In this document: piece after piece, positions 1 to 64,000 of the stretch | Layout of the letters: each line of letters starts with the position of its first letter | Numbering within the stretch: the stretch's first letter is position 1 | Assembly (NCBI RefSeq): GCF_020622345.1 | Contig: NZ_JACNMO010000012.1 | Location: 62,001 to 126,000 of the forward strand | Origin: Roseobacter weihaiensis | Lineage (GTDB): Bacteria; Pseudomonadota; Alphaproteobacteria; Rhodobacterales; Rhodobacteraceae | Reading direction: 5' to 3' | DNA: 64,000 bases | Notes under the pieces: model-generated | Database searches by the model: none | Seen by the model: the letters and a program-made list of their open reading frames with translations, nothing else | What the model was told of the DNA's origin: nothing | Translations under genes and position numbers: made by a program

Positions 1-342
1 GCCCTCTCGCAGTTGTCGCGTCAGGTGGAAAACCGCGAAGACAAGCGCCCGCAACTCAGCGACTTGCGCGAATCAGGCTCCATCGAGCAGGACGCGGATG
101 TGGTGATGTTCGTCTTCCGCGAAGAGTACTACAAAGAGCGGGAAAAACCCGGCGATCACGATCTTGAGGCCATGGCGAAATGGCAAGAAGAGATGGAGCG
201 TCTGCACGGGCGCGCCGAAGTGGTCATCGGCAAGCAGCGCCACGGGCCGATCGGGACCGTCGATCTGAGCTTTGAGGGGCGCTTCACCCGCTTTGGAAAT
301 CTGGTCCAGCCGTGGCAACAGGGCAGCGATCAGACCTTCTGA
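1..342 (+). CDS. dnaB: Replicative DNA helicase DnaB (C-terminal part)
   Basis: This is the last 113 codons of the hexameric replicative helicase that unwinds DNA ahead of the replisome. The reading frame is already open at base 1, so the gene begins outside the window. Visible DnaB C-domain signatures are the SQLSRQVE segment, the [20 protein letters not shown] stretch around the H4/arginine-finger region, and the closing [11 protein letters not shown] that contacts DNA in this family. The neighbour dnaB-alr order is common in proteobacteria. No anomalies are seen in the visible part. Confidence 0.95.
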
Positions 343-390
343 TCGCATAATTGATTGGACAGGGCGGCCCGCTTCTGTCGCAATGGTGCC

Positions 391-1176
391 ATGCGACTGT
401 TTGCTTTCCTTTTGCTGCTGCCCTCGCTTGCCGTTGCGCAGGATCCCGAAGTTGACGTCGAGCTGTTTCTCGCCGTGGATGTCTCGCGCTCCATGACCGG
501 GGCGGAGCTGGAAATCCAGCGGCGCGGCTATGCCGAGGCGCTGAAAAGCCCGCAGGTGCTTGCAGCGGTCCAGAACGGTCTTTTGGGACGTATCGCGGTG
601 ACATATGTGGAATGGGCCGGCGAGCATGCCCAGCGGGTGGTGGTCCCCTGGCAGATGCTGGCCACCGAGGAAGACGCTGAAACCATCGCCGGGCTCATCA
701 CTGCCACACAGCATTCCGGCATGCGCCGCACCTCGATCTCGGGGGCCATCGCCTACGCGGTGGCGGATTTTGAGGACAACGGATTTACCGGCCTGCGGCG
801 CGTCATCGATGTCTCGGGCGATGGCCCCAACAACCAGGGGGCCCCGGTGACAGAGGCCCGCGACGCCGCCCTTGCCCAGGGGATCACCATCAACGGTCTG
901 CCCCTGATGACGGTCGATCTGCTCAGCGAGTTCTGGGGCATTCCCGATCTGGATGTCTATTATGAGACCTGCGTGATCGGCGGGCCCGGCGCATTCGTGG
1001 TGCCGGTGCTGGAATGGGATCAATTTGCCGATGCTGTGAAACGCAAGCTGATCCTTGAGATTTCCATGACCCCCGCGCAGGTCGTCCCGGTGCAATTCGC
1101 GGCCCCCGAAGCCTATGATTGTCTGATCGGGGAAAAGATGCGGGAACAGAACCGCACCTACTTTGATATTCCTTGA
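391..1176 (+). CDS. Secreted VWA-like DUF1194 protein
   Basis: A 261-residue protein with a cleavable signal peptide (MRLFAFLLLLPSLAVAQ, cut after about residue 17) followed by a von Willebrand A-like domain. The metal-dependent adhesion motif DxSxS is visible as DVSRS near residue 30, and VIDVSGDGPNN forms a second conserved strand/loop. This matches DUF1194, a periplasmic family of unknown function common in Rhodobacterales. The ATG at 391 is preferred over upstream TTG codons because it starts directly with the signal peptide. It lies between dnaB and alr, with no visible functional link. The role is unknown; protein binding is inferred from the VWA fold. Confidence 0.85.
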   Translation: MRLFAFLLLLPSLAVAQDPEVDVELFLAVDVSRSMTGAELEIQRRGYAEALKSPQVLAAVQNGLLGRIAVTYVEWAGEHAQRVVVPWQMLATEEDAETIAGLITATQHSGMRRTSISGAIAYAVADFEDNGFTGLRRVIDVSGDGPNNQGAPVTEARDAALAQGITINGLPLMTVDLLSEFWGIPDLDVYYETCVIGGPGAFVVPVLEWDQFADAVKRKLILEISMTPAQVVPVQFAAPEAYDCLIGEKMREQNRTYFDIP

Positions 1177-1272
1177 GGCCGCCCTGCCACCAGCCGTGAT
1201 TTTCCGCCGCCGACCCAGCCCCAACAGACCCCAAAGGCTTGACCTCGCCCGACATCCTGTCATGAACGCCTC

Positions 1273-2307
1273 ATGAGCACGGCGACCCTGACGATTGACC
1301 TTTCCGCTATCGAGGCGAATTGGCGCAAGTTGAACGCGCTGACCGACGGTGAGACCGCCGCCGTGGCCAAGGCTGATGCCTACGGTCTTGGCGTGGACCG
1401 GGTGGCCCCGGCCCTGGCGCACACCGGCGCGCGCCAGTTCTTTGTGGCGGTGGCAGAAGAAGGGGCCGCCCTGCGTGAAATCCTCGGCCCCGAGGTCCAG
1501 ATCAGCGTGTTCTCGGGTCATATGGAGGGCGACACGGCGCTGCTGCGCGATGCCAGGCTGATCCCGATGATAAACTCGGTGGACCAGATGGTGCGCCATG
1601 TGGAGACTTTGCCGGGCCATGCCTTCGGGCTACAGCTTGACACCGGGATGAACCGGCTGGGCATGGAGGACGCCGAGTGGCAAGCGCTGCGTGAGATCGC
1701 GCTGGCGCAATCCCCAACGCTCATCATGTCCCATCTGGCCTGTGCCGACGAACCCCGCCACCCGATGAACGCGCAGCAACTTGCGTGTTTTGTGCAGATG
1801 ACACAAGATGTTACCGCTCCAAGATCGCTTGCGGCAACAGGTGGCGTGCTGCTGGGGCCTGACTTTCACTTTGATCTCACACGCCCCGGCATCGGGCTTT
1901 ACGGCGGGTTGCCGCATGTGGATGCGCTGCCCGTGGTGACGCTGGATATCCCCGTGATCCAGACCCGTGACGTGGCCGCCGGCGAGACAGTCGGCTATGC
2001 CAATACATGGACCGCCGCGACCCCTTCTGTCATCGCAACCCTTTCGGCGGGCTACGCCGACGGGCTGATCCGTGCGATGGGGCCAAACGCCACGCTGCAT
2101 GCGGGCGAGGTCGCCGTGCCCGTTGTCGGGCGCGTCTCGATGGACCTGATCGGGGTGGATATCACGGCACTCGACCAGCTGCCCGAAACCCTCCAGCTCA
2201 TCGGCGACCATCAGTCCGTGGACACCGTGGCAGGATTTGCCGGGACCATCGGCTACGAAGTTCTCACCTCACTGGGTGCACGCTACAATCGGGTGTATCG
2301 GACATGA
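1273..2307 (+). CDS. alr: Alanine racemase
   Basis: A 344-residue PLP enzyme that interconverts L- and D-alanine for peptidoglycan synthesis in the cytoplasm. The PLP-binding lysine lies in [11 protein letters not shown] (Lys33). The conserved TLSAGYADG segment supplies the catalytic tyrosine of the C-terminal beta domain, and VSMDLIGVD follows as in the family. Length is a little short of the 360-residue norm but no motif is missing. Its TGA overlaps the ATG of mlaE (ATGA), so alr and the lipid transporter genes are translationally coupled. Confidence 0.95.
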
Positions 2308-3077
2308 AATTCCTTGCTATCCTGGGTCGGACCGTTCTGACAGCCTTTGCCGCTATTGGCCGGATCGCCTTTTTCGCACTCGAGGCTGTCAGCCATCTGT
2401 TTCGCCCGCCCTTCTACGGGCGCGAATTCCTGTCGCAACTGGTGCATATCGGCTGGCTTTCGCTGCCGGTGGTCGGGCTGACAGCGGTCTTCACCGGCGG
2501 GGCTCTCGCCTTGCAGATCTACGCGGGCGGCTCGCGCTTCAACGCCGAAGCCGTCGTGCCGCAGATCGTTGCCGTGGGCATGGTGCGCGAGTTGGGCCCG
2601 GTGCTGGTGGGGCTGATGATTGCCGCGCGGGTGACTTCCTCCATTGCGGCTGAGATTGCGACCATGAAGGTGACCGAACAGATTGACGCTCTGGTCACCC
2701 TCTCGACCCACCCGGCAAAGTACCTGACTGTCCCGCGTGTTCTGGCGGCCCTTCTGGTGGTCCCCTTGCTTGTGGGGATCGGAGATATCATCGGTATTTT
2801 TGGCGGCTACGCAGTGGCGACAGGAACCCTGGGCTTCAATCCGGCAACCTATATCAACAACACGGTCGATTTCCTTGAGCCGCTGGATGTAATCTCCTCG
2901 CTCACCAAAGGGGCCGTTTTCGGGTTCTGCGCGGCCCTTATGGGGTGCTATCACGGCATGCACTCGGGCCGGGGTGCCATGGGTGTCGGACGCGCCACCA
3001 AAACCGCCGTCGAAGGCGCCGCAGTCCTGATCCTGGCCACGAATTTCATCCTGACGGGGGTCTTTTTCTCGCTATGA
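2304..3077 (+). CDS. mlaE: MlaE-family ABC transporter permease
   Basis: A 257-residue inner-membrane permease of the MlaE/YrbE family, which together with an MlaF ATPase moves phospholipids between inner and outer membrane. Family signatures include [15 protein letters not shown], the hydrophobic helix with [12 protein letters not shown], and [16 protein letters not shown] followed by [14 protein letters not shown], the coupling-helix region. The start overlaps the alr stop by 4 nt and the end overlaps mlaF by 3-4 nt. No MlaD (MCE-domain) gene is next to it, although such systems normally need one, so the substrate-binding partner must be elsewhere. Confidence 0.9.
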
Positions 3078-3820
3078 TCCATATGGAAGGCATCCATAAA
3101 TCCTTTGGTTCAAACCATGTGTTGCGCGGTTTCGACCTCGATATTCCCAAAGGCTCGTCGATGGTGATCATCGGCGGCTCCGGCACCGGGAAATCCATTG
3201 CGCTAAAATGTGTCCTGGGGCTGGTCAAACCGGATCAGGGCACCATTCTGGTCGATGGCAAGGACGCATCCTCGGGGGACCGCGATGCCTTTCTGGCGCG
3301 TTTCGGCATGCTCTTTCAGGGTGGTGCGCTTTTTGACAGCCTGCCGGTCTGGCAGAACGTGGCGTTTCGGCTGTTGCGCGGATCGCTCAAGCGCCCCCGC
3401 GAGGAAGCCCGCGCCATCGCCATCGAAAAGCTGCGGCGTGTGGGGCTGAAATCCGATGTGGCGGATCGCTTTCCGGCAGAGCTGTCCGGTGGGATGGCCA
3501 AACGCGTCGGTCTTGCGCGCGCCATCGCCGCCGAGCCCGAGATCATCTTTTTCGATGAACCCACCACCGGGCTTGATCCGATCATGTCTGGCGTCATCAA
3601 TGAGCTGATCCGCGAGATCGTGGTTGAAATGGGGGCCACGGCGATGACCATCACCCACGACATGACCTCGGTACGCGCGATTGCCGATAACATCGCCATG
3701 CTGCATGACGGCGTGATCCAGTGGACCGGCCCCGTCGCCGAGATGGACCAAAGCGGTGACCCCTATCTGGAGCAGTTCATCAATGGCCGCGCCGAGGGCC
3801 CGATCGAAGCCGTCCGCTAG
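3074..3820 (+). CDS. mlaF: MlaF-family ABC transporter ATP-binding protein
   Basis: A 248-residue cytoplasmic ATPase paired with the MlaE permease. Walker A is GGSGTGKS (about residue 37), the signature is LSGGMAKR, and Walker B is IIFFDEPTTGLD, followed by the switch histidine in TITHDM. The GMAKR form of the signature is typical of the Mla/Mkl subfamily rather than of importers. The ATG at 3074 overlaps the mlaE stop, which fixes the start. It ends the alr-mlaE-mlaF unit. Confidence 0.92.
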   Translation: MIHMEGIHKSFGSNHVLRGFDLDIPKGSSMVIIGGSGTGKSIALKCVLGLVKPDQGTILVDGKDASSGDRDAFLARFGMLFQGGALFDSLPVWQNVAFRLLRGSLKRPREEARAIAIEKLRRVGLKSDVADRFPAELSGGMAKRVGLARAIAAEPEIIFFDEPTTGLDPIMSGVINELIREIVVEMGATAMTITHDMTSVRAIADNIAMLHDGVIQWTGPVAEMDQSGDPYLEQFINGRAEGPIEAVR

Positions 3821-3929
3821 AGCGGATTTCGCGTGGCAAAGGGGCAGGAGTACGGGAGGTCGGCTTCGACCCCAAACTGGCCATCCCTGAACCGGCCTGT
3901 CATGATGTCGAAAAGCATGAGGGTCCGTT

Positions 3930-4382
3930 ATGATTGAACGCTTAGACTACGTAGCCATAAACGGCTCGGCCATTGCGAACATGGCCAGAGCGAAGAAAGA
4001 CATGACGTCGATTGGCGACAAGTTCAGGGCCGTCGTAGAATTGCGGGTCTCTCAGATCAATGGATGTGCCTATTGCGTCGATCTGCATACCACCGAGGCG
4101 CGGACGGCCGGCGAAACACAGCAAAGGCTGGATTGCCTTACCGTTTGGCGCGAGGTTGCGTTCTTCAGCGCGGCTGAGAAAGCGGCGTTGGCCTGGGCAG
4201 AGGCGCTCACCCTGGTATCGGCCAATGGCGCCCCTCAAGCGCTGTTTGACGATCTGAGCCGGCATTACACTGAAAAAGAGATCGTGGATCTAACGCTGAT
4301 CGTTGCGCAGATGAATGCCTGGAACAGGCTGGCAATCAGTTTTGGACATGTTCCTGACAACCGAGCGCACGCCGGTCTCTGA
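3930..4382 (+). CDS. AhpD-like carboxymuconolactone decarboxylase family protein
   Basis: A 150-residue protein of the CMD/AhpD superfamily. The redox-active pattern E-x(n)-CxxC-x3-H is visible: VELRVSQINGCAYCVDLHT, with two cysteines three apart and the downstream histidine. Family members with this motif act as peroxidase-type or alkylhydroperoxide reductase partners. A GAGGG-type ribosome site (GAGGG at about 3919) sits 6 nt before the ATG. It is a single gene between mlaF and radA with no partner peroxiredoxin in view. The exact substrate is unknown. Contrast with the cysteine-free CMD pair inside the nuo operon. Confidence 0.82.
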   Translation: MIERLDYVAINGSAIANMARAKKDMTSIGDKFRAVVELRVSQINGCAYCVDLHTTEARTAGETQQRLDCLTVWREVAFFSAAEKAALAWAEALTLVSANGAPQALFDDLSRHYTEKEIVDLTLIVAQMNAWNRLAISFGHVPDNRAHAGL

Positions 4383-4566
4383 ACCGCATCAAAACCGGCA
4401 AGGCGATCCTTCCCATCTGCTCCGTATCGCGTGGAAGACAGACTGTCATGGCGATACCGCAAGCAGGCCCGTCGCGCCCGCTCCGAACCGGCATGACTTT
4501 TCGATATGCCCCAAACACCACCATTTTGACTTTGACGCCCCCGACGCGCTGAGGCATGAAAGCCCA

Positions 4567-5928
4567 ATGGCTAAATCTCCCTCTTTTTCCTGTTCGGCCT
4601 GCGGCAGTGTCACCACCAAATGGGCCGGGCGCTGCGAAACCTGTGGCGAATGGAACACCATCAGCGAGGACGCGGGCATCTCCAAAGGGCCCGCAAAGTC
4701 ACTGGGGGGCAAGCGCGGCGCGGCGATCCAGCTCACCGACCTGTCCACGCAGGAAGCTCCACCGCCCCGCACCGTCTGCGGCATCGCCGAGCTTGACCGG
4801 GTGTTGGGCGGCGGTCTTGTGGCGGCCTCGGCGATTTTGGTGGGCGGGGACCCGGGCATCGGCAAATCCACCCTGCTCTTGCAGGCCGCCGCAGAATTCG
4901 CACGCGCCGGTCTCAAGACGATCTATGTCTCGGGCGAGGAAGCCTCTGCCCAAGTGCGCCTGCGCGCGCAACGCCTGGACCTTGCCGACGCGCCGGTGAA
5001 ACTGGCCGCCGAGACCAACCTGCGCGACATCCTCACCACGCTGGAGGCTGAAAAACCCCAGCTTGCCATCATCGACTCGATCCAGACCATGTGGGCCGAC
5101 AACGTGGAAAGCGCACCGGGATCGGTCTCTCAGGTGCGGGCGGCAGCGCATGAGCTCACCAGCTTTGCCAAACGCAAGGGCCTCTCGGTGATCCTGGTGG
5201 GCCATGTCACCAAGGAAGGCCAGATCGCAGGACCCCGCGTGGTCGAACATATGGTCGACACGGTGCTTTACTTCGAAGGCGAGCGCGGGCATCAGTTCCG
5301 CATCCTGCGCGCGGTGAAAAACCGCTTTGGCCCCGCGGATGAGATCGGTGTCTTCGAGATGACGGGCAAGGGTCTTTCAGAGGTCGCCAACCCCTCGGCC
5401 CTGTTTCTCAGCGAACGTGGCGAGCCCTCTCCCGGCTCCGTGGTCTTTGCGGGCGTTGAAGGCACGCGTCCGGTTCTGGTGGAGTTTCAGGCACTTGTGG
5501 CCCCCTCTCCCCATGCGCAAGCGCGTCGCACGGTGGTCGGCTGGGATGGCGGCAGGCTGGCGATGATCCTGGCCGTGCTGGAGGCACGCTGCGGCATTCC
5601 CTTTGCCGGTCTTGATGTCTACCTCAACGTGGCCGGCGGCATGAAAGTCTCCGAACCTGCGGCAGATCTGGCGGTGGCTGCGGCTCTGCTCAGCGCGCGC
5701 GAGGATGCGGCGCTGCCTTCAGATACGGTGGTCTTTGGCGAAATCAGCCTCTCAGGCGCGTTACGTCCCGCCACACAGACAGAAAACAGGTTGAAAGAGG
5801 CCCAAAAACTTGGTTTCACCAGCGCGATTGCCGCGGGGGGTGGAAAACCGGTAGGTGTTTCTGGCATATCGTTAAATACCATGAGTGACCTGACAGGCTT
5901 TGTGGGCGAAGTATTCGGCGCGGGATAA
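4567..5928 (+). CDS. radA: DNA repair protein RadA
   Basis: A 453-residue RecA-like ATPase that promotes branch migration in recombinational repair. Order of domains: N-terminal four-cysteine zinc finger (Cys9, 12, 23, 26), RecA core with Walker A GGDPGIGKST near residue 93, the RadA-specific KNRFG motif, and a C-terminal Lon-protease-like domain with no need for peptidase activity. The frame is open further upstream, but the ATG at 4567 gives the standard start just before the zinc finger. Full length for the family. It is followed 27 nt later by cvpA. Confidence 0.96.
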   Translation: MAKSPSFSCSACGSVTTKWAGRCETCGEWNTISEDAGISKGPAKSLGGKRGAAIQLTDLSTQEAPPPRTVCGIAELDRVLGGGLVAASAILVGGDPGIGKSTLLLQAAAEFARAGLKTIYVSGEEASAQVRLRAQRLDLADAPVKLAAETNLRDILTTLEAEKPQLAIIDSIQTMWADNVESAPGSVSQVRAAAHELTSFAKRKGLSVILVGHVTKEGQIAGPRVVEHMVDTVLYFEGERGHQFRILRAVKNRFGPADEIGVFEMTGKGLSEVANPSALFLSERGEPSPGSVVFAGVEGTRPVLVEFQALVAPSPHAQARRTVVGWDGGRLAMILAVLEARCGIPFAGLDVYLNVAGGMKVSEPAADLAVAAALLSAREDAALPSDTVVFGEISLSGALRPATQTENRLKEAQKLGFTSAIAAGGGKPVGVSGISLNTMSDLTGFVGEVFGAG

Positions 5929-5955
5929 GCGCCCGTAAAAGAGGCGAGCAAGACG

Positions 5956-6507
5956 ATGGAAAATTTCACAATGATCGACGGCGTCGTCGCGCTGGTGATC
6001 GTGATCTCAGCCCTGCTGGCCTACGGACGCGGGCTGGTGCGCGAATTGATGGCCATCGTGGGCTGGGTCGCGGCTGCGGTGCTTGGCTTTATGTTTGCGC
6101 CGCAGGTCGAACCGATGGTGCGCGAAATCCCCGTTGTCGGCGCGTTTCTGGCCGACAGCTGCGAGTTGTCGATCATCGGGGCCTTTGCTGCGGTTTTTGC
6201 GGTGGCCTTGATCGTGGTCTCGCTTTTCACACCGCTCTTTTCCAGCGTCATCCAGCGTTCGGCCGTGGGCGGCGTCGATCAGGGGCTGGGGTTTCTCTTT
6301 GGCGTGGCACGCGGCGTGTTGCTCGTGGCCGTGGCATTCTTTGTCTACAACACGGTCGTGACCGGCGAGGAGTACACCCTTGTGGATGACAGCCGCTCCG
6401 CCGCAGTTTTCTCGCAGTTGACCGCTCAGATCGAAAACTCCGAGCCGGAGCAGGCCCTGGGCTGGATCACCGGCCAGTACGAATCTCTGGTGGGCAACTG
6501 CGGCTGA
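5956..6507 (+). CDS. cvpA: CvpA family membrane protein
   Basis: A 183-residue inner-membrane protein with about four predicted helices. It has the CvpA-family N-terminus (IDGVVALVIVISALLAYGRG, then RELMAIVGWVAAAVLG) and the central SVIQRSAVGGVDQGLGFLFG signature. In E. coli cvpA lies upstream of purF and affects colicin V export and envelope stress; the precise function is still poorly defined. Here too purF follows, after a 157-nt gap holding a palindrome. The start was taken as the first ATG; a second ATG five codons later is also possible. Confidence 0.88.
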   Translation: MENFTMIDGVVALVIVISALLAYGRGLVRELMAIVGWVAAAVLGFMFAPQVEPMVREIPVVGAFLADSCELSIIGAFAAVFAVALIVVSLFTPLFSSVIQRSAVGGVDQGLGFLFGVARGVLLVAVAFFVYNTVVTGEEYTLVDDSRSAAVFSQLTAQIENSEPEQALGWITGQYESLVGNCG

Positions 6508-6525
6508 GGAAACAATTGCGGATGT

Positions 6526-6542
6526 TTTGTGTCTTTCACAAA
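6526..6542. promoter_or_regulatory. Palindrome TTTGTG-N5-CACAAA upstream of purF
   Basis: Arms TTTGTG (6526-6531) and CACAAA (6537-6542) flank TCTTT in the cvpA-purF gap, about 120 nt before the purF start. It is AT-rich compared with its surroundings, as an operator would be. It does not match the E. coli PurR box, and no regulator is encoded nearby. Regulatory function is an inference only. Confidence 0.35.
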
Positions 6543-6664
6543 GGGCCGCGTCCAAAAAACAAGCGGTGCGACATTCCGCACCGGTAAAACGCATCCTTTA
6601 GTGACACTGGCGACCAGAGGCCCTACATAGGCTCTAGAACCAAACCGGATTCGGAGCTGCCCCG

Positions 6665-8158
6665 TTGTCCAAAATCATGCCGCCCGCCCATCCTTTCGAC
6701 ACCAGCTATCTGCAGGCTGGCGAGGACGGCGACAAACTGAAGGAAGAATGCGGGGTTTTCGGGGTCACCGGCGTTGCCGACGCCTCCAATTTCGTGGCCC
6801 TCGGCCTGCATGCGCTGCAACATCGCGGCCAGGAGGCAGGCGGCATTGTCAGCCATGACCCCGAACAGGGGTTTCAGTCCGCCCGGCGCTTTGGCTATGT
6901 GCGCGACAATTTCACCAGCCAGGATGTGATGCAGACCCTGCCGGGACCGCTGGCCATCGGTCATGTGCGCTATTCCACCGCCGGCTCCAAGGGACAGACC
7001 GCGATCCGGGACGTGCAGCCCTTCTTTGGCGAGTTTGCCATGGGCGGGGCAGCGATTGCCCATAACGGCAATATCACCAACGCCAACGCCCTGCGGCGCG
7101 AGCTGATCGAACGCGGCTCGATCTTTCAAAGCTCTTCCGACAGCGAATGCATCATCCATCTGATGGCCCGTTCGCTGCAACGCACGATCCCCGAGCGCAT
7201 GGAGGATGCGCTGCGCCGGGTCGAAGGGGCGTTTTCCATCGTTGCCATGACCCGCACCAAGCTCATTGGCGTGCGCGACCCGCTGGGGGTCCGGCCGCTG
7301 GTGCTGGGCAAGATCGGAGAGGGCTGGGCGCTGTCGTCAGAGACCTGCGCGCTCGATATCATCGGCGCGGAATTCATCCGCGAGATCGCACCGGGCGAGA
7401 TGGTGGTCATCACCGACAAAGGCGTGGAGAGCCAATTCCCCTTTCGCCCCCAAAAGCCCCGGTTCTGCATCTTTGAACATGTCTATTTCTCCCGGCCCGA
7501 CAGCATTCTGGGCGGGCGCTCTGTCTACGAGACGCGCGAAGCGATTGGCCGGGAACTGGCCAAGGAAGCGCCGGTAGAGGCCGATCTGGTCTGCCCCGTG
7601 CCGGATTCCGGCACCCCCGCGGCGATCGGCTATTCGCTTCAATCCGGCATTCCCTATGCCATGGGGATCATCCGCAACCAGTACATGGGCCGCACCTTTA
7701 TCGAGCCGACAGAGCAGATCCGCAACATGGGCGTCCGCCTCAAGCTCAACGTCAACCGCGCGCTGATCCGGGGCAAGCGGGTCATTCTGGTGGACGACAG
7801 CGTGGTCCGTGGCACCACCTCTCGCAAGATCAAGGAGATGATCCTTGATGCGGGGGCCAAAGAGGTGCATTTCCGCATCGCCTCCCCGCCCACGGCCTGG
7901 CCCTGTTTTTACGGGGTGGACACCCCGCAGCGTGAAAAACTGCTGGCCGCCACCATGTCCGAAGAAGAAATGCGGGACCATCTGCAGGTCGACAGCCTGA
8001 AATTCATCTCGCTCGATGGCCTCTACCGGGCCGTTGGCGAGGCCAAGGGCCGCAACTCCGACCAGCCGCAGTATTGCGATGCTTGTTTTTCCGGCGAATA
8101 CCCGGTGATCCCCTCCGACCAGGTCGAAGAAGGATTTCAGATGAAGGCGGCTGAGTAG
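6665..8158 (+). CDS. purF: Amidophosphoribosyltransferase PurF
   Basis: A 497-residue enzyme that makes 5-phosphoribosylamine from PRPP and glutamine, the first committed step of purine synthesis. The glutaminase nucleophile is the Cys in KEECGVFGV (residue 29), exposed after removal of a propeptide. The PRPP loop is VILVDDSVVRGTT. Cysteines in FCIFEHVYF, WPCFYG and YCDAC match the iron-sulfur ligands of Bacillus-type PurF, so a [4Fe-4S], oxygen-sensitive enzyme is likely. A GGAG 8 nt before the TTG at 6665 supports that start; ATG at 6677 is the alternative. Confidence 0.95.
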   Translation: MSKIMPPAHPFDTSYLQAGEDGDKLKEECGVFGVTGVADASNFVALGLHALQHRGQEAGGIVSHDPEQGFQSARRFGYVRDNFTSQDVMQTLPGPLAIGHVRYSTAGSKGQTAIRDVQPFFGEFAMGGAAIAHNGNITNANALRRELIERGSIFQSSSDSECIIHLMARSLQRTIPERMEDALRRVEGAFSIVAMTRTKLIGVRDPLGVRPLVLGKIGEGWALSSETCALDIIGAEFIREIAPGEMVVITDKGVESQFPFRPQKPRFCIFEHVYFSRPDSILGGRSVYETREAIGRELAKEAPVEADLVCPVPDSGTPAAIGYSLQSGIPYAMGIIRNQYMGRTFIEPTEQIRNMGVRLKLNVNRALIRGKRVILVDDSVVRGTTSRKIKEMILDAGAKEVHFRIASPPTAWPCFYGVDTPQREKLLAATMSEEEMRDHLQVDSLKFISLDGLYRAVGEAKGRNSDQPQYCDACFSGEYPVIPSDQVEEGFQMKAAE

Positions 8159-8235
8159 CCGCGCCAATCACCGGTCTTGGCCGGGCCGGGCACATAGCCC
8201 TTGAACAGAGCCTTCTCGAGATTGAACAGACCCAT
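8137..8235 (-). CDS. Possible 32-residue small protein antisense to the purF end
   Basis: A short open frame on the minus strand overlaps the last 22 nt of purF. Its residues (start MGLFNLEKALFKGYVPG, then a PAKTGDWRGY stretch) and GC-rich third positions look more like real coding sequence than the surrounding shadows. The same frame stays open upstream to about 8331 without a convincing start. No ribosome site is clear. It may be a small protein, the remnant of a longer gene, or chance. Confidence 0.25.
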   Translation of the reverse strand: MGLFNLEKALFKGYVPGPAKTGDWRGYSAAFI

Positions 8236-8372
8236 CGCGTCATTCAGGGGCCATGAAACCGGGATAGGGCCGCAGGCTGCAACAGGCTTTAACCGATAAC
8301 TCTGCGCTCCGGTGCGGCCCGATCTGCGCAAGACAGCTTGACGCGCGTTTCAATCCGCTTCATCACGCGCGG

Positions 8373-9008
8373 ATGACACAAACAGCCCTCATCACCGGTG
8401 CCTCCCGGGGCCTTGGCGCGGCCCTGGCCGAAGCCCTTTCCGCCACGCACCACATCATCGCCGTGGCCAAAACCACCGGTGCCCTCGAAGAACTGGACGA
8501 TCGCATTCAGGCAGGGGGCGGTTCTGCCACGCTGGCCCCGATGGATGTGACAAATGCAGAAGCGATGGCCGTGCTTTGCCGTGGCATTTATGATCGCTGG
8601 GGGCATCTTGATCTCTGGGTGCATACCGCCGTTCATGCCGCACCGCTGACCCCGGCCGATCATATCAACCCCAAGGATATGGCCAAATCCATTGCAGGAA
8701 ATGTCGCGGCCACCGCCACGCTCATCAGCTATGTCGCCCCGCTTCTGGGGACGGCCGGGACAGCCGTTTTCTTCGATGACCCGCGCGCCGGCGAGAAGTT
8801 CTTTGGCAGCTACGGGGCCACGAAGGCTGCGCAGATTGCTCTGGCCCGCAGCTGGCAGGCTGAAACCGCGGAAATCGGGCCCAAGGTCCGCATCCTGACC
8901 CCGCCGGCCATGCCGACGGCCACGCGGGCGCGCTTTTATCCCGGCGAGGACCGGGACCCTCTGACCCCTCCGGCAGAGGCTGCCGCGGCGCTTCTGTCAC
9001 AACTTTAA
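8373..9008 (+). CDS. SDR family NAD(P)-dependent oxidoreductase
   Basis: A 211-residue short-chain dehydrogenase. The N-terminal cofactor motif is TGASRGLGAALA and the catalytic pair YxxxK is visible in GSYGATKAA. It is shorter than a typical 240-250-residue SDR because the C-terminal substrate loop is reduced. It lies 215 nt after purF and 87 nt before surE on the same strand. The substrate cannot be told from sequence. Confidence 0.85.
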   Translation: MTQTALITGASRGLGAALAEALSATHHIIAVAKTTGALEELDDRIQAGGGSATLAPMDVTNAEAMAVLCRGIYDRWGHLDLWVHTAVHAAPLTPADHINPKDMAKSIAGNVAATATLISYVAPLLGTAGTAVFFDDPRAGEKFFGSYGATKAAQIALARSWQAETAEIGPKVRILTPPAMPTATRARFYPGEDRDPLTPPAEAAAALLSQL

Positions 9009-9095
9009 CGTTTCCCAACGCGAAATGCGGTCAGGCCTCTCGCCTCTCTTGCCGCCGCACAGGCCCTCGCCTATCAAGGCCAAAAGGGGCATGAC

Positions 9096-9881
9096 ATGCG
9101 CATTCTGATCACGAACGACGATGGTATCAACGCACCGGGTCTCAAGATCCTGCACGCGATTGCGACCGAACTTGCGGGCGATGCGGGCGAGGTCTGGACC
9201 GTGGCACCCGCGTTCGAGCAATCAGGCGTGGGGCATTGCATCAGCTACACACACCCCATGATGGTGGCGCAAATGGCAGAGCGCAGCTTTGCCGCCGAAG
9301 GCTCGCCCGCGGATTGTGTGCTGGCAGGTCTGCACGATGTGATGCAAGGCACGCCCCCCGATCTGGTGCTTTCCGGCGTGAACCGGGGCAACAACTCGGC
9401 CGAGAACACGCTTTACTCAGGCACCATCGGCGGGGCTATGGAAGCCGCCCTGCAAGGGCTGCCCGCCATTGCGCTCTCGCAATACTACGGGCCGAAAAAC
9501 GCCCGGACCGAAAACCCGTTTGAAGCCGCTGCCCGGCATGGCGTCGATGTCGTCCGCCGTATCCTCGCGCATACCCCGCAGGAAACAAGCGGCTACCGGC
9601 TTTTCTACAACGTCAATTTCCCGCCAGTGCCCGCCGCGGATGTGAACGGCATCCGGCTCGCCACCCAGGGCTTCCGCGAGGGCCTGGGCTTTTCGACAGA
9701 ACCGCATAATTCACCGTCAGGGCGCCGGTTCTTGTGGATCAAGGGCGGAGACCAGCACCGGCCCACCGCCGAAGGGTCGGATGCCCAACTTAATCTGCAA
9801 GGCTATATCTCTGTCACCCCGATGCGGGCCGATCTGACCGCGCATGACATGATGGCCCCGCTGGCGGGCATCAATACATGA
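9096..9881 (+). CDS. surE: 5'/3'-nucleotidase SurE
   Basis: A 261-residue metal-dependent phosphatase acting on nucleoside monophosphates and short polyphosphates, linked to stationary-phase survival. The N-terminal [13 protein letters not shown] supplies the metal-binding Asp pair, FEQSGVG the Ser, and SGVNRGNN the Asn of the active site. Its stop overlaps the pcm start (ATGA), reproducing the classical surE-pcm pair, which is followed by a LysM lipoprotein gene as in many proteobacteria. Confidence 0.96.
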
Positions 9882-10531
9882 CCGAAGACACCACCGAGGC
9901 GGAACGCAAGATGCAGTTCCTCTACGCGTTGCGCTCCAAGGGGGTGACGGACAAGCGCGTGCTCTCGGCCATGGAAACCATCGACCGCGGCCCGTTTATC
10001 CGCGGCATCTTTGCAGGGCGCGCCTATGAGGACATGCCGCTGCCGATTGCCTGTGGCCAGACCATCAGCCAGCCCTCTGTTGTCGGGCTGATGACCCAGG
10101 CGCTGGCGCTGACCCCGCGCGACAAGGTGCTGGAGGTGGGGACCGGTTCCGGCTACCAGGCCGCGATCCTCAGCCGGCTTGCGCGCCGTGTCTACACCGT
10201 GGACCGTCACAGTCGTCTGGTGCGCGAAGCCCGCGCACTCTTTGACGAGATGAACCTCACAAATATCACCGCGATCACCGCCGATGGCAGCTACGGGCTG
10301 CCCGATCAGGCCCCCTTTGACCGCATCCTGGTCACCGCCGCCGCCGAAGACCCGCCCAGCACGCTGATGGATCAGCTCAAAACAGGCGGTATCATGGTCA
10401 TTCCGGTGGGCCAATCAGACGCTGTTCAGCATCTTATCGTGGTCCGAAAGACCGAAAACGGGCTCGAATACGATGAATTAAGGCAGGTTCGCTTCGTTCC
10501 GCTGCTCGAAGGCTTGGGTAACGACGCATAA
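9878..10531 (+). CDS. pcm: Protein-L-isoaspartate O-methyltransferase
   Basis: A 217-residue S-adenosylmethionine-dependent enzyme that starts repair of isoaspartyl residues in aged proteins. The SAM-binding motif [13 protein letters not shown] lies near residue 84, and the family signature [15 protein letters not shown] precedes it. The start overlaps surE by 4 nt. Length and motifs are normal. Confidence 0.95.
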
Positions 10532-10603
10532 CCTGCTATGTTGCATCCCTATAAGCGCCGGTCAACCGGTGCAGGCTCACAGAGCAACGTTGAGGACATG
10601 CAG

Positions 10604-11812
10604 ATGACGGTTTTCCCTTCCCGCCGGCGGGCGCGCTTTTTTCTTTTGACGGCCAGCGTTTTGACACTTGTTTCGGCCTGTTCGCAGGGCTTTGATTATG
10701 ACCTGCGCGGCCTTGGGGGTGGGTTCTCGACCAGCGACGCCGCACTGCAAGCCGTAACCGAACAACGACCGCAGCCTGATGATCGCGGCGTGATTTCTTA
10801 TCCGAACTATCAGGTTGCTGTTGCGGAACGCGGCGACACGATCCAAACCGTCGCAAGCCGGCTGGGCGTTGACGCCCCGACCCTCGCCCGCTTCAACGGC
10901 ATAGAGGAAGGTGTCTCGCTGCGCAGGGGCGAGATCATCGCCCTGCCCGCCCGTGTCGCCGAACCGTCGTCAGCCACCGGCGCGGTCAGCACAGGACCTA
11001 TTCGTCCGGGCGGCGTGGACATCGGGGCGATTGCCGGAAATGCCATCGACCGCTCGCAAGACAGCACTGGCAATGATGTGCAGGTTGCGGCCCTGCCCCC
11101 GTCCGAAGCGCCAGCTGCTGCTGCCCCGAGCGGTCAGGAACCCGTGCGGCACAAGGTGGAGCGCGGAGAGACCGCCTTTACGATTTCGCGGCTTTACAAC
11201 GTGCCTGTAAAGTCACTGGCCGAGTGGAACGGGCTGGGGTCCGATTTCGCGATCCGCGAAGGTCAGTTTCTGTTGATCCCGGTCGCCAAGCAGGCAGCGC
11301 CCGCGCCGGCGACCGAGGATGTCACCCGACCGGGCACCGGATCCCCAACCCCGACGCCGCCTAGCGCCGCGACCCCTCTGCCACCGGCCCAGACACCTGT
11401 TGCGCAGACTAACCCCGCCCCTGCGGTGGATGTGGGCGAGCGCACGGCCGCGTCAGCGGATGTCGCCCGGATGCTCTTTCCCGTCACCGGCTCGATTATC
11501 CGTGAATATGCAAAGGGCCGAAATGAGGGAATCAACATCAAAGCCGCTCCCGGCACAGATGTTCAGGCCGCCGATGCGGGAACGGTGGCCGCGATCACCA
11601 AAAGTGCTGATGGCGTGCCCATCATCGTGATCCGTCACGAACCACAGTTGCTGACGGTCTATGCCAATGTCACCGATGTGAACGTGGAAAAAGGCAGCCG
11701 CGTCACGCGCGGCCAACCGATTGCCAAGCTGCGGGAGGGGGATGACGCCTATGTGCATTTCGAGGTGCGGCAGGGCTTCGACAGCGTAGATCCGATGCCG
11801 TATCTGCGCTAG
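10604..11812 (+). CDS. nlpD: LysM / degenerate M23 (LytM) lipoprotein, NlpD-like
   Basis: A 402-residue lipoprotein with lipobox VSAC (Cys26), two LysM peptidoglycan-binding repeats (about 70-115 and 182-227), a Pro/Ala-rich linker, and a C-terminal M23/LytM domain (about 290-400). The zinc ligands of active M23 peptidases are lost: the first motif reads RNEGINIKA instead of HxGxD, and the third reads YVHFEVR with YANV in place of YxHL. As in E. coli NlpD and EnvC, it probably activates a division amidase rather than cutting cell wall itself. The start at 10604 has GAGGA 7 nt upstream; the frame is open from 10538. Confidence 0.85.
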   Translation: MTVFPSRRRARFFLLTASVLTLVSACSQGFDYDLRGLGGGFSTSDAALQAVTEQRPQPDDRGVISYPNYQVAVAERGDTIQTVASRLGVDAPTLARFNGIEEGVSLRRGEIIALPARVAEPSSATGAVSTGPIRPGGVDIGAIAGNAIDRSQDSTGNDVQVAALPPSEAPAAAAPSGQEPVRHKVERGETAFTISRLYNVPVKSLAEWNGLGSDFAIREGQFLLIPVAKQAAPAPATEDVTRPGTGSPTPTPPSAATPLPPAQTPVAQTNPAPAVDVGERTAASADVARMLFPVTGSIIREYAKGRNEGINIKAAPGTDVQAADAGTVAAITKSADGVPIIVIRHEPQLLTVYANVTDVNVEKGSRVTRGQPIAKLREGDDAYVHFEVRQGFDSVDPMPYLR

Positions 11813-12185
11813 CCCAGCCGGTAGTGTCCGAAAGGCGCTAATTTTCCTTAAAGTTTTCCGATCCATGCCTTGATTGAGCGCGTATCGGCTACGGTCGCGC
11901 CGTGTTCCCGGGCTAGAAACAGTCGAATGGGATCGTTTCGCTTGGAAAACGCTGATGCCGTTTTTTTGCAAAGACAGGGGGGTGACGCTCATCCCCGGTT
12001 GCTCAGGGCACCTTGCGGGGGCATTGTGATGATCCACCCCTACCCCGAAAGGAAACCCGCGATTTGTGCTATTTTCAGCCTTGGGACCAAGCGATTGGGA
12101 GTTTGCAAAGAACTGAGTATTTCTTTGCAAACCCGTGAGGCGCTCCGGGGTGGATCGAGACGCGTGGTGCGGTTTGTCCGACCGG
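11813..12185. other. Convergent intergenic region with TTTGCAAA sites
   Basis: This 373-nt gap separates the convergent nlpD-like gene (+) and DUF815 gene (-). No convincing gene is seen on either strand. It is more AT-rich than its surroundings in two patches, both holding the 8-nt palindrome TTTGCAAA (11965-11972, 12102-12109 and 12124-12131). No T-tract follows the larger hairpin, so a plain terminator is not supported. Confidence 0.5.
12101..12132. promoter_or_regulatory. Perfect 12-bp inverted repeat containing two TTTGCAAA motifs
   Basis: Arms GTTTGCAAAGAA (12101-12112) and TTCTTTGCAAAC (12121-12132) are exact reverse complements around the 8-nt spacer CTGAGTAT. Each arm contains TTTGCAAA, the half-site described for ScfR/PccR-type (short-chain fatty acyl-CoA) regulators of Rhodobacter, there arranged as TTTGCAAA-N4-TTTGCAAA. 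Here the spacing is 14, not 4. The match to that family is inference, and no target gene reads away from the site. Confidence 0.4.
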
Positions 12186-13031
12186 TCAACCGGCAAGGGC
12201 CACGCCCCGACGCCCCGCCAAATCTGTGAAGTACTGCCAGGCGACACGACCGGATCGAGACCCCCGCGTGGCCTGCCACTCAATGGCTTCGCTGCGCAAG
12301 ACCTCCTCCTCTATCTCGACACCATAGGCATCACAGTAGCCGCGGATCATCAACAGGTATTGGTCCTGATCGCAGGCATGAAACCCAAGCCACAGCCCGA
12401 ACCGATCCGACAGAGAAACCTTCTCTTCCACCGCCTCCGAGGGATTGATGGCCGATCCGCGTTCGTTTTCGATCATATCCCGCGGCATCAGGTGCCGCCG
12501 GTTGGACGTGGCGTAAAGCACAACATTATCCGGACGTCCTTCAATCCCGCCGTCCAGGACGGCTTTGAGGCTTTTGTAATGCGCATCATCATGGCCAAAA
12601 GACAGATCATCGCAGAACAGAATGAACCGGTAGGGCGCATGCCGCAGAAGATTGAGAAGGCGCCCGACGGACGGGAGGTCTTCGCGCTGCAGTTCCACCA
12701 GGCGCAAAACCTCATGTGACGCATGAATTTTCCCATGAATCGCTTTGACAAGACTTGATTTTCCCATCCCGCGCGCACCCCAGAGAAGGGCGTTATTGGC
12801 GGGCAGGCCCTTGGCGAACTGCACGGTATTGGCCAGCAAGGTATCGCGGGACCGATCCACACCAACCAAAAGCGTCAGCTCGATCCGGGACACCTCCCCG
12901 ACAGGTTCCAGGCGATCAGGATCGGTATGCCAGACAAAGGCGGCAGCGCGGGAAAAATCCGGATCGGCCAGCGGGGCGGGCGCGATCCGTTCAAGCGCCG
13001 CCGCGATCCGATCCATCGGATCGTCAATCAC
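12186..13031 (-). CDS. DUF815 family AAA-type ATP-binding protein
   Basis: A 281-residue P-loop ATPase of the DUF815 family. Walker A is GARGMGKSS, and the Walker B-like [10 protein letters not shown] is followed by a sensor-like [11 protein letters not shown]. Family members are widespread and uncharacterised. It starts with GTG at 13031, overlapping the tatC stop (GTGA), so it is translated with the Tat genes; an in-frame ATG lies five codons downstream. The conserved placement next to tatC is suggestive but no functional link is shown. Confidence 0.85.
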
Positions 13032-13876
13032 GGCAGTTCATCCTCATCGTCATAATAGCCTTCGGCGCGCAGTTTGGCTTCACGCTTGGTCTCGACCCGG
13101 CGCACCAGAAAGATCGAGACTTCATAAAGGCCATAGACCACCACGAACAGGATGCCTTGCGTGATGACATCCGGGGGCGTGACCAGCGCGGCCAGCACCA
13201 GAATGGCGACAACGGCATATTTGCGCACATTGCCCAGCCCTTCGGAACTGACCAGACCGGCCTTGCCCATCAGCGTCAGCAGCACCGGCAACTGGAAACA
13301 CATGCCAAAAGCCACGATAAACTTGATCGTCAGGTTCAGATATTCCTGCGCAGATCCCTGAAAGACAACGCTCAACCCCGGAGAGGTGGCCGGATCACCG
13401 GGAACCGCCTCGCCTTCCGCACCGAACTGCTGGAACCCGAGGAAGAAGTCATAGGCCAGCGGGGTCACCACGTAAAAGGCGAAGGACGCCCCCAGCACGA
13501 ACATCACAGGCGAGGAAATCAGAAAGGGCAGAAACGCGCCTTTTTCGTTCTTGTAGAGACCGGGCGCCACAAACCGCCACATCTGATGCGCAATCACCGG
13601 AAAAGACAACATGAGGCCGCCCAGCAGCGACACTTTGATCGCGACAAAAAAGCCTTCCTGCGGGCTGATGAAGATCAGGTCACAATCCTGCCCGCGCTCC
13701 CCCAGGACCTGACAGAGCGGATCTGTCAGGAAGTTGAAGATCGGGGTCGCGACCGTAAAACAGATGATCATGCCGATGAGAAAGGCGATGACGGACCGAA
13801 TGAGACGTGTGCGCAATTCCGCCAGATGCTCGATCAGCGGGGCGGCAGTTTCGTCCATGTCGTCGGATGCACTCAT
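13028..13876 (-). CDS. tatC: Sec-independent protein translocase TatC
   Basis: A 282-residue six-helix inner-membrane protein that recognises twin-arginine signal peptides. The conserved N-terminal [14 protein letters not shown] is present at about residues 18-31, along with the [20 protein letters not shown] helix and the following [15 protein letters not shown] loop typical of TatC. It overlaps tatB by 4 nt upstream and the DUF815 gene downstream. An Ala/Gly/Ser loop with [12 protein letters not shown] is inserted in the middle, which is usual in Rhodobacterales. Confidence 0.95.
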
Positions 13877-14328
13877 GTGTCACTCTTTTCGGGGGGCGTC
13901 ACCTGCGCCTCAAGCTCGGCGGCACGCGCCTGCGCCTCCTGAGCCTCTTTCAGCTTGCGATCTGCCGCAGCACGGGCTGTGGCCGCTTGTATCTTTTTGG
14001 TTTTTTCGGCGCGATCCGCTTTTTCAGCCGCCAGCTTACCGGTTTCGCTCTCGGGATCGAGATTGCCAAGATCCTTTGCCGCGGATTTCACGCCATCCAG
14101 GGCGGAGCTGACCGGGTTTGTCGCCGCCTGAAGCCCTTTGGCCACATCGCTCACGCCGCTGTCCTTGGCCGCGTCATTCATCGCACGGCTGAACTCGCGC
14201 GCCATGCCCTTGGCCTTGCCGACGAACTGTCCCAGCGTGCGGAACATCACCGGCAGGTCCTTGGGGCCGATCACAATCAGCGCGACAATGCCGATCACCA
14301 GCATCTCTGTCCAGCCAAGGTCGAACAT
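13873..14328 (-). CDS. tatB: Sec-independent protein translocase TatB
   Basis: A 151-residue Tat subunit with one N-terminal helix ([20 protein letters not shown]), the [14 protein letters not shown] amphipathic segment characteristic of TatB, and a long charged, coiled tail rich in Ala, Lys and Glu. TatB bridges signal-peptide binding by TatC to TatA assembly. It starts 3 nt after the tatA stop and overlaps tatC. Confidence 0.93.
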
Positions 14329-14331
14329 GGA

Positions 14332-14574
14332 TCAGACCTTGTCTTTTTCAGCCTTGAGATCGGTGGCGGCATCCTGCGTTGTGGGCGTCACGTCCTTTGC
14401 GTCTTCGGCGCCGGCCTTGGTGATTTCGTCCTGACCTTCGTTAATGCCCTTTTTGAACGAAGTGATGCCCTTGCCCACCTCGCCCATCAGGCTGGAGATT
14501 TTACCGCGCCCAAAAAGCACGAGCACAACAACAGCGATCAGCAGAAGGCCGGGCAGGCCGATATTATTCAACAT
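14332..14574 (-). CDS. tatA: Sec-independent protein translocase TatA
   Basis: An 80-residue pore-forming Tat subunit: a short N-terminal membrane helix ([17 protein letters not shown]), then an amphipathic helix ([20 protein letters not shown]) with the conserved Phe/Lys face, then an acidic tail. The ATG at 14574 is chosen because the helix follows at once; the frame remains open upstream without a signal. It is first in the tatABC-DUF815 unit. The fasciclin lipoprotein at 51684 has an RR-type signal that might use this pathway. Confidence 0.93.
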
Positions 14575-14717
14575 GGAGAATCTCCCACAGGTATCGCCCC
14601 ATAGATGCGGGGCCGTCGCAGCCTGTTTAGCAAAGCTGCGCGCGTGCAGAACCCGGAAACACCGGCAATGCCCCCCGTGGTGCCATAAAAACACCCGGAA
14701 TTGGGTCTCGCAAAACT

Positions 14718-14741
14718 CAACTGACAGGTTTATGTCAGTTG
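14718..14741. promoter_or_regulatory. 9-bp palindromic operator upstream of the ABM-WYL operon
   Basis: Arms CAACTGACA (14718-14726) and TGTCAGTTG (14733-14741) are exact reverse complements separated by GGTTTA. A further TGTCA half-site follows at 14748-14752. The site ends 45 nt before the ATG of the ABM-like gene, whose operon encodes a YafY/WYL regulator. Palindromes of the form TGACA-N-TGTCA are typical for such regulators, so autoregulation is likely, but binding is inferred. Confidence 0.65.
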
Positions 14742-14786
14742 TACCCTGTCAAAAGTGCAGCATACGCACAGATGAAAGGACAGATC

Positions 14787-15158
14787 ATGCGCTTTACCCT
14801 CTTTAACGGCCTGCCTCTCGCTCATGCCGCACCGGATACCGGCGGCGGCACAGCCCCCCGAGCGGTGGCAGAAATCGTCACCTTCCGGCTCATCCCGGGG
14901 GCCGACCCTGCCCGCTTTGCTGAGGCAGCAGAAGGGATGACACCGTTCCTGGACCGCACGGGCGCCGTGCTGTCCCGCAGCCTGAGCGTCGATGACGTCG
15001 GCCTCTGGACCGACTATATCACATGGACCTCCCTGCCCGCGGCCCAGGAGGCTGCGGCGATCCTCGCACAGCAGGCTGAGGCTGCACCCTTTCTGGCCAT
15101 GATCGATGGCGGCACCGTCAACCTGCGCCACGCGCCGATCTATTTTTCGATGCCATAA
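14787..15158 (+). CDS. Small ABM-like (dimeric alpha-beta barrel) protein
   Basis: A 123-residue protein. From about residue 31 the pattern AEIVTFRLIPGADPARFAEA, later DYITWTSLPAAQEAAAIL, fits a ferredoxin-like antibiotic biosynthesis monooxygenase/NIPSNAP-type barrel, but no catalytic residue can be assigned. An AAAGGA site lies 6 nt before the ATG at 14787; in-frame starts further up are less likely. It is 8 nt from the WYL regulator gene, which probably controls it through the upstream operator. The function is unknown. Confidence 0.7.
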   Translation: MRFTLFNGLPLAHAAPDTGGGTAPRAVAEIVTFRLIPGADPARFAEAAEGMTPFLDRTGAVLSRSLSVDDVGLWTDYITWTSLPAAQEAAAILAQQAEAAPFLAMIDGGTVNLRHAPIYFSMP

Positions 15159-15166
15159 GGAGTAGC

Positions 15167-15832
15167 ATGCGCCGCACCGACCGGCTTTTTGACATCATCC
15201 AGATCCTGCGCGACGGCAAATTGCACCGCGCGCAGGATATTGCGGCGCGTCTTGAGGTCTCGGTGCGGACGATCTACCGCGATATGGACACGCTTGTGGC
15301 TTCTGGCGTGCCGGTGCAGGGTGAACGCGGCGTTGGCTACATGATTACCGAAGCCATCACCCTGCCCCCCCTGACCCTGACGGTGGAGGAGCTGGAGGCA
15401 CTCAACCTTGGCATGGCGATTGTCGGCGAGGCGGCGGACCCGAATTTGAAGGCCGCCGCCCTCAGCCTGGCCGACAAGGTGGATGCGGTCCTGCCCACCC
15501 AGACCATCGCGGAGGCTGACGCGTGGAAATTCGCGGTCTACCCCTTTGCCGATGCGGCCCGCGGATTTGCCCATATGCCGACCCTGCGCGCGGCCATCCG
15601 GGCCCGACAAAAACTGCGACTGACCTATACGTCAAAGGACGGCCGCGTCACGACACGTGTGGTCCGCCCGCTGCATATGGAATACTGGGGCCGGGTCTGG
15701 ACGCTGACATCCTGGTGCGAGCTCAGGCGCGACCACCGTGTCTTTCGGGTCGATCTGATCCAGAGCGCAGAGGCGTTGGCAGAGCTTTTCGTGGATGAGC
15801 CGGGTAAGACATTGGCCGATTACAGCCCCTGA
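15167..15832 (+). CDS. YafY-type HTH/WYL transcriptional regulator
   Basis: A 221-residue DNA-binding protein. It has an N-terminal HTH_11 helix-turn-helix (RTDRLFDIIQILRDGK, then AQDIAARLEVSVRTIYRDMD) and a C-terminal WYL-type ligand-binding domain with VVRPLHMEYWGRVWTLTSWC, where WYL is replaced by WTLTSW as in the YafY subfamily. It follows the ABM-like gene by 8 nt. The palindrome at 14718-14741 is a good candidate for its own binding site. The ligand is unknown. Confidence 0.87.
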   Translation: MRRTDRLFDIIQILRDGKLHRAQDIAARLEVSVRTIYRDMDTLVASGVPVQGERGVGYMITEAITLPPLTLTVEELEALNLGMAIVGEAADPNLKAAALSLADKVDAVLPTQTIAEADAWKFAVYPFADAARGFAHMPTLRAAIRARQKLRLTYTSKDGRVTTRVVRPLHMEYWGRVWTLTSWCELRRDHRVFRVDLIQSAEALAELFVDEPGKTLADYSP

Positions 15833-15835
15833 CCG

Positions 15836-16195
15836 CTAGCCCTTCAGGCGCCATCCGGTCTGGGGCGGCAGAAACGCCTCTACACTGGCCTGCGCGATCA
15901 CGATCGGATCACCTGCAACCGTTTCAACATCGAGCCCGCCCTGGACCACATGCACCTCGGCCCGGCCCCGCGGCAGGGTTGCCGCCAGTACTTCCGTGTC
16001 GACCGCCTCGGGCTTCTGCACACCGACCGTCACCTTGACCCGCATAACGTCATGGCTGAGCCCCACCGCGCCGAAAAGCGGCAAGGAGGAATGGCGAAAG
16101 GCATCCTTGATCGCGCGGCGCGCGGCTTTGGTATAATCCTGCCCGTGCAGGTCGTTGCCCATGCCCATCTCGATGATAACGCGCTGTTCAGCCAT
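15836..16195 (-). CDS. Lin0512 family protein (second copy)
   Basis: A 119-residue protein of the Lin0512 family, a conserved group of unknown function. Family features are the GMGNDLHGQDYTKAARRAIKDA segment, VGVQKPEAVD, and GGLDV near the C-terminus. It is paralogous to the gene just upstream (GMGTSLRRGDYTQAA, VGVQRPEAVD), suggesting a heteromeric pair. The start ATG at 16195 would overlap the stop of an unshifted first copy. It is the last gene of the symporter-ABC-Lin0512 unit. Confidence 0.8.
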   Translation of the reverse strand: MAEQRVIIEMGMGNDLHGQDYTKAARRAIKDAFRHSSLPLFGAVGLSHDVMRVKVTVGVQKPEAVDTEVLAATLPRGRAEVHVVQGGLDVETVAGDPIVIAQASVEAFLPPQTGWRLKG

Positions 16196-16222
16196 CGGCC
16201 CGCTCCATATCGAACCCGACCG

Positions 16223-16537
16223 TCAGAGCCACATTCGCCATGATGGTTGGGTTGCCACTGCCCTCGGGTGCGGCACGTCAAGGCCCCCTGCGTGCAGCCG
16301 CACCTCGGCCTGGCCATAGGGAAAAACCTTGAGCACCTCGGCCACATCCACAGCCTCCGGGCGCTGCACGCCGACATCGACGATGATTTTCATGTCGGTT
16401 TTCTCAAACCCGAAGAGTTCCGCCAGATTGATGGAGTTGTGCCAGAGCGCGTCTTTCACCCCCCGCACCGCCGCCTGCGTGTAGTCGCCGCGCCGCAGCG
16501 AGGTTCCCATGCCAAATTCCACAAGAAGCTTTTGCAT
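16223..16537 (-). CDS. Lin0512 family protein, C-terminus frameshifted
   Basis: A 104-residue product as read, with the family N-terminus (LLVEFGMGTSLRRGDYTQAA) and VGVQRPEAVD intact. After GGLDVPHP the frame goes astray. One missing base in the CCC run (plus-strand GGG at 16266-16268) would restore EGSGNPTIMANVALTVGF and end at 16188-16190, giving about 116 residues. The restored tail aligns with the second copy. Either a real one-base deletion or a sequencing error. It begins 2 nt after the ABC ATPase gene ends. Confidence 0.75.
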   Translation of the reverse strand: MQKLLVEFGMGTSLRRGDYTQAAVRGVKDALWHNSINLAELFGFEKTDMKIIVDVGVQRPEAVDVAEVLKVFPYGQAEVRLHAGGLDVPHPRAVATQPSWRMWL

Positions 16538-16539
16538 GT

Positions 16540-17643
16540 TTATCCTCTTTTTCCGCGGTCTGCGGCTGGAAAAACGAAACACCGGTCCCGCCGGATGGTC
16601 AACCACATCACCGTGCCCGGCTGCGGCAGAAAGACATTCGGAACCGTCGTTTTCAGGATCGAACCGTCATAATCCATACGAAACTCGACCAGGCTTTCAT
16701 TGCCCATGAAACGCGCGCGGTCCACGACAGCGCGGGCCGGTGTGCCGTCGGTTGCGGTGGGTTTCGGCCCCTGTCCCGCCCGGTCAAAATCGATGCGCAG
16801 ATGCTGCGGACGAAACACGATGTCGACGTCTGTCCCATCGGGCACACCAGGGGCCAGAAACTGGCCAAAAGGCGTTTGGGCCAAAGCACCGGTGACCTGT
16901 GCCTGCAGCACATTCGCATCCGAGAAAAACAACACGGCCGCCCGGTCGACAGGTCGGGTATAGACGTTATAGGGCGCGCCCTGCTGCACGATCCGGCCGT
17001 CGCGCATCAGGGCGATCTCATCGGCCATGCGCATCGCCTCATCCGGCTCATGGGTCACCAGCAGTACCGCCGTGTCCTGCTCCTTGAGAATGGTCAGCGT
17101 GTCATCGCGGATGCCGTCGCGCAGCCGGTTGTCGAGCCCCGAGAAGGGCTCGTCCATGAGCATGATCTTGGGTTTGGGGGCAAGGGCGCGCGCGAGGGCC
17201 ACCCGTTGTTGCTCGCCCCCCGACAACTGGTGGGGGTAGCCATCGATGAACTGCTTGAGGTCGACACGCTCCAGCAGTTCTGCAACGCGGTGACGCTTTT
17301 CGGCCCTGGTCCCTGTTTTCAGGCCAAAGGCCACGTTATCAGCCACACTCAGGTGCGGAAAAAGCGCAAAATCCTGAAACATCAGCCCGATCTCGCGCCG
17401 TTCCGGCGGGACGCGGAAGACCGTGTCGCAGATCAGATTGCCATCGACATAGATCTCGCCGCTGTCCTGCATCTCGACCCCGGCAATCATGCGCAGGGTG
17501 GTGGATTTGCCGCAGCCCGAAGGCCCCAAGAGACAGGTGACCTGCCCCGGCTGGATGCGGAGCGAGACATCATCCACCACGGCGCGCCCCTCAAAGGCCC
17601 GGCGCAGGTTCCTGATTTCCAGCCGAGGGGTGTCGGTGCTCAC
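16540..17643 (-). CDS. ABC transporter ATP-binding protein (FbpC/PotA-like)
   Basis: A 367-residue importer-type ATPase. Walker A is GPSGCGKST, the signature is LSGGEQQR, Walker B is IMLMDEPFSGLD, and a C-terminal TOBE-like domain starts at about residue 250. It resembles the iron/polyamine-type subunits, but no permease or binding protein is encoded within several kb. It starts with GTG at 17643, 6 nt after a GGAGAG site. Flanked by a sodium:solute symporter upstream and Lin0512 genes downstream in one unit; the partner and substrate are unknown. Confidence 0.85.
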   Translation of the reverse strand: MSTDTPRLEIRNLRRAFEGRAVVDDVSLRIQPGQVTCLLGPSGCGKSTTLRMIAGVEMQDSGEIYVDGNLICDTVFRVPPERREIGLMFQDFALFPHLSVADNVAFGLKTGTRAEKRHRVAELLERVDLKQFIDGYPHQLSGGEQQRVALARALAPKPKIMLMDEPFSGLDNRLRDGIRDDTLTILKEQDTAVLLVTHEPDEAMRMADEIALMRDGRIVQQGAPYNVYTRPVDRAAVLFFSDANVLQAQVTGALAQTPFGQFLAPGVPDGTDVDIVFRPQHLRIDFDRAGQGPKPTATDGTPARAVVDRARFMGNESLVEFRMDYDGSILKTTVPNVFLPQPGTVMWLTIRRDRCFVFPAADRGKRG

Positions 17644-17687
17644 GAGGCTCTCCGGAATTCTGACAGAATTACTCGGATGAGCAGCTA

Positions 17688-19046
17688 TCAGCCCTTCCGC
17701 GCGCCCGCAAGCACCGCGGCAAAGCCTGTCGCCAGAACCACAACGCAGATCACCAGAAGCTGTTCGTACTTGTGTGCTTCAGGCAGCAGCTCGACGATGC
17801 CGGGCCAACTGCGGGCGAAATAGGCAAAGGCCCCCAAAAGCGCCGCCGCATAGGCCACCAGATAGGCCCAGAGGGCCACCTGGCGCTGCATCACCAGCCC
17901 CACAACCAGAACCGGCGCCAGAAACATCGACGCCGTGCCGCTGACCGCGACCGCATCGAAAAGCGTGGCATTGCCCCACAAGGTCAGCAATGTGCCCAGC
18001 ACCATCACCACCACCATGGCAATGCGCCCGCCCATGAGGTTGCGCGCCACCAGCCCCAGTTCCTCAACCGCCAGGCGCGCCGAGGAGGCCAGGGCGGAAT
18101 CAAGCGTGCTCAGCGCCGAGACCAGCAACGACAGCATCAGCAGAACAAAAACCCACGGCGGGAACATCGTGCTCCAGGTGCCGATCAGCTCATTGTCATA
18201 GGCGGCCTCGATCAGCCCGGCCTGGATGCCAAAGAACCCAAAGGCGATGATGCAGAGGGTGGAGATCCAGAAGGCATGAAAAAAGGAGCGCCGGGTGGTC
18301 TGCGGGTCGGCGATGAAGCCACGATCCATCATCACCGGGTCATGTGCGGGGTAGGAAAACACCTGCAAGGCCGCGACGGCGAGCAGAATCCAGCCATTAT
18401 AGCTGCCGGCGACGCCGGGGGCCGTAAGGATCGCGGTGAGCGAGAAACCCGGCGTCGCGATCAGCGCCACAAAGGCCATCGCAAAGGCCGCCAGAAACAG
18501 CAGCATCTGCACCACATCGGTCCTGAGCGCGGCACTCAGCCCGCCCCAGGCGGAATAGGCCAGTCCCAAAAGGGCAACGATGATGATGGCTGTCGTGCCA
18601 CTGCCGGCAATCACCGCATTAAAAATCAGCCCGACGACCAGCAGGTTGGCAAAGACCTCCGACAGCAGCCGCAGCGCGATGACGATATTATAGCAGGTGT
18701 TGCCCGTAGCTCCGAAGCGGCGGCCCAGCCAGTCCTGAACGGAGCCCGCCCCCTGGGCGCGCAGATGACCGATGATGACGCCGCCGGTCAGAAATGACCC
18801 GTAATAGGCCGCATAGGCCAGCGTGCCCGCAATCCCGTAGTAATAGCCCAGGATGGCGGCGTTCATCAAAGAGCGGGCAAAAATCCACGTGGTGACCTGG
18901 CTGAGGGTGAGCATCCACAGCCCCGGTGCCTGCCCCTGCACACTGCGCCCGCCGAAAAAGCCCTCGACGGTGACACGGCGCGGGGCGGCGATCAGGCTGG
19001 CCACCACAATGGCGGCGAAAACGAGAATGAGGACGGTCGCTTGCAT
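17688..19046 (-). CDS. Sodium:solute symporter family transporter
   Basis: A 452-residue inner-membrane protein with about 12-13 hydrophobic segments, matching the sodium:solute symporter superfamily: EGFFGGRSVQGQAPGLWML at the N-terminus, RRFGATGNTCYNIVIALRLL, and YSAWGGLSAALRTDVVQMLLF, the conserved Na+-site helix. The C-terminal region GLVMQRQVALWAYLVAY is also typical. The substrate cannot be assigned. It is first in the unit with the orphan ABC ATPase and Lin0512 genes. Confidence 0.85.
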   Translation of the reverse strand: MQATVLILVFAAIVVASLIAAPRRVTVEGFFGGRSVQGQAPGLWMLTLSQVTTWIFARSLMNAAILGYYYGIAGTLAYAAYYGSFLTGGVIIGHLRAQGAGSVQDWLGRRFGATGNTCYNIVIALRLLSEVFANLLVVGLIFNAVIAGSGTTAIIIVALLGLAYSAWGGLSAALRTDVVQMLLFLAAFAMAFVALIATPGFSLTAILTAPGVAGSYNGWILLAVAALQVFSYPAHDPVMMDRGFIADPQTTRRSFFHAFWISTLCIIAFGFFGIQAGLIEAAYDNELIGTWSTMFPPWVFVLLMLSLLVSALSTLDSALASSARLAVEELGLVARNLMGGRIAMVVVMVLGTLLTLWGNATLFDAVAVSGTASMFLAPVLVVGLVMQRQVALWAYLVAYAAALLGAFAYFARSWPGIVELLPEAHKYEQLLVICVVVLATGFAAVLAGARKG

Positions 19047-19170
19047 CGGTCAGTTTTCCGGTTCTGATTGATCTCAATCCCCGGTAATCGGATGCCGCGG
19101 CAGCCGCCAGTGCACAACGCCGTTTTCGCAGAATTGTGACCGACGCGCGAGACCTGTCGCCGGGAAAGGA

Positions 19171-20289
19171 TCAGGTGACGTCGAAGCTTGCCTCGGCCCG
19201 GTCCACCCCATTCACCTGCAGGGTCAGGTTGTGGCGGCCGGGGTGCCAGGTAAAGGTCGTGGCCCCTGCCTTGATCTTGTGCGCCTTGGCCAGTTTCAGG
19301 GGGGTGTCCGGCCCCGCCTGCGCCTGCTTGAGCTTGAAGACCTTCTGCGCCGCACGCCCGTCAGGTCGGGCGAACCCGATGCGGTAATCCACCAACACCG
19401 GCAGCGCCTCCGGCGCGGTGATGACGCAGTCAAAGGCCAGGACACCGCCGCGCTTTACGGTGGGTTCTTTCACGGTGAGGGTCACATTGACCTCCGCATC
19501 CGCGCGGTAGCCCAAAGCCGCCATCGCCCCGGCATCCCCGGCCTTGATGAGGGTGCGCAAGGCGTGCCGGGTCATCCAGCCCAGCTCCTTGGGCGTTTGC
19601 CGCCCGGCCCGTTTCCAGGACGCCAGGCGGTCCATGACCTCCTGCGGCACCTTGCGCGTCAGATCATTGAGGTGGTTTGCAACGGAGCGGGTCACGAACC
19701 GCGTTGGGTCAGCATGCAGATGATCGAGCAACGGCAAGGTCTGCGCGGGCGTCAGGGCGACAGCCTTGGCCCAGGGCAACCTGGGCCGCGTCCCTTCGCT
19801 GACCAGACGCCGCACGTGATAATTGTCATCCCCGGACCAAACCTGGAGGGTTCTGAGCGTTTCATCCGGCCAGCGGTTGAGAAAGGCGCGGATGTAGAAC
19901 TCCATCGAAAAGCGCTGCGTGGCCTGATAAAGCAGCGCCATCGCCCGGTCGCGATGGGTCTCAAGCCCATGGCGCACCGCGAGAATACCCGGCACCGCAT
20001 GGATGAACCGGCCAAAGTCATCATCCGTCTTGCTGGGATCCAACGGCGCGGGCATCGCCGCCTCCAGCGCGTCAGCCATCGCGTCGAAACCGGTTGGCAA
20101 CTGCGGCTCCAGACAGTCCGCAAGCCAATCGAGCCGCGCCATCAATTCACGCTCCGCAAAACCCGCAAGTGCCGCTTTCTCAAAGCGCGGCGCATCGAAA
20201 TCAGGCAGTGCGGCGCTGTATTCACCGGCAAGCTGCGCCACCGTTTCAGCGTTGAACAAATGGTCCTTGAGGGAAAAACGCTCTGCCAT
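19171..20289 (-). CDS. AlkC-type DNA alkylation repair protein with Ig-like tail
   Basis: A 372-residue all-helical HEAT-like DNA glycosylase of the AlkC/AlkD superfamily, which removes N3-methyladenine-type lesions without base flipping. Family segments are RFIHAVPGILAVRHGLE, RFSMEFYIRAFLNRWPDE, EGTRPRLPWAKAV and DPTRFVTRSVANHLNDL. From about residue 275 a beta-rich Ig-like domain follows (VKRGGVLAFDCVI, TTFTWHPGRHNLTLQVNG), as in a subset of AlkC proteins. It ends 122 nt from the symporter gene and starts 3 nt after the SDR gene. Confidence 0.85.
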   Translation of the reverse strand: MAERFSLKDHLFNAETVAQLAGEYSAALPDFDAPRFEKAALAGFAERELMARLDWLADCLEPQLPTGFDAMADALEAAMPAPLDPSKTDDDFGRFIHAVPGILAVRHGLETHRDRAMALLYQATQRFSMEFYIRAFLNRWPDETLRTLQVWSGDDNYHVRRLVSEGTRPRLPWAKAVALTPAQTLPLLDHLHADPTRFVTRSVANHLNDLTRKVPQEVMDRLASWKRAGRQTPKELGWMTRHALRTLIKAGDAGAMAALGYRADAEVNVTLTVKEPTVKRGGVLAFDCVITAPEALPVLVDYRIGFARPDGRAAQKVFKLKQAQAGPDTPLKLAKAHKIKAGATTFTWHPGRHNLTLQVNGVDRAEASFDVT

Positions 20290-20292
20290 GGG

Positions 20293-21072
20293 TCAAATCG
20301 TTGCGTTGGTGGCACCGCCATCCAGAAGGATGTTCTGACCCACAATGAAGCCTGCGTGCTGTGAGCACAAAAACGCGCAGGTGGCGCCGAATTCATCCAT
20401 CGTGCCGTAGCGCCGCGCCGGTATTGTCGCGGCCCTGCGCGCGCGGGCCTCTGTCAGGGAGATGCCTTCCTTTTCAACAACAGTGTTGTCCAGCATATCC
20501 GCCCGGTCGGTGGCGTGAATGCCGGGGAGCAGGTTGTTGATGGTCACACCCTTTTCGGCAACCTGCCGACTGGTGCCCGCCACATACCCGGTCAGACCGG
20601 TGCGCGCGGCGTTGGACAGCCCAAGTTGCGGGATCGGTGCTTTGACCGATTGCGATGTGATATTGACCACCCGGCCCCAGCCCTGCGCCATCATCGCAGG
20701 CACCAGCGCCTTTATCATGGCGATCGGGGCCAGCATGTTGGCATCCAGCGCCTTGATAAAATCGTCGCGGTCCCAGTCTTTCCAAAGGCCGGGGGGCGGC
20801 CCACCGGCATTGTTGACCAGAATATCCACATCCCCTGCCGCATCGAGCACTGCCGCGCGGCCCTCTTCGGTGGTGATATCAGCGGCCACTGCGGTCACCT
20901 CAACATCAAAGGCCGTGCGGATGCCCGCCGCCGCCGCCTCAAGCGCCTCAGCGCCGCGCGCATTCAGCACCAGATCAACACCGGCGCCAGCCAAGGCGCG
21001 CGCGCAGCCCAACCCCAGCCCCTTGGAGGAGGCGCAAACGACAGCGCGTTTACCATTAATGCCCAAATTCAT
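20293..21072 (-). CDS. SDR family protein with non-canonical active site
   Basis: A 259-residue short-chain dehydrogenase-like protein. The fold is clear: cofactor loop CASSKGLGLGCA, NNAGG, and a C-terminal VGQNILLDGG. The usual YxxxK is missing: the position reads LGLSNAARTGL, with no Tyr and an Arg in place of Lys. This LSNxxR form recurs in one 3-oxoacyl-reductase-like SDR subgroup. Its reaction is therefore uncertain. It is cotranscribed with the AlkC gene (3-nt gap). Confidence 0.82.
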   Translation of the reverse strand: MNLGINGKRAVVCASSKGLGLGCARALAGAGVDLVLNARGAEALEAAAAGIRTAFDVEVTAVAADITTEEGRAAVLDAAGDVDILVNNAGGPPPGLWKDWDRDDFIKALDANMLAPIAMIKALVPAMMAQGWGRVVNITSQSVKAPIPQLGLSNAARTGLTGYVAGTSRQVAEKGVTINNLLPGIHATDRADMLDNTVVEKEGISLTEARARRAATIPARRYGTMDEFGATCAFLCSQHAGFIVGQNILLDGGATNATI

Positions 21073-21205
21073 GTCATATTCCCTTTAACAGCAGATTGTG
21101 ACTAGCACCAAAAAGGCAACACGCACCAGTAAAAGACAGCAACGCTGTTCTCACACCGCCCTGAGCACGCGTAAACCAAGCGCTTCACCGCACGAGATCA
21201 AATCT

Positions 21206-22219
21206 ATGGCCGATATGCCGGAACTGACATTGGAAACACACAACGTCCCGGTCTACCCGTCGGGTGACTTTGTTGTGGCAAATGGGGCTAATGAAGGGGA
21301 TGCGATCAGCTTTGCCGACGATCTGGTGCTGGACGATATCTATACGCTTGCCCCCGCCGCGCAGACCCGAAACATCGGGCTGCATCGTGGGCCGGACGGC
21401 AGCTACAAGGTCTCGCAGAGCAGCGCCGTTGGGCGGATCGGGGCAACGGTTCATCTCGATTGCACCGTCACGTTGATGAGCGACACAACCGAGGTCACGG
21501 ATGTGTTGGTGTTGGTGGAGTTGGATAGCACAGGCCATGTGCAAGAGGTCTACGCCATGCCGCTGGTGCCGCTGCACGCGAAAGTGGATTATCGCCTTGT
21601 CGGTATCGACAGAAACGGCGCGGCACAAAAGCTGGCCCAGATGGCATGCGTTTCTTTCACACGGGGTACCGGCATTACGCTGGGATCAGGCCGCCAGCGC
21701 CCTGTCGAGGATCTGCGCCCCGGCGACCCCGTTCTGACCCGCGACAACGGGGTGCAACCACTGCGCTGGATCGGCCAGACCACCCAGCGGGCGGTTGGCG
21801 CCTTTGCCCCGATCCGGATTGCCGCCGGCACGCTGAACAATACCAATGACCTCATTGTCAGCCCCGATCATCGTCTGTTTGTCTATCAACGCGTGGATAA
21901 GCTGGGCGCGGGGCGCGCAGAGCTGCTGGTCAGGGCCGCCCATCTGGTCAACGGCACATCGGTGACGGTCCAACGGGGCGGTTTTGTCGATTACTTTCAA
22001 CTGCTTTTTGACACGCATCAGATCATCTACGCCGAAGGCATCGCCGCTGAATCCATGCTGGTCGATGCGCGCACGGCCCAACTGCTGGATGAAACAACAC
22101 GGGGCGCAATTGCCCCCGCGTCCAACCGGCAAAACAACCTCACCGCACTGGAGGTTGAAAAAACCCTGTTGGACCGGCCTGACGCGGTCGATATTCTGCG
22201 TCATGCCTCCAAAGGCTGA
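21206..22219 (+). CDS. Hint-domain protein
   Basis: A 337-residue protein with an N-terminal beta-rich part (MADMPELTLETHNVPVYPSG on) and a C-terminal Hint (Hedgehog/intein) domain: CVSFTRGTGITLGSG (the Cys that would start self-cleavage), VEDLRPGDPVLTRDNGVQPL, and a SPDHRLFV block with the conserved His. This Hint_2 architecture is abundant in Rhodobacterales, often in secreted or RTX-like proteins. The function is unknown. The ATG at 21206 is preferred because the open frame upstream is low-complexity. Confidence 0.8.
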   Translation: MADMPELTLETHNVPVYPSGDFVVANGANEGDAISFADDLVLDDIYTLAPAAQTRNIGLHRGPDGSYKVSQSSAVGRIGATVHLDCTVTLMSDTTEVTDVLVLVELDSTGHVQEVYAMPLVPLHAKVDYRLVGIDRNGAAQKLAQMACVSFTRGTGITLGSGRQRPVEDLRPGDPVLTRDNGVQPLRWIGQTTQRAVGAFAPIRIAAGTLNNTNDLIVSPDHRLFVYQRVDKLGAGRAELLVRAAHLVNGTSVTVQRGGFVDYFQLLFDTHQIIYAEGIAAESMLVDARTAQLLDETTRGAIAPASNRQNNLTALEVEKTLLDRPDAVDILRHASKG

Positions 22220-22277
22220 ACGCGGGCCGGTGCCTGATCTCTTGCGCTGACCGCCCCCCTCGCCTATAGCCCCAAGG

Positions 22278-23885
22278 ATGCTGGACACGTCGAAAAACCG
22301 TTCTGATCTGCCGCCCGAAATCGCGCGTCGCCGGACCTTTGCGATCATCTCGCACCCGGATGCGGGCAAGACGACGCTGACGGAGAAATTCCTGCTCTTT
22401 GGCGGGGCGATCCAGATGGCGGGCCAGGTACGGGCCAAGGGCGAGGCGCGGCGCACACGCTCGGATTTCATGGCAATGGAAAAGGACCGGGGCATCTCGG
22501 TCTCGGCCTCGGCCATGTCCTTCGACTTCAAGGCGTTCCGGTTCAACCTCGTGGACACCCCCGGCCACTCGGATTTTTCCGAGGACACCTACCGCACGCT
22601 GACCGCCGTGGATGCGGCCGTGATGGTCATTGACGGGGCCAAGGGGGTCGAAAGCCAGACGCAAAAGCTCTTTGAGGTCTGTCGCATGCGGGATCTGCCG
22701 ATCCTGACCTTTTGCAACAAGATGGACCGCGAAAGCCGCGACGTCTTTGAGATCATTGATGAAATCCAGGAAAACCTCGCGATTGACGTGACCCCGGCCA
22801 GCTGGCCCATAGGGGTTGGACGGGATTTTATCGGCTGCTATGATATTCTGCGCGACCGGCTGGAGCTGATGGACCGCGCGGATCGGAACCGGGTCTCGGA
22901 CTCCATTGAAATCAACGGGCTGGACGACCCCAAACTGGCCGAGCACGTCCCCGCTGACCTGCTGGACAAGCTGCGCGAAGAGCTTGAAATGGCCCGCGCA
23001 TTACTGCCCCCGCTGGATATGGCGGCAATGCACGAAGGCTCACTGACGCCGATCTGGTTCGGCTCCGCGATCAACTCCTTTGGCGTCAAGGAACTGATGG
23101 ACGGGATTGCTACCTACGGGCCTGAGCCGCAGATTCAATCGGCAGAGCCACGCCAGATCCTGCCGGAAGAACCCAAGGTGGCGGGTTTTGTCTTCAAGGT
23201 GCAGGCCAATATGGACCCCAAACACCGCGACCGGGTGGCCTTTGTCCGCCTCGCCTCGGGGCACTTCGAGCGCGGCATGAAACTGACCCACGTGCGGTCA
23301 AAAAAACCGATGGCCATCACCAACCCGGTGATGTTTCTCGCGTCCGACAGGGAGCTGGCCGAAGAGGCCTGGGCCGGGGACATCATCGGCATTCCCAACC
23401 ACGGTCAATTGCGCATCGGGGACACCCTGACCGAAGGCGAAGCCATTCGCGTCACCGGCATCCCCTCCTTTGCCCCGGAACTGCTGCAAGGCGTGCGTGC
23501 CGGCGACCCGCTGAAAGCCAAACACCTGGAAAAGGCGCTGATGCAGTTTGCCGAAGAGGGGGCCGCCAAGGTCTTCAAACCCGCCATCGGGTCGGGCTTT
23601 GTGGTTGGGGTGGTGGGGCAATTGCAGTTCGAAGTCCTCGCCAGCCGGATCGAGCTTGAATACGGGCTGCCGGTCCGCTTCGACGCCTCGCAGTTCACCT
23701 CGGCGCGCTGGGTGAATGGTGATAAACAATCCGTTGATAAGTTTACGGAAAGCAACAAACAGCATATCGCATATGACCACGATGGCGACACCGTTTATCT
23801 GACCCGCCTACAATGGGACATTGACCGGGTCGAGCGCGACTATCCAGACATCCGGCTGACCGCGACCAAGGAAATGATGGTCTAG
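22278..23885 (+). CDS. prfC: Peptide chain release factor 3
   Basis: A 535-residue translational GTPase that recycles RF1/RF2 after termination. GTP motifs are SHPDAGKTT (G1), DTPGHSDF (G3) and NKMD (G4). RF3-specific features include GAIQMAGQVRAK and SDFMAMEKDRGISVS in the switch region. Full family length. It starts 58 nt after the Hint gene, and an unknown gene follows after 16 nt. Confidence 0.96.
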   Translation: MLDTSKNRSDLPPEIARRRTFAIISHPDAGKTTLTEKFLLFGGAIQMAGQVRAKGEARRTRSDFMAMEKDRGISVSASAMSFDFKAFRFNLVDTPGHSDFSEDTYRTLTAVDAAVMVIDGAKGVESQTQKLFEVCRMRDLPILTFCNKMDRESRDVFEIIDEIQENLAIDVTPASWPIGVGRDFIGCYDILRDRLELMDRADRNRVSDSIEINGLDDPKLAEHVPADLLDKLREELEMARALLPPLDMAAMHEGSLTPIWFGSAINSFGVKELMDGIATYGPEPQIQSAEPRQILPEEPKVAGFVFKVQANMDPKHRDRVAFVRLASGHFERGMKLTHVRSKKPMAITNPVMFLASDRELAEEAWAGDIIGIPNHGQLRIGDTLTEGEAIRVTGIPSFAPELLQGVRAGDPLKAKHLEKALMQFAEEGAAKVFKPAIGSGFVVGVVGQLQFEVLASRIELEYGLPVRFDASQFTSARWVNGDKQSVDKFTESNKQHIAYDHDGDTVYLTRLQWDIDRVERDYPDIRLTATKEMMV

Positions 23886-23901
23886 AAACGGGTCAGGACG
23901 G

Positions 23902-24642
23902 ATGAGCGGCGCAGATCACATCTACCCGGGCGGTTTTGACCAACTGATGCGGGACTTTGAGCGCCGCTGCCGGTCCTTTAAGCAGGTCGATGCGGTCATC
24001 CCCCCGGCGGATATCGATCTCGACGCGCTTCACCAAGAGAAGCTGCCCCAGCTAGCTCAGCCCGGCGCAGAAGGCTCCCCCCGCTATGCCCAGGCAAAAT
24101 GGGCCCGGTTGCACGCGGAGCTTGAGGGCGAAAGCGCGCTCTTTCTGCTCCACGCCATGTTGATCGCCATTCTGCGAAGGCGGGATCCACCGGCGGAAGC
24201 GGTCACTCTCTTCATACGTGTTTGGCGTGAAAAGGGCGACGCGATGGCGGGTGAATTGCCGGTCCGGTGGCTGATCTCGGCGGCGACGACTTTTGCCGAC
24301 CATGGGGCAAACGGTGATCAGCGTGCCTTGGGCATGGGGCTGTCGCTGCTCTTTGACCTGATCAAGCTGCATGACAGCGAACGGCGGCTGACCGGCAAAC
24401 CGGGGAACGAGCTCTTTCGCCGCAGACGGTCCCGCGTGCGCCCATCGCTGGCGTTTGACATGGCGCCCTACGCAATCAGAGGCGGCGATCTGGATCGCAA
24501 CATGCTCGCGCGTCTGTGGCGATTGTCCCGGCAGGATACCACCATCCGCCCGCTCGGCAAGCGGATGCTTGAGATGGTGATGACAGACAACAGAAGCATC
24601 TTTGCCCGCACGCAGAGGCTGAAAGGCCCAAAGCCACAGTGA
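23902..24642 (+). CDS. Conserved hypothetical protein
   Basis: A 246-residue soluble, mostly helical protein with no domain I recognise. It has no signal peptide and no membrane segment. It is rich in Arg and Leu, with a basic RRRRSRVRPS patch at about residues 176-185 and a hydrophobic stretch AELEGESALFLLHAMLIAIL in the middle. It lies 16 nt after prfC in the same direction and may share its transcript, which suggests but does not show a role in translation. Confidence 0.6.
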   Translation: MSGADHIYPGGFDQLMRDFERRCRSFKQVDAVIPPADIDLDALHQEKLPQLAQPGAEGSPRYAQAKWARLHAELEGESALFLLHAMLIAILRRRDPPAEAVTLFIRVWREKGDAMAGELPVRWLISAATTFADHGANGDQRALGMGLSLLFDLIKLHDSERRLTGKPGNELFRRRRSRVRPSLAFDMAPYAIRGGDLDRNMLARLWRLSRQDTTIRPLGKRMLEMVMTDNRSIFARTQRLKGPKPQ

Positions 24643-24780
24643 TCCCCGCACGGCCTCTCAGGCCCGCCGGGCAGATCAACTGTCACAAAAGGGAGTGTTG
24701 CGGCTGAACAATCGCACGCCGGACACAAAACGGGCCGTGATTTCCGCAATTATTGTTCTGTTATCCACATCTGTTTGACC

Positions 24781-24810
24781 CTGCGCTTGCGAGTTGTTAA
24801 GCAAGCGCAG
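24781..24810 (+). promoter_or_regulatory. 10-bp stem-loop in the helicase leader
   Basis: Arms CTGCGCTTGC (24781-24790) and GCAAGCGCAG (24801-24810) pair perfectly around the loop GAGTTGTTAA. It lies 90 nt before the RhlE-like helicase ATG, directly after a TTGACC -35-like hexamer (24775-24780). No T-run follows, so it is not a terminator. An RNA structure in the mRNA leader, or an operator, are the options. Confidence 0.45.
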
Positions 24811-24900
24811 CATATCGCGGCAGGTGCCGCCCCTTGGGCCATGCGGGCCGGTATGAACGCTGCTGCGGGCCAAGGATGTGTCCGCAAACCACGGATACAT

Positions 24901-26352
24901 ATGACCAAATTTTCTGAGTTGAACCTCAATCCAAAAGTATTGAAAGCCGTCGACGAGGCCGGATACGAGACCCCCACCCCTATTCAGGCCGGTGCCATTC
25001 CGCCTGCGCTGGAAGGACGCGACGTTCTGGGCATTGCCCAGACCGGCACCGGAAAGACCGCAAGCTTCGTGCTGCCGATGATTACGCTGCTGGCGCGGGG
25101 GCGCGCACGCGCGCGCATGCCGCGCAGTCTTGTGCTCTGCCCGACACGGGAACTGGCCGCACAGGTGGCCGAAAACTTCGACACCTATACAAAACATCTC
25201 AAGCTGACCAAGGCGCTGCTGATCGGCGGCGTCTCGTTCAAGGAACAGGACAAGCTGATCGACAAGGGTGTCGATGTTCTGATCGCCACGCCCGGTCGTC
25301 TGCTCGATCACTTCGAGCGCGGCAAGCTCTTGTTGACCGGCGTGCAGATCATGGTGGTGGATGAGGCGGATCGGATGCTCGACATGGGGTTCATTCCCGA
25401 TATCGAGCGGATTTTCAGCCTGACGCCTTTCACCCGCCAGACCTTGTTTTTCTCGGCCACCATGGCGCCGGAAATTGAGCGGATCACCAATACATTCCTG
25501 TCGGCCCCTGAACGCATCGAGGTGGCCCGGCAAGCGACCGCAAGCGAGACCATCGAACAGGGCGTCCTGATGTTCAAAGCATCCCGGCGAGACCGCGAAG
25601 GATCCGAGAAACGCAAGCTTTTGCGGGCCTTGATTGATGCGGAAGGCGAGAAATGCACCAATGCGATCATCTTCTGCAACCGCAAGTCGGATGTGGATAT
25701 CGTCGCCAAGTCCCTGAAGAAATACAAGTATGATGCTGCCCCGATCCACGGGGATCTGGATCAGAGCCAGCGGACCCGCACCCTTGACGGTTTCCGGGAT
25801 GGATCGCTGCGGTTTCTGGTGGCCTCTGACGTGGCTGCGCGCGGCCTTGATGTCCCTTCGGTCAGCCATGTGTTCAATTTTGACGTTCCCGGACATGCGG
25901 AGGATTACGTTCACCGGATCGGTCGCACCGGGCGTGCCGGGCGCGACGGCAAAGCCATCATGATCTGCGTGCCCCGCGATGAAAAGAACCTTGATGATAT
26001 CGAGCGTCTGGTCCAGTCCGAGATCCCGCGACTGGAGAACCCTCAAGGCAGCCAGGTAGAGGAAGTGCCGCAAGAGGCCCCGCAGGACGAAAAACCCAAG
26101 CGCACCCGCAGCCGGAGCCGCAAGAAAGAGGCGGATCCCGCCGAGGTGGTCCCGCAGGACAACACCCCCGAGACGCCAAAAGAGGCCGAAGCAGCCCCGG
26201 CCCCGGCAAAGGACGAGAAGCCCCGCGGGCGCACACGTGGCGGTCGGGGTCGGTCCAAGTCGAACGACCGTGGCGGCGAGGCGGTGGTCGGACTGGGCGA
26301 TCATACTCCCGAATTTATCGGGCTCAGCTTCAAAGAACGTTACGCGAACTGA
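24901..26352 (+). CDS. DEAD-box RNA helicase, RhlE-like
   Basis: A 483-residue ATP-dependent RNA helicase. It has the Q motif (GYETPTPIQ), motif I AQTGTGKT, motif Ia PTRELA, motif II DEAD, motif III SAT, and motif VI HRIGRTGRAG. The C-terminal 100 residues are a low-complexity Lys/Arg/Glu/Pro-rich tail (KRTRSRSRKK, GRTRGGRGR) typical of RhlE-type helicases in cold adaptation and RNA turnover. The ATG at 24901 is favoured; the open frame upstream lacks similarity. The long leader with a hairpin suggests post-transcriptional control. Confidence 0.93.
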   Translation: MTKFSELNLNPKVLKAVDEAGYETPTPIQAGAIPPALEGRDVLGIAQTGTGKTASFVLPMITLLARGRARARMPRSLVLCPTRELAAQVAENFDTYTKHLKLTKALLIGGVSFKEQDKLIDKGVDVLIATPGRLLDHFERGKLLLTGVQIMVVDEADRMLDMGFIPDIERIFSLTPFTRQTLFFSATMAPEIERITNTFLSAPERIEVARQATASETIEQGVLMFKASRRDREGSEKRKLLRALIDAEGEKCTNAIIFCNRKSDVDIVAKSLKKYKYDAAPIHGDLDQSQRTRTLDGFRDGSLRFLVASDVAARGLDVPSVSHVFNFDVPGHAEDYVHRIGRTGRAGRDGKAIMICVPRDEKNLDDIERLVQSEIPRLENPQGSQVEEVPQEAPQDEKPKRTRSRSRKKEADPAEVVPQDNTPETPKEAEAAPAPAKDEKPRGRTRGGRGRSKSNDRGGEAVVGLGDHTPEFIGLSFKERYAN

Positions 26353-26487
26353 CGCCCCCTCACGACGGCCCCTCTCCAAAAGCGTCCGGCAACCGGGGGC
26401 CGATCCGCCCGATCCATTTCAGTGTCATTTTTTTAATGTTCTGGCTCTAAGGTCCATCTTGTTTGACCTTCCAAGAGGTGCTGTACC

Positions 26488-26814
26488 TTGAAAACCCCAA
26501 TCCCGACCGCCACGCAAAGTGATCGACGGCAGCATACACGAAATCAGGTAAGTCTTGATTGCACATTGCACGCAGACAACTTCGAAATCAGCGGCAGGGT
26601 CGTTGATATCTCCGAAGGCGGTGCCGGTATTCGTCTGTTTTTCGAAACCGCCGAAGGTCTGAGCGCCGGTATCAACAGCATCACCATCGACACAATCGGC
26701 AAGATACCCGCGACCCTGCGCTGGAAATCGGCTGACAGGCTGGGGGTTTCCTTTGACCGCAATCCAGAGGTTGTTGCCTTTCTCAAAGCCAATGGCCCTT
26801 CACAAGAGATGTGA
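26488..26814 (+). CDS. PilZ domain protein
   Basis: A 108-residue single-domain PilZ protein, a likely cyclic di-GMP receptor. The RxxxR motif is visible in RRQHTR (about residues 13-18) and the second motif in DISEGGAGI (D/NxSxxG). The start is TTG at 26488 with AAGAGG 9 nt upstream. It has no output domain, so it would act by binding a partner. It stands alone between the helicase gene and the nuo-operon end. Confidence 0.8.
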   Translation: MKTPIPTATQSDRRQHTRNQVSLDCTLHADNFEISGRVVDISEGGAGIRLFFETAEGLSAGINSITIDTIGKIPATLRWKSADRLGVSFDRNPEVVAFLKANGPSQEM

Positions 26815-27069
26815 AAATCAGCGCCCTCTACGCATGAGACACAGGCGGGCCTTTCAGACATCGACCATGCGATGACGCGGCAGCACCAAGCCCCGCCAGG
26901 CAAGTACCGCTCCAGGTCAACCTGTTAGATGGTCTGTACCTGATACCGTCTGGTCAAATCGAAACCCCGCGCCCCCGACACGGCAGGACCTGCCTTCGGC
27001 GACCTGATCGGTTGGCTCTCCCGATCGCATCTCCGAAACCGGGGCTGTCGGCATCAATGCAGACCCGGG

Positions 27070-28737
27070 CTAGCTCAATCGGCTGACCACCACGGTGACT
27101 TCGGGCTTTTTGCCGATCTCGTCCATTGACGTCTGACGGACGACACGCCGCAAACCTTCGTTGAGTTTTTCATCGTCGCGCAGCGTCTTGGCCCCTGCCC
27201 GCCCGAGCCACTGGCCCAGATCCGCCTCAAGCACATCCACAAGCGAGGCATTGCTGCGCCCGGTTTCCGGCAGCCCCTTGATCTCGCACCACGGCTCGCC
27301 CAAGGGCTCGTCTTCTTCATCGACGATCAGCGTCACCACCACATGGCCGTTCAGCGCCATGCGAATGCGGTCGCGCACCACGCCGTCAAGCGCGCCGATC
27401 TGCACGGAGCCGTCGAGATAGGTCCGCCCGGTTTCGATGTATTCGGCGATTGTCGGCTGGTTCCCGGAAAGATCGACCATCATCCCGTTCACGGCCAGCA
27501 CACCGGTCATGCCATTGCTGTCGGCAAGCTTCACATGTTCGCGCAGGTGCCGGTGTTCGCCATGCATCGGGATCAGCACCTGCGGTTTGACGATGCTGCT
27601 GAGCTGTTCCAGATCGGGCCGGTTCGCATGCCCCGAGACGTGATAGCGTCCAGAGCTGTCATCCACCACATCCACGCCCTTTTCAGAAAAGGCATTGATG
27701 ATGCGGATCACCCCCTTTTCATTGCCGGGGATCGTCTTGGAGGAAAACAGGAACAGATCTCCCTCCTGCATCTCGATCCCCTGATACTTGCCACGCGCCA
27801 GCTGGGCCGAGGCCGCGCGACGCTCGCCTTGGCTGCCGGTGACCAGCAGCATGAGGTTTTCGCGCGGGATGGATTTGGCGTCCTCCGGGCTGACCACGGT
27901 TGGAAAATCGGACAACACGCCGGTTTCGACCGCCGCTTCGATCATCCGGCGCATCGCCCGGCCCATCAGCACAATCGACCGCCCCGCGGCCACGCCTGCA
28001 TCTGCCAGCGTTTTCACCCGTGCCACGTTGGAGGCAAAGGTCGTGGCCACCACCATCCCGCTGGCCTGCTCAACGAGCTTGGTGATTTCCGGCCCGACAC
28101 TGGCCTCGGAGCGACCCGCATGGGCGGAAAATACATTGGTGCTGTCGCAGACCAGCGCCTTGACCCCGCCCTTGCTGACCTCGGCCCAGAGGTCGGGGTC
28201 AAACGGCTCCCCGACCAGCGGTGTCTCGTCCAGCTTGAAATCGCCGGAATGGATCACACGCCCCTCGGGGCTGTCGATCACCAGCGCAGAGCTTTCCGGG
28301 ATCGAATGCGAGATCGGCAGAAAGCTCAGCTTGAAGGGGCCTGCGGTGATCTCTTGGGGATAGGCGGAAACCGTCTGCACCGCGTCTTCGGGGTGGCCAT
28401 GCTCGGCCATCTTGCGGCGCGCGATATTCGCCGTGAAGGCGCGCGCATAGATCGGTGCGCGCAGATCCTCATAGGTCAGTGCCACCGCGCCGACGTGGTC
28501 CTCATGCGCGTGGGTGATAAAGACCGCCTCGATCCGGTCGCGACGCTCCTTCAGCCAGGTGATGTCCGGCAGGATCAGATCCACACCGGGGCTACCGTCC
28601 ATATCCGGGAACGCCACGCCCATATCCACGACAATCAGTCGTTCCCGGCCTAAGGCGCCATAGCCATAGACATAGGCGTTCATACCAATTTCACCCGCCC
28701 CACCGAGGGGCAGGTAGATCAATCTTTCAGTGCTCAT
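27070..28737 (-). CDS. rnj: Ribonuclease J
   Basis: A 555-residue metallo-beta-lactamase/beta-CASP RNase for mRNA turnover and 5'-end processing. The zinc motif HAHEDH is in FITHAHEDHVGAV, and the beta-CASP SGHANRPDL and PMHGEHRH motifs follow. The start at 28737 lies 4 nt after the coaX stop; an ATG ten codons upstream overlaps coaX and is less likely. It closes the nuoA-N-birA-coaX-rnj unit, an order conserved in Rhodobacterales. Confidence 0.93.
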   Translation of the reverse strand: MSTERLIYLPLGGAGEIGMNAYVYGYGALGRERLIVVDMGVAFPDMDGSPGVDLILPDITWLKERRDRIEAVFITHAHEDHVGAVALTYEDLRAPIYARAFTANIARRKMAEHGHPEDAVQTVSAYPQEITAGPFKLSFLPISHSIPESSALVIDSPEGRVIHSGDFKLDETPLVGEPFDPDLWAEVSKGGVKALVCDSTNVFSAHAGRSEASVGPEITKLVEQASGMVVATTFASNVARVKTLADAGVAAGRSIVLMGRAMRRMIEAAVETGVLSDFPTVVSPEDAKSIPRENLMLLVTGSQGERRAASAQLARGKYQGIEMQEGDLFLFSSKTIPGNEKGVIRIINAFSEKGVDVVDDSSGRYHVSGHANRPDLEQLSSIVKPQVLIPMHGEHRHLREHVKLADSNGMTGVLAVNGMMVDLSGNQPTIAEYIETGRTYLDGSVQIGALDGVVRDRIRMALNGHVVVTLIVDEEDEPLGEPWCEIKGLPETGRSNASLVDVLEADLGQWLGRAGAKTLRDDEKLNEGLRRVVRQTSMDEIGKKPEVTVVVSRLS

Positions 28738-28741
28738 AGGA

Positions 28742-29515
28742 TTAAGCGTTGTCCTTGTTGTACTCATGGATCACGGTCAGACCGTGCATCGTCAAATCAT
28801 CCCGGAAAACATCGAATAGCTTTTCGGACTGCTGGAAAAGAGGGGCCAGCCCACCCGTTGAAATCACGCGCATGTCGCGGGCGCGCTCCGCTTTAATTCG
28901 GGCACATATCTCACGGACGAGGCCGACATAACCCCAAAAAACACCTGATTGCATACAAGTCACCGTGTTTGTGCCAACAACCCGCTGCGGTTTGGAGATA
29001 TCGACATGCGGCAGGGCGGCCGCTGCCTGGTGCAAGGCCTCAAGGCTGAGGTTGACCCCCGGCGCGATCACCCCGCCCACATAGGCCCCATCCGTATCAA
29101 CGACGTCAAAGGTGGTGGCGGTGCCGAAATCCACCATGATGAGATCACCGCCATAAAGGTCGTACCCCGCGACCGTATTCACCAGCCGGTCCGGCCCCAC
29201 CTGGGTGCCCTCATCCACGCGGACATCCACCGGCAGCGCGCAATCGGCTTTGCCGACGACAAGAGGTCGGGTGTTGAAATAGCGATCGCTAAACACACGC
29301 AGGTTGAACACAACCCGCGGCACCGTCGACGAGATAATGACATCGGTGATCGTCACATCGAGCTTTTGCCAGTGCATCAGCGAACTGAGCCAGACGTAGT
29401 ACTGATCCGCCGTGCGCTGCCATTCAGTGGCAGTGCGCCAGGTCGCCAGAAATCTTTCGCCATCCCAGATCGAAAAGACGGTGTTGGTATTTCCGCAGTC
29501 AATCGCCAGCAACAT
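28742..29515 (-). CDS. coaX: Type III pantothenate kinase
   Basis: A 257-residue ASKHA-fold kinase that phosphorylates pantothenate in coenzyme A synthesis. N-terminal phosphate loop LAIDCGNTNTVFSIW, GPDRLVNTVAGYDLYG and DFGTATTFDVVD are the family's conserved motifs. It follows birA by 19 nt and precedes rnj by 4 nt. No defects are seen. Confidence 0.95.
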   Translation of the reverse strand: MLLAIDCGNTNTVFSIWDGERFLATWRTATEWQRTADQYYVWLSSLMHWQKLDVTITDVIISSTVPRVVFNLRVFSDRYFNTRPLVVGKADCALPVDVRVDEGTQVGPDRLVNTVAGYDLYGGDLIMVDFGTATTFDVVDTDGAYVGGVIAPGVNLSLEALHQAAAALPHVDISKPQRVVGTNTVTCMQSGVFWGYVGLVREICARIKAERARDMRVISTGGLAPLFQQSEKLFDVFRDDLTMHGLTVIHEYNKDNA

Positions 29516-29534
29516 GGTCCGGCCTCCCCCGTTC

Positions 29535-30275
29535 TCAAAAATAGACGTCCGCGGCGGCGATTGTCTTGACCCCGCGGGGGCCGCGTATCACAAGCTGGCC
29601 GGTCGCGTCCACATCCTCGAAAATGCCCACATGGGTGTCTTTCGACGTGCGCGCGGTGATCGTCTCGCCCAGCCGGGCGGCATGCGCCAGCCATGCGGTG
29701 CGGATCGGCGCGAACCCGTAGGTGTCAAACTGCGCGTCAAGTACCGCGTAGTGCTGCGCCAAGATGTCGAGAAACCGCTCGGGCGTGACCACGCAGCCTG
29801 TCTCCGCCGCAAGCGAAACCGGCACCGCTGCCCCCGGCTCTACCGCCTGCGGGGCCGGTGCCGCAGCCAGGTTGACCCCGACCCCAATCGCGAGGGCTCC
29901 GGTTGACCCCGATGATTCCAGCAGGATGCCGGCCACCTTGCCACCATTCAGCAAGACGTCATTCGGCCATTTCAGGGCAAAGGCCTGGGGCTGTCCCGTC
30001 ACCTCGACAAAGGCCCGGTGGAGCGCGAGCGACATCACGAAAGACCGCAGCGCGGAGAGCGCCGGGGTTGGCGCCGCAGGCTGCATCAGCGTTGCGGCAA
30101 AATTGCCGGCCAGCATGGACCAGGGCCGTCCCCGGCGCCCGCGTGGGGCAGTCTGATGGTGCGCCAGCAGCCAGAACGGCACGGGCTGATCTGTCGCGCG
30201 TCCCAGCGCTTCGTCCAGCGTCGAGCTGACAGAGGACAGAACGATGCGACCGTATCCCTCGGGCCAGCCCGTCAT
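29535..30275 (-). CDS. birA: Biotin-[acetyl-CoA-carboxylase] ligase
   Basis: A 246-residue biotin protein ligase of the single-domain type: it lacks the N-terminal helix-turn-helix of E. coli BirA, so it should not regulate transcription. Motifs are APRGRRGRPW (the adenylate loop) and FALKWPNDVLLNGGKVAGIL. It activates carboxylases, including the methylcrotonyl-CoA carboxylase encoded at 54625-56574. It starts 38 nt after nuoN. Confidence 0.92.
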   Translation of the reverse strand: MTGWPEGYGRIVLSSVSSTLDEALGRATDQPVPFWLLAHHQTAPRGRRGRPWSMLAGNFAATLMQPAAPTPALSALRSFVMSLALHRAFVEVTGQPQAFALKWPNDVLLNGGKVAGILLESSGSTGALAIGVGVNLAAAPAPQAVEPGAAVPVSLAAETGCVVTPERFLDILAQHYAVLDAQFDTYGFAPIRTAWLAHAARLGETITARTSKDTHVGIFEDVDATGQLVIRGPRGVKTIAAADVYF

Positions 30276-30313
30276 ATCGACCTCTCCGGCAGGATCACAG
30301 GCCCGGGTGCAGA

Positions 30314-31756
30314 TCAGTTAACAAGCGTTGCCGCCGCCGCTGCTGCTGCGGCCTCTACGCCGAACATGTTGATGATGCCCAGCACCATCACAGCCGCGGA
30401 GGCCATCAGAAAGCCCCACAAAACAGTGGAGCCGCCCTTGTCCAGGCCTTCCTGACTGTCGTCGCCGAAGTACATGAAAAAGACGATGCGCAGGTAATAA
30501 TAGGCCCCGATCACCGAGGCGATCACCCCCGCGATGGCAAGCCAGGCCAGCCCGGCCTCATAGGCGGCACGCAGCACGTAGAATTTGCCGAAAAAGCCCA
30601 GCATCGGCGGCACGCCGGCCAGCGAGAAGAGCAGCACCAGCATCGCCAACGCCTTGCCCGGCTCCTGCTTGGAATACATGTTGAGCGACGCGATATCGGT
30701 CACCGGCTGGCCGTCTTTCTCCATCATCAGGATGAAGGCAAAGGTGCCCACGTTCATCGTCACATAGATCGCCATATAGATCAGCATCGCCTGCACCCCG
30801 AGCACGGTGCCTGCCGCCAGCCCCATCAGCGCATAGCCCATATGCGCAATCGAGGAGAACGCCATCAGACGTTTGATATTGGTCTGGCCGATGGCGGCAA
30901 TCGCGCCGAGGAACATCGACAAGACGGACAAGAGCGCCACGATCTGGCTCCAGTCGCTGACCGCATTGCCAAAGGCGTCATGCAGAACGCGGGCAAAAAG
31001 CCCCATGGCCGCGACCTTGGGGGCGGTGGCGAAAAACGCGGTGATCGGGGTCGGGGCCCCCTCGTAGACGTCCGGGGTCCACATGTGGAACGGCACGGCG
31101 GAGACCTTGAAGGCCATACCAGCGATCAGGAAAACCAGGCCAAACAAAAGCCCTAGCGAAACGTCGCCATGCTGTGCCGTCTCGATGATGCCGGAAAAGA
31201 GCGTGGTGCCCGCATAGCCATAGACCAGCGAGGCGCCATAGAGCAGCAGACCCGAGGACAGCGCCCCCAGGACGAAATACTTGAGGCCCGCTTCGGTGGA
31301 TTTCACGCTATCGCGCCGCAGCGAGGCCACCACATAGAGCGCCAGGGATTGCAGCTCAAGCCCCATGTAGAGGGTCATGAGATCGCCTGCGGAGACCATG
31401 ACCATCATGCCCACCGCTGACAGCGCCACCAGCAGCGGGTATTCAAACCGCAAAAGGTCGCGCTGTTTCATGTAACCTTCGGACATCACCAGCACGGCGG
31501 CGGCGGAAAGCAGGATCGTGACCTTGGCAAAGCGGGCAAAGCCGTCCTCGATCAGCATGCCGTTAAAGGCGATATTGGTGCCCTCGCCCGTGATCCCGAT
31601 CCAGGCCCCCAGGGCGATCATCACGCCAGCGGTCATCCAGACCAGCGTCGAGGCCAGTGCATCCTTGGTGGTGTAGACCGCCACCAGCAGCATCACCATC
31701 GCGTAAACCGACAGCAGAATTTCCGGCAGTATGAGGGTCAGATCGGCGGGTGTCAT
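30314..31756 (-). CDS. nuoN: NADH-quinone oxidoreductase subunit N
   Basis: A 480-residue antiporter-like, proton-pumping membrane subunit of complex I, with about 14 helices. Conserved residues include the [13 protein letters not shown] region, the [20 protein letters not shown] segment (Lys and the helix-8 break) and the [18 protein letters not shown] stretch. It is the last nuo gene, 12 nt after nuoM, and ends with an Ala-rich tail. Confidence 0.97.
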
Positions 31757-31768
31757 AGGGTCCGTCCT

Positions 31769-33310
31769 TTAGTTCGACGCCATCTGGGTCGCGGCCTCAG
31801 CCGCGGCCAGCGCCGTGTCGTAATTTGCAACCAGAGCTGCCACCGCAGGCCCCGTGATATCCAAGACCAGGGCCGGATAGACCCCCAGGAGCAGCGTCAT
31901 CACCACAAGAGGGGCGAAGATCCAACGCTCCCGCGGACTCATATCGGTGATCGAGCGCAGGCTCTCCTTGATGAGATCGCCCATCACCACCCGGCGGTAG
32001 AGCCAGAGCGCATAGGCCGCCGAGAAGATCACCCCCGTGGTCGCCACCGCGGCCACCCAGGTGTTGACCTGGAACACGGCCATCAGGGTCAGGAACTCAC
32101 CGACAAATCCGGAGGTGCCCGGCAGGCCCACATTGGCCATGGTAAACAGCATGAAGATCAGCGCGTAGGCCGGCATCCGGTTCACCAGCCCGCCATAGGC
32201 ATCGATGTCACGGGTGTGCATCCGGTCATAGATCACGCCCACGCAAAGAAACAGCGCACCGGAGATGAAGCCATGGCTGATCATCTGGAAAATCGCGCCA
32301 TCCACGCCCTGTTGATTGGCCGCGAAAATCCCCATGGTCACAAATCCCATGTGGGCGACCGAGGAATAGGCAATCAGCTTTTTCATGTCTTCCTGCACCA
32401 AGGCCACCAGCGAGGTGTAGACAATGGCAATCGCGGACATCCACAACACCAGCGGCGCCATCACCTCCGAGCCGACAGGGAACATCGGCAGCGAAAACCG
32501 CAGGAAGCCGTAGCCGCCCATCTTCAGCAGGATCGCGGCCAGCACCACGGACCCGGCCGTGGGGGCCTGCACGTGCGCATCGGGCAGCCAGGTATGGACC
32601 GGCCACATCGGCATCTTGACCGCAAAGCTCGCAAAGAACGCCAGGAACAGCAGCGTCTGGAATCCGCCCACGATGGTCACGCCAGCGACGCTGAAGGTTT
32701 CAAAATCAAACTGATGCACGAGCAGTTGTTCGATATCGGTGGTACCCGCCTCGGCAAACATCCCCACCATGGCCACCAGCATCAGCACCGAACCGAGGAA
32801 GGTATAGAGGAAGAACTTGAAGCTCGCGTAGATACGGTTCGCCCCGCCCCAGATGCCGATGATCAGGAACATCGGGATCAGCCCTGCCTCGAAGAAGAGA
32901 TAGAAGAGCACCAGATCGAGCGCCATGAAAACGCCCAGCATCAGGGTCTCCAGCAGCAAAAAGGCGATCATGTATTCCTTGACGCGCGTTGTCACATGCC
33001 AGGAGGCGGCGATCACCAGCGGCATCATGAAGGTGGTCAGCATCACAAAGAGCACCGATATGCCATCGACCCCCATCTTGTACTGCAGCCCCAAGAGCCA
33101 CTCGCGCTGCTCGACAAACTGGAAACCGGTGTCGTCGGGATCAAAGCCGCTGAGAATAAACAGCGACACCAGGAAGGTGGCAGAGGTGGCAAACATCGCC
33201 ACCCATTTGGCATTGCGGTTTGCCGCCTCATCATCCCCGCGCAGGAAAACCATCAGGATGAACGCGGCAAGCGCCGGGATGAAGGTCACAATCGACAGAA
33301 GGTTGTCCAT
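31769..33310 (-). CDS. nuoM: NADH-quinone oxidoreductase subunit M
   Basis: A 513-residue antiporter-like membrane subunit of complex I. Signatures include the [20 protein letters not shown] helix with the essential Glu, [19 protein letters not shown] and [20 protein letters not shown]. The start ATG at 33310 shares one base with the nuoL stop (TGATG), which fixes it despite an open frame upstream. Confidence 0.97.
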
Positions 33311-35424
33311 CAGTTTGCCCCCCCGCTCAAAGTCATCCAGGTCACGAGCACGGCAATGCCGATCACCATCGCAAAGGCGTAGGTAAAGATATAGCCCGAT
33401 TGCGCGCGGCCTGCGAGCCGGGTGAAGAACGGAATGATCCCCATAGCCACGCCGTTCAGGCTGCCATCGATCACATCGCCATCCCCGCGCCGCCAGAAGA
33501 ACCGGCCGATCCACTTGGCCGGGCCGACAAAGACCACATCGTAGAGTTCGTCAAAATACCACTTGTTCTTTAGGAACAGATAGAGCGGGCGCTGGTTTTC
33601 GGCGAGCCGTTTGGGCAGTTCGGGGTTCACGATGTAGAACCAATAGGCCATCAGGAACCCGATCAGCATGGCCGCAAAGGGCGAGGTTTTCACCCAGTAG
33701 GGCACCTTATGCGCATCATCCAGCAGGGTGTTGTCGGGCGCCACGTAAAGAGCCCCTTCGCCCGGCTGCCCGGCAAAGACATAGTGATGCTCATCACCCT
33801 TGGCCTCAGCTCCGTGGCCGTCATCCTGCGCCGCGTCCCCATGGGCTGCCTCATCGCCTTGCTCTGAGGCTTCTGCATAGGGAATGCCGTAGAACGTCGC
33901 CACCTTGTCGGTGTGACCAAAGAAGGAGCCATACCAGACCATGCCGGCAAAAATCGCACCCAGGCTCAGCACGCCCAAGGGCACGATCATCGTCATCGGG
34001 CTCTCATGCGCATGCTCATGCGTGTGCTTGTCACCGCGCGGTTTGCCGTAGAACGTCAGGAACATCAGCCGCCACGAATAAAAACTGGTAAAGAGCGCCG
34101 CGATCACCAGCGCCCAGAAGCCATACATGGACCCTGCGGCAAAGGCGCTTTCGACGATGGCATCCTTGGACTGGAAACCCGCAAAGCCGATGGGGATTTC
34201 CCCCAGTGTCAGAATCCAGACAGGCACGCCGACACCAGTGATGGCCAGCGTGCCGATCATCATCGCCCAGAAGGTATAGGGGATCTTCTTGCGCAGCCCG
34301 CCGTAGTTCATCATGTCCTGCTCGTGGTGCATCGCGTGAATGACCGAGCCCGCGCCCAGGAAAAGCATCGCCTTGAAGAAGGCGTGGGTGAACAGGTGGA
34401 ACATCGCCGCCGAATACATGCCAACGCCCGCCGCCACGAACATATAGCCGAGCTGCGAACAGGTCGAATAGGCGATCACCCGTTTGATGTCGGTCTGCAC
34501 GAGACCGACGGTGGCGGCAAAAAAGGCCGTCGTGGCCCCCAGCACGGTCACGAACATCATCGCTTCGGGCGCGAACTCCATGATCGGGGACATGCGGCAG
34601 ACAAGAAACACGCCCGCCGTCACCATGGTCGCGGCGTGGATCAGCGCGGAGACGGGCGTCGGCCCTTCCATCGCATCGGGCAGCCAGGTGTGCAGGAACA
34701 ATTGCGCGGATTTCCCCATCGCCCCGATGAAGAGCAAAAAGGCCACCAGATTGGCCGCGTTCCACTCGCCCCAAAGGAAGGTCAACTGCGTTTCCGCCAG
34801 CTCCGGGGCGGCGGCAAAGACATCGTCGAAATTGATACTGTCGGTGAGGAAAAACAGCGCGAAAATCCCCAGCGCAAAGCCAAAATCGCCCACCCGGTTG
34901 ACCACGAAGGCCTTGATCGCGGCGGCATTGGCGCTGGGCTTGCGATAATAAAACCCGATCAGCAAATAGGAGGCTACCCCCACGCCTTCCCAGCCAAAGA
35001 ACATCTGCACGAGGTTGTCGGCAGTCACCAGCATCAGCATCGCAAAGGTGAAGAACGACAGATAGGCAAAGAAGCGCGGCTTGTAGCTCTCGCCTTCTTT
35101 CCACTGCGGATCGTGATCCATGTAGCCAAAGGAATAAAGGTGCACGAGGCTGGAGACGGTCGTGATCACGATCAGCATGATGGCCGTCAGCCGGTCCATC
35201 CGGATCGCCCAGTCGGTGCTGAGGCTGCCGCTTTCGATAAAGCGCAAAATCTGGATTTGCTCGGTCGTGCCGTCAAAGCTCAGGAACACGATCCAGGACA
35301 GCGCAGCAGAGAGAAACAGGAAACCGGTGGCGATCCAGCAGGCGGCCACCTCGCCGATAACCTTCCAGCCGAACCCGCACAGAAGCGCGCCCACAAGCGG
35401 GGCAAAGAGGATGATGGTTTCCAT
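33310..35424 (-). CDS. nuoL: NADH-quinone oxidoreductase subunit L
   Basis: A 704-residue distal proton-pumping subunit of complex I, with the long C-terminal lateral helix of the family. Conserved blocks are [40 protein letters not shown], and [15 protein letters not shown] charged, His/Glu-rich loop ([20 protein letters not shown]) of about 50 residues sits near residue 520 and is longer than in E. coli; that is common in this order. It starts 4 nt after nuoK. Confidence 0.97.
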
Positions 35425-35428
35425 GGTC

Positions 35429-35734
35429 TCAGCCCTTCATCACGTTGACGTCTTCCACGGCGATGGTGCCGCGGTTGCGGAAGAAACAGACCAGGATGGC
35501 CAGCCCGATCGCCGCCTCCGCGGCGGCAACGGTCAGAACAAAGAGCGTAAAGACCTGCCCAACCAGATCGCCATGGTACCAGGAGAAAGCAACAAGGTTG
35601 ATGTTCACTGCCAGGAGCATCAATTCGATGCTCATCAAGAGGATGATGATATTCTTGCGGTTCAGAAAGAGCCCGAATATGCCAATGACAAGGAGCGTGG
35701 CCGCCACTGTCAAGTAATGTTCCAAACCTATCAT
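35429..35734 (-). CDS. nuoK: NADH-quinone oxidoreductase subunit K
   Basis: A 101-residue three-helix subunit of complex I. The membrane glutamates lie in the [19 protein letters not shown] and [15 protein letters not shown] helices, as in all NuoK. The ATG at 35734 gives the standard length. It is separated from nuoJ by two non-complex-I genes, an unusual break, since nuoJ and nuoK are normally adjacent. Confidence 0.96.
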
Positions 35735-35803
35735 CGTTCTTCCTTTCGAGGCCTGCGCCCCGTTCTTAGTTCCCAATCGTCATCGGCGCGGGGGCCGACC
35801 CAC

Positions 35804-36301
35804 CTAAAGGCTTTCCAGCCTGAATTCTGTCTTGTCGCCCCGCAGATCGGGGTAGAGAGCTGCACAGGCGCAGACCTCGGCTTCCAATGTGAGCTGCGTC
35901 ACATCCCGCGTAAATCTTTCCAGATCCGCTGCCATCCGGTCGAATGTGGCGAAGATGCGTGATCCGCTTTCATGCCGCGCGATCACCTGCAGGGCATCGT
36001 CGATGCGGTCGAATGGCAGACGCGCATTCATGTTTTCCTCCGCCGCCCGAACCCGCAGCGCCGTGCCCGGTCCGCAATCCGCCACCGTGAGATCCGTAGC
36101 GGAGCCTTCCTGAGACCACCAATCCCGCCACATCACGCGGCCCGCGCCCAGATCCCGATGATCCGCCTCGCCGCCGTGGCTGATATGGGTCGTGCGGGTG
36201 CAATCCTCGACAGCCAGCGCCTGCGCACCGCCGGCCCCCCACGACATCAGCAGAATTACGGCTGTCCGCTTTCCTATCCCTGCCCTGCGTTCACGTCTCA
36301 T
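35804..36301 (-). CDS. Hypothetical exported protein between nuoJ and nuoK
   Basis: A 165-residue protein with a basic N-terminus (MRRERRAGIGKRT), a hydrophobic segment (AVILLMSWGAGGAQALA) fitting a signal peptide, and a mature part with four or so Cys (EDCTRTT, ADCGPG, EVCACAALY) that could form disulfides in the periplasm. I do not recognise the family. It begins 19 nt after the microprotein stop and ends 69 nt before nuoK, so it is transcribed with complex I. Function unknown. Confidence 0.65.
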   Translation of the reverse strand: MRRERRAGIGKRTAVILLMSWGAGGAQALAVEDCTRTTHISHGGEADHRDLGAGRVMWRDWWSQEGSATDLTVADCGPGTALRVRAAEENMNARLPFDRIDDALQVIARHESGSRIFATFDRMAADLERFTRDVTQLTLEAEVCACAALYPDLRGDKTEFRLESL

Positions 36302-36320
36302 TTTCTCGTTCTTTCCGGTC

Positions 36321-36401
36321 TCAGGATCGGTTGAAGTATCCGAACGCCGCCAGAATGGCGACGCTGAGGGCGATGAGTATGGCAATCTGGTCTCCGTGCA
36401 T
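36321..36401 (-). CDS. 26-residue membrane microprotein in the nuo operon
   Basis: An 81-nt frame. Its ATG shares a base with the nuoJ stop (TAATG), so translation is coupled to nuoJ. The product has a short hydrophilic start (MHGDQ), about 15 hydrophobic residues (IAILIALSVAILAAF) and the tail GYFNRS: one membrane helix and nothing else. It could be a small accessory helix of the NuoJ/K region. It is below the usual gene-calling size. The coding status rests on the overlap and composition. Confidence 0.55.
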   Translation of the reverse strand: MHGDQIAILIALSVAILAAFGYFNRS

Positions 36402-37003
36402 TACAGGCCCTGCCCCGGTTTGACGTCTTTCAATTCCATCGCTTTCGCCGGGTCGCGCATCATCTGGGCGACCACATCCTGCCGCTTGACGTCAGAGCGG
36501 TGCCGCAGCGTCAGCACGATGGCCCCGATCATCGCCACCAGCAGGATCAATCCCGAAAGCTGGAACAGCAGGAAGTAGTCGTCATAGAGGATCAGGCCCA
36601 AGGCTTCGGTGTTATGCCGGTCCACCGGGATCACCTGCGCGCGCAGGCCTTCGGCGGCGGCATCGCTCTCCCAGGCGCCAAAGGCGATGATGAACTGCAT
36701 CAGGATCACCACCCCGATCAGCAAGGCCAGCGGCATATATTTCGCCATCTCGGCCTTGAGCTCCGCAAAATCCACGTCCAGCATCATCACCACGAAGAGG
36801 AACAGCACCGCCACGGCACCCACATAGACGATGATCAGCAGCATCGCGACGAATTCCGCCCCCAGCAGCACAAAGAGCCCGGCGGCAGACAGAAACGCGA
36901 GGATCAGCCAGAGCACAGAATGCACCGGGTTGCGGCTGATGACCGTAAAGAGGCCCCCCGCAATCACGCTGATGGCAAAAAGATAAAAGGCAAAAACGAT
37001 CAT
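36401..37003 (-). CDS. nuoJ: NADH-quinone oxidoreductase subunit J
   Basis: A 200-residue five-helix subunit of complex I. Family signatures: [40 protein letters not shown] and the [19 protein letters not shown] helix with the pi-bulge. The start overlaps the preceding CMD-like gene by 4 nt (ATGA) and the end overlaps the 26-residue microprotein. Confidence 0.96.
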
Positions 37004-37419
37004 TCTGCGTCCTTTTCTTCGTCCAGAACCTGCTGTGCCAATTCGAGGGCACGCGTCATCGCGGGCAGCCCTGCGAACATCGACATCTGGCCAATGGTCT
37101 CGACGATATGCTGCTCGGTGGCCCCGGCCTCGACCGCGTGGCGCACCGCCTGACGAAAGGCCATATCGTTCTGAGCGCCCTGCATGGTGAGCCCGGCAAG
37201 CGTCAGCAGCATCCGGGTGCGCGCGTCCAGCCCGCCTTCGTTCAGCGTGTTGCCGAACATCATCTCCATCATGTCCTTGGGCATCGTGCCCATCATCTTC
37301 TCGAAGCCTTTGGGCGTGAACGCCTCCATCGCGGGAAAGCTCTTGGCCATCTCCTGCGCCTGGGTCATCATGGTGGCAAAGGGGTTCATCCCCTCAAAGG
37401 GGTTCGGCTTGTCGGTCAT
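37000..37419 (-). CDS. Methionine-rich CMD-like protein, no CxxC
   Basis: A 139-residue member of the carboxymuconolactone decarboxylase-like group, with the [20 protein letters not shown] block of the family. It has no cysteine at all, so it cannot act as an AhpD-type thiol peroxidase. It is strikingly rich in methionine (19 of 139), mostly in the first 65 residues. It is paralogous to the gene just upstream and overlaps both neighbours by 4 nt. The role beside complex I is unknown. Confidence 0.75.
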
Positions 37420-37802
37420 GCGGCCTCCTCAGCCTCGAAGACCTCAAGGGCCGCGTTCAGGGCATTTATCATCGCCGGGAACCCACCATAAAGTGCCATC
37501 TGGTTGATGACCTCCGCCACCTCGCGCTGCGTGGCCCCCGACCGCAGGGCATTCCGGATGTGCACCTTGAGCTGAGGTCCCGTCTGGCCCCCCAAAGCGG
37601 TCAGGGCCGCTACGGTCGTCAGATAACGGGTTTTGTCATCGAGCCCGTCGCGTGTATAGTAATGGCCGAACGCCACCTCCATCATCGTGGTCGAAAACCC
37701 CGGCAGGATCGCGTCATAGCGCGCCGCCAAAGTCTCTTCGATCCCCGGATTGGTGGCTTCTGCCATCGCCTTGCCGCGGGTATAGGCGTCAGACGTGGTC
37801 AT
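37416..37802 (-). CDS. CMD-like protein, no CxxC (first copy)
   Basis: A 128-residue carboxymuconolactone decarboxylase-like protein with [20 protein letters not shown] and [16 protein letters not shown], the conserved helical block. It contains no cysteine. The start overlaps the nuoI stop by 4 nt and the stop overlaps the second copy by 4 nt, so translation through nuoI-CMD-CMD-nuoJ is tightly coupled. The two CMD proteins may form a hetero-oligomer. No enzymatic activity can be assigned. Confidence 0.78.
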
Positions 37803-38293
37803 CGGTAAGGTGCATCTATTTCGAGGTTGCGGGCGATTTCCGCCTCCCAGCGTTCACCGTTTTCCAAAAGCTTGTCCTTGTCGTAATAGAGCTCCTCGCG
37901 GGTCTCGGTCGCGAACTCGAAATTCGGCCCCTCCACGATGGCATCCACCGGGCAGGCCTCCTGACAGAACCCGCAGTAGATGCATTTGGTCATGTCGATG
38001 TCATAGCGCGTGGTCCGTCTGCTGCCATCCTCGCGCGCCTCCGCGTCGATGGTGATGGCCTGTGCCGGGCAGATCGCCTCGCAGAGCTTGCAGGCGATGC
38101 AGCGTTCCTCGCCGTTGGGATAGCGGCGCAAGGCGTGCTCACCCCGGAACCGCGGGGAGAGCGGGCCCTTTTCATGCGGATAGTTGAGCGTCGCCTTGGG
38201 CGCAAAGAAGTATTTCAGCCCCAGTTTCATGCCAACCCAGAAATCCTGCAGCAGGAAATACTTGGCGGCGCGGGTGTAGTCGATCTGTGTCAT
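37799..38293 (-). CDS. nuoI: NADH-quinone oxidoreductase subunit I
   Basis: A 164-residue peripheral-arm subunit carrying the N6a and N6b clusters. Ligands are Cys65, 68, 71, 75 ([11 protein letters not shown]) and Cys104, 107, 110, 114 ([11 protein letters not shown]). The amphipathic N-terminus [19 protein letters not shown] anchors it to the membrane arm. The ATG at 38293 is preferred; the open frame upstream belongs to another gene's region. It starts 1 nt after the preceding small gene. Confidence 0.97.
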
Positions 38294-38294
38294 G

Positions 38295-38558
38295 TCAGGT
38301 CTCCATTGGATCAAAAGTGTCAACGAAGTAACGATCCCAGTACCGAATATCGCGGGCGATATTCCGAATATTAGCGTCTGCACCTTTTCGTCCTGCGATG
38401 TACCCATCAAGGCTGCTCAGCGCGCTGTCGATGCTGTCGAACTTCCCAAGTCTTTCGCCATCGACCTCCAACTCGTACCGTCTATCATCCGAAGGTCTGA
38501 GTTGAGCTGAGCCATCTCCAAGGCCCAAGGAAAATCCATACAAGAACTCGGTAGCCAT
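38295..38558 (-). CDS. Small hypothetical protein between nuoH and nuoI
   Basis: An 87-residue soluble protein, Asp-rich, with no signal peptide. It has a pattern that might be one short beta sheet ([20 protein letters not shown]) followed by helices. I do not recognise it. It is one nucleotide from nuoH on one side and one from nuoI on the other, so it is part of the operon. Its DNA is visibly more AT-rich than the nuo genes around it, suggesting later acquisition. Confidence 0.65.
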
Positions 38559-38559
38559 A

Positions 38560-39597
38560 TCAGCCCCCCATTCCCCAGCGGGCATAAGCGCCCCAGAACC
38601 AGTCGAATTTGGCGGCAAAGGCCACGAAGACCACCCAGACGAGGCTGAAGGGCAGGAACACTTTCCAGCCCAGCCGCATCAGCTGGTCGTAGCGGTAGCG
38701 CGGGGTGATCGCCTTGACCATCGCGAAGAGGAAGAAGAAGAACGCCATCTTCGCCACCATCCACAACGCGCCATCGGGCAGGCCCGGAATGGGCGAGAGC
38801 CAGCCGCCGAAAAACAGCAGCGTGGTCAGCGCGCACATCAGGAAGATCGCGATGTATTCGCCCGCCATGAACAGCAGGAACGGGGTGGAGGAGTATTCCA
38901 CCTGATAGCCCGCCACCAGCTCGGATTCCGCTTCGGGCAGGTCAAAGGGCGGGCGGTTGGTTTCGGCCAAGCAACTGATAAAGAACAAAAAAACCATCGG
39001 AAAATGCGGCAACCAGTACCACGAGAAGAACCCGTAAGCGCCGTCCTGGGCGGCCACGATACCGCCGAAGTTCATCGACCCGGTCGAGATTATCACCCCG
39101 ATGATAATGAGCCCGAGCGACACCTCGTAAGAAATCATCTGCGCCGCGGAGCGCAAGGAGCCCAGGAACGGGTATTTCGAGTTCGACGCCCAGCCCCCCA
39201 TGATGACGCCGTAAACCTCCAGCGAGGAGACAGCGAAGACAAAGAGGATCGCCACGTTGATGTCGGACAAGACCCAGGTCTCGTTGAACGGAATCACCGC
39301 CCAGGCGATCAGTGCCAGCACAAACGACGTCATCGGGGCCAGCATAAAGACGGTCTTGTCGGCCCCGGCGGGTACGACGACCTCCTTGACCACGTATTTC
39401 AGCGCATCGGCCACCGTCTGAAGCAGCCCAAAGGTGCCCACCACGTTCGGTCCGCGCCGCATCTGCACCGCGGCCCAGATCTTGCGGTCGCCGTAGACCA
39501 GAAACAGCAGCGACACCATCACGAAGCCCACGACCGCCAGCACCTGTGCCAGGATCAGAACGGCGATGCCGCCAGGAGTGGTAAAGAATTCAGCCAT
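38560..39597 (-). CDS. nuoH: NADH-quinone oxidoreductase subunit H
   Basis: A 345-residue eight-helix subunit that forms much of the quinone chamber. Family blocks are [34 protein letters not shown], and [20 protein letters not shown] with the acidic residues at the quinone entrance. It starts 6 nt after a lipoprotein gene stop. Confidence 0.97.
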
Positions 39598-39603
39598 AGG
39601 TCC

Positions 39604-39987
39604 TCACACCGTCGGTATTCCGCTTTCCTGACACGCGGCTACGGTGACTTCGGCGTCGATTGTAGCGCGCCCGGCAGGCAGGGTTGGCGAGATGGTGTAA
39701 ACAGCATCTGCCGCCCACACGCCACCCTCTTTGGTCAAATTTGTGCGCAAATGTCGTGCAAAACCATATCCCCGGTCGCGGGTATACCGCGCGGCCGCAC
39801 ATTCGGCATAGCGCTGCACATCTTTTTGGCTCTGTGCCTTGGTCATCGCCACATTCACCTGCACCAGATCTTCATCCAGCGCGGTGGTCTCAACGCCCAG
39901 ATAATCGGGTATAAAGTCCTCTGCCGTGGGCACCGGTTGCGCACAGGCTGCAAGCGCGAGGGGGGATATCAGCACAAGGCGGGTCAT
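39604..39987 (-). CDS. Hypothetical lipoprotein between nuoG and nuoH (second)
   Basis: A 127-residue protein with a lipoprotein signal ([15 protein letters not shown], Cys15). The mature part has Cys in AECAAARY and VTVAACQES. I do not recognise the family. Its ATG overlaps the stop of the first lipoprotein gene by 4 nt, and nuoH starts 6 nt after it. It would face the periplasm, away from the peripheral arm of complex I. The role is unknown. Confidence 0.7.
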   Translation of the reverse strand: MTRLVLISPLALAACAQPVPTAEDFIPDYLGVETTALDEDLVQVNVAMTKAQSQKDVQRYAECAAARYTRDRGYGFARHLRTNLTKEGGVWAADAVYTISPTLPAGRATIDAEVTVAACQESGIPTV

Positions 39988-40367
39988 TCACACGCCAGCC
40001 TTGGTTTTCGAAAACCCGTCACAATCCAATCGTCGCCCTGCGGCCTGGCCAACAGAGTGTAAACGCACTCCTGAGAATAGGGCTGGTAAGTTGTCGAGGT
40101 CGTCGTCGCTGTTGCCCAGCCGCCCGATCCGTAGATATTGGTCGTGGACGGTGTACTAACAGGGATAACACCAGAGTCAGTGATATTCCACTGGAATGCT
40201 CTTGCTCCGTCTGGCAAATCAAAAACCCCCGATGGTTGGCCGTAGTCAAGCATCGGTTCCGTGATCGAACCACCAACGTAACCCTGCATGACCTGGCTTG
40301 CACAGCCTGAGAGCAAGAAAAAGAAACCAATCAAACCCAAACGGGTCATTTTCATACAACTTGTCAT
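39984..40367 (-). CDS. Hypothetical lipoprotein between nuoG and nuoH (first)
   Basis: A 127-residue lipoprotein: signal [18 protein letters not shown] with lipobox LSGC, then a Ser/Thr/Gly-rich low-complexity centre ([13 protein letters not shown]) and a C-terminal [14 protein letters not shown] block. The ATG at 40367 overlaps the nuoG stop; an ATG four codons later also fits. The DNA is AT-richer than the nuo genes. It resembles small lipoprotein families in which an outer- or inner-membrane anchor is all that is known. Confidence 0.65.
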
Positions 40368-42379
40368 TCCGCCGCCATTGCCTCCTGCCGACGCGCCTTG
40401 GCGTTGGCCGACAGCTCCGCCATCAGTTCCGAAGCGCGGGCAATCGGATTGGTCAGGTAGAAGTCCGTGATCGCTTCAGGGAATGGCCCCTCGCCCAGAT
40501 CTCCTGGCTCCAGCGGCTGCCACTCGTTCTGCGGCACCTGATCGACCTGCCCCAAATGCGGCACCTCCTTGACCAGCGCCTGACGCAGCTGCGCGATGCT
40601 GTCATAGGGCAGCTGCGCACCCATCTCGGCCGACAACGCTCGCAGGATCGCCCAGTTCTCCTTGGCCTCTCCGGGGGCAAAGCCTGCGCGCAGGGCCAGT
40701 TGCGGACGCCCCTCGGTATTCACGAAAAGCCCCGGTTCCTCTGTATAGGCCGCTCCCGGCAGAATGATATCGGCCCGGTGTGCGCCACGATCCCCATGGG
40801 ATCCCTGATAAATCACGAAAGAGCCGTCAGCGATCTCAACCTCATCCGCGCCGAGGTTATAGATTACCTCCGCCTCTGACACCGCCTCAATGCCCCCCTC
40901 GTTCACCGCACCGATGTCGAGCGCGCCAACCCGCGCGGCTGCCGTGTGCAGCACCATGAAGCCCGAACCGGTCGCTTCCGCCAATGCCATGGCCTCGGCC
41001 AAGACTGCGGCCCCATCCGTTTCGCGCAGGGCGCCCATGCCGACGATGACGAGGCTTTCCTTCTCCTCAAGAGCGCTGTGATCCTGCGCCATCAACTTGC
41101 CCAGGGCGGCGCGATCGCTGCCGAAGTGCGTGTGCTCATACGTCAGGTCAACCGCTTGGCCCACCAGGGTGATATCCGCCCCCTGCGTCCACGCCTTGCG
41201 GATCCGGGCGTTCAGCACAGGGGCCTCGACCGCCGGGTTTGCCCCGATCAGCAGAATGGCCTTTGCGGTATCGATGTCTGCGACCTTGGCGGTACCGACA
41301 TAGGCGCTGCGGTTGCCCGCGGGCAGTTTTGCGCCGTCGGTACGGCATTCCACCACACCGCCCTGCCCTTCGATCAGCTGCTTGAGCGCGAAAGCCGCCT
41401 CGACCGGTACGAGATCGCCCGCCAGACCGGCCACTTTTTTGCCTGCCATGGCCTGGGCTGCCGCCGTCAGGGCTTCGGGCCAGCTTGCGGGCCGCAGTTT
41501 GCCGTTCTCGCGGATATAGGGTTTGTCCAGCCGCTGCCGCCGCAGCCCGTCCCAGACAAAGCGCGTCTTGTCGGAAATCCACTCCTCGTTCACGCCATCA
41601 TGGTTGCGCGGCAGAAAGCGCATCACTTCGCGCCCCTTCGTGTCCACGCGGATGTTGGAGCCGAGCGCATCCATCACGTCCACGCTCTCGGTCTTGGTCA
41701 GCTCCCAGGGCCGCGCGGTAAAGGCATAAGGCTTCGAGACCAGCGCCCCCACGGGGCACAGGTCAATGATATTGCCCTGCAAATTGCTGTCCAGCGTCTG
41801 CCCCAGATACGACGTGATTTCCGCATCCTCGCCGCGCCCGGTCTGTCCCATCTGGTGAATGCCCGCCACTTCGGTGGTAAACCGCACGCAGCGCGTGCAG
41901 GAAATGCAGCGCGTCATATGGGTCTCGACCAGCGGGCCAAGGTCCAGATCCTCCGTCGCGCGCTTGGGCTCGCGGTAGCGGCTGAAATCCACCCCGTAGG
42001 CCATCGCCTGATCCTGCAGGTCGCATTCGCCGCCCTGATCGCAGATCGGGCAATCCAGCGGGTGGTTGATCAGCAGGAACTCCATCACCCCCTCGCGGGC
42101 CTTCTTGACCATGGGCGAGTTGGTCTTGACCACCGGCGGCTGACCTTCGGGACCGGGGCGCAAATCCTTGACCTGCATCGCACAGGAGGCCGCAGGTTTC
42201 GGCGGCCCGCCCACCACTTCCACCAGGCACATGCGGCAGTTGCCCGCGATGCTCAGCCGTTCGTGGTAACAAAAGCGCGGGATTTCGATGCCCGCCTCTT
42301 CACAGGCCTGGATAAGGGTCATCGCCCCTTCGACCTCGACCTCTTTGTCGTCGATTATGACCTTGCGCAGATCGCTCAT
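40364..42379 (-). CDS. nuoG: NADH-quinone oxidoreductase subunit G
   Basis: A 671-residue peripheral-arm iron-sulfur subunit. It carries an N-terminal [2Fe-2S] motif ([15 protein letters not shown]), the [18 protein letters not shown] cluster region and a [10 protein letters not shown] [4Fe-4S] motif near residue 150. A molybdopterin-fold domain without cofactor follows. No defects are seen. It starts 40 nt after the DUF5333 gene. Confidence 0.96.
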
Positions 42380-42419
42380 ATCATGTGCCTCTATCTGATG
42401 CGCACCGGGCGCTCAATGG

Positions 42420-42827
42420 TTAGTCGGAGGCGCGCAGCAGCGCCCCTATTTGTGAGTTCTGCGCAATCTCGGCCTGGCCAAGCGCACAGTATCCTTGTTC
42501 ATCCTGGCCCAGATTGCGGGCCGCCATATAGTCCGCCGCGCGGGCGCGCAGCCTGTCCTTTTCGGTATCAGATTCAATATGGGTCCTGATTTCGCTTTCA
42601 CTATACCCCAAGCTGGCCGCTTCGCGCTGCAGATCGCGCAACACCCCAAGGGCGCGGAACAGACGCGCCGATATTGTCGGGCAATTCTCGCGAATCTCAT
42701 GCGCCAGCCCGATGGCGAAAAGCTGGGCGTCAATCTGCGGCACATCGCGCAACGCCGGTTTGGCGAGCACGCCGCCCGGCAGAGATATCCCAAGGGCCAG
42801 CACTGCGCCTGTCATTGCCGCACGCAT
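42420..42827 (-). CDS. DUF5333-type exported protein
   Basis: A 135-residue protein with a signal peptide (MRAAMTGAVLALGISLPGGVLA) and a helical mature part. It fits DUF5333, a family seen inside Rhodobacterales nuo operons, recognised mainly from position, length and the NCPTISARLFRALG pattern. An AGGAGA site lies 5 nt before the ATG. It would act in the periplasm. The function is unknown. Confidence 0.7.
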   Translation of the reverse strand: MRAAMTGAVLALGISLPGGVLAKPALRDVPQIDAQLFAIGLAHEIRENCPTISARLFRALGVLRDLQREAASLGYSESEIRTHIESDTEKDRLRARAADYMAARNLGQDEQGYCALGQAEIAQNSQIGALLRASD

Positions 42828-42900
42828 TCTATCTCTCCTTTGGCGGCAGGACCCCGCACGCTGGCGCGAACCGATGCCGCACGATATGCCACGGGGGGCG

Positions 42901-43227
42901 TCATTCCCGGCAGCTTCCCTGCAAGGTCAGCGTGTCGCCGGTGATGGGCAGGCTCTCATCGGGGCTGTCAGGACCCACAAGCCAGACGATATCCGACCGT
43001 CCATATCGGTTGACACAATAGATCGTCGCCTCATAGCGCGCCGCCTCCCGTGCGCCTGTCAAAGAGGCAGACGCCGGACGCGCTGTCACGACAAAATCCT
43101 GACGGTTGCCGCGCTCCGTGTTGAGTCTCGTGTTAAAAAAAACACCATCAAACGCGACATCGTCATCATCCGGACCACAGGCCGTCAGCGCAAGCGCTAT
43201 GAGTGTCAAGGCTGCTACTGCGCGCAT
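42901..43227 (-). CDS. Hypothetical lipoprotein
   Basis: A 108-residue protein with signal MRAVAALTLIALALTAC (Cys17 after the lipobox) and an Asp-rich start to the mature part (GPDDDD). It ends TLTLQGSCRE with a second Cys. It has no recognisable domain. The ATG at 43227 has GGAG 7 nt upstream and lies 4 nt after the DUF3291 stop. It lies between nuoF and nuoG. Confidence 0.65.
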   Translation of the reverse strand: MRAVAALTLIALALTACGPDDDDVAFDGVFFNTRLNTERGNRQDFVVTARPASASLTGAREAARYEATIYCVNRYGRSDIVWLVGPDSPDESLPITGDTLTLQGSCRE

Positions 43228-43231
43228 GTTC

Positions 43232-43732
43232 TTACTCCGCTGCAACCGGGGGGCACCGGTTGTCCTTCCACCTGCTGGCCTCTTTCAGATAAGACCACCC
43301 AAAGGCGTGATCGCTGTCGCCGTTTTGCCTCAAGTGCTCAAGCCGCGCCAGCGCCTCGTCCAGCGTCGGCTCATGGCCTTCGGGCACCCACCACATCACG
43401 AAATGCATCTCTCCGAGCACCTCGAACCACTCCTGACGGCGCGCGTAGAACTGCTTGTGGATCGTGCCCCAGACAAACTGCTCCAGCGCCTCGACGCTTT
43501 CCCAAACCGTGAGGTTCGAGACATAGAGCGGATCGCCATCAATGGCGTTTTCCGTATTCCCGGTGCCCGGCGCGCCCGAGCCTTCCATCATCCAGACGAA
43601 CCCCGGCATGCGCTTGCCCAGCCCATTGATCCGGTCGAGGTTCGCCATGAACTCCGCGACACGCGGATCATCCGTTGGGGCGGCAAGGCGGCCTACGTTG
43701 AGTTCGGCGAGGTGTTTGGCGTGTTCAACCAT
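43232..43732 (-). CDS. DUF3291 family protein
   Basis: A 166-residue soluble protein matching DUF3291: LAELNVGRLAAPTDDPRVAEFM, then NLTVWESVEALEQFVW and MWWVPEGHEPTLDEALARLE. The fold resembles the dimeric alpha-beta barrel of ABM-like enzymes. The function is unknown. Its start overlaps the preceding exported-protein gene by 8 nt, and it is one of several non-complex-I genes between nuoF and nuoG. Confidence 0.8.
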   Translation of the reverse strand: MVEHAKHLAELNVGRLAAPTDDPRVAEFMANLDRINGLGKRMPGFVWMMEGSGAPGTGNTENAIDGDPLYVSNLTVWESVEALEQFVWGTIHKQFYARRQEWFEVLGEMHFVMWWVPEGHEPTLDEALARLEHLRQNGDSDHAFGWSYLKEASRWKDNRCPPVAAE

Positions 43733-44144
43733 GAACTTCCTCGCCGCATACTTCGTCAGGCGTTTTTACTTCGCCTGTGCACAAACCCCCAAACCGGAAG
43801 TCCAGTCCGTTTGGCAAACGCTCAACAAGTTCAACGGGACCAGGCAACATATTGAATCTTTGGCAGGTTACATAAATCATGAAATGCGACAGCCCATCGG
43901 CGTGCCGCTCATCAAGCAACACGTCAAAAGACAGCACAAACTCGAAGCGTTGTTCCGAGATCGGAATACTATCAATCACAATATGACCTTCGGAACCATC
44001 CCATGAAAAAGCAGCGCCGGATAGATGGGTGTATTCGCCAGTTCCACACGGTTCAGGAATGTGGATACCATGCGCGAATGCGGCGCCACCGACTAAGATC
44101 AAAGCGCACGGCAACGCCGCTGTACCTGGCCAGAGTTGTATCAT
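43725..44144 (-). CDS. Hypothetical exported protein after nuoF
   Basis: A 139-residue protein with a signal peptide (LPCALILVGGAAFAHG) and four or five Cys in the mature part (EPCGTGEY, YVTCQRFN, GGLCTGE, DEVCGEE), consistent with disulfides in the periplasm. Not recognised. The ATG shares a base with the nuoF stop (TGATG); a GTG one codon earlier would overlap by 4 nt. The gene is AT-richer than nuoF, suggesting later arrival. Confidence 0.62.
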   Translation of the reverse strand: MIQLWPGTAALPCALILVGGAAFAHGIHIPEPCGTGEYTHLSGAAFSWDGSEGHIVIDSIPISEQRFEFVLSFDVLLDERHADGLSHFMIYVTCQRFNMLPGPVELVERLPNGLDFRFGGLCTGEVKTPDEVCGEEVHG

Positions 44145-45439
44145 CACTCCGCCGCCACAGCGCTCACGCGGCCCGTCCGCTTGTGCTTGATCCGGTCCTC
44201 GATCTCGTCGCGGAAGTGGCGGATCAGGCCCTGAATGGGCCAGGCCGCAGCATCACCAAGCGCGCAGATCGTGTGGCCTTCGACCTGCTTTGTCACATCG
44301 AGCAGCATGTCGATCTCCTCGACCTCCGCCTCACCGGTGACCAGCCGGTCCATCACCCGCATCATCCAGCCCGTGCCTTCGCGGCAGGGCGTGCACTGGC
44401 CACAGGACTCGTGCTTGTAGAACTTCGACAGACGCCAGATCGCCTTGATCACATCCGTCGAATTGTCCATCACGATCACCGCCGCCGTGCCAAGACCCGA
44501 CCGCTGCTCGCGCAGGTAGTCGAAATCCATGATCGCGTCTTTCATGTCCTTGCCGGGGATCAGCGGCACCGAGGACCCGCCCGGAATGACGGCCTTGAGA
44601 TTGTCCCAGCCGCCGCGAATACCGCCGCAATGGGTCTCGATCAGCTCCTCGAAACTGATCGACATCGCCTCTTCGACGACGCAGGGATTGTTCACATGGC
44701 CCGAAATCGCAAAGAGTTTCGTCCCTGCGTTGTTGGCGCGCCCAAAGCTTGAAAACCACTCCGGCCCGCGCCGCAGGATCGTGGGCACAACGGCGATGCT
44801 TTCGACGTTGTTCACCGTGGTCGGACAGCCGTAGAGCCCGGCGCCCGCCGGGAACGGCGGCTTCATGCGCGGCATGCCCTTCTTGCCCTCGAGGCTTTCC
44901 AGCAGGGCGGTCTCTTCACCGCAAATGTAAGCGCCCGCGCCGTGGTGCAGGTAGATGTCGAAATCCCAGCCGGAGCCTGCGGCATTCTTGCCCACCAGCC
45001 CGGCATCATAGGCCTCGTCAATCGCGGCCTGCAGCGCCTCTTTCTCGCGGATGTATTCGCCGCGGATGTAGATGTAGCAGGCATGCGCATTCATCGCGAA
45101 AGAGGCAATCAGGCAGCCCTCGACCAATGTATGCGGATCGTGGCGCATGATCTCGCGGTCCTTGCAGGTGCCCGGCTCGGATTCGTCGGCATTGACCACC
45201 AGGTAAGCGGGCCGCCCGTCACTTTCCTTGGGCATGAACGACCATTTCAGACCGGTCGGGAAGCCAGCACCGCCCCGGCCCCGCAGGCCAGAGGCTTTCA
45301 TCTGGTCCACAATCCAGTCCCGACCCTTCTGGATGATGCCCGCTGTGCCATCCCAATGGCCGCGCTGTTGCGCGCCCTTGAGCGTGCGGTCATGCATCCC
45401 GTAGATGTTGGTAAAGATGCGATCTTTATCCTGAAGCAT
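44144..45439 (-). CDS. nuoF: NADH-quinone oxidoreductase subunit F
   Basis: A 431-residue NADH-binding flavoprotein subunit. FMN/NADH segments are [20 protein letters not shown] and [19 protein letters not shown]. The [4Fe-4S] N3 ligands lie in [15 protein letters not shown] with a later Cys in TICALG. The start ATG at 45439 follows a 13-nt gap from the DUF5337 gene. Confidence 0.97.
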
Positions 45440-45452
45440 ACCGCTTCCCCTT

Positions 45453-45701
45453 TTACCTGTCCTCGCGCGCGGCCTTGCGCGCACGTTTCAATTGCATCGA
45501 GACGATAAACGACCACAAGAGGGCCGCCAGAGCGAAGAGATCAATGAGGATCGACTGCCTTGACGTTAGCCCGATCTTGGGCGCCAGCCACAACGACAGC
45601 ATCCAAAGCACCATGGTCCCCACAATCACGAGGCTGACCATCCGTCCTTTGGCGGCCAAGGCACGCTCCCGCGCCTCGGCCGATTGTTCTTGCGCACTCA
45701 T
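45453..45701 (-). CDS. DUF5337-type two-helix membrane protein
   Basis: An 82-residue protein with a charged N-terminal helix ([16 protein letters not shown]), two membrane helices ([18 protein letters not shown] and [18 protein letters not shown]) and a basic tail. It fits DUF5337, found beside nuoF in Rhodobacterales. The function is unknown; an accessory membrane component of complex I assembly is possible. It is 13 nt from nuoF. Confidence 0.72.
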
Positions 45702-45725
45702 GAAGCCTCCTAGCTTCGTCTTGGA

Positions 45726-46373
45726 TCAGCCTTTGGCTTTTGCCAGCGCCTTGGCCTGACCGACCCAGTCGTCCCGTTCGATACGTCCTTTGAAGCGCAG
45801 GCGCTCATCCACCCACGCGATATCTTTCTTTTTCAGCTTGGCGACCTGCTCGTAATGCCAGATGCCAAGCTCGTTGAGGGTCTGCTCCAGCTTGGGGCCG
45901 ACGCCGCTGATCTTCTTGAGATCGTCCGCCTGGCCACCCTCCGGGGCATCCCGCATCAGCGCGGGTCGCGCATCTGTTTCTTTTGCAGCGGGTTTCGCCT
46001 TCGCGGGCGTCGCCTGCTTGGCAGGCGACTTTGCAGCCGGCGCTTTCGCGGGTGCCGGTTTTTCAGCAGCTTTTACCGCCGCCGGGGCGGCAGCGGCAAC
46101 CGGTGCGGCGGCCTTCGGCGCTGGCGCTTCGGGTTTTTCAGGCGCCGCCGGTGTGTTCAGCTTGACCTCGCCCGGACCGGGCAACGGACGCGTCATCACA
46201 AAGCTGATGATGCCGCCAAAAATGAGAAAGACCAGGAATCCAACAAAGGCGCCCTGCAGGAAACTCCAGTTTTCCCCCAGCACCCACAGCAGCGTGCCGG
46301 CCAGAGTGCCGCCGGCCAATGCCACAAGCCAGCTGCCAATCGCCATTCCAATCATTCCTTTGTTGCTATCCAT
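45726..46373 (-). CDS. Membrane-anchored helix-hairpin-helix protein
   Basis: A 215-residue protein: two N-terminal membrane helices (about residues 8-60), an Ala/Pro/Lys-rich linker of some 80 residues, and a C-terminal domain with QADDLKKISGVGPKLEQTL, a helix-hairpin-helix-like motif. The same domain is the C-terminal tail of NuoE just upstream. Such domains bind DNA in other proteins, but here may mediate protein contacts. It is often annotated as an NADH dehydrogenase-related or nuclease-like protein; no nuclease residues are visible. Confidence 0.72.
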   Translation of the reverse strand: MDSNKGMIGMAIGSWLVALAGGTLAGTLLWVLGENWSFLQGAFVGFLVFLIFGGIISFVMTRPLPGPGEVKLNTPAAPEKPEAPAPKAAAPVAAAAPAAVKAAEKPAPAKAPAAKSPAKQATPAKAKPAAKETDARPALMRDAPEGGQADDLKKISGVGPKLEQTLNELGIWHYEQVAKLKKKDIAWVDERLRFKGRIERDDWVGQAKALAKAKG

Positions 46374-46402
46374 AGCGGCCTCTCTTTCGGTTATTTACGC
46401 AA

Positions 46403-47482
46403 TCACTTTTTATAAATACCGTCTTTTTCCGCCCTTTGGGAAAATTCTGTGTCCTGCCCGTCAGCAAGGGCTTTGGCCTGTGCGACCCAGCCATCTCTGC
46501 TGACGCGGCCCTTGAACCCCACAAAGCTTTCGTCCGCCCAGGCCACTTCATCCTCGGACCAGCTTGCAATCTGGTCAAAATGATAAATGCCGATGTCATT
46601 CAGCATCCCCTCAAGCTTGGGGCCGATCCCCTTGATGAGCTTGAGATCATCCGCCCCGTTCTCGCGCGGGCCTTTCAGCGTGCCGGGTTTCACGCCTGCG
46701 GGCACCTCGGTCACCTGCTCCGGCGCAGGTTTCCTTTTCGCTTTGGGCTTGGGGGCCGGGGCTGCATTTTCGTTTGCGCCCTGCCAGGGCATCCGCAGGG
46801 GCACTTCGGTCCCGTCGATACGCTTGACCGTATCGCCCAGATCCACCGCCAGCTGGACGGAGGCATTGTACTGTGTTTTGCCGCTGTCATAGTCGGTGAG
46901 GCTGGTCAGCCCCTTGAGCGGCTCTGCCGCGTAGCGTCCGTTCTGCGGCCCCGGCACGGGCACTTTGCCCGCTGCCAACTCGTCAATGATCTCCCCCAGG
47001 CGCGCGGCCGTCAAATCCTCGTAGTAGTCTTTGCCGATCTGCGCCATCGGGGCGTTCGAACACGATCCAAGACACTCCACCTCTTCCCATGAGAAATTCC
47101 CGTCCACAGACAATTGATGTGGCTCGGCGGCGATCTTTTCCTTGCAGACCGCCACCAGGTCTTCCGCGCCGCAGATCATGCAGGACGTTGTACCGCAAAC
47201 CTGAATATGGGCAATGGCACCAACGGGTTGGAGCTGGAACATAAAGTAAAACGTCGCCACTTCCAGCGCCCGGATGTAGCTGAGATCCAGCATATCCGCG
47301 ACCGTTTCAATCGCGGGCTTGGAAAGCCAGCCCTCCTGCTCCTGCGCCCGCCAAAGGATCGGAATAATGGCCGAGGCCTGCCGCCCCTCGGGGTATTTGG
47401 TCATCTGCCCTTCCGCCCAAGCCTGGTTGGCGGGTGTGAAAGCAAAGCTTGAAGGTTGGTCGGGATGAAGTCTGCGGAGCAT
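46403..47482 (-). CDS. nuoE: NuoE with C-terminal helix-hairpin-helix extension
   Basis: A 359-residue protein. Residues 1-170 are the standard thioredoxin-like NuoE with [2Fe-2S] ligands Cys96, Cys101, Cys137 and Cys141 (CGTTSC, CLGSC). An extra Pro/Ala/Lys-rich linker follows, then from about 276 a domain with [19 protein letters not shown] and [14 protein letters not shown]. It is nearly twice the length of E. coli NuoE. The tail matches the neighbouring membrane-anchored protein. An AGGA site precedes the ATG. Confidence 0.93.
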
Positions 47483-47521
47483 TTCGGTGTCCTTTGCGCG
47501 CCCTGCGGCACATCGATGTCA

Positions 47522-47788
47522 TTAGAGGCGTTCAACAGCGCGTTTGGGGTCGGAGTTTGTCCAAAGGCGGGGTGCGATCTCACACTCCGCACTACCGTCA
47601 GGGCAAAGCTTCGGCACCTTATAACACTCCGCGCCTGGCTGCGGGTTGGTCCAGAGTCTCGGTCTGTCGCATGTAGTGCCATCGGCCTGCCGGGCATCGG
47701 GCGCATCTGAGCCGCTCATGGGCGCATGAAATTTCACGACAAGCGCCACAGCGATACAGAGTGTCAGGGCAATCAACCTGCCGGTCAT
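47522..47788 (-). CDS. Small hypothetical exported or anchored protein after nuoD
   Basis: An 88-residue protein with an N-terminal hydrophobic segment ([19 protein letters not shown]) that may anchor or export it. The rest contains two RLWTN repeats (about residues 44-48 and 74-78) and three Cys ([19 protein letters not shown]). Not recognised. The ATG overlaps the nuoD stop by 4 nt and nuoE starts 39 nt after it. Confidence 0.62.
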
Positions 47789-49008
47789 CGGTCAATCTCC
47801 CCGAACACCACATCCATGGTGCCGATGATGGCAGCAACGTCAGCCAGTTGGTGGCCGCGCGACATATGGTCCATCGCCTGCAGGTGCAAAAAGCCCGGCG
47901 CGCGGATCTTGGCGCGGTAGGGCCTGTTGGTGCCGTCGGCCACCAGATAAACGCCGAACTCGCCCTTGGGCGCCTCGACCGCGCAGTAGACCTCGCCTTC
48001 GGGCACGTGGAAGCCTTCGGTGTAGAGCTTGAAGTGGTGGATCAGCGCTTCCATCGACGTCTTCATATCGGAGCGGCTGGGCGGAGTGATCTTGCCGCGG
48101 GCCAGAATGTCGCCCTGCCCCTCGGGCGCGCGCAGTTTCTCGACGGCTTGCAGAATGATGCCCACAGATTGGCGCATCTCTTCCATACGCACCAGATAGC
48201 GGTCATAGCAGTCGCCGTTCTTGCCCACGGGGATCTGGAAGTCGAACTCGTCGTAGCATTCATAGGGCTGGGCGCGGCGCAAATCCCACGCCAGACCGGA
48301 CCCACGCACCATCACGCCGGAGAAGCCGTAGTCGAGGATTTCCTCTTCGGTGACCACGCCGATATCGGCGTTGCGCTGCTTGAAGATACGGTTTTCTGTC
48401 AAAAGCCCGTCGATATCGTTGATCACACGGGGAAACTCATGCGCCCAGGTCTCGATGTCGTCGATCAACTCGGGCGGCAGGTCCTGATGCACCCCACCGG
48501 GCCGGAAATAGGCAGCATGCAGCCGTGCCCCGCAGGCCCGCTCATAGAAGACCATCAGCTTTTCACGCTCCTCAAAGCCCCAGAGCGGCGGGGTGAGCGC
48601 GCCCACGTCCATCGCCTGCGTGGTGATGTTGAGGATGTGATTGAGCACCCGGCCTATTTCACAAAAGAGCACCCGGATCAGCGATGCGCGGCGCGGCACT
48701 TCAACGCCTGTCAGCTTTTCGATGGCCAGACACCAGGCGTGTTCCTGGTTCATCGGCGCCACGTAATCGAGCCTGTCAAAGTAGGGCAGGTTTTGCAGAT
48801 AGGTCCGGCTCTCCATCAGCTTCTCGGTGCCCCGGTGCAGCAGCCCGATATGCGGGTCACAGCGCTCGACGATCTCGCCGTCAAGCTCCAGCACCAGCCG
48901 CAGCACGCCGTGGGCTGCGGGGTGTTGCGGCCCGAAGTTGATGTTGAAGTTGCGGATCTTCTGCTCGCCCGTGAGGGCGTCTTCAAAACCTTTGGAGCCG
49001 TCCATCAT
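47785..49008 (-). CDS. nuoD: NADH-quinone oxidoreductase subunit D
   Basis: A 407-residue quinone-site subunit of complex I, related to NiFe hydrogenase large subunits. Conserved blocks are [19 protein letters not shown] (with the quinone-site His), [17 protein letters not shown] and a C-terminal [19 protein letters not shown] ribosome site lies 7 nt before the ATG at 49008. NuoC and NuoD are separate here, unlike the fused E. coli NuoCD. Confidence 0.97.
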
Positions 49009-49208
49009 GCGCGTTCCTCCGTTGTTTGAACCGGATCACGAAATGCAAAAATCCAACAGAATATGAAAACAAAAGCCGGATTGACTGCCAGAATCGCCCA
49101 CCACTTTGACATTCCGAATTTCGGCAACAGCATCCATATTGGCGTCGCAAATACTGCAGCCATCATGAACACTAGAACTACCGAAGGAAGCCCGAGGTCA
49201 AATCCCAT
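49005..49208 (-). CDS. Two-helix membrane protein (second tandem copy)
   Basis: A 67-residue protein with two membrane helices ([40 protein letters not shown]). It resembles the gene just upstream: both have ATP/AIP, LLPxFG and K(W/Y)WA in the same order. Its ATG overlaps the first copy's stop (TGATG), and its own TGA overlaps the nuoD start. Function unknown. Likely to sit in the membrane near complex I. Confidence 0.65.
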
Positions 49209-49381
49209 CACCGCTTCTCCAGCTCTTGCAGCTTCAGACCCATCCACCACAGCAGGGCAATCGTGCCCAGCGGGATGAGGCAGGCCGCCGCCCAGTATTT
49301 GTTGATGCCGAAGAACGGCAGCAGCTTGACCATCGGGATGGCCGTGAGCGCCGACAGGACCAGCCACCAGAAGCCACCCAC
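49208..49381 (-). CDS. Two-helix membrane protein (first tandem copy)
   Basis: A 57-residue protein starting at a GTG directly after the nuoC TAG (an in-frame stop, so no earlier start is possible). It has two membrane helices (FWWLVLSALTAIPMVKLLP, WAAACLIPLGTIALLWW) and a charged tail (KLQELEKR). The stop overlaps the next gene's ATG by one base. It is below the usual size cut-off for gene calling. The paralogy with the 67-residue neighbour supports that it is real. Confidence 0.6.
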   Translation of the reverse strand: MGGFWWLVLSALTAIPMVKLLPFFGINKYWAAACLIPLGTIALLWWMGLKLQELEKR

Positions 49382-49999
49382 CTACTTGGCCTCCTGCTTG
49401 TCGTCCGCCTTGTCATCGCCGGGCAGAATGTATTCCGCCCCCTCCCAGGGGCTCATGAAGTCGAACTGCCGGTATTCCTGCACGAGGCTGACTGGCTCAT
49501 AGACCACACGCTTCTGCGCCTCGTCATAGCGCACTTCGGTATAGCCCGTGGTCGGAAAGTCCTTGCGCAGCGGGTGCCCGCGAAAGCCGTAATCCGTGAG
49601 GATGCGCCGCAGATCCGGGTGACCCGAGAAGAGGATGCCGAACATGTCGAAGACCTCACGCTCGAACCAGTTGGCCGAGGGGTGCACCGAGATGATCGAG
49701 GGCAGCATCTGATCTTCGCGGATGCTGACCCGCAGGCGGATGCGGTGGTTCTGATACATCGACAGCAGGTGGTAGACCACGTCGAACCGCTTGGCCCGAC
49801 CGGTGTAGTCCACCGCGGTGATGTCCACCAGCGTGGAGAACCGGCAGGTCGCATCTGTCTTGAGAAACTCGATCAGCCCGACGATGTTCGAGGGCGTCAC
49901 GTCAAGATTCAACTCATCCTGGGTCACATCCCAGGCGAGCACGCAGTCGGTGCGCTTTGCCTCGATATAGGTGCCAAGTTCTTGTAAGGGGTCAGACAT
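49382..49999 (-). CDS. nuoC: NADH-quinone oxidoreductase subunit C
   Basis: A 205-residue peripheral-arm subunit. The family signature [20 protein letters not shown] and the following [18 protein letters not shown] are clear. It starts 41 nt after nuoB, and its TAG is followed at once by the GTG of a small membrane-protein gene. Confidence 0.96.
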
Positions 50000-50040
50000 C
50001 CAGGTCCTCTCTGATTGCGCGGGGGCCGCACCCTGCCCTG

Positions 50041-50968
<928 letters not shown>

Positions 50969-51334
50969 CTATTGCCACTCCAGCGCGCCCTTTTTCCACT
51001 CATAGGCAAAGCCGATGGTCAGCACGCCGAGGAACACCATCATCGACCAGAACCCGACCATGCTGACGTCTTTGAACGCCACGGCCCAGGGGAACAGAAA
51101 CGCAATCTCAAGGTCAAAGATGATGAACAGGATCGAGACCAGATAAAAGCGCACATCGAACTTCATCCGGGCATCGTCAAATGCGTTGAACCCGCATTCA
51201 TAGGCCGAGACTTTTTCAGGGTCCGGGTTGCGCACCGCCAGCACGACCGCCGCCAGGATCAGCACGAGGCCCAGGCCAATGGCCACGCCCAGAAAAACCA
51301 GAATTGGCAGATATTCCCGCAGCATCTCGTCCAA
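50969..51334 (-). CDS. nuoA: NADH-quinone oxidoreductase subunit A
   Basis: A 121-residue three-helix subunit of complex I. Family features: [20 protein letters not shown], then [20 protein letters not shown] with the quinone-channel loop Cys, and [23 protein letters not shown] 7 nt before the TTG at 51334 supports that start; the ATG at 51325 would leave a 16-nt gap. It is the first gene of the operon. Confidence 0.96.
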
Positions 51335-51402
51335 GGTGTGGCTCCTTACCTGCACTGCCGCACAGCACTGTTGTGGCCGCACCGAATGTGCAGCATTGAA
51401 TT

Positions 51403-51431
51403 TCTTTACGCCGATGCCGAAACAGGGTCAA
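51403..51431 (-). promoter_or_regulatory. Candidate housekeeping promoter of the nuo operon
   Basis: On the minus strand, TTGACC (51426-51431) and TAAAGA (51403-51408) are separated by 17 nt, about 70 nt before the nuoA start. The -35 hexamer is strong (5 of 6) and the -10 weak. It is the best match seen in the 349-nt gap between nuoA and the fasciclin gene. Inference only. Confidence 0.4.
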
Positions 51432-51568
51432 CCAAGCAACGCGTGCCATGGCATGGATTTATGACCTGGTCAAAGGCTGCCCGGAACGGCCAGTCCAAAC
51501 GGAACGATGTGCAGCTGCCGCTGTCTCTGAGCGGTATCTTGCGCACCTTTTTGTAAATCACAACATTC

Positions 51569-51598
51569 TGATCCAAATGTGTATCTGCATCGTAAACT
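51569..51598 (+). promoter_or_regulatory. RpoE/ChrR-like ECF promoter upstream of the fasciclin gene
   Basis: TGATCC (51569-51574), an 18-nt spacer, then TAAACT (51593-51598). This matches the TGATCC -35 and TAA-type -10 described for the Rhodobacter sphaeroides RpoE-ChrR singlet-oxygen sigma factor. As I recall, a fasciclin-domain gene is among that regulon's members. It lies 86 nt before the ATG. The match is visible; the regulator is inferred. Confidence 0.6.
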
Positions 51599-51683
51599 AA
51601 AAGTTAATCCGGTGCCGGTGCGCGCCTTTTCGTGAATGGCGCGCGGCGTTACCTCACTTCGACATGAAGGAAAGAAGAACACC

Positions 51684-52190
51684 ATGAATAGACGTTTTGC
51701 ACTGAAAGCCACGATCGCCGCTGGCGCACTTGCCACCATTGCGGCCTGCGGGCAGACTGACCCGGGCAATGATATTGTCGATATTGCCGCCGCGAACGGC
51801 AACTTCAATACACTCGTGGCGGCGATTCAGGCCGCAGGTCTTGAAGAGACACTGCGCGGTCCCGGCCCCTTCACTGTCTTTGCACCGACAGATGCAGCCT
51901 TTGCGGCATTGCCTGAGGGTACAGTAGAGAACCTGCTGCTGCCCGAGAACCAGGAGACGCTTGTAAGCATTCTGACCTACCACGTCGTACCTGGTGCCAT
52001 CCAGTCGGGTGACGTTCTGGGCCAGGTTCAGGATGTGACGACCGTCAATGGTCAGACCGTTCGTGTGGACGGTCGCGGCGGCAAGCTTGCAGCGGCTGTG
52101 CGGGTCAATGACGCCAATGTGACGGCGGCCGACATCCTGGCAAGCAACGGTGTGATCCACGTCATCGACAAAGTCCTCCTGCCCGACTAA
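51684..52190 (+). CDS. Fasciclin-domain lipoprotein
   Basis: A 168-residue protein. The signal [22 protein letters not shown] combines a twin-arginine-like start (RRFALK) with a lipobox (Cys22). A single fasciclin (FAS1) domain follows, with [19 protein letters not shown] and [13 protein letters not shown], the H1 and H2 conserved blocks. FAS1 proteins take part in surface contacts, and in Rhodobacter such a gene belongs to the photo-oxidative stress response. It may be exported by the TatABC system in this window. A terminator follows. Confidence 0.88.
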
Positions 52191-52214
52191 GGCAGCCCAA
52201 GGACTTTCCTCGGG

Positions 52215-52240
52215 CCCGCAGGCGAAAGCCTGCGGGTTTC
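52215..52240 (+). terminator. Rho-independent terminator after the fasciclin gene
   Basis: Stem CCCGCAGGC (52215-52223) / GCCTGCGGG (52228-52236), GAAA tetraloop, then TTTCTTC. It lies 25 nt after the fasciclin stop. It also faces the end of the liu gene cluster on the other strand. Confidence 0.85.
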
Positions 52241-52269
52241 TTCATTCTAGTGTTTCTGCCCGTCCTGCG

Positions 52270-53052
52270 TCAGCGCATCCAGGCGGCTTTGCGTTTTTCG
52301 AAGAAGGCCGAAATGCCCTCCGCCGCCTCCTGCCCTTCCCAGCGGGCCGCCAGCGCCTCGATGGACTGCTCTATCATCTCCTGACTGACCGTGCCGCCCA
52401 ACCTGCGGGCCAGCTCTTTGGCAGCAGCCACCGCCCCCGGCGCGCAGGCCAGATAGGGGATCACTTCCGCCTCGACCGTCTCCGCCAGTGCCTCGGCCGG
52501 AACCGATTTGGCCAGAATGCCCAGATCGACAGCCTCTGACGCATCGAACAGCCGTGCCGACATGAAGACGCGCCGCGCGCGCCCTTCGCCCATGCGCGCG
52601 AGCACATAGGGCCCAATCGTGGCCGGGATCAATCCCAGGCGCGTCTCGGTCAAGCCAAACCTTGCATGATCGACGCCAATGACCACATCGCAGACGCAGG
52701 CCAGCCCGACACCACCGCCGAAGGCGTTACCCTGCACCGCCCCGATCAGTGGCTTTGGCAGGCTGTTGAGCGCGCCGAGCATGCTGGCAAGCTTGCGCGC
52801 CTCTGCCGCACGGGTCTCGGCCTCCATCCCCAACTGGTCGCGCATCCAGCCCAGATCGCCCCCGGCACAGAAAGAAGTCCCCGAAGCGGCGAGCGTAACA
52901 ACCCGTACGTCCTCATCCGCGGCCAGTTGAGCGGCGACGGCCGTCAATTCCTCGATCATCCGCGCCGAAATGGCATTGTGCTTTTGCGGCCGGTTGAGGG
53001 TCAGCGTGGCGACACCGCGCGGGTCGGTCGAAAGGGTAATCGTGTCAAACAT
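52270..53052 (-). CDS. liuC: Enoyl-CoA hydratase family protein (probable methylglutaconyl-CoA hydratase)
   Basis: A 260-residue crotonase-fold protein. Family blocks are SFCAGGDLGWMRDQ (oxyanion loop), GNAFGGGVGLACVCD, and LTETRLGLIPATIGPYVL with the catalytic Glu region. In context with HMG-CoA lyase and methylcrotonyl-CoA carboxylase, hydration of 3-methylglutaconyl-CoA to HMG-CoA in leucine breakdown is the likely reaction. It starts 9 nt after the lyase gene. Confidence 0.87.
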   Translation of the reverse strand: MFDTITLSTDPRGVATLTLNRPQKHNAISARMIEELTAVAAQLAADEDVRVVTLAASGTSFCAGGDLGWMRDQLGMEAETRAAEARKLASMLGALNSLPKPLIGAVQGNAFGGGVGLACVCDVVIGVDHARFGLTETRLGLIPATIGPYVLARMGEGRARRVFMSARLFDASEAVDLGILAKSVPAEALAETVEAEVIPYLACAPGAVAAAKELARRLGGTVSQEMIEQSIEALAARWEGQEAAEGISAFFEKRKAAWMR

Positions 53053-53061
53053 CTCAAACCT

Positions 53062-53934
53062 CTAGGGGGTTGCAGCGGCAGCGGCACGCAGCGCCAGGGC
53101 CATCTGCGCGGCCTCTGCCAGAATCGTCGCGTCGAGGCCGGTGTCATAGCCCAATGCGGCCAGATGCGCCGCGACCGCTTCGGTGGCGACATTGCCCGAT
53201 GATCCCGGCGCAAAGGGGCAGCCGCCCAGACCGCCGATCGCCGCGTCAAAGACACGAAGACCCAGGCTGAGCGAGGCATCGATGTTTTCCAGCGCGCGCC
53301 GATTGGTATCGTGATAATGCCCGGCCAGACGGCCCACAGGCACCACGTCACGGACCGCCAGCAGCATGCGCGCGATGCTGTCGGGGGTCCCCGCACCGGT
53401 CGTATCGCCGAGGCTGATCTCATAACAGCCCATGGCAAAAAGCCTGTCGGCCACGCAGGCCACCTGCGCGGGCGTCACAACGCCATCATAGGGGCAGACC
53501 ACCACGCAGGACACATAGCCGCGCACCGGCACATCGATGTGGCGCGCTTCCTCCAGGATCGGCACGAACCGGTCGAGGCTTTCGTCGATGCTGGCGTTGA
53601 TGTTGGCTCTGGAAAACCCTTCGGAAGCGGAGGCAAAGACCGCAACCTCATCCGCTCCGGCAGCCCGCGCATCCGTAAAGCCGCGCATGTTGGGGGTCAA
53701 AGCCGCATATCGCAGGCCCGCCTGGCGCGCGATCCGGTCCAGCACATCGCCTGAACCTGCCATCTGCGGCACCTTTTTGGCGGAGACAAAACTGCCCACT
53801 TCCATGCGGCGAAAACCGGCCCGGCTCAAACAATCGATCAGCGCGATCTTGTCTTCCAGCGCAATCTCACCGGGCTCATTCTGCAGACCGTCCCGTGGCC
53901 CGACCTCAAAAATCTCGCATTGTCCCAAGCTCAT
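53062..53934 (-). CDS. liuE: Hydroxymethylglutaryl-CoA lyase
   Basis: A 290-residue TIM-barrel enzyme that cleaves HMG-CoA to acetoacetate and acetyl-CoA, the last step of leucine degradation. The active-site pattern GGCPFAPGSSGNVATE with the catalytic Cys is clear, as are EVGPRDGLQNE at the N-terminus and the metal-binding His region in LAGHYHDTNRRALEN. It starts 28 nt after the GST gene. Confidence 0.94.
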   Translation of the reverse strand: MSLGQCEIFEVGPRDGLQNEPGEIALEDKIALIDCLSRAGFRRMEVGSFVSAKKVPQMAGSGDVLDRIARQAGLRYAALTPNMRGFTDARAAGADEVAVFASASEGFSRANINASIDESLDRFVPILEEARHIDVPVRGYVSCVVVCPYDGVVTPAQVACVADRLFAMGCYEISLGDTTGAGTPDSIARMLLAVRDVVPVGRLAGHYHDTNRRALENIDASLSLGLRVFDAAIGGLGGCPFAPGSSGNVATEAVAAHLAALGYDTGLDATILAEAAQMALALRAAAAATP

Positions 53935-53962
53935 ATCGGCGTCTCCCCCATGCTGATACCGC

Positions 53963-54628
53963 TCACTCTAAGGGCCAGGGCGGGTAAAAGTCTTGCGCAT
54001 AAATGCCATCCCCCCGGGGCAGCGCGGCCTCAAAGCCCGCCCGAGCCGTGATCCGGGCGTACCAGTCTGCCAGCGCCGGATGGTCTTGCAGCGCGACGAA
54101 ATGCTGCGCCATGTAGACCGCCTGCCCCACAGAGATATCCGCCGCCGAAAACCCCGAGGTCAGCAGATGATCGCGGTTTTCGATGGGCGTGGAGAGCCGC
54201 GCCTCGATGGCATCAAAGCACTTTCTGACCCGCGCAGCTTCGAGCTTCATCACAATCGGGCTGCGCATGTGGTCCTCGAAAAGGGCGACATGCTGCTGGG
54301 TCAGGGCGGCCGTGTGCTGGCTGAGGGTTTCGGCGAAATGCACCCAGACCAGCCAGGTCATCCGGTCAGGCGTCCCCGGGCCGCGGCCCAACCCGTCTGG
54401 GCTGAAGCGTTCGCAGAGGTATTCCGTGATGGCACCGGTCTCGAACATCCGCTCGCCCTCGATCTCAAGCGCGGGCACGCGCCCGGCAGGCGACAGCGAC
54501 AGGAACTCCGGGCTGCGCAGGGTGCGGTCAAACGGGTAGCTGCGCAGCTGAAACGGCACCTCCAGCTCGTTGAGCAACCACAGCGTCCGCATGGACCGCG
54601 TCTGCGGGCAGTGGTGGAGGGTTATCAT
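53963..54628 (-). CDS. Glutathione S-transferase family protein
   Basis: A 221-residue protein with an N-terminal thioredoxin-like domain (PQTRSMRTLWLLNELEVPF) and an all-helical C-terminal domain. The GRVPALEIEGERMFETGAITEYL block binds glutathione in this family. A role in the leucine cluster is not obvious. It overlaps the MCC alpha stop by 4 nt, so it is firmly within the operon. Confidence 0.88.
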   Translation of the reverse strand: MITLHHCPQTRSMRTLWLLNELEVPFQLRSYPFDRTLRSPEFLSLSPAGRVPALEIEGERMFETGAITEYLCERFSPDGLGRGPGTPDRMTWLVWVHFAETLSQHTAALTQQHVALFEDHMRSPIVMKLEAARVRKCFDAIEARLSTPIENRDHLLTSGFSAADISVGQAVYMAQHFVALQDHPALADWYARITARAGFEAALPRGDGIYAQDFYPPWPLE

Positions 54629-56574
54629 GCGGTGTCCTCCTCCGGATCCTGTTCCAGCCGGATCAAGGGTGCCCCGGCGGCGACCTGATCCCCTTCGGCG
54701 GCCAGAACCTCCGCCACAACCCCGTCGCGGGCCGCCAGCAGCGCGTGCTCCATCTTCATCGCCTCCAGGAGCACCAGCCGGTCACCTTTGCCGACGGCCT
54801 GCCCCTTTTGCGCCGCCACCCGTTTTATCAGCCCCGGCATCGGCGCCTCGATGAGCGTTTTGTCCGCCGTCTGATCTGCCGCCACCGCCAGCGGGTTGAT
54901 CCGGTCAAAGATCAGACCGTAGGCGTCAAAGACGGTGGCCTGATCGCCGTCAATGCAGACATCGGCTATCGCCCGGCCCGCGATGCGCCAGACGCCCGCA
55001 ACACGCTCTGCGCGCACGGTGATATCCGCAACCTTCCACGCCTGATGGTCCGGGTTGAGCACCGCCACGCTGAGCGTCAGGGCGTCATCTGCGTGGCGCA
55101 ACTCGATCCGCTGAACGAGCGGGTCCCAGAGCGTAAACCCTGCCAGATCATGCGGTCTGTCGAGCCCCAGAAAGGCCATCGCCGCCGTAACCCAGTGACG
55201 TGGCTCTGCCGGAGGTGGGGCGGTCAGGCTGTCGATGTCGCGCGCGATCAGGCCCGTGTCCACCTGCCCGGCAGCAAATCCCTCATGGGCCGCAAGCTGA
55301 CCCAGAAAGGCCAGATTGGTCACGCTGCCGGCAATCTGGCAGCCCGCAAGCGCCTGCCGCAACCGCGACAGGGCGACGGCGCGGGATGGGCCGTGGGTGA
55401 TGAGTTTGGCGATCATGGGATCGTAGAACGGGCTGATCGCGTCACCGCTGCGCACGCCGCTGTCCGCACGGATATCGGCGGGAAAAGCGACGTGACCCAG
55501 AGTGCCGGTGGCGGGCAGGAACCCGGCGGGCACATCCTCGGCGTAGAGCCGCGCTTCGAAGGCATGCCCGTTGATGGACAGTTGCTCCTGCGCGGTCGGA
55601 AGACCTTCGCCTGCGGCCACCCGCAACTGCCACGCCACGAGATCGATGCCCGTGATCGCTTCGGTGACAGGGTGTTCGACCTGCAGGCGCGTATTCATCT
55701 CCATGAAATAGAACCCGTCGGGGTGGAGCCCTTGGGCGGTGTCGACGATGAACTCCACCGTGCCCGCGCCCTTGTAGCCGATGGCTTCGGCCGCGCGGAC
55801 GGCGGCGACCCCCATCGCGTCTCGAACCTGCGATGTCATGCCCGGCGCCGGAGCTTCCTCGATCACCTTTTGGTGACGCCGCTGCAGCGAGCAGTCGCGC
55901 TCATAGAGGTGTATCGCCTTTTCGCCATCGCCAAAGATCTGCACCTCGATATGGCGTGGCTGCATGATGTATTTCTCGATCAGCACATCCGCGTTGCCAA
56001 AGGCGGTCTGTGCCTCGGCGCGGGCGGCGTGAAGGGCGTCCGGAAATTCCGCCGCTGCCGCCACCAGACGCATCCCCTTTCCACCCCCGCCCGCAACCGC
56101 TTTGATGAGCACCGGGTAGCCGATCCTGCCCGCTTCCGCCGCCAGCAGCGCGTCGTCCTGATCCGAGCCGTGATAGCCGGGCACCACGGGCACCCCCGCC
56201 TTGACCATCAGGACCTTTGCAGCGTCTTTCAGACCCATCGCCCGGATCGCTGCGGCAGAGGGGCCGACAAAGACCAGGTCGGCGGCCTCAACCGCCTCCA
56301 CGAAGGCCGGATTCTCGCTGAGAAAGCCGTAGCCGGGGTGAATTGCCTGCGCGCCGGTGTCAAGGGCCGCCTGAACGATCACATCGCCGCGCAGATAGCT
56401 TTCGGCGGGTGCAGGCCCACCGATGTGTACCGAGATATCCGCCATCGCCACGTGTTTCGCCCCAACATCCGCGTCGGAATGGACCGCCACACACCGCACG
56501 CCCATGGCTTGTGCTGTCTCGATCACCCGGCAGGCAATCTCGCCCCGGTTGGCTATCAGAATCGTGTCAAACAT
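54625..56574 (-). CDS. liuD: Methylcrotonyl-CoA carboxylase biotin-containing subunit alpha
   Basis: A 649-residue biotin carboxylase subunit: N-terminal ATP-grasp domain (ILIANRGEIACRV, GGGGKGMRLV, EMNTRLQVEHPVTE), a BT-type linker, and a C-terminal biotinyl domain with EAMKMEH, biotinylated at about Lys607. With the beta subunit it carboxylates 3-methylcrotonyl-CoA. It needs the BirA encoded at 29535-30275. It starts 3 nt after the unknown membrane-protein gene. Confidence 0.95.
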   Translation of the reverse strand: MFDTILIANRGEIACRVIETAQAMGVRCVAVHSDADVGAKHVAMADISVHIGGPAPAESYLRGDVIVQAALDTGAQAIHPGYGFLSENPAFVEAVEAADLVFVGPSAAAIRAMGLKDAAKVLMVKAGVPVVPGYHGSDQDDALLAAEAGRIGYPVLIKAVAGGGGKGMRLVAAAAEFPDALHAARAEAQTAFGNADVLIEKYIMQPRHIEVQIFGDGEKAIHLYERDCSLQRRHQKVIEEAPAPGMTSQVRDAMGVAAVRAAEAIGYKGAGTVEFIVDTAQGLHPDGFYFMEMNTRLQVEHPVTEAITGIDLVAWQLRVAAGEGLPTAQEQLSINGHAFEARLYAEDVPAGFLPATGTLGHVAFPADIRADSGVRSGDAISPFYDPMIAKLITHGPSRAVALSRLRQALAGCQIAGSVTNLAFLGQLAAHEGFAAGQVDTGLIARDIDSLTAPPPAEPRHWVTAAMAFLGLDRPHDLAGFTLWDPLVQRIELRHADDALTLSVAVLNPDHQAWKVADITVRAERVAGVWRIAGRAIADVCIDGDQATVFDAYGLIFDRINPLAVAADQTADKTLIEAPMPGLIKRVAAQKGQAVGKGDRLVLLEAMKMEHALLAARDGVVAEVLAAEGDQVAAGAPLIRLEQDPEEDTA

Positions 56575-56577
56575 ATC

Positions 56578-57267
56578 TCACCACCATGAGCCCGAGGTTC
56601 CGTCCATCAGATGTTGCTGCACATAGCGTGGCAGCGGCCAGGCGTCGTAGTCCACCCCGGTCAACCGCCCCGGCGGCTGGCCGCGCCAGGCATGGCGATA
56701 GAGATCCATATGCAGGGTGATCTCGATCTGGCCGAGAGCCTCGTCGACCTTTGTCCTGGTTTCCTGAATGCCGTCTTCGAGCTTTTGCGCATCGGTCTTG
56801 CGCCGCATCCACCCTGCGGGCAGGATCTGGCTCAGCACCTTGCTGCCCGCAGAAAGCGCCACCAGCAGCACGAGATTCGACATAACACCCGGCAAGGTGG
56901 GGGCGGCAATGTCGCGGAAAAAGCCCGGCAACCCGCCAAACCAGCCGGTCTTGACCTCTTTCTGCGCGGCAAGCTCGGCGCGGGCCATCTCGAATTCCTG
57001 CGCAAAGCTGATGCGGAACTGTCGCGCAAAGGCCCGCCGGTTGAAATCCGACCGCCCGGCCCAAAGCCGCAGCTTGGGCCGCACGAACCAGCCCTGGCGC
57101 GATTGCTCCACGAAATCTTCGAAATCGAAGATGAAGAAGTAGTCTTCGACATCCGGACTGTTGTGAATCACGTAGACAGGCAGTTCCACCTCGCGCCCCA
57201 GAGACGGTAACTTGAGCCCGCTGACGCTGCCCGTGATCCGATCGGTGATCGACCTGATGCCTTTCAC
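56578..57267 (-). CDS. Hypothetical protein within the liu operon
   Basis: A 229-residue protein that I do not recognise. It has a predicted beta start (LGREVELPVYVIHNS), an acidic/aromatic patch (VEDYFFIFDFEDFVEQ), a hydrophobic stretch (SNLVLLVALSAGSKVLS) that may be a membrane helix, and a basic stretch before the end. The GTG at 57267 overlaps the ASCH gene stop (GTGA). It precedes MCC alpha by 3 nt. Confidence 0.6.
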   Translation of the reverse strand: MKGIRSITDRITGSVSGLKLPSLGREVELPVYVIHNSPDVEDYFFIFDFEDFVEQSRQGWFVRPKLRLWAGRSDFNRRAFARQFRISFAQEFEMARAELAAQKEVKTGWFGGLPGFFRDIAAPTLPGVMSNLVLLVALSAGSKVLSQILPAGWMRRKTDAQKLEDGIQETRTKVDEALGQIEITLHMDLYRHAWRGQPPGRLTGVDYDAWPLPRYVQQHLMDGTSGSWW

Positions 57268-57686
57268 GGGGCCTCTCCGAAATCCTCGATCACCTCGAAA
57301 CGCTCCCAGATCAATTTCATATCGGGGGCAAAAATGCCCTGCCGCATGAAATAGCGCTTGTGGCCCGTGCGCCATCCCTGCAGCGTCTCATCCTCGCCTT
57401 CCGCAAGAGCCATCTCTGCGGTCATTGTCTCCCAGGTCGTCGCGCGCAGCTCAACCGTGCGGGTCGCCAGGGCGGGCGTGCCATCCCAGTGCAGAGAAAT
57501 ATCGGTCCGCCCCACAACCGGCATCGCTTCTTTTCCATCCTCAAAGTCAGCGATTGCCCCGCATGTCGCGCGTTTCGCTCCCGACCGCACCAGCGCCAGC
57601 AGCTCGTTGCACAAGGCTTCTGTATCCCCGAACGTATAGGTTTCGGCATCGGAAAATTTCAATCTCGCCTCCCGAAGGGTTATCAT
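57264..57686 (-). CDS. ASCH domain protein
   Basis: A 140-residue ASCH-fold protein (a PUA-like beta barrel thought to bind RNA or nucleic acid bases). Visible are KRATCGAIADFEDGKEAMPVVG near the ligand site and WRTGHKRYFMRQGIF at the end. It stands 54 nt downstream of MCC beta. What it does in leucine metabolism is unknown. Confidence 0.78.
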   Translation of the reverse strand: MITLREARLKFSDAETYTFGDTEALCNELLALVRSGAKRATCGAIADFEDGKEAMPVVGRTDISLHWDGTPALATRTVELRATTWETMTAEMALAEGEDETLQGWRTGHKRYFMRQGIFAPDMKLIWERFEVIEDFGEAP

Positions 57687-57740
57687 CGCGCTGACCTGCG
57701 TTTTGCGTTGCGGCGCGATGACGGCAACGCGCGGTAGGGG

Positions 57741-59345
57741 CTACATGCGGAATACGCCAAAACGGGTCTCCTCAATCGGGGCGTTCAATGCTGCGGAAAG
57801 CGACAGGCTCAGCACATCGCGCGATTTACGCGGATCGATGATACCGTCATCCCAGAGCCGTGCGGAAGCATATAGCGGGTGGCTCTGCGCTTCGAACATC
57901 TCGATGGTGGGTTGCTTGAAGGCGGCTTCCTCCTCGGCCGACCAGCTCTCGCCCGCCCGCTCCAGGGCGTCTCGCCTGACGGTTGCCAGAACACCAGCCG
58001 CCTGCGCGCCGCCCATGACCGAAATGCGGCTGTTGGGCCAGGTCCATAGGAAACGGGGCGAGTAAGCCCGCCCGGCCATACCGTAGTTCCCGGCGCCGAA
58101 CGACCCGCCGACCAGCATGGTCACCTTGGGTACATTGGTGCAGGCCACCGCGGTCACCATCTTGGCCCCATGGCGCGCGATACCCTCGTTCTCATACTGC
58201 CGGCCCACCATGAAGCCGGTGATATTTTGCAGAAAGACCAGCGGAATGCCCCTTTGGCTGCATAATTCCACGAAATGCGCGCCTTTCTGGGCGGCCTCCG
58301 AAAAGAGCACACCGTTGTTGGCGATGATGCCGATCGGACAGCCCTTGAGATGCGCAAACCCGGTGACCAGCGTCTCGCCAAAGCGCGCCTTGAATTCGTC
58401 AAACCGCGAGCCATCCACAAGACGTGCGATCACCTCCCGGATGTCATAGGGCGTGCGCAGGTCGGCAGGCACCACGCCCAGCAGTTCCTCGGGGTCATAG
58501 GCCGGGTCCTCGGGGGTCGCCCAGTCCAGCGTCTCACCGGGCCGGCGGTTGAGCGCGCCGACCGCGTCGCGCGCCAAGGCCAAGGCATGGCTGTCATCCT
58601 CTGCCAGGTAGTCCGCAACGCCGCTGAGGCGCGTGTGCACGTCGCCGCCGCCCAAATCTTCGGCACTGACCACCTCGCCGGTGGCGGCCTTGACCAAAGG
58701 CGGCCCTGCCAGAAAGATGGTCCCCTGATCCTTGACGATGATCGTCACATCCGACATCGCGGGCACATAGGCCCCCCCGGCGGTACAAGAGCCCATGACC
58801 ACGGCAATCTGCGCAATGCCTGCCGCACTCATCCGCGCCTGATTGTAAAAGATGCGGCCAAAGTGATCCCGGTCGGGGAACACCTCATCCTGGTTGGGCA
58901 GGTTCGCGCCGCCACTGTCGACAAGGTAGACGCAGGGCAAATGATTCTCCTGCGCGATCTCCTGCGCGCGCAGATGCTTTTTCACACTCATCGGATAATA
59001 GGTGCCCCCCTTCACGGTGGCATCATTGCACAGCACCATGACCTCGCGGCCCTGCACGCGCCCGATCCCGGCGATCACACCCGCAGCCGGCGCCGCGCCC
59101 GCGTAGAGCCCATGTGCCGCGGTCGCCCCGATCTCCAGAAACGGGCTGCCGGGATCCAGGAGCCCCGCCACCCGATCACGCGGCAGCATCTTGCCCCGGC
59201 TGAGATGGCGCGCCCGCGCCTTTTCGCCCCCCCCGGTGGCAGCGGCCCGCGCCACGGCGGTGATCTCTTCGAGCGCCTGCAGATGGGCTGCGCGGTTGGC
59301 CTTGTAGGCATCCGATCCGATCACGGCCTGCGACGTCAGTTTCAT
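57741..59345 (-). CDS. liuB: Methylcrotonyl-CoA carboxylase carboxyltransferase subunit beta
   Basis: A 534-residue carboxyltransferase of the crotonase fold. It has the beta-subunit start ([19 protein letters not shown]), the [19 protein letters not shown] segment specific to methylcrotonyl-CoA carboxylases, and the [20 protein letters not shown] block. It works with the alpha subunit 1.2 kb downstream. Full length. Confidence 0.95.
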
Positions 59346-59375
59346 CTCACTATCCTTGCCGTTTCTTGGCGGTTC

Positions 59376-59696
59376 TCATGTCTGCGGCGCCTCCGGTGGG
59401 ACCGCAGACGGGCTGAGGTGCAAAAGTCGCCCCATCCGGTCCACCGGGTAGTCGATCCGCTCCGCGCTGCGGGTCACGCAGCTCACGACAATCCAGACGG
59501 CGGCATCCTGCCCCGGCTGCGCGGAACAATCCGTCGGGCGTGCCTCCGGACCCTGCGTCTCAAGGTACCGTACGGTGTAGGCATCGATCACATCCGTCTC
59601 GGTGATGGTCGCAGCAATCCAACCCAGACGAAAGCCCCAGGCCGCCAGCACCACCATCAGCGCCCCCAACGGCATGAACCAAAGCCACCGCGGCAT
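59376..59696 (-). CDS. Small hypothetical membrane-anchored protein
   Basis: A 106-residue protein with one N-terminal membrane helix (WLWFMPLGALMVVLAAWGF) and a periplasmic part with two Cys (PTDCSAQPG, VVSCVTRSA). Not recognised. It is the first gene of the MCC unit (30 nt before MCC beta) and diverges from ompW. Confidence 0.65.
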   Translation of the reverse strand: MPRWLWFMPLGALMVVLAAWGFRLGWIAATITETDVIDAYTVRYLETQGPEARPTDCSAQPGQDAAVWIVVSCVTRSAERIDYPVDRMGRLLHLSPSAVPPEAPQT

Positions 59697-59743
59697 TATT
59701 TCGCGCCGGTTTGGGGCAAAAACACAAATTTCTGCGAAGTCGA

Positions 59744-59757
59744 TTGACCCATGTCAA
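59744..59757. promoter_or_regulatory. FNR-type site TTGACCCATGTCAA
   Basis: Perfect TTGAC-N4-GTCAA palindrome, the form recognised by FnrL-type regulators in Rhodobacter-like bacteria. It is centred 69 nt before the ompW ATG and 54 nt before the start of the divergent minus-strand unit at 59696. It could therefore regulate both. ompW is FNR-controlled in E. coli. Confidence 0.7.
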
Positions 59758-59819
59758 AGACCCCCTGCCGCCGGTCTGTCAGAACCGTGTTGCTTAATGT
59801 GAAAAGGCAAGAAAGAGAC

Positions 59820-60425
59820 ATGAAACATACTGTTAAAGCCCTCCTGTTGACCAGCGCGCTTGCGCTCGCGGCAGGCCCTGCCCTTGCGCAATCTCAAGGC
59901 GACTGGACGTTCGGGGTCGGCTTCGGCAACGTCGATCCGAAATCCGACAATGGCACCATCGCTGGCGGCGAGGCCAGCATCAACGACAACACCCGCCCGA
60001 TTTTTACCGCAGAGTATTTCATCCGCGACAACCTGGGGATCGAACTGCTGGTCGCCACGCCGTTCGAGCATGATATCTCGATCGAGGGAATTGGCGATGC
60101 GGGCAGCACCAAACACCTGCCGCCCACCCTGTCGCTGAACTACCATTTCCCGACCAATACGGCGTGGAAACCCTATGTCGGTGCGGGCATCAACTATACC
60201 ACCTTTTTCGAGGAGGACTCCGACCTCGGTGAACTGTCTTTGGATGATTCCATCGGTGTTTCGGTGCAAGCCGGTCTGGACTACCAGATCAGCGATACCG
60301 GAGCACTCCGCTTCAACGTGCGCTGGTTCGACATCGACAGTGACGTCGAGCTTGACGGGACCAAGATCGGTGAGGCCGAGATTGACCCGATCCTGATCGG
60401 CGTGGCCTACGTGCATCGCTTCTAA
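59820..60425 (+). CDS. ompW: OmpW family outer membrane protein
   Basis: A 201-residue eight-stranded outer-membrane barrel. A signal peptide (KALLLTSALALAAGPALAQ) precedes the barrel. Family blocks are DWTFGVGFGNVDPKSDNG, RPIFTAEYFIRDNLGIELL and KPYVGAGINYTTFF, with VAYVHRF at the end. It is thought to let small hydrophobic molecules cross the outer membrane. It stands on the opposite strand within the liu cluster, with an FNR box upstream. Confidence 0.9.
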   Translation: MKHTVKALLLTSALALAAGPALAQSQGDWTFGVGFGNVDPKSDNGTIAGGEASINDNTRPIFTAEYFIRDNLGIELLVATPFEHDISIEGIGDAGSTKHLPPTLSLNYHFPTNTAWKPYVGAGINYTTFFEEDSDLGELSLDDSIGVSVQAGLDYQISDTGALRFNVRWFDIDSDVELDGTKIGEAEIDPILIGVAYVHRF

Positions 60426-60477
60426 GTCGCGCGCGTAAGCGCCAAACCGCTTGCCTGATCCGGGGGCTACCATCGGG

Positions 60478-61641
60478 TCAGGCCATTGCCGCCATCAGCT
60501 CGCGGCCGACCAGCATCCGCCTGATTTCGGATGTACCGGCGCCGATTTCCATCAGCTTTGCATCCCGAAACAGCCGTGCCACGGGTGCGTCGCTCAGAAA
60601 CCCGGCCCCCCCCATCGCCTGAACCGCCTGATGCGCCTGTTTCATCGCCTCCTCGGAGGCATAGAGACAACAGGCCGCCGCATCCTGCCGCGTGACATCC
60701 CCGCGATCGCAGGCCTTGGCCACCTCGTACACATAGGCGCGTGCCGAATTCATCGCGGTATACATATCGGCGATCTTGCCCTGCATCAGTTGGAAACTGC
60801 CGATGGGCTCACCGAACTGCCTGCGCTCCGCAAGATAGGGCATGATCGCATCCAGACAGGCCGCCATGATCCCCGTACCAATCCCCGCCAGCACAACCCG
60901 TTCGTAATCGAGGCCCGACATCAGCACCGCGACGCCGCGCCCTTCCTCGCCCAACACGTTCTCGAAGGGCACTTCCACATCCTCAAAGATCAGCTCCGCC
61001 GTGTTCGATCCCCGCATCCCCAACTTGTCAAAATGTGGTGAGGTGGAAAATCCAACCATGTCTTTTTCAATGATGAAAGCGGTGATCCCTTTGGAGCCCG
61101 CCTCCGGATCCGTCTTGGCATAAACCACCAGCGTGGTGGCATCCGGGCCGTTGGTGATCCAATACTTGTTGCCGTTGAGCCGGTAATGGTCGTTGCGCTT
61201 CTCGGCCCGCAGCTTCATCGAGACGACATCAGAACCAGCGCCCGCCTCCGACATGGCCAGCGCGCCCACATGAGCCCCCGAAATCAACCCCGGCAGGTAC
61301 TTTTGCTTTTGCGCCTGCGTGCCGTTCAGTTTGATCTGATTGACACAGAGGTTCGAATGCGCGCCATAGGACAGCGACACCGACGCGCTGGCGCGGGCGA
61401 TCTCTTCTATCGCCACCGTATGCGCCAGATAGGACATGCCCGCCCCACCATACTCTGTCTCAACGGTAATCCCCAAAAGGCCAAGCTCTCCCATCTCGGT
61501 CCATAACGCGGCCGGGAACTCGTTCTTTGTATCTATCTCTGCGGCCATCGGGGCCACACGCGCCTGCGCCCAACGGTGCACCATGTCGCGCAGGGCGTTT
61601 ACGTCCTCCCCCAGATCGAAGGTCATCGTGGCGCTGAACAT
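60478..61641 (-). CDS. liuA: Isovaleryl-CoA dehydrogenase
   Basis: A 387-residue acyl-CoA dehydrogenase that oxidises isovaleryl-CoA to 3-methylcrotonyl-CoA with FAD. It has the [20 protein letters not shown] segment, [15 protein letters not shown], the catalytic Glu-type region [20 protein letters not shown], and [17 protein letters not shown] at the end. The start ATG at 61641 has GAGGAG 5 nt upstream. Leucine cluster context supports the substrate. Confidence 0.92.
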
Positions 61642-61679
61642 GAAAACTCCTCTTCGGCAGGTGACCGGACCAGATTTAT

Positions 61680-61693
61680 TGAACAAGCGTTCA
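61680..61693. promoter_or_regulatory. Palindrome TGAAC-N4-GTTCA upstream of liuA
   Basis: The sequence TGAACAAGCGTTCA is a 5-bp-arm palindrome 39 nt before the liuA ATG. TetR-family acyl-CoA regulators often use this form. No regulator gene is near, so the identity is open. Confidence 0.5.
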
Positions 61694-61805
61694 TATCCTA
61701 ACCCCCAAGCATGATCCCGGTCAAGCAGAGCGGCGGCGGCCTTTTGGGCCAGCGGCCCAAACATCACAATAGAATGCGCGCGGCCCCGCCGCGCGCGCCG
61801 CCGGA

Positions 61806-63002
61806 TCACGCAGCCCTCTGGAACGCCGCACTGACTTCCGCGCGAATGATCCGCGCAATCAGGTCACAGTCTTCCAGCGAGAAGGTCAGCGGCACCCGCA
61901 TGTCCACAACCCCTGCCAGCACGCGATCCGACTTTGGCATTGGCGGGGTGTCGGCATACCGCCAACTATCATACCGGCTGGTGAACGCCACAGGCTCCGC
62001 CGCGCCGAACCACTTCAACTCCACCCCGAGCGCGCCGCACCGCCGGACAACCTCCTGGACCGCATCACCAGGCCAGTCGAGCAGCAGGAACTGGATCGAA
62101 GACCCCACCATCGTCTCTTGCGGCGGGCGCTCGATCACCGTCAGGCCAGGCGTGTCCCGCAGGCCCGCCTCAAGCCGCAGATAGCGCTCGTTCCAGCGCG
62201 CGCATTGCGTCTCGAGATCCGCAATCTGAGGCCGCAAGATCGCGGCCCGCAGGTTGTCCATCCGGCCCGAGATATTCGGGGTCTCATAACGGATGGTGGC
62301 AAAGGCTTCCGGCGGCGGGGCGGCCAGATGCCGCTCGTAAAGCATATAGCTCCCCGACAGCATCACCGCGCGGGCGGCCAGCGCCACGTCGTCGGTCACC
62401 AAGAAACCGCCTTCGCCCGAATTGACGTGTTTGTAGGTCTGGCAGGAATAGCACCCCACCACCCCATGCCGCCCGGAGGGCACACCGTTCCACGCAGCCC
62501 CCATGGTATGGGCGCAATCTTCAATCACCTGCACGCCCGCCGCATCACAGATCGACATCAGCCGGTCCATGTCGCAGATATGCCCGCGCATGTGGCTCAG
62601 CAACAGCATCCGCGCTTGTCCGATCTTGGCCTGCAGGTCCTCAAGGTCGATGGTCAGGTCCTCGGTCACCCCGACAAACACCGGCTCCGCCCCCACCGAG
62701 GCAATCGCCCCCGGTACCGGTGCCAGCGTAAACGCGTTGGAGAGCACCTTGTCGCCCGGCTTGACGCCCAGCGCCCGCAAGGCCGTTCCCATCGCATACC
62801 CACCGGAGGCGACAGCGAGGCAGTATTTCGCCCCAACGCAAGCTGCAAACTCCTGCTCCAGCTGTGCTGTTTCGCTGATCTCGTCTGCGACCGTATTGTA
62901 TCGGTGCAACCGGCCATGCCGCAGGACCGCCAAAGCCGCTTCGATCCCGGCCTCCGGGATCGGTTCCTGTTGGGTAAAACTGCCTTCAAAGACCTCGGTC
63001 AT
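61806..63002 (-). CDS. DegT/DnrJ/EryC1/StrS family aminotransferase
   Basis: A 398-residue PLP-dependent protein. The PLP lysine is in [18 protein letters not shown], and a conserved [20 protein letters not shown] segment and an EDCAHTMGA phosphate-binding block are present. Such enzymes usually modify sugar or polyol ketones; no sugar-biosynthesis genes accompany it here. The start ATG at 63002 has GGAGGG upstream. It lies 47 nt after gph. Confidence 0.86.
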
Positions 63003-63049
63003 CGCGCACCCTCCGTTTCCGTCAACATTGGGGTCAGGTACCGCAAGCG

Positions 63050-63715
63050 TCAAGCCAGCAGGTGATCTACAAGATCAGGCAAATCTTCGTAGCGCTGCAG
63101 CAAGGCTTCCGGCTGCAGGACCGCCATATCGCCGCCCGCAGGCCCGAAAGTCACCAGCACGCTGGGCACACCTGCGGCCCGCGCGGTATTGCGGTCGGTG
63201 TCGGAATCGCCAATCAGCGTGCAGCGTTTCGGGTCACCCCCCGCCCGCCGCGCCGCCTCAAAAAGAGGCGCGGGGTCGGGCTTGCGCACCGGCAGCGTGT
63301 CAGCCCCCACCAGCGAGGCAAAGGCGGCGCGCACACCAAGCCGTTGCAACAGCACCTCCGCCAGCGCTTCGGGCTTGTTGGTGCAGATGCCCACACCGTA
63401 GCCTTTCCCTTTCAGCCTCTCGATCGCCGCCATCGCGCCGGGATAAAGCACAGTATACCTGTCAATCTCCTGACCATAAGCCTCGAGCAGAACCGGGTAA
63501 TACCGATCGATCTCCGGGTCTTGCTCGGTGCGCCCAAGGCGTGTCATCCCCAGCTTGAGCATCGCCCGCCCGCCGCGCAAGGCCGTGCCCTGATCCCGCG
63601 CCGGGTCCAGCATGTCCCCGGCCCCCATCTGGCGAAAGCACTGGTTGGCCGCCGCAATCAGATCGCCACTGGTGTCCGCAAGCGTTCCATCCAAATCGAA
63701 GATAACCGTTTTCAT
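63050..63715 (-). CDS. gph: Phosphoglycolate phosphatase
   Basis: A 221-residue HAD hydrolase that dephosphorylates 2-phosphoglycolate. The catalytic FDLDGTLADT is near residue 5; GVGICTNKPEALAEVLL and GDSDTDRNTARAAGVPSVLVTFG are the other HAD motifs. It diverges from glmU, about 140 nt away. Confidence 0.9.
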   Translation of the reverse strand: MKTVIFDLDGTLADTSGDLIAAANQCFRQMGAGDMLDPARDQGTALRGGRAMLKLGMTRLGRTEQDPEIDRYYPVLLEAYGQEIDRYTVLYPGAMAAIERLKGKGYGVGICTNKPEALAEVLLQRLGVRAAFASLVGADTLPVRKPDPAPLFEAARRAGGDPKRCTLIGDSDTDRNTARAAGVPSVLVTFGPAGGDMAVLQPEALLQRYEDLPDLVDHLLA

Positions 63716-63853
63716 ACTGCCTCAAAGGCTCCCATATTCAGCAAAAGACCGCTGCGGTTTGTTGCAACCCGCAACCTTCTTTGATCCACCGCGCCTTGCG
63801 CCGCCCGTGTAAGCGGATAAACAGACCTGCAACAGAACACAAAGAGATTTCGC

Positions 63854-64000
63854 ATGAACATCGCCCTGGTCATCCTGGCTGCCGGCAAAGGCACCCGGAT
63901 GAATTCCGACCTGCCCAAAGTGCTGCACCCGCTGGCCGGTGCCCCGCTCCTGGTGCATGCCATGCAGACTGGCCGCAGCCTGGCCCCCGCAGCGACCGTC
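63854..64000 (+). CDS. glmU: GlmU N-terminus (bifunctional UDP-GlcNAc pyrophosphorylase)
   Basis: The first 49 codons of the enzyme that makes UDP-N-acetylglucosamine. The nucleotide-binding motif [21 protein letters not shown] is at residues 9-29. The gene runs past the window end. Confidence 0.93.

Follow-up and report, generated by a model that had tools for sequence, protein, structure and literature searches.

The 64,000-nucleotide stretch of DNA analysed here (the window) carries an 81-nt open reading frame between the complex I genes nuoJ and nuoK (Table 1). The frame encodes a 26-residue microprotein with a single membrane helix which, together with its relatives, is referred to below as family A. 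It had been picked out in an earlier note that gave no strand; it is encoded on the minus strand, and the translation of the plus-strand reading of 36321 to 36401 is unrelated to the microprotein. The overlap of its ATG with the nuoJ stop codon was borne out by the sequence, the TAA occupying positions 36403 to 36401 and the ATG 36401 to 36399, with base 36401 common to both. Its placement between nuoJ and nuoK also holds, but the microprotein is not the sole occupant of this interval, as a 166-aa ORF on the same strand precedes nuoK.

Table 1. Features of the nuoJ-nuoK region, in window coordinates
Feature	Position	Strand	Basis
nuoJ (Nqo10/ND6)	36401..37003	minus	Pfam Oxidored_q3 PF00499, E=1.4e-40; end-to-end alignment with Paracoccus 8qby_J
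Shine-Dalgarno-like GGGGCAGGG inside nuoJ codons for PGQG	36408..36416	minus	6 nt before the microprotein ATG
TAATG overlap of nuoJ stop with microprotein start	36399..36403	minus	Sequence
26-aa single-helix microprotein ORF (family A)	36321..36401	minus	ATG start, TGA stop; sequence, conservation, pN/pS
nuoJ-nuoK insertion slot, 666 nt	35735..36400	minus	Coordinates of flanking genes
166-aa ORF, signal-peptide-like start (by eye)	35804..36304	minus	Second ORF in the nuoJ-nuoK slot
nuoK (Nqo11/ND4L)	35429..35734	minus	PF00420, E=2.6e-30; ATG at 35734 read from the sequence

The closest NuoJ chains in the PDB are 8qby_J and 9g83_J, which have the same sequence but for the start and are both of Paracoccus type. 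Just upstream of nuoJ lie two adjacent ORFs of the carboxymuconolactone decarboxylase family (PF02627) at 37000 to 37419 and 37416 to 37802 (minus strand, 4-nt overlaps), preceded by an ORF that by eye looks like nuoI. Among the nuo-like genes there are also, at 39604 to 40367, 42420 to 42827 and 43232 to 43732 (minus strand), two 127-aa ORFs without a Pfam match, a DUF5333 ORF and a DUF3291 ORF. A search of Pfam and NCBIfam assigned the 166-aa ORF to no family. It has 285 relatives in the protein collection; among the 120 listed, nearly all names are "hypothetical" or "uncharacterized" and many belong to Roseobacter and Tateyamaria. ORFs that resemble it by eye lie directly behind nuoJ in L005 and L009, both of which are without the microprotein.

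The 26-aa sequence matched no Pfam or NCBIfam profile, and no description of a nuoJ-nuoK microprotein was found in the literature searched, the scope of which did not extend to older operon papers in subscription journals, where an earlier mention is possible. Nor did the paper titles listed include a ribosome-profiling study of this family. Comparison of relatives revealed purifying selection at the codon level. Nine distinct congeneric sequences gave a pS of 0.517 and a pN of 0.097 (pN/pS 0.187), and 14 sequences from six genera a pN/pS of 0.192; when the alignment columns were shuffled, a procedure that preserves the relatedness of the sequences, none of 300 shuffles was as low in either set (means 0.92 and 0.90). 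Omitted from these counts were L020 (identical to L019) and the divergent L021, L037, L077, L128 and L131; L038 was not among them. The variable columns in the genus set numbered 9, 4 and 21 of 24 at codon positions 1, 2 and 3, respectively. A different frame was rejected as the source of the conservation, the shifted sense frames of family A having a pN/pS of 1.5 to 3.4 and antisense frame 1, despite a ratio of 0.288, being interrupted by stops in 4 of the 9 sequences; the other two antisense frames gave 1.2 and 7.5.

Because relatives recur at the nuoJ-nuoK junction and the pN/pS of 0.19 was unmatched by column shuffles, the frame is a gene and not a product of chance, and it is almost certainly protein-coding. 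It is true that the microprotein is very short and that many ORFs of 20 to 60 aa lie close by, but a chance open frame in GC-rich DNA is extremely improbable in the face of the conservation, the codon constraint and the fixed position, and this reading was rejected. The suspicion raised in the earlier note, that a single-helix gene had been easily overlooked here, is hence supported by both the constraint and the strict nuoJ-nuoK linkage.

This linkage was established with two profiles, A1, built from eight congeneric sequences, and A2, a wider one of 19 sequences. Of 39 related genomes searched with nuoJ, 38 gave a match, and the sequence following the gene was read in the 30 with loci. By profile A1, family A is present in 10 of the 19 genomes of the genus (apparently Roseobacter). 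Searched against 394 genomes of the family, A1 gave 17 matches at E≤0.01, of which 9 were at the nuoJ-nuoK junction; the remaining 8 (E from 2.9e-4 to 6.3e-3), 5 of them read in the sequence, lay inside open frames of 278 to 808 aa and were taken as chance. Profile A2, run against the whole of 394 family genomes, gave 16 matches at E≤0.001. All 14 at E≤1.8e-5 have nuoJ upstream and nuoK downstream, the genetic linkage to nuo genes expected of a complex I accessory subunit, and no copy was found off the junction at that threshold; the other two (L196, 9.5e-5; L197, 7.1e-4) lie away from it. The L196 match, at about 1501 to 1572, is a weak relative, KAGVWIALAIDIACVVLVANGYFMR, that lies near neither nuoJ nor nuoK and shows no standard start codon, and may be a relocated copy, a decayed copy or chance. 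One of the 14 junction copies, that of G201 (L038/L195), no longer has a stop codon, and it and the family A copies of L104 and L126 look decayed.

Family A occurs at the same operon site in about a dozen genera. Of 270 genomes sampled from the class, with no fewer than three besides the window's own belonging to its family, only that of the window itself gave a match at E≤0.001, and a scan of named genome contigs returned three family A loci, all titled uncultured Roseobacter. The conservation across Rhodobacterales put forward in the earlier note as the check on the frame was thus found in part: codon constraint and nuoJ-nuoK linkage are there, but family A is patchily distributed, being carried by 14 of 394 genomes in the family and by 10 of 19 in the genus, and is not general in the order.

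The stop-start arrangement recurs as well. In 13 of the 20 rows listed, the microprotein starts at +2 on the nuoJ stop, and in these 13 loci the stop is always TAA or TGA and never TAG, which other loci use in 25 of 175 cases. Since TAG would destroy the ATG, its absence fits protection of the start codon, although 13 loci are too few for this to be more than a weak indication. A further four rows (L021, L033, L035 and L131) start 91 to 187 nt behind nuoJ and keep the residue pattern. Just before the nuoJ stop, GGGCAGGG is found in 25 of the 32 rows listed, and the GGGGCAGGG run of the window may act as the ribosome-binding signal of the microprotein.

The site itself is an insertion slot in the window's family. 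In 155 family loci, a set with 19 members from the window's genus and 5 that were added because they carry family A, the gap between nuoJ and nuoK has a median of 144 nt and is ≤20 nt in only 10, and the gap between nuoK and nuoL has a median of 5 nt and is ≤20 nt in 139. The median nuoJ-nuoK gap is 120 nt in 162 nuoJ-sampled genera outside the window's genus, and the gap measures −4 to 24 nt in each of the 7 loci that represent other families of the class; all these surveyed nuoJ-nuoK gaps are 3 nt too small, the nuoK query having begun one codon early. The 162 genera comprise 4, 28 and 100 (the next nuoJ rows, some skipped) plus 30 lower-scoring ones, to the exclusion of the 19 and 5 loci above; because they were picked by nuoJ match, the sample leans toward nuoJ genes like that of the window.

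Four micro-ORF families were recognized in the slot of these 162 genera: A in 8 (two apparently decayed), B in 3, C in 7 and D in 27, with any of them in 43, a count that includes weak and decayed matches (the lower D matches are weak, with E up to 0.006) and was obtained with profiles built from members of the same sample or of the window's genus. Examples of family B are L006, L007, L079, L107 and L176; of family C, L120, L140, L148, L157, L175, L177 and L226; and of family D, L091, L116, L123, L136 and L161. Families B, C and D resemble A in being short, single-helix ORFs, carried between nuoJ and nuoK by other genomes of the window's family, but no sequence relation to A is evident by eye. 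Their patterns are MSxxTIIVLVVVLIV..GGYSFLG for B, ..LPLLGxxALVI..VRRRREKKKRFEGR for C and ..SPxGLAAYAAFWAFKLxxGAW for D. Family D co-occurs with family A in L021 and L131, and all 15 of the long members aligned keep a lysine amid their hydrophobic residues (FWxxK). The protein collection contains 34 relatives of family D, which have no Pfam domain and, if they bear a name at all, are called hypothetical or uncharacterized.

The pN/pS was 0.38 for B (4 sequences), 0.27 for C (5 sequences) and 0.55 for D (15 sequences). No column shuffle reached the observed value for B (0 of 200), C (0 of 200) or D (0 of 60, ten sequences), the test for D being narrow, with 0.555 observed in the ten sequences against 0.561 for the lowest shuffle. 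Membrane-like small ORFs were also more frequent on the coding strand of the nuoJ-nuoK gaps of the 162 genera (only gaps of about 60 nt or more were considered), where hydropathy cut-offs of 1.6, 1.9, 2.2 and 2.5 left 39, 19, 8 and 7 loci versus 4, 1, 1 and 0 on the opposite strand. Single-helix-like ORFs of 39 to 41 aa were seen behind nuoK in two congeners (L020, offset 410, and L013, offset 866 behind nuoJ), by which the nuoK-nuoL gap also accepts such ORFs.

The family A peptide has a recurrent design. Small residues (G, A or S) occupy positions 3, 7, 11, 15 and 19 in 19, 18, 19, 19 and 19 of the 19 aligned rows, and there are none at positions 5, 6, 8, 12, 16 and 20. Small residues spaced four apart share one face of a helix and let membrane helices pack closely, and the spacing in family A resembles that of a helix packing closely on another helix. 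This face is no single clean stripe, since positions 13 and 18 also hold small residues, each in 16 of the 19 rows. G21 and F23 are invariant (19 of 19 rows), the peptide ending in G-Y/F-F. In the main group of the family the N-terminus is acidic (mostly D/E-G-D) and the C-terminus basic. Because, by the positive-inside rule, the basic end of a membrane helix faces inside, this suggests that the N-terminus is outside and the C-terminus inside. A divergent subgroup ending in GYFGG, GYFSG or GYFNG is without charged ends, and the topology argument leaves it uncovered.

On account of the strict linkage and the packing pattern, the leading interpretation is that family A is an accessory single-helix subunit or an assembly aid of complex I, close to NuoJ, which, reading from sequence, we consider rather probable. 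A ribosome finishing nuoJ at the TAA would restart on the overlapping ATG, aided by the GGGGCAGGG run supplied by the PGQG codons of nuoJ. The peptide could then insert beside the newly made NuoJ, its acidic N-terminus probably outside and its basic C-terminus inside, and the face formed by G3, A7, A11, A15 and A19 may lie tightly packed against a helix of complex I in the region of NuoJ, NuoK and NuoH. The peptide would then stabilise the membrane arm, as an accessory subunit or an assembly aid, and be non-essential. The absence of family A from 9 of the 19 congeners, which lack it naturally, indicates that it is at most conditionally important.

These nine congeners also bear on the main rival, namely that family A is a real membrane microprotein unconnected to complex I, with the slot serving as a well-expressed landing place endowed with a Shine-Dalgarno-like run and the peptide acting elsewhere, for example on another membrane protein. 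Every one of the nine carries another ORF, of 24 to 379 aa, in the slot, and linkage alone is therefore no proof of a role in complex I; the many unrelated ORFs that the slot holds and the patchy distribution fit the same reading. A free passenger, however, should occur elsewhere too, whereas the junction accounts for all 14 strong matches and the 394 family genomes hold no off-junction copy at E≤1.8e-5, only the two weaker ones at 9.5e-5 and 7.1e-4. A target other than complex I is thus rather unlikely, if still worth weighing.

Much less probable is a translational relay, in which translation of the frame would serve to hold ribosomes on the nuo transcript, or at the membrane, ahead of the downstream genes and the peptide would be incidental. 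The frequent stop-start overlap with nuoJ would suit such a device, but the constraint is residue specific, as seen in the pN/pS of 0.19, the G-Y-F end and the small-residue pattern, and the rows that start 91 to 187 nt behind nuoJ retain the pattern. Slightly more improbable still is that the helix stabilises not complex I as such but a respiratory supercomplex that complex I forms with III or IV: interfaces of this kind contain small helices in other systems, but no observation in this analysis implicates complex III or IV, and the linkage is to nuoJ and nuoK. Respirasomes containing complex I have, for their part, been reported for Paracoccus (PMC8115037).

Profiles A2 (family A), A3 (family D) and A4 (family C) had no significant match when searched against the PDB. 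The four chains matched by A2 at E≤10 included no NDH-1 subunit, and neither NDUFA1 nor any other single-helix supernumerary chain was among them. For chain 5djq_N (36 aa), which we take to be CcoM, the best stretch covered 16 residues, in a segment ending GFGYF (E=0.42), which is no evidence that family A is homologous to CcoM. Matches to photosystem II D1 (ILAAHGYFGR, E=0.29) were taken as chance. With no significant match to a solved chain, family A would at most work like NdhP, CcoM or NDUFA1 and is not assigned to any of these families.

The role of family A would most likely be analogous to that of cyanobacterial NdhP. According to PMC4131877, NdhP and NdhQ of NDH-1L each have one transmembrane segment and a mass below 5 kDa, and NdhP is essential to the formation of NDH-1L. 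They resemble family A as tiny single-transmembrane peptides in a complex I relative; NdhP, however, sits in the distal NdhD1/F1 unit of NDH-1L, and family A is shorter and found only in the window's family. CcoM, a 36-aa subunit of the Pseudomonas stutzeri cbb3 oxidase according to PMC10433244, is like the proposed family A a tiny subunit of a respiratory complex, but of a different one. NDUFA1 is a single helix of the complex I heel that lies in a groove of ND1, comes close to ND6 with one of its regions, and has a role in assembly (PMC8762328); unlike family A, it has an added intermembrane-space domain. The 2.3 Å model of the Paracoccus denitrificans complex I comprises 14 core subunits, NDUFS4, NDUFS6, NDUFA12 and a methyltransferase (PMC11522691), and the available parts of PMC11522691 and PMC8115037 report no extra single-helix membrane subunit. 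In a search for the corresponding Paracoccus junction, six plasmid records with nuoJ were found, none of Paracoccus, and among 73 genomes picked by nuoJ score the best identity was 76%, with no clear Paracoccus genome.

A broader and tentative proposal, possible but short of an even chance, is that complex I of Rhodobacteraceae gains single-helix accessory subunits from the nuoJ-nuoK junction, which would act as their nursery and where at least four unrelated families (A to D) would have been selected as extra helices. The PGQG codons ending nuoJ would provide a ready ribosome-binding run behind which new membrane micro-ORFs might be born or captured. If true, this would be a bacterial, repeatable counterpart of the gain of single-helix supernumerary subunits by mitochondrial complex I.

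Complex I of Alphaproteobacteria serves as a model for its mitochondrial counterpart, and descriptions of it give 14 core subunits and a small number of soluble additions. To these, a helix of 26 residues that is under selection and encoded behind nuoJ, in a slot with a repeated intake of single-helix genes, would add a membrane accessory subunit, and strains with and without family A would form a natural series for asking what such helices do.
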